A stretch of 40,654 nt of DNA, taken from Streptomyces bikiniensis. GTDB taxonomy: Bacteria > Actinomycetota > Actinomycetes > Streptomycetales > Streptomycetaceae. The stretch is taken from positions 1 through 40,654 of the forward strand of contig JNWL01000052.1 in NCBI GenBank assembly GCA_000716465.1, in the 5' to 3' direction. Below, piece by piece: positions 1 through 40,654 of this stretch; position 1 is the stretch's first letter; every line of letters begins with the position of its first letter. The notes beneath the pieces are model-generated. The model was not told where the DNA came from and ran no database searches. It saw only the letters and a program-made list of their open reading frames with translations. The translations under genes were made by a program, and so were the position numbers.

Positions 1-194
1 ACGGTGTGGACGTCGTGGTGTGGGACAGCGACCCGGCCGTTCCGGTGGTGCGCGGCGCGGATCCCGGCAGGGTGGGCCATCACGGCCTGGAGATCATCAA
101 GAGGGTCGCCGAGAAGCTGTTCGTGGAGCGGGAGCCGGTCGGCAAGCGCGTCATCGCCCGCCTCGCCCTGTCCGAGGCGCCGAACCCGGCGTAA
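1..194 (+). CDS. RsbW-like ATP-binding regulator, C-terminal fragment (cut by window edge)
   Basis: This is the last 63 or so codons of a GHKL/HATPase_c_2 ATP-binding protein of the anti-sigma regulatory type. The reading frame runs in from the left edge, so the N-box part is outside the window. Visible motifs are VWDSDP (the G1-like box) and the glycine-rich GHHGLEI (G2-like). The end, VGKRVIARLAL, matches the equivalent part of the complete paralogue at 976-1467 nearly residue for residue. Proteins of this kind in Streptomyces bind partner switches or anti-anti-sigma factors and may have Ser kinase activity. The stop is TAA at 192-194. The family call is firm; the partner and the start cannot be seen. 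Confidence 0.75.
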   Translation, partial: GVDVVVWDSDPAVPVVRGADPGRVGHHGLEIIKRVAEKLFVEREPVGKRVIARLALSEAPNPA

Positions 195-467
195 GGGCCA
201 GGCCCGGCGCCCGCCCGCGTGTATGTTTCCGTCCCAGCCCCCCCCGAAGCCCTGGTCGGGCCCATGCGAGGCACTGTCCTCCGCGATCCGGGTGTGGCCC
301 CCGGCGACACCCTCTGAACCGTTCCTCCCGCAAGCGGGTGGAGACGGACGGGGTGGTGAGTACGGTACTGAAACAGCCGCTGGAGGGGAGCTTGTACGGC
401 ACGAGGCGGCCGTCCGGGTTCTCCCCGGGGCGACCGCCCCGTCGTGCTCTTCGCCGTGTGGCCTGCG

Positions 468-830
468 TCAGCTCTTCAGCGCGTCCTCAAGGGTGGCGTG
501 GCAGTCGATGACGGTGTCGGTTCCGGTCAGGACCAGGACGCGCCGGACGGCGTCCGTGGGAGTGGCGATGGACAGTCGGCTGTGTGCCCGGGCCATCTGC
601 TGACTCGTCCTGAGCAGGACGTTGATGCCGCTGGAGTCGATGAAGGTCACGCTACTCATGTCGGCCACGACCGGCAGTGCCGACGCACCTTCGGGCAGCA
701 GGGCCTCGCGCAGGACATCCTGCTCGTCGTAATCGATCTCCCCGCGCAGAGTGGTGATGCGGACACCGTCGACCACGCGGTGCTCCGCGGACAGCCGGGC
801 GATCCGCTCCGCTTCGTCGTTGCTGGTCAT
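468..830 (-). CDS. STAS-domain anti-sigma factor antagonist (SpoIIAA/RsbV-like)
   Basis: A 120-residue cytoplasmic STAS protein. The signature is the central strand-turn-helix VADMSSVTFIDSSGINVLL, where the first Ser of DSSG is the usual phospho-acceptor of anti-anti-sigma factors. The C-terminal half (LVLTGTDTVIDCHATLEDAL) completes the domain. The ATG at 830 was chosen over the longer reading frame because GAGGAG lies about six bases upstream. It sits between two RsbW-like ATPases on the opposite strand (1-194 and 976-1467), the natural partners: the ATPase phosphorylates the serine and dephospho-STAS sequesters the ATPase. That pairing is inferred from family and position. No sigma factor gene is present in the window. 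Confidence 0.85.
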   Translation of the reverse strand: MTSNDEAERIARLSAEHRVVDGVRITTLRGEIDYDEQDVLREALLPEGASALPVVADMSSVTFIDSSGINVLLRTSQQMARAHSRLSIATPTDAVRRVLVLTGTDTVIDCHATLEDALKS

Positions 831-975
831 GGTCTCCTCAACAGCGCATAAGCTGCTTTCCGACAAGGGCATGCGCGAACGATTCTGCCCCGCCTGATCG
901 GGCCGGTTCCACCCGGACGGCGGTGTGGGAAGGCTTGCGGCACATGCGGATCGGGCTGGGCGGTAAACAGCCGCC

Positions 976-1467
976 GTGTGGGCGGGAACGAGGACGAAGC
1001 CGGTGGAACCCCGTGGCGACAGTGATAGCGGCGCGCAGCCCTTTTCGGACGGGTATCTGATGCGCGCCGGCTATGCGCTCGACGGCGACGGCACCCGCAT
1101 CGCCGACGCCCGCCACCACGCCACCGCCTTCCTGGACAAGGCCCGCGCCGCGCACGACCTGACCCTCTCGGAACGCGCACGCGACCTGACCGTCCTGGTG
1201 GTCAGCGAACTGGTCACCAACGCCTGCAAGTACGCCCCCGGCCCCGTCCTGATGGAACTGCGCATCAGCACGGAGAGCGTGGAGGTCGTGGTGTGGGACA
1301 GCGACCCGGTCGTCCCCGCGGTTCTGTCCGCGGACCCGAGCCGGGTCGGCCGGCACGGCATGGAGATCGTCAAAGCCGTCACCACGGACCTGCTCATCGA
1401 GCAGGAGCCGGTCGGCAAGCGCATCACCGCCCGCATCGTCCTGAGTGACGACCCCAGCCCGGCGTAG
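976..1467 (+). CDS. RsbW-like ATP-binding anti-sigma/regulatory kinase
   Basis: A 163-residue HATPase_c_2 protein starting at GTG 976. The Bergerat-fold motifs are in order: the N-box SELVTNACKYA near residues 76-86, the G1-like VWDSDP near 110, the G2-like GRHGMEIV near 127, and a closing strand GKRITARIVL. There are no membrane segments. It is a close paralogue of the fragment at 1-194, so the locus carries a tandem pair with the STAS gene between them on the other strand. Such proteins inhibit sigma factors or regulate partner-switch phosphatases; the actual target is not visible here. The start is moderately sure because no strong ribosome site precedes it. A later ATG (residue 29) could also serve and would keep the whole domain. 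Confidence 0.82.
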   Translation: MWAGTRTKPVEPRGDSDSGAQPFSDGYLMRAGYALDGDGTRIADARHHATAFLDKARAAHDLTLSERARDLTVLVVSELVTNACKYAPGPVLMELRISTESVEVVVWDSDPVVPAVLSADPSRVGRHGMEIVKAVTTDLLIEQEPVGKRITARIVLSDDPSPA

Positions 1468-1768
1468 AAGACACCGCACACCCGGCACCCGGCAAGACGG
1501 CCACCCGGACCTTGCCGGGAAGCCGCCCTTCGTGCTCCGCAGGCAGTCCTGCGATCCGCTCCGTCTTCGGACGTGGAGGGAGAGCGGTGAGCGCCGGTCC
1601 TTCCCGACCCGGCGGAGTTCCTCCTCTCCTGCCCCGGGATGCGCGGCGGCCCGGCCGGGGCTGGGCGGAATTTCCTCGGCGACTGACCAGGAGGGCGCAG
1701 CGTGCCCTCTGGGATGAGGTCGTCGTTTCACCGGGCGTCGGACACAGATGCGGTACGAAGGAGGAGCG
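1468..1768 (+). other. 300-bp leader upstream of gcvH, no gene seen
   Basis: No convincing coding sequence lies here. The stretch is GC-rich and contains several short inverted repeats, including a hairpin around the gagggc...gccctc pair near 1691-1710. A glycine riboswitch would be the expected regulator of a glycine-cleavage gene, but the conserved blocks of that aptamer could not be matched. Confidence 0.3.
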
Positions 1769-2152
1769 GTGATCCCGGAGGAGCTGCGGTACACCGAGAA
1801 GCACGCGTGGGTGCTGAGGACCGGCGAGGAGAGGGTGCGGGTCGGGATCACCGACGACGCCCAGGAGCGACTCGGGGCTATCGTCTCCGTCCAGCTCCCC
1901 CGGGTGGGAGACGTGCTCACCGCGGGTCAGCGCATGGGGCAGGTGAAGTCCACGCAGGCAGCCTTCGACGTCTACGCCCCGCTCGCCGGGAAGGTCGTCG
2001 CGGTCAACGACGAACTCGCGGCGACCCCTGGGGAGATCAACGAAGACCCCTACGGCCTGGGCTGGCTCGTGGAGATCGACCTGACCGACGTCGGCGAGCT
2101 GGACAACCTCCTCGACCCGGCGGCGTACCAGGAACTCGCCAGCCAGGGCTGA
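1769..2152 (+). CDS. gcvH: Glycine cleavage system H protein (lipoyl carrier)
   Basis: A 127-residue protein of the usual GcvH length. GcvH carries a lipoyl arm that shuttles the aminomethyl group between the P, T and L proteins of glycine cleavage. The N-terminus IPEELRYTEKHAWV, the GITDDAQERLG turn and the lipoyl loop GQVKSTQAAFDVYAPLAG are clear, with the lysine of VKS as the lipoylation site. GTG 1769 was chosen because GGAGG lies five bases upstream; an ATG at 1748 would add seven residues and swallow that site. The gene stands alone: no gcvT, gcvP or lpd is in the window. It may be a second H protein or one with a lipoyl-relay role, which is inference. A rho-independent terminator follows at 2198-2234. 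Confidence 0.93.
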   Translation: MIPEELRYTEKHAWVLRTGEERVRVGITDDAQERLGAIVSVQLPRVGDVLTAGQRMGQVKSTQAAFDVYAPLAGKVVAVNDELAATPGEINEDPYGLGWLVEIDLTDVGELDNLLDPAAYQELASQG

Positions 2153-2197
2153 ACAGCCCTCCGCCACGGCGCCCCGCACCAGCCTGGAACAGCGAGG

Positions 2198-2234
2198 GTC
2201 GGCCACCCGGGAATCCCGGACGGCCGACTCTTTT
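2198..2234 (+). terminator. Rho-independent terminator after gcvH
   Basis: GTCGGCC pairs with GGCCGAC, and inside it CCGGGA pairs with TCCCGG around a single-base loop. TCTTTT follows. This is a textbook stem plus T-run, 46 bases after the gcvH stop. Confidence 0.8.
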
Positions 2235-2263
2235 CGCCTGCCCGGCCCCTACCCCGAGGCCGG

Positions 2264-2489
2264 TGTTCCAGCGCCGGAAGGAGATACGGGTGTAGCCGCT
2301 GCGGTCCTCCTCGGCGACGGGGAGCCGGCCGACGGCGTCCTCCAGCGGCAGCACCTCCGGAACAGGCACCGCCGCCGTGGTCGCGATTGCGGCCGCGGCG
2401 GCGGTGGGGGAGGAGAGGATGAGCGGGGTCACGGCGAGGCAGAACGCGGCAGCGCCGCGCAGCAGGTTGGTGATCACGCCCGTAGGCAT
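2264..2489 (-). pseudogene. Truncated secreted HNH-type nuclease, N-terminal fragment
   Basis: From the ATG at 2489 the minus strand encodes a signal-peptide-like start (LLRGAAAFCLAVTPLILSS followed by Ala-rich sequence). Next comes LPLEDAVGRLPVAEEDRSGY and then TRISFRRWNTG. That block is the recognisable front of the Streptomyces secreted HNH/DUF1524 nuclease family, which normally continues with a D-x-D-G-C segment and an HNH core of about 130 further residues. Here similarity stops at the NTG near 2264 and the frame runs into unrelated sequence over the gcvH terminator. The active-site half is therefore missing and no nuclease can be made. Identity rests on memory of the family, so confidence is moderate. 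Confidence 0.55.
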
Positions 2490-2625
2490 GGCGGACCCAG
2501 GCCCGCGAACACGCCGGGCCCGGGGTGCTCATCGACCGCGCAGAGCGCCGGAGTCCGGCGGAGAAACGCTCCGCCTTGCCGTACTCGGGTTCACCCACGA
2601 GGACGAGACCGTGCGAGGCCGCTCT

Positions 2626-2840
2626 TCACCGGCAGGTGAGGAGCGCGTACGGCAAGAGGCTGACGTGGAGGCCTTCTCGGTCACGCCGAGGGTCTCGGAG
2701 ATCGCGGGCATCGACTCGTCCTGCTTACGGGCAAGTGCCCGAACGGCCTTTGGACCGTGACGGTCGCTTCGAGCTCGCCACGGGCTCTTCGCATCGCCGC
2801 GAACATGTGCGCCAGATCTTCCCGAGGCCATGACCGGTCG
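2626..2840 (-). pseudogene. Decayed small helix-turn-helix protein (copy 1)
   Basis: Three stretches in different minus-strand frames join into one plausible protein end. REDLAHMFAAMRRARGELEAT is followed in another frame by KAVRALARKQDESMPAISET and LGVTEKA, and then in a third frame by VSLLPYALLTCR and a TGA stop at 2626-2628. The middle part looks like a helix-turn-helix. A second, shorter remnant at 3641-3770 ends the same way (AVAEALGTTEKAARARLL), so both probably descend from one gene family. The full-length family is not recognised. At least two frameshifts make it non-functional. The 200 bases from 2841 to 3047 hold nothing else recognisable. Confidence 0.4.
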
Positions 2841-3047
2841 ACTCCGGTGGCAGGAGTGTGGTTCCGGTCGGCTGTTGTCGGCCTGCGCCTGTGATGGACC
2901 GGATACGGCAGGGCCAGGTTTGTGCGCGGAGAGAACAGTGCGGGTGCGCTGTGAGGCGAGTGTTGCTCCTGTGGATCTGTAGCTTCTGCAGACAGGGGAG
3001 CTTGTCGGTGATGACTGGCTCCGCACACCATTCTGAGGGAGCGAATC

Positions 3048-3452
3048 ATGGGTTCTCCGGCGCAGGCATTCGGTTTCGGCATGCCGTGGGAGTCGTTGTA
3101 CGGGTACAGCCAGGCCATCCGGGCCGGTGACACCGTTTACATCTCCGGGCAGCTGTCCCACGACTCCCACGGCGACTTCGTGGGCGCGGACGACTTCGAG
3201 CTTCAGGTCAGCACCACGCTGGGAAACCTGGACCGGGTACTGAAGCAGTTCGGGGCCGAGCGGAGCCAGGTCGTGGAGACCACGGTGCTGGTGAGGAACC
3301 TGCGGGAGAACTTCGATACGACAGCACGCCTTCACGCCGAGTACTTCGGGCGACACCGGCCCACCAGCACGGTCATGGGCGTCTCCGATCTGGCCCTGCC
3401 GGACCAGCTCGTGGAGATCGGCGCGCTCGTGCGTCTCGATGTGAAGCCGTAG
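3048..3452 (+). CDS. RidA/YjgF-family protein, atypical active site
   Basis: A 134-residue single-domain YjgF/YER057c/UK114 protein. RidA proper removes reactive enamine/imine intermediates from PLP enzymes. Family features are VYISGQLSHD early on, QVSTTLGNLDRVLKQFGA, VVETTVLVRNL, and a C-terminal strand LVEIGALVRLD. The ATG at 3048 has GGGAG seven bases upstream. In canonical RidA the arginine of the P-T-R-S motif anchors the substrate carboxylate. Here the matching stretch reads PTSTVMGV, so that arginine is a serine, while the later glutamate (VEIGA) is kept. It therefore fits a non-RidA Rid subgroup, and imine deaminase activity should not be assumed. Decayed HTH remnants lie on both sides. 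Confidence 0.88.
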   Translation: MGSPAQAFGFGMPWESLYGYSQAIRAGDTVYISGQLSHDSHGDFVGADDFELQVSTTLGNLDRVLKQFGAERSQVVETTVLVRNLRENFDTTARLHAEYFGRHRPTSTVMGVSDLALPDQLVEIGALVRLDVKP

Positions 3453-3494
3453 GGGGAGTCCGGCTGGATTACTTCCCGGCTTCACCGGACCCCC
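3452..3494 (+). terminator. Probable terminator after the RidA-like gene
   Basis: GGGGG-AG-TCCGG pairs with CCGGACCCCC across a 20-base loop, starting inside the stop region. No T-run follows, which is common in high-GC actinobacteria. Confidence 0.5.
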
Positions 3495-3640
3495 ATGCTC
3501 GTTCCGCTCGCTCCGGCACGTTCCGCCTGGTTTCCGTAAGGTCGAAGGGGCCGGGGCAGCGTACGCAGAACCCCTCGGAACACCGAGCTGAGACAGGACA
3601 GGCACCAGGCCGTTCTTCCACCGCCGGCCCGTCCGGCCGG

Positions 3641-3770
3641 TCAGCGCCAGGTGAGGTGTTCGTAGTGCAGGAGGCGGGCGCGGGCGGCCTTCTCCGTCGT
3701 GCCGAGGGCTTCGGCGACCGCGTCCATATCCGGAAAAGCGGCGTCGCAAAGCCGACGTGTTGCTGGTGAC
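3641..3770 (-). pseudogene. Decayed small helix-turn-helix protein (copy 2), C-terminal remnant
   Basis: One open minus-strand stretch reads CDAAFPDMDAVAEALGTTEK, then AARARLLHYEHLTWR, and a TGA stop at 3641-3643. It matches the end of the remnant at 2626-2840 in layout (A-x-x-E-x-L-G-x-TEKA near the C-terminus). No start codon or upstream domain can be joined in frame. Probably the 3' stump of a duplicated gene; the family is not identified. Confidence 0.35.
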
Positions 3771-3847
3771 ACAGCCGTGCCCATCATCCTGCCGACCCCT
3801 ATCGCGTTCGACAACGGCCAGGATCGGGCGGAGGTTGAACGACAAGC

Positions 3848-4642
3848 TCAGATGGTGTGCCGTAGCGCGGCTTCGACGGCGTCGGTCAGTGGATCTCCAG
3901 CGGATCGTGGGTGGCGTGCGAGGCCGAGTTCGACGTCCGGCAGGCCGGGCAGGGCGGCCGTGTCGTGGCATGCCATGGCCTGTTCGAGGTTGGTGGGCAT
4001 GAGGGCCGCCACACCGAGTCCGGCCCGGATGGCGGCGAGTACGCCGACCAGGCTGTTGCTTTCGAACGCCACCCGCCAGGGTCGGTCGGCGCGTTCCAGG
4101 GACTGCAGTACGGACGTGCGCCAGAAGCACGGGTGGGAGAACAGCACCACCGGCAGTGGATCAGCGGCCACGTCCACGCCGGGGCCGATCGCCCAGACCA
4201 GCGGACGCCGTACGGTCCAGCGCGGCGGTCCGGGGAGGGCCGGCACCTCATCGAGCACAAGCTGGATGCGGTCCGTGTCGAAGGCCTCCCTCGTCGCGGT
4301 GTCGGACATGCTGAGCACCTCCAGGGTGGCGCCGGGGTGCAGCCGGGCGAGGTCGGCGAGGGCTTGCGGCAGATGGGATGCAGCGAGGTCTTCGAGGAGC
4401 CCTACGCCGCAGCGACCGGTGAGCGTGCGGCCGGTTGCGGTGAGTGCCTGCGCCGAGAGCGACAGAATTCGTTCGGCGTACGGCAGGAGCTCCTCGCCTG
4501 CCCGGGTCGGCGAAACGCCGGAAGGGGACCGGTGCAGCACCGGGCGGCCGACGGCCCTCTCAAGCTTGCGTATCTGCTGGCTGATTGCGGGCTGGGAATG
4601 CCCGAGCAGGGTTGCGGCGCGACTGATGCTCCCCGCCTGCAC
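3848..4642 (-). CDS. LysR-type transcriptional regulator, start codon uncertain
   Basis: A LysR-type regulator with the winged-helix motif GSISRAATLLGHSQPAISQQ immediately at its N-terminus and a substrate-binding-like domain behind it (ending DAVEAALRHTI). The GTG at 4642 gives 264 residues but removes most of helix 1. In the same frame upstream the expected family sequence DLETTLLRAFVTVV is present, yet no ATG, GTG or TTG precedes it before a stop. An ATG about 10 codons up (near 4701) is in another frame, so a one-base deletion may have broken the true start. The gene is divergent from the MFS transporter at 4718, with an inverted repeat between, and presumably regulates it. Confidence 0.8.
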   Translation of the reverse strand: MQAGSISRAATLLGHSQPAISQQIRKLERAVGRPVLHRSPSGVSPTRAGEELLPYAERILSLSAQALTATGRTLTGRCGVGLLEDLAASHLPQALADLARLHPGATLEVLSMSDTATREAFDTDRIQLVLDEVPALPGPPRWTVRRPLVWAIGPGVDVAADPLPVVLFSHPCFWRTSVLQSLERADRPWRVAFESNSLVGVLAAIRAGLGVAALMPTNLEQAMACHDTAALPGLPDVELGLARHPRSAGDPLTDAVEAALRHTI

Positions 4643-4688
4643 GACCGTGACGAAGGCCCGCAGCAGGGTGGTCTCAAGATCTCTCGCT

Positions 4689-4703
4689 ATAACAACTCAT
4701 TAT
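4689..4703. promoter_or_regulatory. Candidate LysR operator between regulator and MFS gene
   Basis: ATAACAACTCATTAT is an inverted repeat (ATAA-N7-TTAT) of the T-N11-A type favoured by LysR proteins. It lies in the 75-bp gap between the divergent LysR and MFS genes and is unusually AT-rich for its surroundings. Role inferred from position. Confidence 0.4.
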
Positions 4704-4717
4704 GTCCAGCAGAGCAG

Positions 4718-5974
4718 ATGAGCCTCTACCTGTGGGCCGGTGGTGGGTCTAGCGTCCCGCAGGTGATCCGATACCGACAGATTCTCGTCGTGCCAGGAAT
4801 GGCAGCGCTGTTGGGCGTCTCCTTTGTCGCCCGTACCGCCGTCACGGCGACCGTGATGGCACTCACGATGTACGTCGTGCTGGGCCTGCACATGAGCTAT
4901 ACGGCGGCCGGCGGCGTATCGGCGGCTCTGACCATCGGGCTGGCGCTGAGCGGACCGCTGCTCGGTCGCCTGATCGACCGACGGGGTCTGCGCCGCGTGC
5001 TGGGGGTGACCGTTGCCGTGCAGGCCGGGGTCTGGCTGAGCGTGCCGTTCCTGCCGTACACAGCCCTGCTGGGTGCCGCCTTCGTGGCGGGACTGCTGAT
5101 GGTGCCGGCCCAGCAGGTGGCCAGACAGGCGATCGCCGCGAGCACGACGCCGGCACAACGCCGGGCCGCGTTCGCGCTGGAGTCGGTACAGGGCGAGCTG
5201 TCGTACCTCGTGGGCCCGGCGGCCGTGATCCTGTGCGCCACGAAGGCGAGCCCCGGCGCGGTGGCGTGGGGACTGGGGACCCTGATCGTGGTCGGCGGGA
5301 CCGGGATGGCCCTGCTGAACCCGCCACTGCGGGCAGAGGACGAGGCGGAGGCCGAACGGCCCCCGCGACGGGAGTGGCTGGACGTCGGCATGGTTGCCGT
5401 GCTGACGATGGCGTTCGGTACGACGATGCTGCTCAGCGGCGTCGACATAGCCGTCATCGCCACGCTCGAGGAAGCGGGACAGGCCCCCTGGGCCGCCGTG
5501 GTCATTGCCGTGCTCGGTGCGGGCTCCGTGACCGGCGGGCTCGTCTACGGTGCGTTGTCACGGCCTCTGCCCACCTGGTTCCTGCTCGGCTTGCTCGGGC
5601 TCGTGACGCTTCCCATCGGGCTCGTCCGCGAATGGCCGTGGTTGTGTGTGGCGGTCCTCGGCACAGGGCTTCTTGCCGCCCCCGCCCTTTCCGCGCTGGC
5701 CGACACGGTGACCCGACTGGCCCCGGCCGGTGTGCGAGGTGAGGCAACAGGTCTGCAATCCTCCGCTCAGAGTGCGGGTTTCGCCCTCGGGTCCCCGATC
5801 GCCGGAGTGGCGGTCGACGTGTCCGTTCCGGCGAGCGGCTTCGCCGTGGCCGGGCTCATCGGCCTGGCCACCGCGATGACCGGATACCTCCTGTGCCGCC
5901 GCAGGCCGTCGCCGTGGGCACCCGCTTCGATCCGCCACGATCCGACGAAGACGACAGATGCCGGCGTCCTGTGA
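4718..5974 (+). CDS. MFS transporter (probable drug/metabolite exporter)
   Basis: A 418-residue integral membrane protein with about twelve hydrophobic segments in two halves, separated by the charged loop EDEAEAERPPRRE near residue 210. The loop between helices 2 and 3 carries GRLIDRRGLRRVLG, the A-motif of the major facilitator superfamily. The second half contains GVDIAVIATLEEAGQAPWAA and a tail rich in Arg and Pro. Substrate is not readable. Start ATG 4718; a GTG at 4763 would also keep the first helix, and neither has a clear ribosome site. It is divergent from the LysR gene at 3848-4642, the usual arrangement for a regulated efflux pump. The end is followed by about 100 bases of nothing and then an IS element. 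Confidence 0.87.
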   Translation: MSLYLWAGGGSSVPQVIRYRQILVVPGMAALLGVSFVARTAVTATVMALTMYVVLGLHMSYTAAGGVSAALTIGLALSGPLLGRLIDRRGLRRVLGVTVAVQAGVWLSVPFLPYTALLGAAFVAGLLMVPAQQVARQAIAASTTPAQRRAAFALESVQGELSYLVGPAAVILCATKASPGAVAWGLGTLIVVGGTGMALLNPPLRAEDEAEAERPPRREWLDVGMVAVLTMAFGTTMLLSGVDIAVIATLEEAGQAPWAAVVIAVLGAGSVTGGLVYGALSRPLPTWFLLGLLGLVTLPIGLVREWPWLCVAVLGTGLLAAPALSALADTVTRLAPAGVRGEATGLQSSAQSAGFALGSPIAGVAVDVSVPASGFAVAGLIGLATAMTGYLLCRRRPSPWAPASIRHDPTKTTDAGVL

Positions 5975-6072
5975 TCGGTGAGCCAGGTGCGTAACGGCCG
6001 CGGCACGTCAGCACATCGAAGTCCGTGCAAGGGGCGACATGGGCTGGACAGCCCGGCCGGCTACTCCCGCTT

Positions 6073-6950
6073 ACTGATCGTTTCAGAATGAGGTGCGCAG
6101 GCGGCGGAGGCACGTAAGGCTGCAGACCGGTTCAAGCAGGCCCTGATGAAGATCGGCGCGTCGCTCGTAGCGGATGCGGAGCCGTTTGAACCGGTGCAGC
6201 CAGGTGAAGGCGCGCTCGACCACCCGGCGCACCTTGCCGAGACCGGAACCGTGGGCGACGCCGCGTCGGGCGATCAGCGGTTCGATGCCGCGCTTCCACA
6301 GTAGTCGGCGGTACTTGTCGAAGTCGTAGCCCCGGCCGGCATACAAACGGCGCGGCTTGCGGCGCGGGCGTCCCCGAATCGACGGGACGGCGTCCAGCAG
6401 CGGCAGCAGTTGGACGACGTCGTGTCGGTTGCCGCCGGTGAGCGTGACGGCGAGAGCGGTTCCATGTCGGTCGACGATCAGGTGGTGCTTGGAGCCGGGC
6501 CGGGCGCGGTCGACGGGTGAGGGCCGACGTGATCCCCCTTTTCAGGGCCCGGACGTGCGATCCGCCCACGGAACAGTCGTCCAGGTCCAGCAGGCCGGCG
6601 CGGCGAAGTTCGGTCAGCAGGGCGGCATGCAGGCGTGGCCGGACTCCAACCTCGGTCCGGTTCCGCATCCGGCGCCAGGCCGTCACCCCGGAGCAGCCCA
6701 CCGTCTCCGTGTGGACATCACGCCGTGCAACGCCGGTCCGCAGCACATACATGATGCCGGCGAGTGCCACCCGGTCGGGAACCCCAAGCCGCCCGGGGGG
6801 GCGACGTCTCCGTTCGGGAGTGGGCGGCAGAGTGGGGTCACCCGTTCCCACAGGTCGTCAGGAACAAGCTCAGCACGCACTCCGGCCACCCTGCCGACCG
6901 GGATCGTCGAGCACAGGACTCGCAGCTCAACTCATTCGCAAGCGATCAGT
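6073..6950 (-). mobile_element. IS5-family (IS427-type) insertion sequence, inactive
   Basis: An element of 878 bp with imperfect terminal inverted repeats. The left end ACTGATCGTTTCAGAATGAG (6073-6092) matches the reverse complement of 6931-6950 at 17 of 20 positions. The transposase lies on the minus strand and is broken. The same terminal sequence recurs without a transposase at 8863-8881 and 39643-39662, so this family has visited the window more than once. Confidence 0.8.
6083..6889 (-). pseudogene. IS5-family transposase, frameshifted and lacking two catalytic aspartates
   Basis: The protein can be read as ELVPDDLWERV from the ATG at 6889, then after a frameshift near a seven-G run (about 6797-6803) as GRLGVPDRVALAGIMYVLR, TAWRRMRNRTE and GSHVRALKRG. 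After the usual IS427-type frame change it continues as SPVDRARPGSKHHLIVDRHG to a stop at 6083. The first DDE aspartate, normally in VDGSHVR, is glycine (SVGGSHVR). The second, normally in ADRGYD, is also glycine (YAGRGYD). The glutamate in VVERAFTWL remains. Both losses are GAC-to-GGC changes. With the extra frameshift this transposase cannot work. Confidence 0.85.
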
Positions 6951-7200
6951 TGGTGCGGTGTCCGGGGCAGCCGCACCGCTACAGTGCGCCGAATCGCGCC
7001 TGAGCTTGCCGTTCGTAACAGAGCGGGACATTGGCCGAACGACGAACTCGTCCAACGCACCTTGGGTCAACGGAGCGCTGCGTCAGCTTCCCGGGGCAGG
7101 GAGCCGTGCTGGTGAGAATCCGCGCGTGACGCACGGTGGAGCGGGCGGTCATACTGACCCGCGGAATTCCAACGGGGAAGTGCGGCACAGGGGGTGGAGC

Positions 7201-8820
7201 GTGGACGGCGTGGACCTGCCGGAGCGCATCGGCGACTACACCGTGGAGCGTGAGCTGGGGTCGGGCGGCATGGGGACGGTGTACCTGGCACGGTCCCGGG
7301 GCGGACGTACCGTGGCCGTCAAGGTGGCCCGACCCGAGCTGGCCGCCGATCCGCACTTCCGCGCCCGGTTCCGTGCTGAGGTCGACGCCGCACGCAGGGT
7401 CGGCGGGTTCCATACGGCGCAGGTCGTCGACGCTGATCCAGACGCACCGGCTCCCTGGCTGGCGACCGCCTACGTCGCGGGGCCGACGCTGTCGGGGCTG
7501 CTCGCCGAACGGGGGCCAATGGACGAGGCCGGACTGCGGTTGCTCGGCGCGGCGTTGTCGGAGGCGCTGAAGGCCATCCATGACTGCGGCCTTGTCCACC
7601 GTGACCTCAAGCCGGGCAACATCATCATGGCCGACGACGGTCCGCGCGTGCTCGATTTCGGTATCGCACGGGCCCTGGAGTCGACCCGGCTGACCTCGAC
7701 CGGCGCGGCCTTCGGCACACCCGGCTTCCTGGCTCCCGAGCAGGCTCAGGGTCTCGACGTCGGCGGCGCCGCCGACGTGTTCTCGCTGGGCGCGGTGCTG
7801 GTCGCGGCGGCTGGTGGGCAGGCGTTCGGGGAGGGCACCCCGATGATGCTGATGTACCGGGCCGTGCATGAGCCGGCGGACTTGTCCGCCCTGCCCGAGG
7901 GCCTCCGCCCGCTGGTTGCCTGCTGTCTGGCCAAGGACCCGGCGCAAAGACCGACTGCCAAAAGACTGCTGGACCTCCTTGCCCCTCCCACCGCCGGGGC
8001 GCGGGCGGCTGACGAGCCTGCCTACCCGCCGACGCTGGTGCCCCCGGCCGCTCCGCCCACGCCGACAGCCGCGTCGGCCGCGGCACCGACCGCCAGCAGC
8101 ATCGCCGACGCTCCCACGGCTACTGCGGCCCCGCACGCCGAGCCCCGAGGCGCTGAGCCCCCGCCGGGGTTCCCGCAGCAATCGGACCTGACCCCGGAGG
8201 CGAAGAACGCACCGGCGGGGGGAAACCCCACCGGACGGGCCGCCGCCGTTGTGACCGTAGCCCTGCTCGTGCTCGGCGGCGTCGGCTACGGCATCTACGC
8301 GGCTGCAGGGCCGGGCTCGGATGCCTCCTTCCCGAAGGCCACGCACGAACTCGTCATTCCCGAGTCGATGGTGGACGGCGCGTACTCGCGCGACATCGAG
8401 GGCCGCCTCCCCGCGGACCCGCAGCCGGACAGCAAAGACCGTAAGAGATCGACGCACTACATCGCCGACTACACCCGCACCAGTGCCGGCAGCGGGAAGG
8501 GGGGCGCCTTCCGCACGGTGCATGTGTACGGCTCGTCCGGACGGTACAAGGACCCGGAGGGAGATCGGGACGGCCTGATAGGAGCCATGACCGTCACGGG
8601 TAGCGAGACCGTCAGCGATCCGCCTAGAACGATCCGCGTTCCTGGCTCGGACGTCGATTTCCGCTGCACGACGGTGGACAATAAAACCGTATGTGGCTGG
8701 GGCGACGACAACACCACCGTCGCGATCGCGTTCACTCCGACCGGCTCACTTGAAGCGGCCGCAGCGGAGACTCGCAAGATACGCGACAACATACGTAAGC
8801 CGATTACTCAACAGCCCTGA
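7201..8820 (+). CDS. Transmembrane Ser/Thr protein kinase (PknB-type)
   Basis: A 539-residue Hanks-type kinase. Residues 10-265 form the kinase domain: the glycine loop GSGGMGTVYLA, VAVKV with the ATP-binding lysine, the catalytic loop HRDLKPGN, DFGIA, and GFLAPEQ. A Pro/Ala/Thr-rich linker follows (about 270-345), then one membrane helix (AAAVVTVALLVLGGVGYGIY, about 350-370). The last 160 residues are extracytoplasmic, with two cysteines (FRCTTVDNKTVCGW) likely disulfide-bonded. The outer domain has no PASTA repeats and no obvious family, so its ligand is unknown. GTG 7201 follows a GGGGGTGGA stretch; the next in-frame GTG (7210) is an alternative. The gene is flanked by IS remnants, and its stop overlaps the 62-bp IS-end pair. 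Confidence 0.92.
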   Translation: MDGVDLPERIGDYTVERELGSGGMGTVYLARSRGGRTVAVKVARPELAADPHFRARFRAEVDAARRVGGFHTAQVVDADPDAPAPWLATAYVAGPTLSGLLAERGPMDEAGLRLLGAALSEALKAIHDCGLVHRDLKPGNIIMADDGPRVLDFGIARALESTRLTSTGAAFGTPGFLAPEQAQGLDVGGAADVFSLGAVLVAAAGGQAFGEGTPMMLMYRAVHEPADLSALPEGLRPLVACCLAKDPAQRPTAKRLLDLLAPPTAGARAADEPAYPPTLVPPAAPPTPTAASAAAPTASSIADAPTATAAPHAEPRGAEPPPGFPQQSDLTPEAKNAPAGGNPTGRAAAVVTVALLVLGGVGYGIYAAAGPGSDASFPKATHELVIPESMVDGAYSRDIEGRLPADPQPDSKDRKRSTHYIADYTRTSAGSGKGGAFRTVHVYGSSGRYKDPEGDRDGLIGAMTVTGSETVSDPPRTIRVPGSDVDFRCTTVDNKTVCGWGDDNTTVAIAFTPTGSLEAAAAETRKIRDNIRKPITQQP

Positions 8821-8881
8821 CTGATCGCCTGCAGCATCATCTGCCTCCGGCGCCCTCGTGGATCATTTTGAAACGATCAGT
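8820..8881. repeat. 62-bp IS-end remnant (MITE-like) with outward-matching termini
   Basis: ACTGATCG at 8820-8827 pairs with CGATCAGT at 8874-8881. The right arm, TCATTTTGAAACGATCAGT, matches the terminal repeat of the IS5-type element at 6073-6950 almost perfectly, while the left arm keeps only the outer eight bases. No transposase lies between. It looks like an internally deleted copy. Its left base is the last base of the kinase stop codon. Confidence 0.55.
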
Positions 8882-8924
8882 CAGGAGCCGACCGAGGTCA
8901 CTCTGCGAACTCATCGGACACCGT

Positions 8925-9899
8925 CTAGGACTTGCCTGATCCTGGTCCGTCGATCGGACTTCGGGAATCGCGACCGATTGGGTTCGGCCGCAAGGATCCG
9001 GCGATGTCGGCCGCCGCGTGGGCGTAGGTGCGGACCAGGGGCCGCGTGTCGTCCGCGCGCCAGGCGAGGGCAAGGCGGCTGGGGGTGAGGCCGTCGACGG
9101 GCCGGGTCACGACGCCGTCCCGGGCGAGGAGTGGGGCGTTGCCGGACGCGACCAAGCAGATGCCGAGGCCGCCGACGAGCGCCTCGTACGTCTCGTCGGT
9201 GCCGGCGATCACCCCGCCGATGACCGGTGGGCAGCCGTTTCGGCAGTCCAGGGCCAGCCAGTGGTCGCGTAGTTCGGGCCCGGAGTCCGGCAGGGCGAGG
9301 AAGGGCTCGTCAAGCAGGTCTGCGAAGTCCAGGCGCGTGCGGGCGGCCAGTGGGTGCGTCTCCGGAAGAGCGACGAGCCGGGGTTCGGTGGCCACGACGA
9401 CCCGGTGGAAGCGCTCCGCGTCGGCCAGCGGCAGCCAGACGAACGCCACGTCGCTGGAGCCGTCGGCGAGTCCGGCTGTCGGGTCCTCCCAGCCGACCTG
9501 TCGCAGTTTGAGGACGGCCTCCGGGTGGGTGGCCGTGAAGCGGGAGCGGATCGCGGGCAGCAGTCCGCCGCGCCCGGGACTGGTGCTCATGCCGACGACG
9601 AGGGTGCCGTCCGCGGCCTCACGCGCCCGCTGCACCGCCTCGTGGCCGGCTTCCCAGGCGGCGAGCACTGCGCGGGCGTGCGGCAGCAGGGCCGTACCGA
9701 CAGCGGTGAGGGACACGCCCTGCGGGTCGCGGTCGAAGAGGGGCGCGCCGAGCTGACGTTCCAGGGCCCGTATTTGCTTGCTGAGCGCTGGCTGCGAGAC
9801 GTACAGCCGTTCGGCGGCCCGGGTGAAGTGGAGCTCCTCCGCAACGGTGAGGAAGGAACGCAGTTCGCGCCCGTGGACATCTGTGATCGTCATGCCCAT
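8925..9899 (-). CDS. LysR-type transcriptional regulator
   Basis: A full-length 324-residue LysR regulator. The winged helix covers residues 10-70 (FLTVAEELHFTRAAERLYVS then QPALSKQIRALERQLG), followed by an effector-binding domain (GTLVVGMS, LVALPETHPLA, GLGICLVASGNAP). The ATG at 9899 is used; an ATG two codons later is equally possible and neither has a strong ribosome site. It is divergent from the short-chain dehydrogenase at 9989 with 89 bp between, holding a perfect 12-bp palindrome. By analogy with other LysR/SDR pairs it probably activates the neighbour in response to the substrate or a related small molecule. The effector is unknown. Confidence 0.92.
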   Translation of the reverse strand: MGMTITDVHGRELRSFLTVAEELHFTRAAERLYVSQPALSKQIRALERQLGAPLFDRDPQGVSLTAVGTALLPHARAVLAAWEAGHEAVQRAREAADGTLVVGMSTSPGRGGLLPAIRSRFTATHPEAVLKLRQVGWEDPTAGLADGSSDVAFVWLPLADAERFHRVVVATEPRLVALPETHPLAARTRLDFADLLDEPFLALPDSGPELRDHWLALDCRNGCPPVIGGVIAGTDETYEALVGGLGICLVASGNAPLLARDGVVTRPVDGLTPSRLALAWRADDTRPLVRTYAHAAADIAGSLRPNPIGRDSRSPIDGPGSGKS

Positions 9900-9917
9900 G
9901 GGTTATCACGAGAGGTC

Positions 9918-9929
9918 TTGGACGTCCAA
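9918..9929. promoter_or_regulatory. Perfect palindrome in LysR/SDR intergenic region
   Basis: TTGGACGTCCAA is a perfect 12-bp palindrome, extendable with one mismatch to TCTTGGACGTCCAAAG. It lies 19 bases upstream of the LysR start and 60 bases upstream of the dehydrogenase. Candidate regulator binding site. Confidence 0.5.
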
Positions 9930-9988
9930 AGCCCTTGTGCGGCAGCCTTGTTGTGTCGTTGGAAAAGACACGAAGAGGGAGTACGGGT

Positions 9989-10816
9989 ATGAGCAGGGTC
10001 TGGCTGGTCACGGGCGCCAACAGCGGTTTCGGCCGCGCCTTCACCGAGGCGGCGGTCGCCGTCGGGGACGTCGTGGTCGCCACGGCCCGCCGCGTCGAGT
10101 CGCTGGCGGACCTGGTCGCCGCCCACCCCGACCAGGTGGACCCGGTCGCCCTGGACGTGACCGACACCGCCGCGATCGACCGGGTCGTCGCGGAGGTCGC
10201 CGCAAGGCACGGCCGCATCGACGTCCTGGTCAACAACGCGGGCCGCACACACGTCGGTTCGGTCGAGGAGACGGCCGACGCCGAACTACGCGCTCTTTTC
10301 GACGTGCACGTCTTCGGCCCTGCCGCCCTCGTCCGGGCCGTACTGCCGCACATGCGGGCTCGGCGCTCGGGCGCAATCGTGCAGCTCAGCAGCGTCGGCG
10401 GACAGATGTCGATGGCTGGCTTCGGCGCGTACAGCGCGACCAAGTTCGCCTTGGAGGGGATGTCCGAGGCGCTCGCTGCCGAGGTACGTCCGCTGGGCAT
10501 CGACGTCCTGATCGTGGAACCCGGTGCCTTTCGCACGAGCCTTTTCGGCAACCACAGCCTGAGCGCGGAGGGGATCGCGGACTACGCGGACACGGTCGGT
10601 GCAACCCGCGCGCACGTGGAGGGCGGGGGCGGCACCCAGGCGGGTGATCCGGCGAAGGCCGCCGCGGCGGTCCTGGCGGCGCTCGACGCGAAGGAGACCC
10701 CACTGCGGCTCGCGCTGGGGGATGATGCGATCGACACCATCCGGGGCCACCTGGAGCAGGTGCGGGGGGACCTCGCGGCCTGGGAAGAGGTCGGCCGGGA
10801 CACCAAACTGTCCTGA
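9989..10816 (+). CDS. Short-chain dehydrogenase/reductase (SDR), NADP-dependent oxidoreductase
   Basis: A 275-residue classical SDR. The cofactor motif TGANSGFGRAF is at residues 8-18, the NNAG motif (VLVNNAGRTHVGSVEE) near 80, the catalytic serine in VQLSSVGGQ, and the YxxxK motif in GAYSATKFALEGMSEALA. TARRVE after strand 2 suggests NADP(H) preference. The C-terminal part (EPGAFRTSLFG) is typical of oxidoreductases acting on small carbonyls or alcohols; the substrate is not readable. ATG 9989 was chosen over an earlier in-frame start because GAAGAGGGA lies about ten bases upstream. It is divergent from and probably controlled by the LysR gene at 8925-9899. Confidence 0.93.
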   Translation: MSRVWLVTGANSGFGRAFTEAAVAVGDVVVATARRVESLADLVAAHPDQVDPVALDVTDTAAIDRVVAEVAARHGRIDVLVNNAGRTHVGSVEETADAELRALFDVHVFGPAALVRAVLPHMRARRSGAIVQLSSVGGQMSMAGFGAYSATKFALEGMSEALAAEVRPLGIDVLIVEPGAFRTSLFGNHSLSAEGIADYADTVGATRAHVEGGGGTQAGDPAKAAAAVLAALDAKETPLRLALGDDAIDTIRGHLEQVRGDLAAWEEVGRDTKLS

Positions 10817-10909
10817 CCGGTCGGCCTCTCCGTACTCTTCTGCAGGGAACGCGCCGGAGGTACGTGCGGATCGCGCGGGGAGGGTACGCGTGGTTGGTCA
10901 GGACAGCAT

Positions 10910-10935
10910 CGGGCTCGGCAGACGGGCTCGGCAGA
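10910..10935. repeat. Tandem 13-bp repeat (two copies)
   Basis: CGGGCTCGGCAGA occurs twice head to tail with no gap. Probably slippage in non-coding DNA; no function seen. Confidence 0.6.
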
Positions 10936-11029
10936 CGGTCGATCCCCTCGATACGGCCCGGCCAATGCCGTCAGCGCCGTCGGCCGCCGCCAGGGGCACC
11001 GAGGGGATCCGTTCCAGGTGCTGTTCACG

Positions 11030-11065
11030 GACCGGACCGGACCGGTCGACCGGACCGGACCGGTC
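11030..11065. repeat. Tandem 18-bp repeat (two copies) of GGACC units
   Basis: GACCGGACCGGACCGGTC is present twice in direct tandem. The junction CCGGTCGACCGG is itself a perfect palindrome, so the block can fold back strongly. It resembles either slipped DNA or a protein-binding array. Confidence 0.65.
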
Positions 11066-11257
11066 GGTAACGGCGGCCTGGTCCGGTCCCATGCCGCATC
11101 AGTGGGCCTTTTCCAACCTGTCGGCGGTGGCCGCGTGTTGTGACCGGGCACTTCGTTGCCGACTGCGTCCGGACGAAGCCAGCCACGTTGGAATCAACTG
11201 GGTGATCGATCCCGATCATGACAGGATGACGGTTCAGGGCAGGGGAGGCGGGACGTC

Positions 11258-11715
11258 ATGGGGCTGGACTACAGCTATGAGATCTTCATGCCCTCTCGGA
11301 ACGTTGCGAGAGCGCTGACCCGGCTGGCCGAGCTCACCCCCAGGGCCGCGAGACGCTGCCGCTTCCGGTGACCCTGCCGGGCGGGGAGCAGGTGATCGTG
11401 CCGTTCACCTCGAAGTTCAAGAGCGAACCGGTCGACTGTTCGGCAGGCGGTTCGCTCGAACTGGACACCTCGATCGCCGTCGGCGTCGACGACGCGGTGC
11501 GCGAGTTCCTCCCCATCCGGGCGCCCTTCCGCGGCCGTCGCCTCAAGCGGTGGCAGCGCCGCCACAACAGCACACACGCCGAGATCCGCTGCCTCGGCGA
11601 GCAGGCCATGGCCACCCCGAAGGGCTGGCGTCTCCTGCGGAAGCTCCGCTGCGGCACCCACCGCATCACAGCGACTGTCCAGGCCGTCCTCGTCGTTCAC
11701 CACGCGTCAGCGTGA
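11258..11715 (+). pseudogene. Chimera: conserved Streptomyces gene front joined to a transposase tail
   Basis: From ATG 11258 the reading MGLDYSYEIFMPSRNVARAL then TRLAELTP is the start of a conserved Streptomyces hypothetical protein. A frameshift near 11340 moves it to LPVTLPGGEQVIVPFTSKFK and PVDCSAGGSLELDTSIAV. At about 11510 it stops abruptly and becomes PFRGRRLKRWQRRHN, then LGEQAMATPKGWRLLRKLRC and a stop at 11715. That is the C-terminus of an IS5-like DDE_Tnp_4 transposase (HAR-x-RCLGE, with the glutamate in GEQA). So a native gene has lost its 3' part to an IS fragment. The same transposase family cuts another gene at 13304-13969 on the opposite strand. Confidence 0.7.
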
Positions 11716-11841
11716 GGTTGGAAAAGGCTCAGTATCCTCCCTCAGTGCCCTGGGTGCGGCGCCCGTCGCCGCCTCTCGACACCCGCACCATCGGAGCAGT
11801 CTGGTGTCGGGCCTGGAGCCGGCCTGGTCGGCGAGACGTCG

Positions 11842-12513
11842 CTAGACGCCGGACGGGCCGCTCTCGAGGGCCGCCGGGAGCACGACCCGGATGCCGAACT
11901 CGTAGGTGCCCGTCGCCCCGGCGATGGCGATGAAGAGGTCGGCGAAGAGTTCCTGGCCCCGGGCCGTGCTGATGCCGCCGAGGTCGAGGACCGCTTCCTC
12001 GGACCAGCCCAGATCGGCGAGCAGGCCCCGCACCGCCTTCTTCGCGTCCGCGTCCTCACCGGAGAGGAACACGTTGCTCGGCCCGTCGAGGGAGTCCGGC
12101 CCGACCATCACACCCCGGTCGACGGTCGAGAACGTCTTCACCACGCGCGTGTCCGGGAACGCGCGCTGGATCTCCTCGCCGAGACTGACGACCGGGTGGG
12201 ACGGCGCCCCGTCCTCCCGGAAGCCGACGGCGACGTCCAGCAGGACCTTTCCGGCGAGTGCGGGAGCGCCGATGCTGTCGAGCAGGGCCATCGAGGCCGT
12301 GCCCGGGGTGGCGTTCACCAGCACGTCGGCGTGCTCGGCCGCCGCCGACGGGTCCTCGACCCGTACGCCCTCCGCGACGACCTCGTCCAGCTCCGCGAGG
12401 AGTGCCGGGTCCCGCGGCCGTCGTGAACCGAGGACCACGTCATGGCCGGCCCGCGACCACGCCGACGCAAGTGTCCTGCCCACATGTCCTGTACCGAGGA
12501 TTCCTATACGCAT
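11842..12513 (-). CDS. NADP-binding oxidoreductase (F420-dependent NADP reductase-like fold)
   Basis: A 223-residue Rossmann protein. RIGILGTGHVGRTLASAW at the N-terminus is the nucleotide-binding GxGxxG. GSRRPRD after the second strand suggests NADP recognition. ADVLVNATPG, then the middle strands and VVKTFSTVDRGVM follow the layout of the F420-dependent NADP oxidoreductase/ProC-like superfamily. An F420 partner or a specific substrate cannot be read. ATG 12513 was preferred over the ATG at 12522 because the sequence then begins directly with strand 1 and an AGGA site sits about nine bases upstream. It is the only intact gene between two transposase-cut genes. Confidence 0.82.
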   Translation of the reverse strand: MRIGILGTGHVGRTLASAWSRAGHDVVLGSRRPRDPALLAELDEVVAEGVRVEDPSAAAEHADVLVNATPGTASMALLDSIGAPALAGKVLLDVAVGFREDGAPSHPVVSLGEEIQRAFPDTRVVKTFSTVDRGVMVGPDSLDGPSNVFLSGEDADAKKAVRGLLADLGWSEEAVLDLGGISTARGQELFADLFIAIAGATGTYEFGIRVVLPAALESGPSGV

Positions 12514-12665
12514 GCGGATCATCCTGCCGCCGCAGGCCCGTCCGCACCTCGGCCCGAAGCCCCCACCGCCCTCGTTCTCCCGTCCTAGGCCGGACGCCTC
12601 GTCCGTGCCGGAGAGGGGGTCGGTGGTACGGGGGTGCGCGGGGCCGGAACGAGGTCAGACCCTCC

Positions 12666-13248
12666 TCAGGCGGTGGCCGATGCGGTGGTGATCCGGTCCG
12701 CGTACACCCGGTACGCCTTCCGCCCGGCCGGGGCGGCTCCCTCGGCGGCGAGACCGGCGCACAGGTCGAGTGCGGCCTGGTGAACGGAGAGCGGCGCCAT
12801 GACCCGTACCGAGTAGCCCTGGCCCCGCCGGACCGTCCGCCCGGCGGCGAAAGTCTCGCGCACCGTCTGGTCCTCGGTGTCCGCAGCTGCTCGGCGGTGA
12901 GGCCGGGCACGTCCAGTGCGAGGCTCGCGTCGGCGGCCACGGCCTGCTCCTCGCCCACGTCGGCAAGACCGGTGTCGGCGAGCAGTGCGGACAGGTCCTC
13001 GGGGACCTTGCGGGCGCCGGCGCCATCGAGGGCGCGGCGGGCCGCGTCCGCGAGGCGCACGACGTCCCCGACCGCGGCCTCGTCCAGGAGCCGGATGAAG
13101 CCGGGGCGCTTGAGCGGGTGCAGGCGGCTGGAGGTCGCCGGGTCCTCGTAGGCGGGAGCGTCGGCGGCGAGGTACTCGGCGAGGTGGTGCTTCTGGCGGA
13201 GGTCGGTCTGCTTGTCCGCCGAGTGCTCAGGTAGAGCCGGGCGGTCAC
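12666..13248 (-). pseudogene. Frameshifted conserved hypothetical gene
   Basis: Three minus-strand frames join into a single protein of about 193 residues. It begins VTARLYL from GTG 13248, then continues in another frame as EHSADKQTDLRQKHHLAEYL, LKRPGFIRLLDEAAVGDVV and ALDVPGLTAEQLRT. After a second shift near 12885 it reads DQTVRETFAAGRTVRRGQGY and ends AYRVYADRITTASATA. Both halves have strong coding character and a smooth join, so at least two frameshifts (near 13228 and 12885) have broken it. The family is not recognised, and no membrane or secretion signal is seen. Confidence 0.6.
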
Positions 13249-13303
13249 GAGGGTCGTCCTCTCGCAGAGCCGGGCCGCGACGGCTGCGGCGTTCAACGGT
13301 GCC

Positions 13304-13595
13304 CTAAGGGCCGTCCCGTAACTCAGGGCGTAGGCCGGCGCGCCACCACAGGCAGATCCGTTTGTCCGGTTGCACCCCGACTCGCGGCCTCATGCCGAGG
13401 CAGCGGGTCCTGGTGTGGGTGGTGCTGTGGCGGCGCTTCCACCGCTTGGGGCGCCGGCCTCGAAACGGTACGCGGACGGGGTTGCCGGCGCCTTGGTACG
13501 CCTTGTCCGCCCAGCACCTGAGGCCTGCTTCGGCGAGGACTTCGGCGATCCCGTGGTGTCGCGCGGCGGTCAGGTCTTCGAGGGCTCCCGTCCTC
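13304..13595 (-). pseudogene. Transposase fragment (IS5-like DDE_Tnp_4), C-terminal part
   Basis: The fragment encodes DLTAARHHGIAEVLAEAG, then WADKAYQGAGNPVRVPFRGR and RCLG. This is the region around the second DDE aspartate (ADKAYQG) of an IS5-like DDE_Tnp_4 transposase, after which it decays before the catalytic glutamate. At DNA level the FRGRR-x-KRW block closely resembles 11519-11600 on the plus strand. It is fused in frame to the truncated gene at 13596-13969. Confidence 0.65.
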
Positions 13596-13969
13596 GCGGT
13601 AGCGGCGAGCGCGACGGGCTGGGGGCCGGGCACGGTGACTCGCTCGCCTGCCCGGGCCACTGGGATCCGGTCCCGGTGCATACGCTCCGCGGCGACCTCG
13701 TTCGCCGTGTCCCAGCCGTCCTCCTGGTCGAGGACCTCGATCCCGTACTCGTTCAGAGTCCGTTCGTCGAGCTGCGCCACCACCTCGTCCCAGAGCGCAA
13801 GGAAGTCCGCGAACGCTTCCTGCCGCTGTCCGCGAAGTCATCGCTCGTGCTCGACCTTCGCCTGGTCGCGCACCTGTCGGCGTCCGGCCCACACACCGAT
13901 GAAGCTGCTGGCCACAGCCACGGTCCCTGCCGCTCCGGCCGCTACGACAGCCGCCACCCCCTGGTCCAT
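13596..13969 (-). pseudogene. Truncated membrane-anchored coiled-coil protein, cut by transposase fragment
   Basis: ATG 13969 begins MDQGVAAVVAAGAAGTVAVA then SSFIGVWAGRRQVRDQAKVE, one N-terminal membrane helix followed by a charged, probably helical cytoplasmic segment. A frameshift near 13835 leads into FADFLALWDEVVAQLDERTL and ANEVAAERMHRDRIPVARAG, which stops making sense at about 13596 where the transposase fragment begins. The family resembles small Streptomyces proteins with a helix and a DUF-like coiled coil, but is not recognised with certainty. Broken by both a frameshift and a 3' truncation. Confidence 0.55.
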
Positions 13970-14452
13970 GAGGTCATCCTGCCCGGCTCCTGCGACAGGC
14001 GGTCTCCGGCTACGCCGTCTCACTGAGGAGTTCCCGTGCCATGACGATCCCGGTAGCGGACCTGGGGCTGCAGGGCAGTCCCCGTGACTTTTCCGGAAGG
14101 CCGGCGGCGCCGGGCGGGGTTGGGCAGGACGGGTCTCCCGCCCGCTGGACGTCGATGACGACCGCACGCCGCCGTCCAGCCGCACAACGCTCCAGATCCC
14201 CAGGAATCGTAGGTCCCTTTCGGCACCACCAAACCCGAACGTACCCATCGCAGCCATCCTGAATTTCTCAAACAATCAACACCGGACCAAAACGTCTCAA
14301 CCTTCCTACGTCGCCGCCCTTTCCGAGCTGAGCTTCCCTCAGAGTGCTTGTCTCGAAGGGGTAACGAGAAGGGGGGCAGTGTGTGGGGGTCGTGAGGGCA
14401 TGGTGTGAGGTTTCCCAGGTCAGCACCCTTCGCATAGAGGATCGCGCACCAC
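13970..14452 (+). other. 480-bp region upstream of the Rhs gene, no gene seen
   Basis: No credible gene. It should contain the promoter of the Rhs gene, but no sigma-70-like pair could be assigned with confidence. The stretch near 14260-14345 is noticeably less GC-rich than its surroundings. Confidence 0.3.
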
Positions 14453-17400
14453 GTGAACCACTCCATATCCCGGTCCGGCGGCGCCTCGGCGCCGTCGGAC
14501 CGGCGCTCGGGCGGACGGCTCCGCGCCGTCGCCGCCCTGGCCGTCGCCGCTCTCGCGGCTCAGACGGCCGTGGCCGCTCAGCGGCCGCCGTCCCCGAGAG
14601 CACCCCCGCCGCCGTCATGCCGGCCTTCGGTGCCGCCGAGGCCCAGGAGTCTTCCACCGCGCACCTGTTGGCGCGGCTCCAGAAGCGCGAGATCGAGATC
14701 CTCGACGAGCGCACCGACTCCACCAGCTCGTACGCGCTGCCGGACGGCAGCACGTCGGTGCGCTCGTACACCGGTCCCATCCGGGTCAAGGACGCGGCCG
14801 GCCGCTGGCAGCCCATCGACACCTCGCTCGTGGACACGGGCACGGCCGTCAGGCCCAAGCGGGCCGCGGCCGACGTGACGCTTTCCGACGGCGGCTCCGG
14901 CGAGCCCCTGGTCGAGGTGGCCCGCGGCACGCAGTCGCTCGGCATCGGCTGGGCGGGCGAGCTGCCCGCGCCCGAACTGAGCGGCTCGACCGCCACGTAC
15001 AAGGGTGCCGTCCAGGGCGGCGACCTCGTCGTCACCGCCCTCAAGGAGGGCTTCTCCCACTCCGTCGTCCTCCACGAGAAGCCCAAGGGCCCGGTGGAAT
15101 ACCGGATTCCGGTCGAGGCGAGCGGCCTGACCCTGAAGGAGACCGCCGACAAGCGGCTGCGCTGGGACGACGCCCGGAACAAGGCGAAGGCCACCGCCCC
15201 CGCCCCGGTCATGTGGGACTCCTCCTATGACCGTGCCTCCGGCGACGCCCGGCACATCGCCGCCGTCGACGTACAGGTCGAGAAGGGCAAGGACGGCGAG
15301 GGCCAGGTCCTGGTCCTCAAGCCGGACACGAAGTTCCTCGCGGACCCGAACCTCGTCTACCCGGTGACGATCGACCCGACCGACTCGCTGATGGGTCCGG
15401 TCACCGACACCTGGATCCAGTACGACGACTACCTGACCTCCCAGCGCGGCTCGACCGAACTCAAGGCGGGTACGTACAACGGCGCCGAGAAGGCCCGTTC
15501 CTTCCTGCAGTTCAACGCGGACAAGTACAAGGGCAAGGTGATCACGGACACCGATCTGCGCCTGTACTCGTCCTACTCGTCCACCTGCACCACCACGAAC
15601 TCGGGCAACGAGGTCCGCCGGATTACCGGCGCCTGGGACCCCTCGGCGATCTCCTGGTCCAACCAGCCGGCCACCACCACCGCGGGCGCCGTGGTGAACA
15701 AGGCCGCCAAGGGCTACAGCACGAGCTGCCCGGCCGGTCACGTGTCGTGGGACATCGACGCCATCGTCCAGGCCTGGGCCGACGGGCAGCCGAACCACGG
15801 CGTGCGGCTCGCCGCCGTGGACGAGACCGACGTGCTGACCTGGCGCCGTTACCACTCGGCCAACCAGACCGACGGCTCCCACAACGCCGCGTACGAGCCG
15901 TCCCTCACCGTCACGTACAACACCAAGCCGGGCGCCGCGACGCCGCTCTCCCCGCTGTCGGGCACGTCGACCAACGACACCACGCCGACTCTGACGGGCA
16001 AGGCCACCGACGCCGACGGCAACACCGTCCAGCTCACGTACGAGATCTGGACCCCGACCGGCACCGCCGCCGTGCAGACGGGCAAGTCGGCCTTCGTCGC
16101 CTCCGGCGCCAACGCGCCGTGGACGGCCGCGACCGCGCTGGCGCCCGGCAGCTACAAGTGGCGCGCCGCGGTCCACGACGGCACCAGCTGGAACGGCACC
16201 TGGTCCGCCTGGCAGACCTTCACGGTCGACACCGCCAAGCCGGCCGTCACCGCCGTTTCCTCGGCCGACTTCCCGGCCGGGCAGTGGTCCGGCACGCCGA
16301 ACGCCGACGGCGACTTCACCGGCTCCTTCAGCTTCACCCCGCCCGCCGCCGACGTGAAGGACGTCCAGTACCGGCTCGACTCCGGAGCCTGGATCACCGC
16401 CGCCACCACGGGCGCGGCGGTCTCCAGGTCCCTCGTGTTCAAGGCGGGCGCGCACACCCTGACCGCGCACACCCGTGACGCGGCGGGCAACGTGTCGGCC
16501 GACACCGTGTACTCCTTCTCCGCAGGCAAGGGCGCGGCCCTGGTCTCCCCGGCCGAGGGCGACCGCCCGGCCCGCCGGGTGACGCTGGCGTCCGAGGGCC
16601 GCACCACCTACACGGGCGTGCGCTACCAGTACCGGCACGGCGAGGCCGACGCCTGGAAGGACGTGCCCGTCGCCGACGTGCGCCGTTCCCTCGACGGCGC
16701 CACGGTCGGCGCCTGGCCGCTCGCCGTGACCGGCGGGAAGCCGGCGTCCCTGTACTGGAACATCACCGCCACCCTGGCCAACGACGGCCCCGTGGACATC
16801 CGCGCGGTGTTCGGCGGAGGCACCACCACCGACGCCTCCCCCGAGGCCGAGGTCGTCGTCGACCGCAACGCGGGCGAGGCGCCGACCGCACAGGTCGGCC
16901 CCGGTTCGGTGAACCTGCTGACCGGTGACTACAAGCTGAGCGCCAAGGACGTCCAGGCGTTCGACGTGGCGGTCAACCGCGCCGCCTCCTCGCGCGCCAA
17001 CCCCGACGACTCGGAGGGGCAGTCGGCCATCTTCGGTCCCGGTTGGGTCTCCTCCGTCAGCGCCGAGACCTCTGGCAGCGGCTACACGCAGCTGCGGAAG
17101 ACGTCGGCGACCTCCGTGGAGATCCTCGACGCCGACGGCGGTTCCACCGCCTTCACCGCCAAGGCGGGCGGCGGCTGGGAACCCGAGGCGGGGGCCGGCA
17201 CGCTGACCCTGACCGGCTCGCTCACCGGTGACACCTTCACCCTGAAGGACACCGACGCGACGGTCACCGTCTTCGCGAAGGCGGGTACGGGCGCCACCAC
17301 CTGGACGCTCGCGACCTCCGCCGCCGCCGTGGACGACTCGACGGTCGCCGTCGTCTCCGAGACCGTCACCCAGAACTCCGCGACGGTCGTCCGTCCGAGG

Positions 17401-20400
17401 TACCTCATCTCCCCCACCGAGGCCGTCCCGGCCGCGACCTGCCAGGCCGCGCCGTCCACCAAGGGCTGCCGGGTCGTCGAGTTCGTCTACGCGACGGCCA
17501 CCACGGCCACCGGCTGGTCGACGGCCGCCGACTTCGGTGACATCGCGGGCCAGGTCAAGGAGATCAAGCTGTGGGCCACCGACCCCGGTGCCGCCTCCGC
17601 CCGGGACGAAGTCCTCTCCCGCTACCGCTACGACAAGTCCGGGCGGCTGCGCCAGCAGTGGAACCCGCACTACTCGCAGGCCACGCAGGTCCAGTACTCG
17701 TACGACGCGGCCGGCCGTGTCTTCTGGATGATGCCGGGCACCGAGCAGCCGTGGAACTTCCACTACGGCAAGGCCGGTTCGTCCCTCACCACCGGTGAGG
17801 GCATGCTCCTCAAGGTGACCCGCCCGACCCTGAAGCAGGGCACGGTCGGCACCGCGGAGTCCACCGCGACCAGCACCGTCGTCTACGACGTCCCGCTGAC
17901 CGGCGCAGCCGCGCCGCGCACGATGGACCGGGCCACGGTCGGCGCCTGGGCGCAGAACGAGGTCCCCACCGACGCGACGGCCGTCTTCCCCGCCGACTCC
18001 GTTCCGGCCTCCTCCACCGGAGCCGACCTCGCCGCAGGCGGTTACGGCCGCGCCTCGGTCACCTACATCGACGCCAACGGGCGCGAGACGAACACGGCCA
18101 CACCCGGCGGCGGTCTGACCACCACCGAGTACGACGCCTTCGGCAACGAGGTGTCCTCGCTGTCCGCCGCCAACCGCGACCTCGCCCTCGGCACCGGTCC
18201 GGACGCGGCCGACCGGCTCTCCGCCCTCGGCATCGCGGGCCTGAGCACCGCCGAGCGGGCCGAGCGGCTCTCCGCCTCCACGGTGTACTCCACCGACGGC
18301 CAGCGGGTGCTGCACTCCTACGGCCCCCTCCACCTGGTCTCCCTCGCGGGACCGGTCGCGGCCTCCGGCGCCAACCCGGGCCTGCCGGCCGGCGCGCTCG
18401 TCCCCGCCCGCGAGCACATGGCCAACAAGCACGACGAGGGCCGTCCGGCCGACGCCGCCGTGTCCGGTCTGCCCACCTCCTCGGTCACGGGCGCCTCGAT
18501 CGAGGGCTACCCCCAGGACGCCGACACCCGGACCACGGTCACCACCTACAACTGGACCACCGGCGAGGACCTGCTCACCCGGGACGCCGATGGCAACCAG
18601 CTGAGCAACACCCGTTCCACGTACCGCGCGGACGGCAAGCTGGCCACCACCAGTCTCCCCGCCTCGAACGGCACCGACGCCGGCACCCTGACCTATACGT
18701 ACTGGACCGCCGGCGGCACCGGAGCGTGCGCCGGACGCCCGGAATGGGCCGGCCTGCTGTGCCGGACCGAGCCCGCGGGCAAGGTCACGGGCGGCACGCC
18801 CGCCGACGCGCCCACCACCGCGTACACGTACAACCGCTGGGGCGGCGTGGCCACCACCACCCGCACCGCCAACGGCGCCACGCTGACCAGCACCGTCGTC
18901 TACGACGACGCCGGCCGGCGCGCCCGGACGAGCTCGACCGGCGGTCCGGGCACGCCCGTGCCGGAGACCGTGTTCACCTACGACCCGGAGACCGGGAAGA
19001 CGACGGGCCAGACGTCCGGCGGGAAAACGATCTCCTACCGGTACGACACCCTCGGCCGTCTCGTCTCGTACCAGGACGGGGCGGGGAATACCGCCACCAC
19101 CGAGTACGACCTGCTGGACCGGCCGGTGAAGTCGGCCGACTCCACCGGGGCCGGCACCACCTACGGATACGACGCCGCAGGCCGGCTGGCCACGCTCACC
19201 GACTCCGCAGCGGGCACCTTCACGGCCGGCTACGACGCCGACGGCCGGCTGGTCACCCAGGCGATGCCGGGCGGCTACCGGCTGAAGGTGACCACCGACC
19301 CGGCCGACCGGACGACGGCCCGCGAGTACACCGACGCCGCCGGCACCACCGTCCTCGCCGACATCGCCGAGCACCGCGTCAACGGCCGCATGGCCGGCCA
19401 CAGCCAGACCGACGGCACCGGCGTCTCCACCGACCTCGTCTACGACGCGGCCGGACGGCTGACCGGCGCCACCGACACCTCCGCGGCAGGGTGCGCGGCC
19501 CGCGCCTACGGCTTCGACGCCAACAGCAACCGGACGTCGAAGTCCACGACCCGGGACGACTGCGACGCGGCCACCGCGGACGCGGCCGTCACCACCGAGT
19601 CGTACACGTACGACAGCGCGGACCGGCTGACCGGCTCCGGCCGGACGTACGACGCCTTCGGCCGTGCCACCACCGACGGCACCGCCACGCTGGAGTACTT
19701 CACCGGTGACCTGCTGCGGTCGGAGACCGTCGGCACGCAGCGCCGCGTCTGGGACCTCGACGCCGCGAGCCGGCCCGCCGTGGCCACGACCTGGACCCAG
19801 GGGCAGGACGGCGTGTGGAACGCCGTCGGAACCGTCACCCAGCACTTCGGCGACGACTCCTCGAACCCCGACTGGGCGGCGCACTCCGACGGCACGGTCA
19901 CCCGTTTCGTCAACGACCTCGCCGGCGGACTCGGCGCGATCACCGGCCCCGGCGGCGGCGTCGTGCTCCAGCTGGCCAACCTGCACGGGGACATCGCGGT
20001 CCAGCTCGACCTGACCACCCCCGCCGGCACGTCGGTCCAGCACTACGACGAGTACGGGCTCCCGACCGAGGACACCCGCGCGGCCGGCTACGGCTGGCTC
20101 GGCTCCACCCAGGTCTCCAGCGAGACCCTCAGCGGCCGGGTCCTGACCGGCGCACGCGTCTACGACCCCGCCACCGGCCGCTTCCTCCAGGCCGACCCGA
20201 AATACGCGGGCGGCAAGAACGCCTACGTCTACTGCGGCGGCGACCCGGTCGGCTGCAGCGACACCAGCGGCCTTGCCGACTATTACCGCTACTACGACCT
20301 GGGCAAGACCGGCGCGTCGGACAAGTCCGTCTTCAATTACTGGAAGAGCCACTTCAAGGACGTCTTCCCGATCCCCGGCCGCCCGAACAAGATCACCCGG

Positions 20401-20703
20401 GAAGGACAGGACTTCACCCTCCGGCCCGTCGTGCTCAGCTACTCGTGGTACTTCCCCGTGAACGTCAACAGCATCGGCAAGAGCTACCTCCAGCTCGGCG
20501 CCCGCTTCGGGCACCCCGACTGGCCCGGCGGCTGGGTCGGCTTCGACCTCTACAAGAAGAAGGGCCGGATGAAACTGGAGATCCGCGGTCACCTCGGCGG
20601 TGGCGCGGCAGTCCTCGGCCGGAGTTTCAACGAGGCGATGGCGAAGAAGTACTGGGACAAGCTGGGCGGCAACCTGCGGAAGGTCGTCCGCGACAGGTTC
20701 TGA
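14453..20703 (+). CDS. Secreted Rhs/YD-repeat polymorphic-toxin-like protein, frameshift in signal peptide
   Basis: A giant protein of about 2,080 residues. GTG 14453 opens a good signal peptide (RLRAVAALAVAALAAQTAVA), but the body is in the next frame, joining near 14575-14585 as AAAVPESTPAAVMPAF. As given, signal and body are separated by a frameshift. In the body frame there follow a DNRLRE-type adhesive module (about 15385-15910, with SFLQFNADKYKG and AISWSNQP), Ig/fibronectin-like segments (15920-16870), a long array of YD repeats (17600-19900; for example YDAAGRVFW, YDTLGRLVSY, YDAAGRLATL) and the Rhs core. The core reads LANLHGDIAVQLDL, YDEYGLPTE, then ARVYDPATGRFLQADPKYA. A hallmark NAYVYCGGDP...DTSGL ends the shell at 20274. 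The last 143 residues are a separate unrecognised tip. A membrane protein gene follows at 20939. Confidence 0.88.
20275..20703 (+). other. Variable C-terminal tip domain of the Rhs protein (candidate toxin)
   Basis: This sub-region lies after the conserved Rhs core ending in DTSGL. Its 142 residues begin ADYYRYYDLGKTGASDKSVF, contain KSHFKDVFPIPGRPNKITRE, WYFPVNVNSIGKSYLQLGAR and GFDLYKKKGRMKLEIRGHLG, and end KVVRDRF. It is rich in aromatic and basic residues and has no cysteine, no HNH, no ADP-ribosyl or deaminase motif and no membrane helix. In Rhs systems this position carries the exchangeable effector. No known toxin family is recognised. Confidence 0.6.
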
Positions 20704-20758
20704 CCCGGACCGGCCCGGAGAAGCCCCCACGGGGCACCCGGGCCGACTCCGCGGGGCA

Positions 20759-20800
20759 GATCCCCGCGCGGCTCGTCCACGGGCGAGACGCGCGGGGATC
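20759..20800 (+). terminator. Strong hairpin after the Rhs gene
   Basis: GATCCCCGCGC (20759-20769) pairs perfectly with GCGCGGGGATC (20790-20800), and an inner CTCG/CGAG can extend it. No T-run. Likely terminator separating the Rhs transcript from the next gene. Confidence 0.65.
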
Positions 20801-20846
20801 GCCCCGCGGGTGAGGCCCGCGGGTGAGCCCCCGGGTCGACATATCG

Positions 20847-20862
20847 ATTGAACATGTTCAAT
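20847..20862. promoter_or_regulatory. Perfect 16-bp palindrome upstream of the small membrane protein
   Basis: ATTGAACATGTTCAAT is perfectly palindromic and AT-rich in a GC-rich context. It is 77 bases upstream of the ATG at 20939 and beyond the Rhs terminator. It looks like a dimeric repressor operator, suggesting that the downstream gene has its own regulated promoter. Confidence 0.55.
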
Positions 20863-20938
20863 AATGATGGCCGGTGGGTCCGCGTCCTGAACACGGGGCG
20901 CGGGCCCACCGTGCATCCGGCACCCGCGAGGAGGACCC

Positions 20939-21292
20939 ATGAACTCCGGCCCCACCCCATCCACCGGCCGCAAGCGCCGCACCGGATGCGTCCTCGCGAT
21001 CGGTTACACCGGCCTCGTCGCGGTCGCCGGACTCGTCCGCGCCTTCACCGGAGCCCGGCCCGACGGCTTCCTCGACCTCCTGCACCTGTCGACCTTCCCC
21101 GGCTCGGTCCTGGTCACCGTCGGGCTCCTGTACCCGCTCGCGCTCCTCGACACGGAGACCGACCCGGACCCGGACGCCACCGGCAATCCCTTCGCCTCCG
21201 CCGCCCTCGTCACCGCCGGCGCGGCCGTCAACGTCCTTCTGGTGTACGGCGCGGTCCGCCTGACCCGAACCCTGCGCCGCGCCCACCGCTGA
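20939..21292 (+). CDS. Small three-helix membrane protein, candidate Rhs immunity protein
   Basis: A 117-residue protein with three hydrophobic segments: about 15-37 (CVLAIGYTGLVAVAGLVRAF), 50-71 (LSTFPGSVLVTVGLLYPLAL) and 86-109 (ASAALVTAGAAVNVLLVYGA). A short acidic loop (DTETDPDPDATG) lies before helix 3, and the N- and C-termini are basic. ATG 20939 is preceded by GAGGAGG. It is the first gene after the Rhs C-terminal tip on the same strand, the position of immunity genes in polymorphic toxin loci. The hairpin and the 16-bp palindrome between them argue for separate expression, which an immunity gene would need. It loosely resembles small Streptomyces membrane proteins of the SCO4225 kind. 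The immunity role is inference. Confidence 0.7.
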   Translation: MNSGPTPSTGRKRRTGCVLAIGYTGLVAVAGLVRAFTGARPDGFLDLLHLSTFPGSVLVTVGLLYPLALLDTETDPDPDATGNPFASAALVTAGAAVNVLLVYGAVRLTRTLRRAHR

Positions 21293-21377
21293 CCACCCCG
21301 GCCGACCCTCGGGCAGACGCGCCGGCCGAACGCCGCGGGGACGCGCGCCCTGCGTCCTGACAGCCAGCCCGGCCCTC

Positions 21378-21797
21378 TCAGCCCTCTCCGTCCATGCTGC
21401 GGCGGATGCGTCCCGCGCCCGATCGGCGACGGCCGCCACGGAACCGAGGGTCAGGTCGGCGGTCGCGCTCTCGACCCCGGGATGAGGGTGAGTGGGCGCC
21501 GCGGCCTCCGCCGCCCGAACCGCCCTGGCCATCACGGCCAGCCGGGCGGCCGAGGGTGTGGCGCAGAAGGGCGAAATCGTAGCGCTCTTCCGAACGCGCG
21601 TGGACGAGGACGGCGTTGCGCGGAGAGAGCAGGGCGGGCACGAAGCCGTGGCCGGAGGTCTCCGTGCCCTCCAGCGCGGCCGGCTTCTCCTTCGCCGCCT
21701 TCTCCTCGGCCAGGCGTTCCTCGACCACGTCCTCCCCGACCGCCGGGTCGCCGGCCCGGGCGTGCTCGTCCGTGGTGGTGTCCTTCGCCCGGGACAT
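21378..21797 (-). CDS. Hypothetical protein, acidic N-terminal half and Gly/Arg-rich tail
   Basis: A 139-residue protein starting at ATG 21797, whose A is shared with the TGA of the upstream gene (TGATG overlap), indicating coupled translation. The N-terminal 75 residues (DEHARAGDPAVGEDVVEERL then AEEKAAKEKPAALEGTETSG) have normal Streptomyces coding character. After LGRPAGRDG the sequence becomes very Gly/Arg-rich and may be poorly constrained. No domain, signal peptide or membrane helix is recognised. The true stop could be earlier if a frameshift exists in the G-rich part. Function unknown. Confidence 0.45.
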   Translation of the reverse strand: MSRAKDTTTDEHARAGDPAVGEDVVEERLAEEKAAKEKPAALEGTETSGHGFVPALLSPRNAVLVHARSEERYDFALLRHTLGRPAGRDGQGGSGGGGRGAHSPSSRGRERDRRPDPRFRGGRRRSGAGRIRRSMDGEG

Positions 21798-22018
21798 CAC
21801 GCGCGCTCCTCTTCGACCGGGTGCGGTCCCTCGGTCTCCAGGCGGTAGTCCCGGCCGAACATCTCGCGGTGCTGGTCGATGACGCGGTCGCTGGGCGGCT
21901 TCTCGCCGTCGTGCAGGCTCTGTCGCATCCGCCCCTTGCCCCCCCGCCTCGGCGGAAGTGGGCGCCGGCCGCTCGCGTCACCGGGACCCGCTCGTGGCGC
22001 CCGGACCCCGTCGGCCAT
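21797..22018 (-). CDS. Small hypothetical protein, coupled to the next gene
   Basis: A 73-residue reading from ATG 22018; an in-frame ATG at 21928 would give 43 residues (MRQSLHDGEKPPSDRVIDQH onward, ending PHPVEEERA). The C-terminal half has the best coding character. The TGA overlaps the ATG of the following gene by one base. It lies just downstream of the LtrA-like gene on the same strand, so the three may be one transcript. No domain recognised. Confidence 0.4.
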   Translation of the reverse strand: MADGVRAPRAGPGDASGRRPLPPRRGGKGRMRQSLHDGEKPPSDRVIDQHREMFGRDYRLETEGPHPVEEERA

Positions 22019-22040
22019 GCCAGGGTCCTGCCCCCACTTC

Positions 22041-23294
22041 CTATCGGTCTTCTTTACCGGAACGCCCTTCCTCGCCGCGTCGGGATGGTGCCGTTCGCCG
22101 TCTGATGCGGTTGTCGTACGCCAGCGGCCAGCACGCCACCGCGAACAGCGCGAGCACCAGCCCCTCCGGGTACCAGCCGTCGGCGAAGACGGCCAGCAAC
22201 ACCGGTACCACCACCATGGGTCCTCCCACGGCCGCCACCCAGAGTCTTCCCCGCCCGGCCGCTGCCCCGGCGATCAGGCCCACCGCGAGGAACACGGCGA
22301 CGCTGCCGCACAACAGGCGGTGGGTCCCCGGCGGCAGTGGGCCCTCGGCGTGTTTCATGGCCCCGCCGAGCGAAGCCGCGAGCGCCGCCAGGGACCCCGT
22401 CGCCACGCAGTGCAGCGGCAGGGCGAATCGCGGTGCCGGCACCCCGGAGCCCAGGAGCGGCACCCCGCAGGAGCGACGCACCGACAGCGACCACAGAACG
22501 AGCAGCAGCAGGAACGAGCCGACGGCGAGCACGGCCAGGCGCCGGTCCCACTCCGCCTCTGACGCCGCCTCGACTCCCTGGGCGACGCCCTCGCCCAGGA
22601 CGATCAGGGTGAAGAGCCCCAGGCGTTCGTCCAGATGGCGCGGATCGAAGCGCGCCGCCACCGGTGCTGTCCCGTCCCGCCGCTTCTGCTCTTCGCGGTG
22701 CTCCCCCCATTCCTTCCGGGCGTGGGCCAGCATCCGGTTGCGTGAAACCGCGAACGTGAGGCCGAGGTCGACGGCGAGCCCGGCCGCCCAGAGCCAGTAG
22801 CGGCCGGTCCCCTCGACCCGTAGCGACACCAGCCAGGGCAGGACGCCGACGGTCAGCTGGGCCGCCGGCCAGTCCGCCAGGACCTCACCGCGCCCCCGCC
22901 ACACCCGCGAGGCGACGACCCGTACCAGCACGTAGGCGAGGGCGAAGGTCCGAGCGTGTTCCCCGCGCACCTCCGGCACCGCCGCCGCCATCACGGCGAG
23001 CCCGAACATGCCCATGAGGACGGTCCTGGTGTGGACCGTGCCGGCCGCGACGTTCCCGTACGTCGTGAAGCACATCCACGCCGTCCAGAAGGCCAGGTAC
23101 AGCACGCAGTACAGGGCGAGGTCACCGGCCGGGGGCGCGTCGTGCAGCAGGTGCGCCAGCTGGGCCACACCCGCCACCGCGACCAGGTCGAAGAACAGCT
23201 CCAGCCAGGAGGCGTGTCGCGCGGACTCCATGGAAGTCCCCGCGCCGGGCCTGATGGGGCCCGCGGGCGGGACGGGTACGTTCTCGGAACTCAT
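22041..23294 (-). CDS. Low temperature requirement protein A (LtrA)-family membrane protein
   Basis: A 417-residue polytopic membrane protein with about ten to twelve hydrophobic segments. It carries the LtrA hallmarks: WLELFFDLVAVAGVAQLAHL near the N-terminus and HLDERLGLFTLIVLGEGV in the middle, each holding conserved charged residues inside or next to helices. LtrA was named from a Listeria mutant unable to grow in the cold; the biochemical role of the family is unclear. The ATG at 23294 (MSSENVPV) is used; an ATG at 23306 would add four residues. The C-terminus is basic and cytoplasmic (RIRRRTAPSRRGEEGRSGKE). Confidence 0.88.
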   Translation of the reverse strand: MSSENVPVPPAGPIRPGAGTSMESARHASWLELFFDLVAVAGVAQLAHLLHDAPPAGDLALYCVLYLAFWTAWMCFTTYGNVAAGTVHTRTVLMGMFGLAVMAAAVPEVRGEHARTFALAYVLVRVVASRVWRGRGEVLADWPAAQLTVGVLPWLVSLRVEGTGRYWLWAAGLAVDLGLTFAVSRNRMLAHARKEWGEHREEQKRRDGTAPVAARFDPRHLDERLGLFTLIVLGEGVAQGVEAASEAEWDRRLAVLAVGSFLLLLVLWSLSVRRSCGVPLLGSGVPAPRFALPLHCVATGSLAALAASLGGAMKHAEGPLPPGTHRLLCGSVAVFLAVGLIAGAAAGRGRLWVAAVGGPMVVVPVLLAVFADGWYPEGLVLALFAVACWPLAYDNRIRRRTAPSRRGEEGRSGKEDR

Positions 23295-23478
23295 ACTCGC
23301 GAACATCGGCCGGAAGGCGCCTCGACTTCACCCCGGCCGTCCCGGATGCCACCCTGACAGGGGCCGGGTCCTGGAACGCCCCGGCCCGCGACAGGCCGGC
23401 CCGCGACGCTTGTTCCGGGCCGGACCAGGAACCGGCGGTTCCGTGAACCGCACCCCGCTCAGTGAGATGGCCGGTGCA

Positions 23479-25695
23479 TCAGCGGGCGCTGATCAGAGTC
23501 TGTGCCGATCCGTCGGAGTGCAGGGCGGCGCTGATCGTGCCGGCAGGGAACGCCGGCCGCCCGCCGGGGCCGACCGGCACGGGCCGGAAGGGCTCCCAGG
23601 TCCCGTTCGCGCGGCGCAGGGAGTGGTAGACGTTGCCGTCGGCGCCGATCGCGAGAATCCGGCTCTCTCCGCTCGCCGTGCCCGCGACGGCGGCGGCTCG
23701 GGCTGCCATCGCCGGTGTGCCGTCGCCTGGCGGGGTGCGCCAGCCCTGGAGGCCGCCGTCGGCACGTACGACGTTGTGCCAGATGTTGCCGTCGAGACCG
23801 ACGGCGACGATCTGGGCCTCCCGGCCCGCCGCGGTGATCGCCAGGTCGTGGCCTGCGAACTCGGGTGCGCCGACGCCCGGGACCTTGGTCCACGGTTTCC
23901 AGGAGCCGTCCGCCGCGCGGGTGGTCAGGCGCATCGCCCCGTCGGCGCCGAAGGCGACCACGCGGGTGGAGCCGTCGGGCATGCCGCTCGCCGCGGCCCG
24001 GCTCGCCCGGACGAGTCCGTTGTCGGGCCCGGGCATGGCGGCCCAGCCCTGCCACCCTCCGTCGGCGTGGCGGATGTTGTGGTGGGCCAGGCCGTCACGG
24101 CCGACCGCGACGAGCTGGGTGTCACCACCGGGCATCGCGGTGATCGAGACGTCCGTGGCCTTGAAGCCGGGGGTCTTGTTGTCGGCGGCCGGCAGGACGT
24201 TCCACCGCTGCCAGGAGCCGTCGCGGTACCGGACGGTGTGCCAGACGTTGCCGTCCAGGCCGATGCCCAGGACCTGAAGGTCTCCGTCGGGCGTGGGGGC
24301 GATGGACTGCCGGCCGCCGGAGAAGCGGAAGGAGTCGCCCGCTCCGCCGAGCGCGGTCGCGGGCGCCCAGGCGCCACTGGACGACAGACCGGTGTGGTAG
24401 TAGGTGTTCGGGGTGGTCTTGACCGGGAGGTTCCTGGAGACGATCTCCCGCTGGAGTTCTCCGGCACCGGCTCCGTCACCGTTCTGGTTGACGTCGTCGG
24501 TCATGACGATGTTCATGTTCTCGGCGACGTCGGAGTGGTTCCAGTCCTGGCGCAGCTTTCCGAGCAGCTGGCCGTTGAGCTCCCGCGACAGGGTCAGCAG
24601 GTGGTTGTCGGCGGCGGGGGAGAGGAGCCGCAGGGCGCCGAGCGCTTGGACGACCGCCGCGTCCGGTATGGAGCGGGTGGGGTCGATGATGCTCTGCAGG
24701 ACGAAGAGCCTGTCGGCATCGGCCCCCGGGGCCCGGCCGAGGACCTCGTCGCCGCGGCGCTTGACCGCGTCGTAGTTGCGCTGGCGGGTGCCGGGCAGGA
24801 AGACCTCTTCGAGGATGTCCTGCCAGTCCTTGTCGACCTCGACGTAGCTTCCCCGGTAGGAGAGGGCGGACTGCCGCCAGGTCCAGCGGTAGCCGGAGTC
24901 CCCGCGCGCGTCGATGAGGACGGCGTGCTTGCCGGCCGCCATGAACTGGTCGTAGGTCGAGGTCGGCGTCAGCGTGTCGTCGGCCAGCGCGGGGTGGCCC
25001 GCACCACCGCCCAGGGCGTCGGCCAGGAGGGTCAGGGCCTCCTGGTTGTCGGCGCGCGCGGTCTCGGGGGGTGCGGCGGTGATGAGCTTGACGGTGACGA
25101 GTTCGCGCGGATGGCGGGCGACCCAGGCGGCTATCTCACCGGCCTCGCCGCGCGTGACCGTGCCGTCCGGTGCGGTCCGGTCGAAGAAGAGCCCCCCTCG
25201 CGGTCCGCCGTGGTACGTGTACCAGGCACCGTCGACCTTGCACAGCCGAAGATCGAAGTAGCGTGCTCCCGCTTCGAGCTGACGGGTGAGCGAGCCGCTC
25301 TGGGTGCGGGACATGCTGGCGGCGAGGGCGGGCCACTTGCGGGCGACGTCGGCGCTCTCACCGTACGGGCACGTGCCGCTGTTCTTGGTGATGCTCCACG
25401 ATCCGGAGTCGTGGCTGCCGGGCATGACGATGCGGTTGAACGGACGGTCGCCGACGGAACCGCGCAGCTGCTCCATCCATGAATCCAGCGTGATCTCGGT
25501 GGTGCGGGCCGGAGGTGCGGCGGGGGTGACTGCGGCTGCTGGAGTGGTGGGGGTCGTGGCTCGGGCGGTTACGGCGTCCGCCACGGGAGCGAGCAGAGCG
25601 ACGAAGGCCGCGGCAGTGACCAGGGATCCTCCGGCGCGCACAGCGCGCCGAGTTCGGTGGGAGCGCCGGTGCGGGGGGCGGGCGGACGTGAGCAA
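23479..25695 (-). CDS. Secreted PI-PLC-X-type phosphodiesterase with C-terminal beta-propeller
   Basis: A 738-residue exported protein. The start is TTG 25695 with AAAGGA about ten bases upstream. An Arg-rich n-region and the helix AGGSLVTAAAFVALLAPVAD form a signal peptide. Residues 65-410 are a phosphatidylinositol-phospholipase-C-X-type barrel: MPGSHDSGSW carries the first catalytic histidine, ARYFDLRLC follows, and YTYHGG carries the second. PI-PLCs cleave phosphodiesters through a cyclic intermediate; the lipid or other substrate here is unknown. Residues 440-738 hold five repeats of roughly 50 residues with the pattern V-x-x-x-G-x-DG-x-x-x-x, for example LGIGLDGNVWHTVRYRDGSW. This is a tachylectin/PLL-like propeller, probably for binding sugar or cell surface. 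The gene stands alone on its strand. Confidence 0.87.
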   Translation of the reverse strand: MLTSARPPHRRSHRTRRAVRAGGSLVTAAAFVALLAPVADAVTARATTPTTPAAAVTPAAPPARTTEITLDSWMEQLRGSVGDRPFNRIVMPGSHDSGSWSITKNSGTCPYGESADVARKWPALAASMSRTQSGSLTRQLEAGARYFDLRLCKVDGAWYTYHGGPRGGLFFDRTAPDGTVTRGEAGEIAAWVARHPRELVTVKLITAAPPETARADNQEALTLLADALGGGAGHPALADDTLTPTSTYDQFMAAGKHAVLIDARGDSGYRWTWRQSALSYRGSYVEVDKDWQDILEEVFLPGTRQRNYDAVKRRGDEVLGRAPGADADRLFVLQSIIDPTRSIPDAAVVQALGALRLLSPAADNHLLTLSRELNGQLLGKLRQDWNHSDVAENMNIVMTDDVNQNGDGAGAGELQREIVSRNLPVKTTPNTYYHTGLSSSGAWAPATALGGAGDSFRFSGGRQSIAPTPDGDLQVLGIGLDGNVWHTVRYRDGSWQRWNVLPAADNKTPGFKATDVSITAMPGGDTQLVAVGRDGLAHHNIRHADGGWQGWAAMPGPDNGLVRASRAAASGMPDGSTRVVAFGADGAMRLTTRAADGSWKPWTKVPGVGAPEFAGHDLAITAAGREAQIVAVGLDGNIWHNVVRADGGLQGWRTPPGDGTPAMAARAAAVAGTASGESRILAIGADGNVYHSLRRANGTWEPFRPVPVGPGGRPAFPAGTISAALHSDGSAQTLISAR

Positions 25696-25830
25696 GCCAC
25701 TGTTCCTTTCGGCCGGAGACCGGGAAAAGGCGAGTTAACGCTCTCTAACGTCTGCGCATTCTGAGCAGGGAAGTGACGGGCCGTCAACGGTAGGTGCGAG
25801 GTGCACGTGATGAAGAGGCGGCGAATCCCG

Positions 25831-26493
25831 TCAGGAGGGTCCGTCCGGTCCGTCCCAGGTGCGGTGGTAGTCGGCCCAGTCGGGGCGTGGTCCCGGCAGC
25901 CCGGTGTGAGGAGCGCGCAGGCCGTCGAGGGTCAGGGCCAGCATCCTGCGGCGCGCGTGGTCGTCCTCCTCGGTGCGGCGGGGATACCGGCTGAACATCT
26001 CGATGACGTGCGTGATGTCGAGCGTCGTGACGTCCTCGCGGACGGTCCCGTCGTCATGGCCCCGGCGCAGCACCCGTTCCGCCAGCGCCTTGGCCTGTTC
26101 GTTGGCGGCCGTGACCTCCTCCGGGAGACTGAACGTTCCGGCCAGGGCGGCGAAGGCGCCCGCCCGTGCGTCGACCGCCGCGGTCATGTAGTCCGCGAGC
26201 ACCTCCCAGCCGGTGCCCTCGGCCTTCAGCGCGGCGCCCAGTTCGGCGATCGTCCGGGCGATGCCGATGGAGCACAGGCGCTGGAGGAGCTGCTCCTTGC
26301 TGCCGTAGCGGCGGTAGAGGGTGCCGATGCCCACGCCCGCCCGGGCGGCGATGGCGGACACGGGGGCGTCGGCGCCCTGTTCCGCGAAGACGGCGCGAGC
26401 CGCGTACAGCACCCGGACGTCGTTGCGTTCGGCCTCGGCCTGGCGTCCGAACCGGCTGCCCGCCCGGATGCCCGCGGTTTCTGGGTTCTTCAT
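25831..26493 (-). CDS. TetR-family transcriptional repressor
   Basis: A 220-residue TetR regulator. The N-terminal helix-turn-helix covers residues 25-70 (LYAARAVFAEQGADAPVSAI, ARAGVGIGTLYRRYGSKEQL). The ligand-binding half ends with MLALTLDGLRAPHTGLPG. The ATG at 26493 keeps the whole DNA-binding domain. It is divergent from the sterol-desaturase-type gene at 26572, with two palindromic operators in the 78-bp gap. It therefore very probably represses both itself and the hydroxylase/SRPBCC pair. The ligand is unknown, perhaps a lipid or isoprenoid given the neighbour. Confidence 0.92.
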   Translation of the reverse strand: MKNPETAGIRAGSRFGRQAEAERNDVRVLYAARAVFAEQGADAPVSAIAARAGVGIGTLYRRYGSKEQLLQRLCSIGIARTIAELGAALKAEGTGWEVLADYMTAAVDARAGAFAALAGTFSLPEEVTAANEQAKALAERVLRRGHDDGTVREDVTTLDITHVIEMFSRYPRRTEEDDHARRRMLALTLDGLRAPHTGLPGPRPDWADYHRTWDGPDGPS

Positions 26494-26513
26494 GGCGTCC
26501 AAGGTATTGCCTG

Positions 26514-26532
26514 TCGGAGCAATCCGCTCCGA
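26514..26532. promoter_or_regulatory. TetR operator, copy 1
   Basis: TCGGAGCAATCCGCTCCGA: 7-bp arms TCGGAGC/GCTCCGA around five bases. It is one of two near-identical sites, offset by 27 bp from copy 2, in the TetR/hydroxylase intergenic region. Confidence 0.75.
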
Positions 26533-26540
26533 TACTCCTG

Positions 26541-26559
26541 TCGGAGCGAATCGCTCCGA
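26541..26559. promoter_or_regulatory. TetR operator, copy 2
   Basis: TCGGAGCGAATCGCTCCGA is a perfect inverted repeat around one central base. It sits immediately before the AGGAGG ribosome site of the hydroxylase, so binding would block transcription at or near its start. Confidence 0.8.
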
Positions 26560-26571
26560 TAGGAGGTTCCG

Positions 26572-27591
26572 ATGGAGAACACGTCCCTGCTGGCCCTGTC
26601 CGCACCCCTCTTCGTGCTCCTGGTCGCCGTCGAGATGATCTACTACCGGCTCCACCCGGACGAGAACGCCAGTGGCTACGGGGTGCGCGACACCGCCGCC
26701 AGCTTCGCCGTGGGCGCGGGCGCCGCCGTCGTCGACATCCTCTACAAGACGGTCGCGGTCGCCGTCTTCGTCGCCCTGTACGAACTCACCCCGCTGCGGG
26801 TCGAGGTCACCTGGGTGACCTTCCCGCTGATCCTGCTGGCCCAGGACTTCTGCTACTACTGGATGCACCGTGAACACCACCTGGTGCGCGTGCTGTGGGC
26901 GAGCCACGTGGTGCACCACTCCAGCCGCAGGTACAACTTCTCCACCTCGGTCCGCCAGCCCTGGACCGGCCTCACCTCGCAGATCTTCTACATCCCGCTG
27001 GCCCTGGCCGGCGTCCCGCCCTGGGCGATCCTGCTGTGCGGCGCGATCAACATGCTGACCCAGTTCTGGCTCCACACCGACCGCATCGGCAGGCTCCCCC
27101 GCATCATCGAGCGCACCATCAACACACCCTTCAGCCACCGGGTCCACCACGCCTCCCAAGGCGGCTACCTCGACCGGAACTTCGGCGGCATCCTGATGAT
27201 CTGGGACCGGATGTTCGGCACCTGGGCCGAGGAGACCGAACGCCCCCGCTACGGGCTCACCAAGAACATCGACACCCACAACCCCCTGCGCATCGTCTCG
27301 CACGAGTACGCCGCCATCGGACGCGACCTGGCACGCGCCACGCGGTGGCGGGACCGGGCGCACCATCTGCTGGGCAGGCCCGGCTGGCAACCCCTGCCGG
27401 CAGAAGGGGCGGAGGCTCCCCTCGTAGACCGGACCACCACGGAACCACAGGGAACGGGGTCCGTCGGCTGCTGTCCTGATCAGACCCCCGCCACCCGTGC
27501 ACCTGCGAGGCCGTCGCTACGGACACGAGACGTCGAACAGCACTCCGAACGGAACACGACAGGACGGTCACCAGGAAGGATCACCTCATGA
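26572..27591 (+). CDS. Sterol desaturase / fatty acid hydroxylase superfamily membrane enzyme
   Basis: A 339-residue membrane di-iron enzyme. AGGAGG is five bases before ATG 26572. About four hydrophobic segments carry the eight-histidine signature: FCYYWMHREHHLVR, ASHVVHHSSRRYN and TPFSHRVHHASQG. These clusters bind the di-iron centre that hydroxylates or desaturates lipid, sterol or carotenoid chains. LHTDRIGRLP between them is typical of the bacterial branch. The last 50 residues, after LLGRPGWQPLP, are low-complexity and poorly conserved-looking. The TGA (27589-27591) overlaps the next ATG by three bases, so translation with the SRPBCC gene is probably coupled. Regulated by the divergent TetR. 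Confidence 0.9.
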   Translation: MENTSLLALSAPLFVLLVAVEMIYYRLHPDENASGYGVRDTAASFAVGAGAAVVDILYKTVAVAVFVALYELTPLRVEVTWVTFPLILLAQDFCYYWMHREHHLVRVLWASHVVHHSSRRYNFSTSVRQPWTGLTSQIFYIPLALAGVPPWAILLCGAINMLTQFWLHTDRIGRLPRIIERTINTPFSHRVHHASQGGYLDRNFGGILMIWDRMFGTWAEETERPRYGLTKNIDTHNPLRIVSHEYAAIGRDLARATRWRDRAHHLLGRPGWQPLPAEGAEAPLVDRTTTEPQGTGSVGCCPDQTPATRAPARPSLRTRDVEQHSERNTTGRSPGRITS

Positions 27592-28121
27592 ACGGTCAAG
27601 GCCGCATACACGCCCGAACACGGGAACTGCACGAGTCTGTCGTCATCGCGGCACCACCCGAGGAGGTGTTCGCCGTACTCAGCGATGTACGCAGGATGCC
27701 CGAGTGGAGCCCTGAGTGCGTCGGTGTCCGGATCCTCTTCGCGCGTGGGAACCCCGGCCCCGTCTTCCTCGGATTCAACCGCAACGGCCACCGCCGCTGG
27801 TTCACCTTCTGCCGCGTGACCCGCTCCGTCGCCCCCGAGGAGTTCGTCTTCCGCGTCTCGATCGCCGGACTTCCCCTGGCCTCTTGGGGGTTCCTGCTCC
27901 GCCCCGCGGACGACGGCGGCACCACCGCAGGTTCCGGATCCACACACATCACCCAGTATTGGCACGACCTGCGCCGGGGCGGCCGGGGTCGCGTCGCAGA
28001 CCTCCTCGGCCGGGCCGCGGCGGGCACGTCACCAGCGGCCCGAGTCCGCACCAACCGCTTCGGCATGGTCACGACACTACGTCGGCTGAAGCAGGCCGTG
28101 GAGGCCGCGTCAGGACGATAG
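27588..28121 (+). CDS. SRPBCC (START-like) family protein
   Basis: A 177-residue soluble protein of the polyketide cyclase/dehydrase (Bet v 1-like) fold. The start LHESVVIAAPPEEVFAVLSD then VRRMPEWSPECV is the typical strand-helix-W opening. A long C-terminal helix (RTNRFGMVTTLRRLKQAVEA) closes the pocket. Such proteins bind hydrophobic ligands. Being coupled to a di-iron hydroxylase, it may carry or shape its lipid substrate or product, which is inference. ATG 27588 has AGGAAGG about nine bases upstream. No terminator was identified in the 200 bases to the next gene. Confidence 0.85.
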   Translation: MNGQGRIHARTRELHESVVIAAPPEEVFAVLSDVRRMPEWSPECVGVRILFARGNPGPVFLGFNRNGHRRWFTFCRVTRSVAPEEFVFRVSIAGLPLASWGFLLRPADDGGTTAGSGSTHITQYWHDLRRGGRGRVADLLGRAAAGTSPAARVRTNRFGMVTTLRRLKQAVEAASGR

Positions 28122-28326
28122 GAGCCCGCTACGGCGGATCCGGCCGGGTCCACCATCATCCGACCGGCTCCGGAACTCGCCCACTCGCCGGCCGCGTACC
28201 TGCGCCCCTGCTGGAGCCGAACGCCGCACTCCCGTGCCCAGCGCCTTCGAGTTGCCGACGTACCCGAGCCTTGCCATGGTTTTCATGGGTGCCGCATTGT
28301 CGACTCGGGGCACGGGAGCCGGTCCG

Positions 28327-30030
28327 ATGAGCAGTGGTCACGAGGACGAAGCCCGCTACGACAAGCCGTGGAGCAGGCCGGGGCGAGTCGGGTACGCCTT
28401 CACGCGGCTTTCGGGGATGCTGCGTCCTGACATCTCGGTCTACCGTCCGGAACCGGGGAAGGTGCATGTCGAGAACGACTGCCCGGTCGTCACCCGGGAC
28501 GGCACCGTCCTGCGCGTCAATGTCTACCGGCCGCCGGGCGACACTCCCGTACCGGTGATCCTCTTCGCCCACCCGTACGGGAAGGACGACCTGCCCGAGT
28601 TCACCGCCTCGGGCCGCCCCAGGCTGTCGTTCCGCTACCGGATCATGCGCCAGACCGGACCCTTGGTCTTCTCCTCGCTCACGACCTGGGAGGGACCCGA
28701 CCCGGTGTGGTGGGTCGGGCAGGGCTACGCGGTGGTGAACTGCGACCTGCGGGGAGCGGGCACGTCGGACGGCGTCGGAGCACTGCTGTCGGCCCAGGAG
28801 GGCGAGGACGTCCACGACCTGATCGAGTGGGCCGGTGCGCAGCCGTGGAGCAGCGGGGCCGTCGGCATGCTCGGGGTCTCCTACCTGGCGCTCACGCAGT
28901 GGCGGGCGGCGTCCACCCGGCCGCCCTCGCTGAAGGCGATCGCACCGTGGGAAGGGTTCACCAACGCCTACCGAGGACTGGCACGCCCCGGCGGCGTGGA
29001 GGAGAACGGCTTCCTCAGACTCTGGGACCTCGGCCTGAAGAAGGTCCGGCAGGCCTACTCCTTCCGGCGGGAGAGCGCCCGCCGACCGGTGATCGACGAC
29101 TGGTACCGGTCTCTGGACCCCGACCTGTCCGCGATCGAAGTGCCCGCACTGGTCTGCGGCAGTTTCTCCGACAACAACCTCCACAGCCGCGGTTCGTTCG
29201 CCGGATTCGAGCGGATCGGCTCCGCGGAGCGGCACCTGTACACCCACCGCGGCGGCAAGTGGGCCGTCTTCTACGACCAGGAGGCCCGCGCGGCCCAACT
29301 GCGCTTCTTCGAGCGCCACCTCAAGGGACGGGACGTGCCACCACTGCCCCGGGTCCGGCTGGAGGTCCGCGACCGCGCCGACCACGTCGTGGAGGTACGG
29401 GACGAGGAGACCTGGCCACTGGAACGCACCCGGTGGACCCCCGCGTACCTCACGGTCCGGGGTCTTGCTGCCGACCCGCCGACCGCTCCGGGAGGGCTCT
29501 CCTTCGACATCCGCCGGGCAGGGGCCCGGTTCGGCTGGACGGTCACAGAAGACACCGAACTCACCGGACCCATGGCGCTACGCCTGTACGTCGAACTGCA
29601 CGACGCCGACGACATGGACCTCGTCGTGGGCGTCGAGAAATGGAGCGCAGGCAGGTTCGTCCCCTTCGAAGGCTCCTACGGATACGGCCGCGACCGCGTC
29701 GCCACCGGATGGCAGAACCTCGCCCTGCGGACACTCGACACCGACCGATCGCGCCCCTTCGAACCCGTGCCGGCCTGCCTGGCGCGCGAACCCGTCCCGG
29801 CGGGGAAGGTCGTCCCCGTCGACATCGCACTCGGCGCCTCCTCCACTCTCTTCCGTGCCGGAGAACAGCTCCGGCTGGTGGTCGCCGGCCGATGGCTGTC
29901 CCCGCGCAACCCGCTGACCGGACAGTTCCCCGCCTCCTACCGAACCCGCACCCGGGGACACTGCACCCTGCACTGGGGACCAGACCGGCCCGCCCACCTC
30001 CTGCTGCCCGTCATCCCCGCGACGACATAG
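28327..30030 (+). CDS. CocE/NonD family hydrolase (X-Pro dipeptidyl-peptidase S15 type)
   Basis: A 567-residue alpha/beta hydrolase with the CocE architecture. The N-terminal catalytic core holds RDGTVLRVNVYRPPG, VILFAHPYGKDDLPEF and the nucleophile elbow MLGVSYLALTQW (Ser in G-V-S-Y). The acid is in CGSFSDNNLHSRGS and the histidine in THRGGKWAV. The C-terminal galactose-binding-like jelly roll (about 350-567) includes PMALRLYVELHDADDMDLVV. Family members split esters or amides, including cocaine esterase and glutaryl acylases; substrate unknown. The usual G-x-S-Y-x-G has Ala in place of the last Gly. ATG 28327 is taken because GGGAG lies eight bases upstream; an earlier in-frame ATG adds 31 low-quality residues. 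Confidence 0.9.
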   Translation: MSSGHEDEARYDKPWSRPGRVGYAFTRLSGMLRPDISVYRPEPGKVHVENDCPVVTRDGTVLRVNVYRPPGDTPVPVILFAHPYGKDDLPEFTASGRPRLSFRYRIMRQTGPLVFSSLTTWEGPDPVWWVGQGYAVVNCDLRGAGTSDGVGALLSAQEGEDVHDLIEWAGAQPWSSGAVGMLGVSYLALTQWRAASTRPPSLKAIAPWEGFTNAYRGLARPGGVEENGFLRLWDLGLKKVRQAYSFRRESARRPVIDDWYRSLDPDLSAIEVPALVCGSFSDNNLHSRGSFAGFERIGSAERHLYTHRGGKWAVFYDQEARAAQLRFFERHLKGRDVPPLPRVRLEVRDRADHVVEVRDEETWPLERTRWTPAYLTVRGLAADPPTAPGGLSFDIRRAGARFGWTVTEDTELTGPMALRLYVELHDADDMDLVVGVEKWSAGRFVPFEGSYGYGRDRVATGWQNLALRTLDTDRSRPFEPVPACLAREPVPAGKVVPVDIALGASSTLFRAGEQLRLVVAGRWLSPRNPLTGQFPASYRTRTRGHCTLHWGPDRPAHLLLPVIPATT

Positions 30031-30201
30031 GACCGCCCGGACCTCTCCCGAAAACGCTCCGCACGGCGAGCGCGCTGCCCCGGCCCGTAGCAGCGCGGCA
30101 ATTTTCTCCAAGCGCTCGCTGTGCTGTTCGGCGAACTCCTGAAGCCGCTGGGTATACCTGATCGCCCGCATCACCTGACCGACCGCCAAGGAGAGCCACC
30201 C

Positions 30202-30396
30202 ATGAACGCCCCGCCCACCCCCGCCGCCGACATCCGCGACCAGCAGATCGCCGACCCGCGCGCCGCGCTCCAGCGCGCCGTCCCGCTGCTCGCCTTTGCC
30301 GCCGGACGCGAGGCGGATACCGACCCGCGCCAGTTGGCACTGCTGTCCGCGGCCGCCGACGACCTGACGGACATCCTCGACCGCACCACCCCCTGA
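30202..30396 (+). CDS. Small hypothetical protein (64 aa)
   Basis: Begins MNAPPTPAADIRDQQIADPR and ends LLSAAADDLTDILDRTTP: a soluble, Ala-rich, probably all-helical protein. AAGGAG lies ten bases before ATG 30202. Similar short helical ORFs are common in Streptomyces plasmid and integrative-element regions. No family recognised. It marks the left side of the Tap/Tpg module. Confidence 0.6.
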   Translation: MNAPPTPAADIRDQQIADPRAALQRAVPLLAFAAGREADTDPRQLALLSAAADDLTDILDRTTP

Positions 30397-30633
30397 ACCA
30401 CGTTCTCCCCGAAGGCAGGCCTGCCGCCCGCCCCCGCCGGCATCCGTAGCCGGCACCCCGTCGCCCCGTCCGTTGCCGCGGGCGGGGTTTCGGCGCAGAA
30501 GGGTGGAGCAGGCGGCCCGGACCACACCTGTTCCCGGCCGCGCCACGGCACCCGGCTTGTCTCGCCGCGCAGACTCCGGCCGGAAAACGATCTCCGGACC
30601 CGCCCTACGGCTTCGCCTGTGTGCGGGTCTCTT

Positions 30634-30669
30634 CGCATTTCTTATGCGGAATCAGTATTGTTAATACTG
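30634..30669 (+). promoter_or_regulatory. Two adjacent inverted repeats upstream of the Tap-like gene
   Basis: CGCAT-TTCTT-ATGCG (30634-30648) is followed five bases later by CAGTATTGTTAATACTG (30653-30669), which has perfect 7-bp arms. The stretch is AT-rich, 12 bases ahead of ATG 30681. Likely operator or autoregulatory site for the XRE-like domain of the downstream protein. Confidence 0.55.
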
Positions 30670-30680
30670 GGGTGGTATTC

Positions 30681-32480
30681 ATGATGAGTTCGGAAGAGGT
30701 GCTGCGGCTCACGGTCGCGGCGTTGATGTCGCGGAGTGGTGAGCGGCAGGGCGATCTGGCTGCCGGGATCGGCCAGTCCCAGGCGCAGGTGTCGCGCAAA
30801 CAGTCCGGCCGTCAGCATTGGTCGCTGGATGATGTCGACTTGTTGGCCGCGCACTATCGTCTGCATGCTCTGGATGTGCTGGCCGGGCCCACTCATGCGG
30901 TCGGTGTTCTGCATGGCGTGCTGCCCAGTCTCCAGGCGGCGGCGGGCGGTTCGCTGTTTTCCGCCCGGGTCGGCGCTCCGGGTCCGGCGCTCGCTCCGGT
31001 CCTGGAGGAGCCCGCCGTGCAGGAGTCCGCGGACTGCGACCCGTCCGGCCCGGCTGCCCAGACCGCCCGCGCTGCCTGTCATCCGGCCCCCCGCCCCGTC
31101 TCCGCCCCCGTGCCCCTGGCCGCCCCGGTCGTGTCTTCGGGGCCGCCGTGTGTGCTGTGCGGGCAGCCTGCCACGGACGAAGTGGACGGCTTCCCGCAGC
31201 ACTTGGCGGCCGAGGACTGCGCGGCGGCCGTCGCCGCCGCGAGTACGCCCGCAGCACCCGCGATCGCCGTCCCAGCGTCGCCGCAGGGCTCGCCCCCGAC
31301 TCCTCCGGTAACTCCAGCCCTGCCCCCTGTGGCTCCGGCCCCGCCGCCGGTCGCCGGGCCTGCGCATGCCGCAGTCCCGTCCGTTCCCGCCGTCGCGCCC
31401 GCGCTGGCCGGTGTGGCCCCCGGTCCTGCCGAGTCGAATTCGGTCGGGTCCGCTCCCGTGCCCCTCGCCCCGGCCGCCCCGGCACCCGCCGCGCCGGCGG
31501 CCCTGCGGCGTAAGGGCGCACCCGGGTACGCCTCGAGCACCCTCGTGGACCAGATCACCGGACGGGTCCACGACGTCCTTCAGGAGGCTGGCGGGGATCT
31601 GGCGGCGGCCGAGGCGGCGCTGATCAAGCTCGCGATTCCCGACGTGATGGCACTGCTCAAGCTTTCCCGGGTGGGCGGCCGGTACGAGCATTCCGAATTC
31701 CCGCCGACCCACGACATTCTCAGCAAGAAATCACAGAAGGGCTCGGACGATATTTGGGAGGGGCGTCCGAAGTGGCGTAACGCGAACCTGCTTGCGGCTG
31801 CCAGGAACGGTGCACAGGTCCAGGTGACCGCACTCGACATGAACGCCGCCTACCTGTCGGCGTTCAAGGCGTGGCTGCCGATCGGGAAGCTCGTGGAGGA
31901 CACTAGCGGCGTCCACGACCCGAAGAAGGCCGGCGTCCACCTGATCACCCCGGCCGCCTGGGACCACACCGACCTCCCCAACCCGCTCGGCAACCGCATG
32001 GAGCCGGGGGAGCTGTGGGTCGGCGAGTCCACGCTGCGCCTGCTCCTCGACTGCGCCCGCAAGGGCCTGGCAGACCCTCCGGTCATCCACCGCTCCCTCG
32101 TCTCCGGGGCCACGGAATCCCTGCTGGAAAAGCTCCGCCGGGCCCTAGCGGAAACCCGCCGGACCGCCCTCGCGGAAAACGACGAACTGACCATCGCTTA
32201 CATCAAGGCCATGTATTCTAAATTCGTGTCCACCATCGGAGAATCCGCCGCGAACCGCGAACTGCGCCGACCGGACTGGATGCACATCATCCGTGCCAAG
32301 GCATTCGCCAACCTGTGGCTGAAGGCCTACAGAGCACACCAGGCCGGCCTTGAGGTCGTCGCCATCTCCGGTACCGACGAACTCCACGTCGCGGGCGACT
32401 GGCGTTCGGTCTTCCCGGAAGGCCGTGACCTGAACGAGGTCAAGGAGAAGGACACCTACATCCTCGGAGGCAAACGCTGA
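30681..32480 (+). CDS. Telomere-associated protein (Tap)-like, XRE domain plus polymerase-palm-like C-terminus
   Basis: A 599-residue protein. Residues 8-65 form an XRE-type helix-turn-helix (DLAAGIGQSQAQVSRKQSGR). A small Cys/His cluster follows (C157-x2-C160, H174, C180), then a long Pro/Ala linker to about 275. The C-terminal half lines up with the Streptomyces Tap family as I know it: ALDMNAAYLSAFKAWLPIGK, WVGESTLRLLLDCA, IAYIKAMYSKFVSTIGES, RRPDWMHIIRAKAFANLWLK and ISGTDELHVAG. Tap recruits the terminal protein to telomere 3' overhangs and has been linked to end patching. D386, K509 and D566 fall where family-B polymerase motifs A, B and C would be. The TGA overlaps the next ATG by one base. 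Shorter and more divergent than chromosomal Tap. Confidence 0.75.
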   Translation: MMSSEEVLRLTVAALMSRSGERQGDLAAGIGQSQAQVSRKQSGRQHWSLDDVDLLAAHYRLHALDVLAGPTHAVGVLHGVLPSLQAAAGGSLFSARVGAPGPALAPVLEEPAVQESADCDPSGPAAQTARAACHPAPRPVSAPVPLAAPVVSSGPPCVLCGQPATDEVDGFPQHLAAEDCAAAVAAASTPAAPAIAVPASPQGSPPTPPVTPALPPVAPAPPPVAGPAHAAVPSVPAVAPALAGVAPGPAESNSVGSAPVPLAPAAPAPAAPAALRRKGAPGYASSTLVDQITGRVHDVLQEAGGDLAAAEAALIKLAIPDVMALLKLSRVGGRYEHSEFPPTHDILSKKSQKGSDDIWEGRPKWRNANLLAAARNGAQVQVTALDMNAAYLSAFKAWLPIGKLVEDTSGVHDPKKAGVHLITPAAWDHTDLPNPLGNRMEPGELWVGESTLRLLLDCARKGLADPPVIHRSLVSGATESLLEKLRRALAETRRTALAENDELTIAYIKAMYSKFVSTIGESAANRELRRPDWMHIIRAKAFANLWLKAYRAHQAGLEVVAISGTDELHVAGDWRSVFPEGRDLNEVKEKDTYILGGKR

Positions 32481-33082
32481 TGGCCGGATCACCCGATCTG
32501 TGGTCGCGCTGGGGCCAGTTCGAGAAGCACGACACCCGCGGAATGAAGGGCGGCGAAGCCCTCGTCCTGGAGCTGAACCGGATCGTCTACTCCTCGGGCA
32601 TCTCCTCCCCGGTCACCTCCCGCCGCGGCCTCGCCGCCCGCCTGCGCTACCTCGACAGCAAAGCCGGCCGCGAAGCACTGCGCGAGCAGGGCGTGAGCCC
32701 CCGCACGATCCGCGCATGGATGAAGGACAAAGGCAAGATCGCCCTCACCCCCGCGAGCCGCGAGAAGCTGGACTCCGCCTACTGGCACCGCCGCCGCGAA
32801 AACCTGATCCGCTCCGGCTGGCTCACCCGCCACCTCGACAACGACGGCCAGGGCCGGCGGATGGAGATCTACCCCGTCGACCAGCACGGCGTGGCCCCCG
32901 AGTTCCGCCGCGACCTCTCCCAGCGCACCGTCACCGTCCGCTACGTCTGGGACGACCTCGTCAAGGCATGGGCCGACAAGGACCAGAACGGCGTGGACGA
33001 GATCTGGGACGACGTCCTCTCGGACCTCGACTCCGACTACAACGCCTACGCCTACGTATCCTCAGTCGGCATCAACGCCTGA
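32480..33082 (+). CDS. Terminal protein (Tpg)-like DNA-binding protein
   Basis: A 200-residue protein coupled to the Tap-like gene by a TGATG overlap, the order and arrangement of tap-tpg operons. A helix-turn-helix lies at about 50-90 (SRRGLAARLRYLDSKAGREA, GVSPRTIRAWMKDKG), as in Tpg, which begins with a similar motif before its DNA-linking region. The C-terminal part (TVTVRYVWDDLVKAWADKDQ, DSDYNAYAYVSSVGINA) is acidic and aromatic. Tpg proteins attach covalently to 5' ends and prime end synthesis. Sequence similarity to classical Tpg is weak, so the call depends on size, the HTH, and the operon. An alternative is a plasmid replication-associated DNA-binding protein. Confidence 0.65.
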   Translation: MAGSPDLWSRWGQFEKHDTRGMKGGEALVLELNRIVYSSGISSPVTSRRGLAARLRYLDSKAGREALREQGVSPRTIRAWMKDKGKIALTPASREKLDSAYWHRRRENLIRSGWLTRHLDNDGQGRRMEIYPVDQHGVAPEFRRDLSQRTVTVRYVWDDLVKAWADKDQNGVDEIWDDVLSDLDSDYNAYAYVSSVGINA

Positions 33083-33122
33083 CCACACAACCCGTCCCTC
33101 CCCGCTGGCGTTGCAGCCTCCA

Positions 33123-33172
33123 GGGTGGCTTTGTTCACGAGTTACGACAGCAGCTGTTCATGACTTCGGGAG
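33123..33172. repeat. 50-bp inverted repeat, left copy (flanks GNAT/TetR cassette)
   Basis: Matches the reverse complement of 34538-34587 at 44 of 50 positions. The shared core includes CACGAG, CGACAGCAG and GACTTCGGGAG. The two copies face each other across 1.4 kb containing the acetyltransferase and TetR genes. Confidence 0.8.
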
Positions 33173-33258
33173 ACATGAGGAATCGAACGGTGCAGGGAGC
33201 GGACGGGTACCGAAATCGGGGCAGCCTTCGGCGCCAGGGGCTCGAAGCCTGTTCGTCC

Positions 33259-33774
33259 TCATCCCATCGGGTTGAGGACGAGACTCCAGGTCTGGCCGAC
33301 GAGGTCGTGACCGAATGCCCGGTGAGGCCTCTCGTCGGTGAGGATGAACCCGCAGTGCTGGTAGATCCTGCGCGCGGACGCGAGGTTGTCGGTGGTCCAC
33401 AGCGTCACACGCCGGTAGCCGGCCGCGCGGGCGAAAGCGAGGGCTTCTTCGGCCAGGTGACTGCCCACGCCGAGGCCGCGGGCGTTCGGGCTGACGAGGA
33501 GGACGCGCAGCTTGGCTGTTCCCGGCTGGTCCCCGGCCGTAAGCATGACGCAGCCCGCCCGGTCGCCGTCGACCTCGGCGATCCAGGCCGCCTGCGCCGC
33601 TGGAGCGTGTCCCGTCGCGTAGTCGGCGACGATTCGGGCCACCAGGGCTTCGAACTCCGTGTTCCAGCCGAACTGCTGGTCGTACAGCTCGCCGTGGGCC
33701 ATCACTATCCAGCCCAGATCGCCTGGGTGGTCGGCGCGGCGAACCGCGATCTCCTGTCGGGCCCCGTCCTGCAT
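33259..33774 (-). CDS. GNAT-family N-acetyltransferase
   Basis: A 171-residue acetyltransferase. The acetyl-CoA loop is clear: LRVLLVSPNARGLGVGSHLA, with R-G-L-G-V-G as the pyrophosphate-binding motif. It is followed by ARRIYQHCGFIL and the family end FGHDLVGQTWSLVL. The last motif groups it with the GNAT halves of MarR-GNAT regulators, though no MarR part is present. Substrate unknown. ATG 33774 has GGAG seven bases upstream; a GTG at 33780 is too close to it. The gene is divergent from a TetR gene 71 bp away, which probably controls it, and both sit within a pair of inverted repeats. Confidence 0.9.
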   Translation of the reverse strand: MQDGARQEIAVRRADHPGDLGWIVMAHGELYDQQFGWNTEFEALVARIVADYATGHAPAAQAAWIAEVDGDRAGCVMLTAGDQPGTAKLRVLLVSPNARGLGVGSHLAEEALAFARAAGYRRVTLWTTDNLASARRIYQHCGFILTDERPHRAFGHDLVGQTWSLVLNPMG

Positions 33775-33808
33775 GCGCACTCTCCGTAATGATTGAATCC
33801 GAATAGTT

Positions 33809-33828
33809 ACTGAAACGACTGTGTCAGT
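33809..33828. promoter_or_regulatory. Candidate TetR operator between GNAT and TetR genes
   Basis: ACTGA-N10-TCAGT inverted repeat in the AT-richer 71-bp gap between the divergent genes, 17 bases ahead of the TetR start. Confidence 0.4.
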
Positions 33829-33845
33829 GGCTCTACGCTAGGCCC

Positions 33846-34442
33846 ATGTCCTCGACAACCGCAAACCCTTCCGCACGCCGGACCGAGCTTCTCGAAGCCG
33901 CTTACCAGTACGTGCTTCGCCACGGTCTGGCCGGACTGTCGCTGCGCCCACTCGCAGAAGCGATCGGCTCCAGCACGCGCGTGCTGATGTTCCTGTTCGG
34001 GAACAAAGACGGGCTCGTGCGGGCGTTGCTGGAACGAGCCCGCACGGAAGAGCTGGCACTCATGGCGGGACTCCGTCGGCCCGAGCGGCCCGTCGATCTC
34101 GCCACCGCGGCGCAGGAGGTGTGGACATGGCTCGCCGCTGACGCACACCGTCCGCTGCTGCGCCTGTGGGCCGAGGCATACGCCCGCTCCCTCGTCGATC
34201 CCGACGGCCCCTGGGCCGGGTTCGCCAGGAGCACCGTGGAGGACTGGCTCGACGTACTCGCCGGCTGCCAGCCGCAGGCCGAGCGGGACACCGAGGAGAT
34301 CGTCGCGCGCCGCACACTGACGCTGGCCGTACTGCGCGGCGCGCTGCTCGACCTGCTGGCCACCGGCGACGAGAGCAGGGTCACCGGCGCCGTCCACCAG
34401 CAACTGGCTCTTCTGCGCGGCGCTGAAGGCACCGGTGATTGA
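33846..34442 (+). CDS. TetR-family transcriptional regulator
   Basis: A 198-residue TetR protein. The helix-turn-helix occupies residues 12-58 (ELLEAAYQYVLRHGLAGLSL, RPLAEAIGSSTRVLMFLFGN). The C-terminal domain is of the kind seen in small Streptomyces TetRs (LRLWAEAYARSLVDPDGPWA, LAVLRGALLDLLATGDESR). ATG 33846 lies 18 bases after an inverted repeat. Divergent from the GNAT gene and inside the same inverted-repeat-bounded cassette. Ligand unknown. Confidence 0.9.
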   Translation: MSSTTANPSARRTELLEAAYQYVLRHGLAGLSLRPLAEAIGSSTRVLMFLFGNKDGLVRALLERARTEELALMAGLRRPERPVDLATAAQEVWTWLAADAHRPLLRLWAEAYARSLVDPDGPWAGFARSTVEDWLDVLAGCQPQAERDTEEIVARRTLTLAVLRGALLDLLATGDESRVTGAVHQQLALLRGAEGTGD

Positions 34443-34537
34443 CCGCCGGCTACGGAAGTCGCCTGGGAATTTGCTCTTTGTGGATCCGGCTACTGCTGCT
34501 CGACGCGGGGGGAATCGAACAAGACATGAGGCCGCGC

Positions 34538-34587
34538 CTCCCGAAGTCGTGAACAACTGCTGTCGCATCTCGTGGACAGAGCCACCC
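34538..34587. repeat. 50-bp inverted repeat, right copy (flanks GNAT/TetR cassette)
   Basis: Partner of 33123-33172. Just inside, both copies are accompanied by the short words AGACATGAGG and AATCGAAC in direct orientation, in opposite order, which suggests the two ends share more history than a simple inversion. Confidence 0.8.
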
Positions 34588-34671
34588 GGGTGTCCTCTGA
34601 CAAGCGATCCTGACCGGTTGCCAAGCGACATCGACCGGCGCGATCGAACCGCCCGTCGGTACGGTCAGCCC

Positions 34672-34875
34672 ATGGAAGACCTACCCGAGAGCGTGGACCG
34701 CCACATCCTGGACCACCGGATCGTCCTGGCACTCAAGGCGATCATGGACGCGTCCGGCCGCACGCTCCATGAAGCGATCGACATCTTCGGGGTCCGATAC
34801 GAGGAGCTCCGCCGCGACCGGCCGGATGACTTCCAGGTGAGCCGCGAGGAGTACAGGCGGGGCGTCTGCACCTGA
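34672..34875 (+). CDS. Conserved small hypothetical protein (67 aa)
   Basis: Reads MEDLPESVDRHILDHRIVLA, ALHEAIDI-type helix (TLHEAIDIFGVRYEELRR), ending REEYRRGVCT. This is a familiar small Streptomyces protein of unknown function, predicted helical and soluble, often near regulators or mobile DNA. ATG 34672 is the only start that keeps good coding character; no strong ribosome site. It is outside the inverted-repeat cassette, just to its right. Confidence 0.65.
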   Translation: MEDLPESVDRHILDHRIVLALKAIMDASGRTLHEAIDIFGVRYEELRRDRPDDFQVSREEYRRGVCT

Positions 34876-35710
34876 CCTGCGGTCTTCCCACCGGTCAAAC
34901 TCACCTGGTAACCAGTCGAGATCACCTGTCAGAGGGCACCGGGGGCGGACAAGGTCCCGTTCAGCCCGTGCCGATATGGCGTGCGCGGGTGAGGTCCGGC
35001 GCCCAGACGCGCTCTGGGACGCAGTACCGCCGGGCCGCCCCACCCTCCCCTGCTCTCTGCCGCGCACGGCCAGGAGCACGCCCGCGCCATGCGTCCCGGC
35101 GCCCCTTGCTGCCGTGTCCGGCCCCGTCCAAGTCGACGGATCTTCGGGTCGGACTTCCTGTAGAGCTCCAAGTGGGTCCTGTGAGGAAGTGGTCGGCGGC
35201 GCCGGCCTCCTCCTCGCACCCCTTGACATGCGGTTCACAGCCTTGCGCAGGCACCCGGTGCGGGAACCTGGGGGCAACTTGAAAGGCAACCCGCCCGCGC
35301 CCTGGTCTCGCCCTCGCTGCATGACGTGGGTCACTTCGAGTAATAAACGGCTGCTACCCCCCAAACAACTAAAGGAGCAAGGCCGTCTGGCTGGGCTCTT
35401 AGCAGTACCTCAGGCCGCATTCAATATGCCGACCGCCCGGGAAAGTCCCAGGTCAGGTATTGAATGCGGCCTTCGTCATACCCATCGTGATCAGGAGTTG
35501 CAGGCCTTGGTGTGCGGCGTCGCAAGGTGTCCTCACCAACTCGGCGGACCGTGCTCACGGTGCCCGTCAAGCGTTCGCGAACCCCCTCCGTTCCAGGGCC
35601 CGCAGGGCGGACAGGCGGATTCTCGCGAGAACTCGATCCACCGCCCGCCACGCCGGACTGTTGCCCTCAGCGCTCACCCGGAGCGCCCCCAAGCGCCCGA
35701 AAAAACCACC
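34876..35710 (+). other. 835-bp region with no convincing gene
   Basis: Reading frames here lack coding character. It holds a TTGACA at 35223-35228 that could be a -35 element, an AT-rich patch near 35338-35375, and the large hairpin at 35412-35472. Confidence 0.4.
35412..35472. other. 61-nt near-perfect hairpin
   Basis: AGGCCGCATTCAATA (35412-35426) pairs perfectly with TATTGAATGCGGCCT (35458-35472). The 31-base loop contains nested GACC/GGTC and GGGA/TCCC pairs. The AT core makes it unlike a plain GC terminator. Possible structured RNA, bidirectional terminator or recombination/replication site. Confidence 0.6.
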
Positions 35711-35887
35711 GTGTCCACGCTCGCCCTGCTCGTCGTCCTGCTCCTGGTCGTCACCGGCGTCCTGTTCCTCGGCACCATCGGTTACCTGACTGACCGCCAC
35801 CCACGCCTGGCCGAGCCACTGGGTGCCTGCGCCGCCTGGGCCGCCGTCTTCGTCGCTCTCGTCGCCCTCGTCGTGGCGCTTCGGTGA
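35711..35887 (+). CDS. Small two-helix membrane protein (58 aa)
   Basis: GTG 35711 opens VSTLALLVVLLLVVTGVLFL, a short loop TDRHPRLAEPLG, then AAWAAVFVALVALVVAL and a TGA. Two membrane helices joined by a charged turn. No clear ribosome site, so the start is uncertain. Family unknown; small membrane proteins of this type are common in Streptomyces mobile DNA. Confidence 0.4.
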   Translation: MSTLALLVVLLLVVTGVLFLGTIGYLTDRHPRLAEPLGACAAWAAVFVALVALVVALR

Positions 35888-35911
35888 CCCGTCGAACCGG
35901 CCCCGCCGCCA

Positions 35912-36012
35912 GTCACACACGGAGTCACACGACCTGTTGGTCACACGGGCTGACCTCGGCCGATACCCCGAAACCTCCGCCCGGCGCCGCATGTGACTGC
36001 GCCTTATGTGAC
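35912..36012. repeat. Cluster of five GTCACA(C) repeats
   Basis: GTCACAC occurs in direct orientation at 35912, 35924 and 35940, and inverted (TGTGAC) at 35992 and 36007. Two more direct copies lie at 36470 and 37929. Spacing is 12-16 bp within the groups. The arrangement resembles a multi-site operator or iterons. Confidence 0.5.
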
Positions 36013-36088
36013 AGCTCCGCCCGGCGGCGGCTGGCCCGCTCGGAATCGAAGGCGCGCACCCCCTTGACCACTTTGCAGTTGGAGGCGG

Positions 36089-36121
36089 GCCCCCTTTGAC
36101 TACCCGCTGGTCAAAGGGGGC
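36089..36121. terminator. Hairpin with CCCCTTTGAC arms
   Basis: GCCCCCTTTGAC (36089-36100) pairs perfectly with GTCAAAGGGGGC (36110-36121) around nine bases. Variants of CCCCTTTGAC also occur at 36059-36069 and 36541-36550. Either a bidirectional terminator or a binding site. Confidence 0.5.
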
Positions 36122-36758
36122 ACGGACTCGCTGGCATTGTCTGGTCGGCGCGGGTGGTTGCCGGTTACAGGTCGGGGGAGTGCCGGTCCGGGCTGCTCAG
36201 GATGGCGCGGGCGTTTGCTGCCAGGTCGGCAACCGGTAACTGGTAGCTGTTTCTTCGTGTGCCAGGTCCGGGCTTCCTCTTGATGGTGCTGGGCCTGCCT
36301 GCCGGTTCCGAGCGCGCGTCGTTCGGCGGGCTTGCTCGCGGGCTGGGTGCCGAGGACGCCTCGGGCGCGTAGCTCGTCGAAGTCGGGTAGGTGGACGTTG
36401 GACAGAGTGGCGAGGAGGTCGACCTCGTGGCCCTGGGCCTGCGGGCCTTTTCCGAGGTCACGGCAGGAAGTCACACGATCATCGTACGGACAGCAGGGTG
36501 GCCGGCCGGTCAGGCGTCTCGCGTGCCCGGTCGGGGCCAGCCCCTTTGACCCACCGCGCTGGGCCGTGCCCTCTGGCCTGGCCGCGTGCTCCGGACGGAC
36601 ACCTACCTCCTCTTCATCACGACATGGAGCCTCGGCCCCGCCGCCCTCCCCCGTCCCCGCAAGCACCGCCCCTCACTGAGCTTGCCCGTGAGCTGTAGAA
36701 GTCGTATGCGGGCCCGGTCCCCGACTCTGTACGAGTGCGGCTTTCTCCGCATGCCGTA
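36122..36758 (-). other. 640-bp region, possible decayed gene only
   Basis: The minus strand shows short coding-like stretches in two frames: VDLLATLSNVHLPDFDELRA near 36330-36430, and NSYQLPVADLAANARAIL ending at 36165. They might be the end of a frameshifted gene, but the join is not convincing and the family is not recognised. Nothing else is seen. Confidence 0.25.
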
Positions 36759-36793
36759 AGGAGTCCCGGAACCGACAGGGTTCCGGGACTCCT
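36759..36793. terminator. Terminator after the Mrr-like gene
   Basis: AGGAGTCCCGGAACC (36759-36773) pairs perfectly with GGTTCCGGGACTCCT (36779-36793), 5-base loop, 20 bases beyond the stop of the minus-strand nuclease gene. Confidence 0.75.
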
Positions 36794-36812
36794 CGGGATG
36801 GGGCCCGGGCGG

Positions 36813-37478
36813 TCAGCCGGACAGCGGCCGGCGGGGTGGTGGTACGGCCCGCAGCAGTTCCCACAGGGGCTTGGAGCCGCCGGCCCAGGTGCCGAGCAGG
36901 GTGCGGTCGACCAGGTGCAGCCGTTGGGAGTGGGCGAAGTCGAGGGCGGGTTTGGAGAATCTGCCGTTGGTGACGAGGACGACGATGTCGCCTCCGTGTA
37001 CGGGGCGGCCGGTGCCGTTGAGTACCTGCAGGTCCGGGCTGCCCACGGCTGCTCCGGACAGGCCGTTCTTCCTGTGCTTGCACTGGATCACCCAGCGCCG
37101 CCCGTAGGGGTCGGTGGCCTTCACGTCCGCGCCGTTGTCCCCGGCACCGCCGACCTGCACCGCGTCCACGCACCCGTCGCGCTGCATCAGATCCCGTACC
37201 GCGTGCTCGAACTGCCGGTGGTGCAGCGCGTCCAGCTGCGCCAGCGCATACCGCAGTCCCTGCAGGCGCACCCGCTCCCACCGCGCGGCCCGCTGCCTGC
37301 CGACCACCCAGAGGGCCACCGCCCCGCCGACGCCGAGCACCAGGACGACGGGGATCCAGGGGTGCGCGCGTACGAAGTCCACGATCGCCGCGATCACAGA
37401 TCCCGCGATGATCAGAGCACCGAGGGCCAGCAGGAGCTGCTCGCTGCCGTCGGCCTTCCTGGAGCGTCGCCGTCTCAC
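36813..37478 (-). CDS. Membrane-anchored Mrr-like restriction endonuclease
   Basis: A 221-residue protein starting at GTG 37478, which overlaps the TGA of the upstream gene (GTGA) and has GGAGG nearby. Residues 14-33 and 41-60 are two membrane helices. Residues 88-190 are a PD-(D/E)XK domain of the Mrr_cat type: FEHAVRDLMQRDG with E91, then GGAGDNGADVKATD with D118, then VIQCKHRKNG with Q132-x-K134, ending with VTNGRFSKPALDFAHS. Mrr enzymes cut modified DNA; membrane-anchored versions occur in actinobacterial plasmids and islands, possibly acting on incoming DNA. Target unknown. It is the last gene of a two-gene coupled operon. Confidence 0.85.
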   Translation of the reverse strand: MRRRRSRKADGSEQLLLALGALIIAGSVIAAIVDFVRAHPWIPVVLVLGVGGAVALWVVGRQRAARWERVRLQGLRYALAQLDALHHRQFEHAVRDLMQRDGCVDAVQVGGAGDNGADVKATDPYGRRWVIQCKHRKNGLSGAAVGSPDLQVLNGTGRPVHGGDIVVLVTNGRFSKPALDFAHSQRLHLVDRTLLGTWAGGSKPLWELLRAVPPPRRPLSG

Positions 37479-37852
37479 CGCTCGCCTCCGCTGCGGTCCC
37501 ACTTGATCGGGTAGGACACCGTCGGCACCGGACGCGGTGCGGTCTGCTTCCACCCGGGCCACCGGATCGGATACGACACGGTCGGCGTCGGCACCGGAGC
37601 CTTACGGGGCGCGGGCTTCTCCCGGCCCGGCCATTTGATCGGATACGTCACGCCAGACGAGGACCACGGCGCCGGTAACCGTTCCCCGCCGCCCGGTGTG
37701 CTGCCTGTCGTCGTGCCGGAGCTGCCGAAGACGAACACGGCTGCCACGATCCCGATGGCCAGCACGGTCTGCTTGTGCGTTCCGGCCGGCGCTCTCCAGT
37801 GCGCCCGCACCGGTGTTCCGTCCTGCTTGGTGTATCCCCTGATAAACGGCAA
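37475..37852 (-). CDS. Single-pass membrane protein with YPIKWPG repeats and an N-terminal DGT-VRAH-R motif
   Basis: A 125-residue protein. The N-terminus MPFIRGYTKQDGTPVRAHWR resembles the repeated motif in the gene at 38213-38566. A membrane helix follows (TVLAIGIVAAVFVFGSSG, about 29-46). The rest is probably extracytoplasmic and carries three copies of a short repeat: VTYPIKWPGRE, VSYPIRWPGWK and VSYPIKWDRSG, separated by Pro-rich spacers. No family is recognised. The stop overlaps the Mrr-like start by four bases, so the two are co-translated. A strong inverted repeat lies just upstream at 37871-37903. Confidence 0.65.
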   Translation of the reverse strand: MPFIRGYTKQDGTPVRAHWRAPAGTHKQTVLAIGIVAAVFVFGSSGTTTGSTPGGGERLPAPWSSSGVTYPIKWPGREKPAPRKAPVPTPTVSYPIRWPGWKQTAPRPVPTVSYPIKWDRSGGER

Positions 37853-37870
37853 GGCCGAAGCCCCCTCCCC

Positions 37871-37903
37871 TGATCGGTCGCGCGCCTCCCACGCGACCGA
37901 TCA
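37871..37903 (-). promoter_or_regulatory. 12-bp inverted repeat over the promoter of the nuclease operon
   Basis: TGATCGGTCGCG (37871-37882) and CGCGACCGATCA (37892-37903) are perfect arms with a 9-base spacer, 19 bases upstream of the start at 37852. On the minus strand a TATATT box borders the repeat. Candidate repressor operator for the two-gene operon. Confidence 0.6.
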
Positions 37904-38166
37904 ATATAGGGCCCGGCACTGACAGGGGGTCACACACAAGCCACTCCTCGTGATCTTGGAGTGCCCCGGCCAGGCCCCCGAGCAGGAGGAGCTGCGCTTC
38001 TGCTCCCGGCATGGCGGGGCCGGGCAGAACACGGAAACCGGCTCCGCCAAGTCCGGCGACCTGCTGGAGTGGTGGTTCATCAGAGCTGCAGCGTCTGTCG
38101 ACACCGTCGGGACTGCTGCCACACCCACGCAGGCGTACAACTGGGAAAGAGCAACCGCTTATAAGG

Positions 38167-38197
38167 CGAGGGGCCCGGCCAATGGCCGGGCCCCTCG
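38167..38197. terminator. Strong bidirectional terminator
   Basis: CGAGGGGCCCGGCC (38167-38180) and GGCCGGGCCCCTCG (38184-38197) are perfect 14-bp arms around AAT, followed by TTCTT on the plus strand. It closes the minus-strand gene ending at 38213. The region 37904-38166 shows no gene. Confidence 0.8.
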
Positions 38198-38212
38198 TTC
38201 TTGTGCTGCTGG

Positions 38213-38566
38213 CTACCGGGGTAACCCGGGCGCCACGCTGGCCGGAGCCGGTGGAGTCGGCGCCTGCGTCGCACCGCCGCCTCCGCTGCCGAGCGCCGCC
38301 AGGATCAGCAAGAGCAACAGCAGCCCGCCTCCGCCGGCCGCCGCGGCGGCCGGGGCCCCGATCTGCCGGTGGTGCGCCCGTACGTAGGAGCCGTCCGCCC
38401 GGTAGTGCCCCCGCACCCTGATGGTGCGGACGGTCTCCGGCAGGGCCTGCGCCTCCGGTGCTCTGCGAGGGGAGGGGATACGGCCCGACGCCGGACGGGA
38501 CCGTCGCGTATGGGGCCGGACGTAGGAGCCGTCCTTGCGGTAGTGACCTAGAACGTGATGAGCCAT
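38213..38566 (-). CDS. Membrane protein with two GHYR-DGSYV-H-R motifs
   Basis: A 117-residue protein; ATG 38566 has GAAGGACGG upstream. It begins MAHHVLGHYRKDGSYVRPHT and repeats the motif as VRGHYRADGSYVRAHHR near residue 55. A poly-Gly/Ala stretch then leads into the membrane helix GLLLLLLILAALGSGG (about 80-95), and the C-terminus is Pro/Ala-rich. A third copy of the motif is the N-terminus of the protein at 37475-37852. The motif (aromatic-R-x-DG-x-x-V-x-x-H-x-R) is found in many bacterial small proteins, but I know of no assigned function. A terminator follows. Confidence 0.6.
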   Translation of the reverse strand: MAHHVLGHYRKDGSYVRPHTRRSRPASGRIPSPRRAPEAQALPETVRTIRVRGHYRADGSYVRAHHRQIGAPAAAAAGGGGLLLLLLILAALGSGGGGATQAPTPPAPASVAPGLPR

Positions 38567-38736
38567 GGGGACCGTCCTTCGATCAGTCGAAGAGGTACGC
38601 GATGACGGCTCTGAGCCGCATCTCTCACGGTAAGACCCACCACTGACAACCATGCCAAGCCCCCGCTCACGAGCCCGGACCCGGGCCGAGGGGTGCACCG
38701 AAAGGGGGCTGCAGAGTTGCTCCAGGAGTTGCCCTA

Positions 38737-39636
38737 AGAGCTCGTAACGCGATCATGATCGAGCCTTCTTGAGTCTTCTCCAGCAGATGAGACTGCAGGC
38801 GAGGGAGACGAAGGTGTCGTGGAGTTCGGTGCGGCGTTCCCAGCGGACGGCGAGGCGTTTGAACTGGTGGAGCAGGGCGAAGGTCTGCTCGACAACATAG
38901 CGGAGCTTGCCCAGGCCCTCGATGTTCTGGGCGCCTCTGCGGGAGATGACCGGGAGGATCCGGCGCTTGCGGAGTTCGCGCCGGTTGGGGTGGGAGTCGT
39001 AGCCCTTGTCGCCGAGGAGGGACTGAGGGCGTCGGCGGGGCCGCCCTGGGCGGCCGGCGACGGGAGGGATGCCGTCGATCAGGGCGAGGGTCTGGGTGAC
39101 GTCGTTGACGTTGGCGGCGGCGGTGATGACCGTCAGCGGGGTGCCGCGTCCGTCGCAGATCAGGTGGTGCTTGCTGCCCGTCTTCAGCCGGTCGACCGGC
39201 GACGGACCGGTGTCAGCTCCCCTTTTTCGCGCGGACGTGGGAGCCGTCGACGCACGCTCTGGACCAGTCCAACTCGCCGGCCGCGTCTATTTCGGCGAGC
39301 AGGACCCGGTGCAGCCGGTCGAAGACCCCGGCCTTCTGCCACCGCCCCAGGCGCTGCCAGCAGGTCTGCCCGGAGCCGAACCCCAGTTCCAGGGGCAGCA
39401 GTTGCCAGGCTACGTCGTTGTGCAGCACGTACAGGATGCCCTGCAGGCGCATCCGGTCCGGCACCGGCCGGGGGCCGGGAGCCTTCTCGGGCCAGGGCGG
39501 CAGCAGCGGCTCGATCAGCGCCCACAGGTCATCGTCCACGATCCACGGCCGGGTACTCGCACCATCCCGAACGGCCGAATCATCACACCGGTCACGGCCG
39601 ACCACGGACGTTCAACAAGATCGTGTTACGAGCTCT
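38737..39636 (-). mobile_element. IS5-family (IS427-type) insertion sequence, apparently intact
   Basis: An element of 900 bp. AGAGCTCGTAAC starts the left end and its reverse complement closes the right end, with two or three mismatches over the next bases. The transposase, on the minus strand, has the two-frame layout of the IS427 group. The element is different from the one at 6073-6950. Confidence 0.8.
38753..39605 (-). CDS. IS5-family transposase made by frameshift (two reading frames)
   Basis: The first frame runs from 39605 to 39213: WALIEPLLPPWPEKAPG, LQGILYVLHNDVAWQLLPLE, CVDGSHVRAKKGS. At the A5G4 run (39219-39227) the protein moves one base forward into the second frame, GADTGPSPVDRLKTGSKHHL, GDKGYDSHPNRRELRKRR, VVEQTFALLHQFKRLAVR, ending LKKARS at 38753. 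The DDE residues are the D of VDGSH, the D of GDKGYD and the E of VVEQ; all are present. This is the usual arrangement of the group, where a programmed shift yields active transposase. The split at a slippery run is what is expected, so the element may still be functional. Confidence 0.85.
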
Positions 39637-39642
39637 ACGAAC

Positions 39643-39662
39643 CTCATTCTGAAACGATCAGT
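39643..39662. repeat. Solo terminal repeat of the IS element type at 6073-6950
   Basis: CTCATTCTGAAACGATCAGT is the exact reverse complement of the left end at 6073-6092. No matching second end or transposase of this type is nearby. It is wedged between two other insertion sequences. Confidence 0.7.
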
Positions 39663-40560
39663 GAGCCTCTTTCATCCTGTGCTGGAGGGTGAAATGGGCT
39701 GGTCAGCAGGTGTGGTGACGAGGCAGGGCCCCTCGTCGTTGGCGTGGTGATCTCACTCAACACGCTGGCGACCGAAGGGGCCCTGGTGGTTCCGTATCCT
39801 GCCATGCTCGACGTCCCGCACGAGCTGGTCGAGCACGTTGCCCGGCTGCTCCACGAGCATCGCCAAGCCCGCAACACCCGCTGGCGCAAGCTCGGATGCT
39901 TCAAACAGGCTCTGCTCACGCTGGTCCATCTGCGGAAGAACGAGACGTTCTCCCAGCTCGGAGCCAGTTTCGGGATATCGCAGGCCACCGCCTGGTGGTA
40001 CGTCGACGAGACTCTGGACGTCCTGGCCGGCTGGGCTCCCGGCCTCCACGAAGCGCTCACCGGCCTTGGTGAAGGCGACTACGTCATCGTTGACGGCACG
40101 CTGATCCCCATCGACCGCATCCGTGCGGACGAGCCGTATTACTCGATGAAGCACCGCCGGCACGGCATGAACGTGCAGGTCATCGCCCATCCTGACGGCA
40201 CACCTCTGTGGTTCTCGCGTGCGACACCGGGCCGCACCCATGATCTGGCCGCAGCCCGGGCCCACGGGATCGTGCAGGCCTGTCTGACGCGGCAGATCCT
40301 TGTCCTGGCGGACCGCGCCTACCAGGGCGCCGGCGCCACCGTCCGCACCTCGTACAAAAACCACCGCGAACAGCCCGATCACTACCAGCAGTTCAACCGC
40401 GACCACGCCCGACTCAGAGCTCCCGGCGAACGCGCCTTCGCACAGCTCAAATCCTGGCGGATCCTCCGCCGGGCCCGATGCTCCACCCGCCGCATCAGCA
40501 CCATCGTCCAAGCCATCCACACCCTGATGACCTGCAACTATTCAGGATGAAAGAGGCTCA
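39662..40560 (+). mobile_element. IS5-like insertion sequence with DDE_Tnp_4 transposase, intact
   Basis: An element of 899 bp with perfect 18-bp terminal inverted repeats, TGAGCCTCTTTCATCCTG at 39662-39679 and its reverse complement at 40543-40560. One complete transposase gene on the plus strand. Its left end abuts the solo repeat at 39643-39662. Confidence 0.88.
39744..40550 (+). CDS. IS5-like transposase (HTH_Tnp_4 + DDE_Tnp_4)
   Basis: A 268-residue transposase. The N-terminal helix-turn-helix (ETFSQLGASFGISQATAWWY) is followed by the DDE domain: YVIVDGTLIPIDRI (first D), ILVLADRAYQGAGATV (second D) and RAPGERAFAQLKSW (E). GMNVQVIAHPDGTPLWFS and TPGRTHDLAAARAHG are family signatures. 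All catalytic residues are present. GTG 39744, or the next codon GTG 39747, is the start. It is a distant relative of the fragments at 11510-11715 and 13304-13595, but not the same element. Confidence 0.92.
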   Translation: MVISLNTLATEGALVVPYPAMLDVPHELVEHVARLLHEHRQARNTRWRKLGCFKQALLTLVHLRKNETFSQLGASFGISQATAWWYVDETLDVLAGWAPGLHEALTGLGEGDYVIVDGTLIPIDRIRADEPYYSMKHRRHGMNVQVIAHPDGTPLWFSRATPGRTHDLAAARAHGIVQACLTRQILVLADRAYQGAGATVRTSYKNHREQPDHYQQFNRDHARLRAPGERAFAQLKSWRILRRARCSTRRISTIVQAIHTLMTCNYSG

Positions 40561-40654
40561 ATGATTGACGTGTGTGAGGGGTCGGGGGCTTGGTCGGGTT
40601 GCCGGTCGGCCGCGGGTGAGTCGGTGGACCATGATGCCGATCACGGCCCAGCGG
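40558..40654 (-). CDS. C-terminal tail of an unidentified protein, possibly a transposase (cut by window edge)
   Basis: Minus-strand frame WAVIGIMVHRLTRGRPATRP then SPRPLTHVNH ending in TGA. The TGA is supplied by the terminal repeat of the adjacent IS element, so the original protein probably ran further before that insertion. It may be the end of another transposase, but only 32 codons are visible and the family is uncertain. Confidence 0.35.
   Translation of the reverse strand, partial: RWAVIGIMVHRLTRGRPATRPSPRPLTHVNH

Follow-up and report, generated by a model that had tools for sequence, protein, structure and literature searches.

The window analyzed here, a 40,654 nt stretch of a Streptomyces bikiniensis contig, carries a long Rhs/YD-repeat gene and, downstream of it, a small gene for a predicted membrane protein (Table 1). 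Pfam and NCBIfam profiles place a DNRLRE domain, YD repeats and an Rhs_assc_core in this order along the ORF, and YD/RHS repeats closing in an Rhs-associated core (PF05593, TIGR01643, TIGR03696) are the shell feature of Rhs polymorphic toxins. No cystatin-like carrier domain was found in the Rhs protein with the same two libraries at E-values up to 10, the matches being to DNRLRE, YD/RHS repeats and Ig-like domains. The core ends with DTSGL, exactly where the preliminary description of the locus had drawn the border between shell and tip.

Table 1. Features of the Rhs locus (window coordinates).
Feature	Position	Strand	Details
Shared block: Rhs gene, intergenic region and membrane gene	14081..21350	+	blastn against nearest relative (G076, L031); otherwise unrelated site
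Rhs/YD-repeat ORF	14383..20703	+	2106 aa from GTG 14383; RHS_repeat and YD_repeat matches
Signal-peptide-like stretch	14453..14515	+	Frame 2; out of frame relative to Rhs body; likeness judged by eye
DNRLRE domain	15403..15915	+	NF033679, P0001 residues 341–511, E 2.6e-30
Rhs_assc_core, shell end	20044..20274	+	TIGR03696, residues 1888–1964, E 6.6e-13
C-terminal tip, class A	20275..20703	+	142 aa (20275–20700); START-like helix-grip fold predicted
Palindrome TTGAACATGTTCAA, operator-/promoter-like	20848..20861	.	5′ of membrane gene
GC-rich hairpin, membrane-gene leader	20866..20917	+	Inner stem 20872–20911
Candidate immunity protein, family F1	20939..21292	+	117 aa; three TM stretches; 3′ of class A tip in 7/7 loci

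The Rhs proteins of relatives such as that at locus L031 start with a stretch that, by eye, resembles a signal peptide. A tblastn search with the L031 N-terminus placed its residues 1–21 at 14453–14515 in frame 2 and its residues 44–200 at 14581–15051 in frame 1. Thus, the putative export signal of the window copy is out of frame with the body, which reflects either a real lesion or an assembly error. The Rhs core had been described as complete, a description that for the Rhs protein as a whole is to be qualified at the N-terminus.

The tip is strongly basic (pI 10, net charge +13). Searched alone, it gave no profile match in Pfam, NCBIfam, PHROGs or PADLOC at E-values up to 10, a search in which the HMMER filters discard most weak matches. 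Nothing in the PDB matched its sequence better than E 0.3, and we regard the best match, a BamA, as chance. The tip was found in 11 other proteins with 65–94% identity, and viral contigs, plasmids and phages yielded no match. Its class, class A, is present in 5 of 392 genomes as against 71 of 295 for the Rhs core, which rules out that the tip is a conserved segment of the shell.

The tip is predicted to adopt a START / Bet v 1-like helix-grip fold over its whole length, a result obtained from two separate alignments, one of the tip and one of a solitary secreted relative. The predicted topology, a beta sheet around a long C-terminal helix (b-aa-bbbbb-a), is that of helix-grip proteins. The likeness to the START / Bet v 1 / PYR-PYL / aromatase-cyclase superfamily lies in the fold and not in the sequence, identities to the tip being 4–14% among the matches listed. 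A viral structure library returned a single match at E 1e-3 or better, which is unnamed. The tip, first reported as unrecognised, therefore remains so for the four family libraries but not at the level of predicted fold. The earlier suggestion that it acts on or at the membrane is in agreement with the predicted START fold and the charge of +13. Solitary secreted proteins are the commonest form of the START-like relatives; one of five scanned for domains matches the peptidoglycan-binding profile PF01471 (E 1.2e-11).

The membrane gene has its own ribosome site, as initially noted, with GAGGAGGA preceding the ATG, and its product contains three hydrophobic stretches in a Kyte-Doolittle scan. 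All TM counts given here come from such scans rather than from a trained predictor, and genes were called with a codon-usage caller trained on the loci studied here. As the gene starts 236 bp past the stop codon of the tip, the two are neighbors, yet not adjoining. Across class A the spacing is about 130–236 bp by likely starts, and there is no tight operon. With up to 2 mismatches allowed, the palindrome has a single site in the window, against an expectation of 0.01, and in 15 of 17 membrane-gene matches the form YYGAACNNGTTCRR is located 36–158 bp ahead of the stretch that matched. Folding of 20840–20940 gave −52.7 kcal/mol (z −4.37). The hairpin has 14 consensus pairs in 10 aligned leaders, two of them changed on both sides, with a covariation term of only −0.64. 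Scanning the window with Rfam at gathering scores and for tRNAs gave no hit.

To assess the linkage of tip and membrane gene we applied one uniform scan for a membrane frame (60–220 aa, at least two TM stretches, start at most 350 nt past the tip). Such a frame was present in 14 of 14 Rhs loci of classes A–C: class A, all five search loci together with L056 and L059; class B, 3/3; class C, 4/4. One partial class C locus also has a membrane frame after the tip; L131 was counted separately, its own frame being only 162 aa, and has a membrane frame of 144 aa from a TTG. Each class has a different small membrane gene, the class C partner being a 119-aa frame. No such frame was seen next to the solitary relatives (0 of 26 loci, which represent 24 distinct places since L132 is the same place as L116 and L136 the same as L123). 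It was also absent from L124 and L125, where the end of the Rhs protein gives a weak START-like match (E 2.9e-8 and 8.7e-8), so that all Rhs-borne matches taken together give 14 of 16. The loci read contain 328 called genes, of which 15 encode proteins of 90–160 aa with at least two TM stretches, and 13 of these belong to family F1 or F7. The proposed pairing of tip and membrane gene is above chance, given the 11 further proteins with the tip and an F1 gene after the tip in every class A locus. Wide occurrence of the membrane gene away from Rhs genes, which had been named as an argument against a pair, is partly seen: five of the 17 F1 matches lie beside a class A tip and one beside an Rhs remnant, and 11 lie elsewhere, away from any class A tip.

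We compared the membrane families with DUF7942 (PF25637). At E-values up to 0.1, six of 12 F1 members (best 1.6e-5) and all three F7 members (best 5.8e-5) match it weakly, and class C partners do not match. Protein P0002 reaches 21.6 bits, below the Pfam gathering cut-off of 26.7, and therefore does not qualify as a DUF7942 member; the first F7 row likewise scores under the cut-off, which was given for these two only. Weak matches to NF046119 (SCO4225 family membrane proteins) were obtained for one of 12 F1 (7e-5) and one of three F7 members (0.0057). The shared weak match to DUF7942 is the sole link between F1 and F7. Mutual homology of the three families was considered and rejected, as no profile-profile match was found for F1/F7, F1/C or F7/C.

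The Rhs gene and the membrane gene appear from sequence to travel as a single block. Window positions 14081–21350 are 96.4% identical to L031 5296–12573 over 7295 columns, with no further similarity at E 1e-20 within the 20 kb of L031, and the two borders of the 7.3-kb block have no repeat in common that reaches 10 bases. Among the seven class A loci, six have their own flanks; common flanks were seen for L033 and L059 alone. Related cores bear varied tips (23 tip clusters on 125 Rhs proteins), and the core tree requires 38 tip changes for 25 labels, where 24 is the minimum possible. These comparisons support the C-terminal tip as an exchangeable module on related Rhs cores. Of the idea that tip and immunity gene swap together, the exchangeability of the tip and the joint difference of classes A, B and C in tip and membrane gene stand, but all 12 class A proteins form one clade of the core tree. 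P0011, P0013 and P0014 have cores 46–51% and tips 66–75% identical to those of the window. We do not read this as a recent class A tip swap between cores, given the single clade and because slower change of the tip explains the identities equally well. The dN of the membrane gene exceeds that of the tip in three pairs (0.188 vs. 0.065 for L033/L059, 0.672 vs. 0.187 for window/L033 and 0.444 vs. 0.155 for window/L032) but not in the closest pair, window/L031 (0.021 vs. 0.025); the pair L032/L034 was excluded from the membrane comparison.

Taken together, we favor, with some confidence, the explanation that the Rhs tip and the membrane gene are a polymorphic toxin-immunity pair of Streptomyces in which the tip acts on an envelope lipid and the downstream membrane protein probably shields the producer. 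The tip with its predicted START fold is a candidate antibacterial weapon at the cell membrane. The Rhs shell, presumably exported in relatives via its signal peptide, would enclose the basic tip and hand it over to a neighboring cell. Outside the cytoplasm the tip may bind, shield or extract an anionic or isoprenoid lipid of the envelope rather than target nucleic acid or protein, and the linked membrane protein would block it at the producer's own membrane. The immunity gene would have its own promoter region, and orphan copies could therefore survive without the toxin. The solitary START-like proteins without a linked guard imply that the domain need not harm its producer. We propose, much more tentatively, a non-enzymatic antibacterial toxin class: a secreted START-fold lipid binder, carried on Rhs shells of Streptomyces in at least three forms, would use lipid capture in the neighbor's envelope as the weapon, and each form would have a multi-helix membrane immunity protein of its own.

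The tip could instead serve a secreted Rhs protein as a lipid- or wall-binding surface module, with the membrane gene as an independently regulated passenger. The solitary proteins and the two weak Rhs matches, all without a linked membrane gene, are in line with this. So are lone F1 copies with the same palindrome, three beside a truA-like and two beside a nadE-like gene (truA and nadE, like TetR and aminopeptidase, are presumptive gene labels read off the sequence), and the weakly related DUF7942 proteins, which occur in 133 of 246 genomes with no Rhs core within 1.5 kb at the best 30 loci. We nevertheless consider it unlikely, as every class A–C Rhs locus has such a gene, differing by class, the related cores carry 23 tip clusters, and G100 has a toxin remnant ahead of an intact membrane gene: a shortened Rhs frame, 128 aa by the gene call and 196 aa by the open frame, that retains parts of a class A tip. 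Less likely still is an enzymatic toxin on a START-like scaffold, comparable to aromatase/cyclases or lachrymatory factor synthase, that would alter a small molecule or a lipid head group: Tyr3 is the only polar residue invariant over 13 rows (classes A, B and C and solitary proteins), and class B lacks His80.

The locus in S. bikiniensis may be a relic in which export of the Rhs protein has ceased and the membrane gene alone is retained, as orphan immunity gene, as suggested by the separate frames of signal peptide and Rhs body and by the orphan membrane genes and the Rhs remnant elsewhere. We hold this to be possible but somewhat doubtful, since the long body frame is open, its DNA shows 96% identity to that of a relative whose frame is continuous, and an error in the draft assembly would give the same picture. 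The relic reading is compatible with the toxin-immunity explanation, which concerns the family.

The repeat shell, Rhs core, variable C-terminal tip and linked small gene are shared with the Rhs/YD-repeat polymorphic toxins as presented in the available part of Zhang et al. (2012; PMC3482391), from which the present carrier differs by its DNRLRE type and, in relatives, by a start that resembles a signal peptide. The first 300,000 characters of that main text do not contain START, Bet v, SRPBCC or helix-grip as whole words. A START-domain-like helix-grip toxin on Cystatin-like/lipobox carriers has been described (eLife 2025, PMC12419801). In the available portion of that article, immunity proteins are either lipoproteins or TM proteins, among them one for another toxin type that has a 4-TM core, and the most widespread immunity protein of the START-like toxin is BamE-like. 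By these descriptions, the Rhs/DNRLRE carrier and the predicted three-helix partners set the present system apart from the Cystatin-like carrier and BamE-like immunity protein reported there.

Our results point to the large DNRLRE-Rhs family of Streptomyces as a polymorphic carrier, its many tips being without a name and for the most part basic. For a tip unnamed in four family libraries, the analysis supplies a predicted fold and, with an envelope lipid, a kind of target that can be tested. If toxicity and protection hold true, candidate immunity proteins and a regulatory leader come along as test objects, and the known antibacterial effectors of Gram-positive soil bacteria would be extended by a START fold that binds lipids.

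The window comes from a 7.39-Mb genome assembled in 163 contigs, and its features are collected in the table below. The preliminary description had placed the ends of the Rhs core and of the tip, and the start of the membrane gene, correctly. No name for the tip, for which a START/Bet v 1-like helix-grip fold is predicted, was obtained from Pfam, NCBIfam, PHROGs or PADLOC. A signal-peptide-like stretch and the Rhs body lie in separate frames in the window copy (14453–14640, compared with the nearest-relative locus, L031), and relatives hold Rhs copies with an uninterrupted frame. A second Rhs core of the same genome (L097, contig C94) is 42% identical, its tip being cut off by the contig end.

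Features of the window and their positions
Feature	Position	Strand	Description
Rhs ORF	14383–20703	+	DNRLRE domain, YD repeats, Rhs-associated core to 20274
Antisense open frame	14578–20982	−	2134 codons, antisense to the Rhs gene; most likely a high-GC by-product
Tip	20275–20703 (including stop)	+	142 residues after the Rhs core
Palindrome TTGAACATGTTCAA	20848		14 bp, upstream of the membrane gene; single site in the window
Membrane gene	starts 20939	+	236 bp beyond the tip stop
Mrr-type restriction endonuclease domain protein	36813–37562	−	PF04471, E 9.1e-22
Two IS-type transposase frames	39213–40550		PF13340, PF13359; close to the window end

As had been proposed, the tip behaves as a module and not as a conserved part of the Rhs shell: tips of the window's type (class A) occur in 5 of 392 genomes versus 71 of 295 genus genomes for the Rhs core (E 1e-20), and 23 tip clusters (E 1e-4) are found on related cores. 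The remaining 8 of the 13 tip matches in the 392 genomes are only 28–38% identical. A search with the tip yielded 11 proteins, all of them Streptomyces Rhs proteins of 2015–2111 aa with tip identities of 65–94%. For the core, residues 1465–1964 served as query and the 7986 candidates with most shared words were scored, which gave at least 747 proteins with E-values at or below 1e-60. The best 120 of these, along with the window protein (P0001), P0014 and three class B loci, make up the 125 Rhs proteins in which the clusters were counted. Cluster T1, to which the window tip belongs, holds 25 proteins: 12 of class A, 3 of class B (L035, L036 and L038; 29–36% identical to the window tip) and 10 of class C. 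When T1 is divided into its classes, giving 25 tip labels, a tree built from the final 700 residues of the core requires 38 label changes where the minimum possible is 24; T2, T3, T4, T9 and class C require 4–7 apiece, and classes A and B each form one clade. These counts indicate that tips are exchanged within this Rhs family, but no recent swap is seen for class A, a single core clade. Many more unnamed Rhs tips are present at L064–L089; these are either basic or contain a hydrophobic stretch.

The small membrane gene expected downstream of the tip belongs to family F1, and a member of this family comes next, in the same orientation, in all seven readable class A loci (the window, L031, L032, L033, L034, L056 and L059), which represent six neighbourhoods, since flanking DNA is common only to L033 and L059 (E 1e-20). 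A different family, F7, comes next in 3/3 class B loci, and a third (111–119 aa, three TM stretches) begins 4–10 bp beyond the stop of class C tips, both in 4/4 Rhs loci (L102, L128, L129, L130) and in the partial locus L131. We applied one control scan to all groups, accepting frames of 60–220 aa with at least two TM stretches that start at most 350 nt past the stop. A membrane frame was detected in 14/14 class A–C Rhs loci and in L131, in 0/26 loci of solitary START-like proteins (24 places), and in neither of two Rhs proteins that end in a weak START-like match (L124, L125). Small multi-TM genes are otherwise rare here: of 328 genes called across the loci, 15 qualify, 13 of which are F1 or F7. 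In 12 of 27 non-class-A Rhs loci, a called TM gene (40–203 aa) lies in the same orientation and no more than 250 bp away; membrane partners are thus common in this Rhs family, not universal. For L064–L089 the count is 11 of 26 loci (45–203 aa). Weak matches to DUF7942 were obtained for both F1 and F7, a hint that they were recruited from this small membrane family, members of which occur in 133 of 246 Streptomyces genomes. No Rhs core was found near any of the 30 best DUF7942-family loci.

The palindrome in the leader of the membrane gene occurs once in the window against 0.01 sites expected with two mismatches allowed. A form of it lies 36–158 bp ahead of the matched stretch in 15 of the 17 F1 matches across the genus, orphans among them; over the 591,332 bases of the long loci, sites of this kind number 22, F1 sites included. 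The palindrome is followed by a GC-rich hairpin (the two together span 20848–20917; hairpin z −4.37 in the window) with 14 consensus pairs across 10 leaders, two of them changed on both sides; at L049 the start codon directly follows the palindrome and the hairpin is absent. We read the palindrome as a putative, regulated promoter of the immunity gene's own. The RY form has five sites at three places in the window's genome, the two other places being tandem pairs (L095:5904–5961 and L096:5806–5859). The L095 pair lies ~1 kb from L095:6939–7676, which from its sequence we take to be a TetR-like gene.

Between the window and G076, the genome of L031, positions 14081–21350 are 96.4% identical, with no second match at E 1e-20 outside this stretch; Rhs gene, leader and membrane gene are therefore one common block at unrelated sites. 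In the other five class A loci the DNA match ends at the tip end. The membrane gene evolves faster than the tip in 3 of 4 usable pairs, the exception being the closest, window and L031 (dN 0.021 vs 0.025 for the tip). In G100 an intact F1 gene is preceded by a short Rhs frame in which fragments of a class A tip can be recognised. Such block movement, faster membrane-gene change and a toxin remnant are typical of effector–immunity pairs.

Part of the evidence speaks against a pair, since the membrane gene also occurs away from class A tips: of the 17 F1 matches, which come from 16 of 392 genomes, five lie next to a class A tip, one next to the Rhs remnant and 11 in other places. Of the latter, three adjoin a gene labelled truA-like and two a gene labelled nadE-like from its sequence. 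These copies may be orphan immunity genes, which published accounts mention in other systems, or a family with a life of its own. A profile built from all forms of the START-like domain gave 45 matches in 44 of 392 genomes. Of these, 11 fall in frames longer than 2000 aa, namely five of class A, three of class B, one of class C and two weak ones, and 34 in frames of 187–643 aa. All 21 short-frame matches that were read proved to be small proteins, and by eye most of them begin with a signal-peptide-like stretch. Several have neighbours in common, so that they look vertically inherited. Profile comparison links class A to the solitary form (E 3.2e-14). None of the 33 proteins listed in a solitary-form search was given a Pfam domain, and one of five solitary relatives scanned carries a peptidoglycan-binding domain. 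L037, L039–L042, L099, L103 and L105–L123 represent a family of solitary, secreted START-like proteins in Streptomyces that has no Pfam entry. The two weak matches (L124:8243–8683, L125:8316–8750) end larger Rhs proteins of 2343 and 2318 aa. Since these two and the solitary proteins have no such membrane gene, the domain can be kept without one.

A START-like toxin has already been proposed in print, a polymorphic toxin with a START domain or helix-grip being mentioned in PMC12419801, the only paper joining these terms in our literature search. The searches gave no paper joining an Rhs toxin with SRPBCC, Bet v 1 with a toxin and bacterial immunity protein, or a START-like domain with a toxin and immunity protein, and none on SCO4225. 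The tip sequence family, its carrier, its partners and the leader were not found in these searches.

Taken together, our best reading, which we hold to be rather probable, is that the START-like tip and the membrane gene are a polymorphic toxin–immunity pair. A recheck left this assessment unchanged; in it the solitary control argued for the pair and the two weak Rhs matches argued against it. The preliminary description had suggested that the tip acts on or at the membrane; the predicted fold, the charge, the secretion of its relatives and the membrane place of its partner suggest that the tip would work on an envelope lipid.
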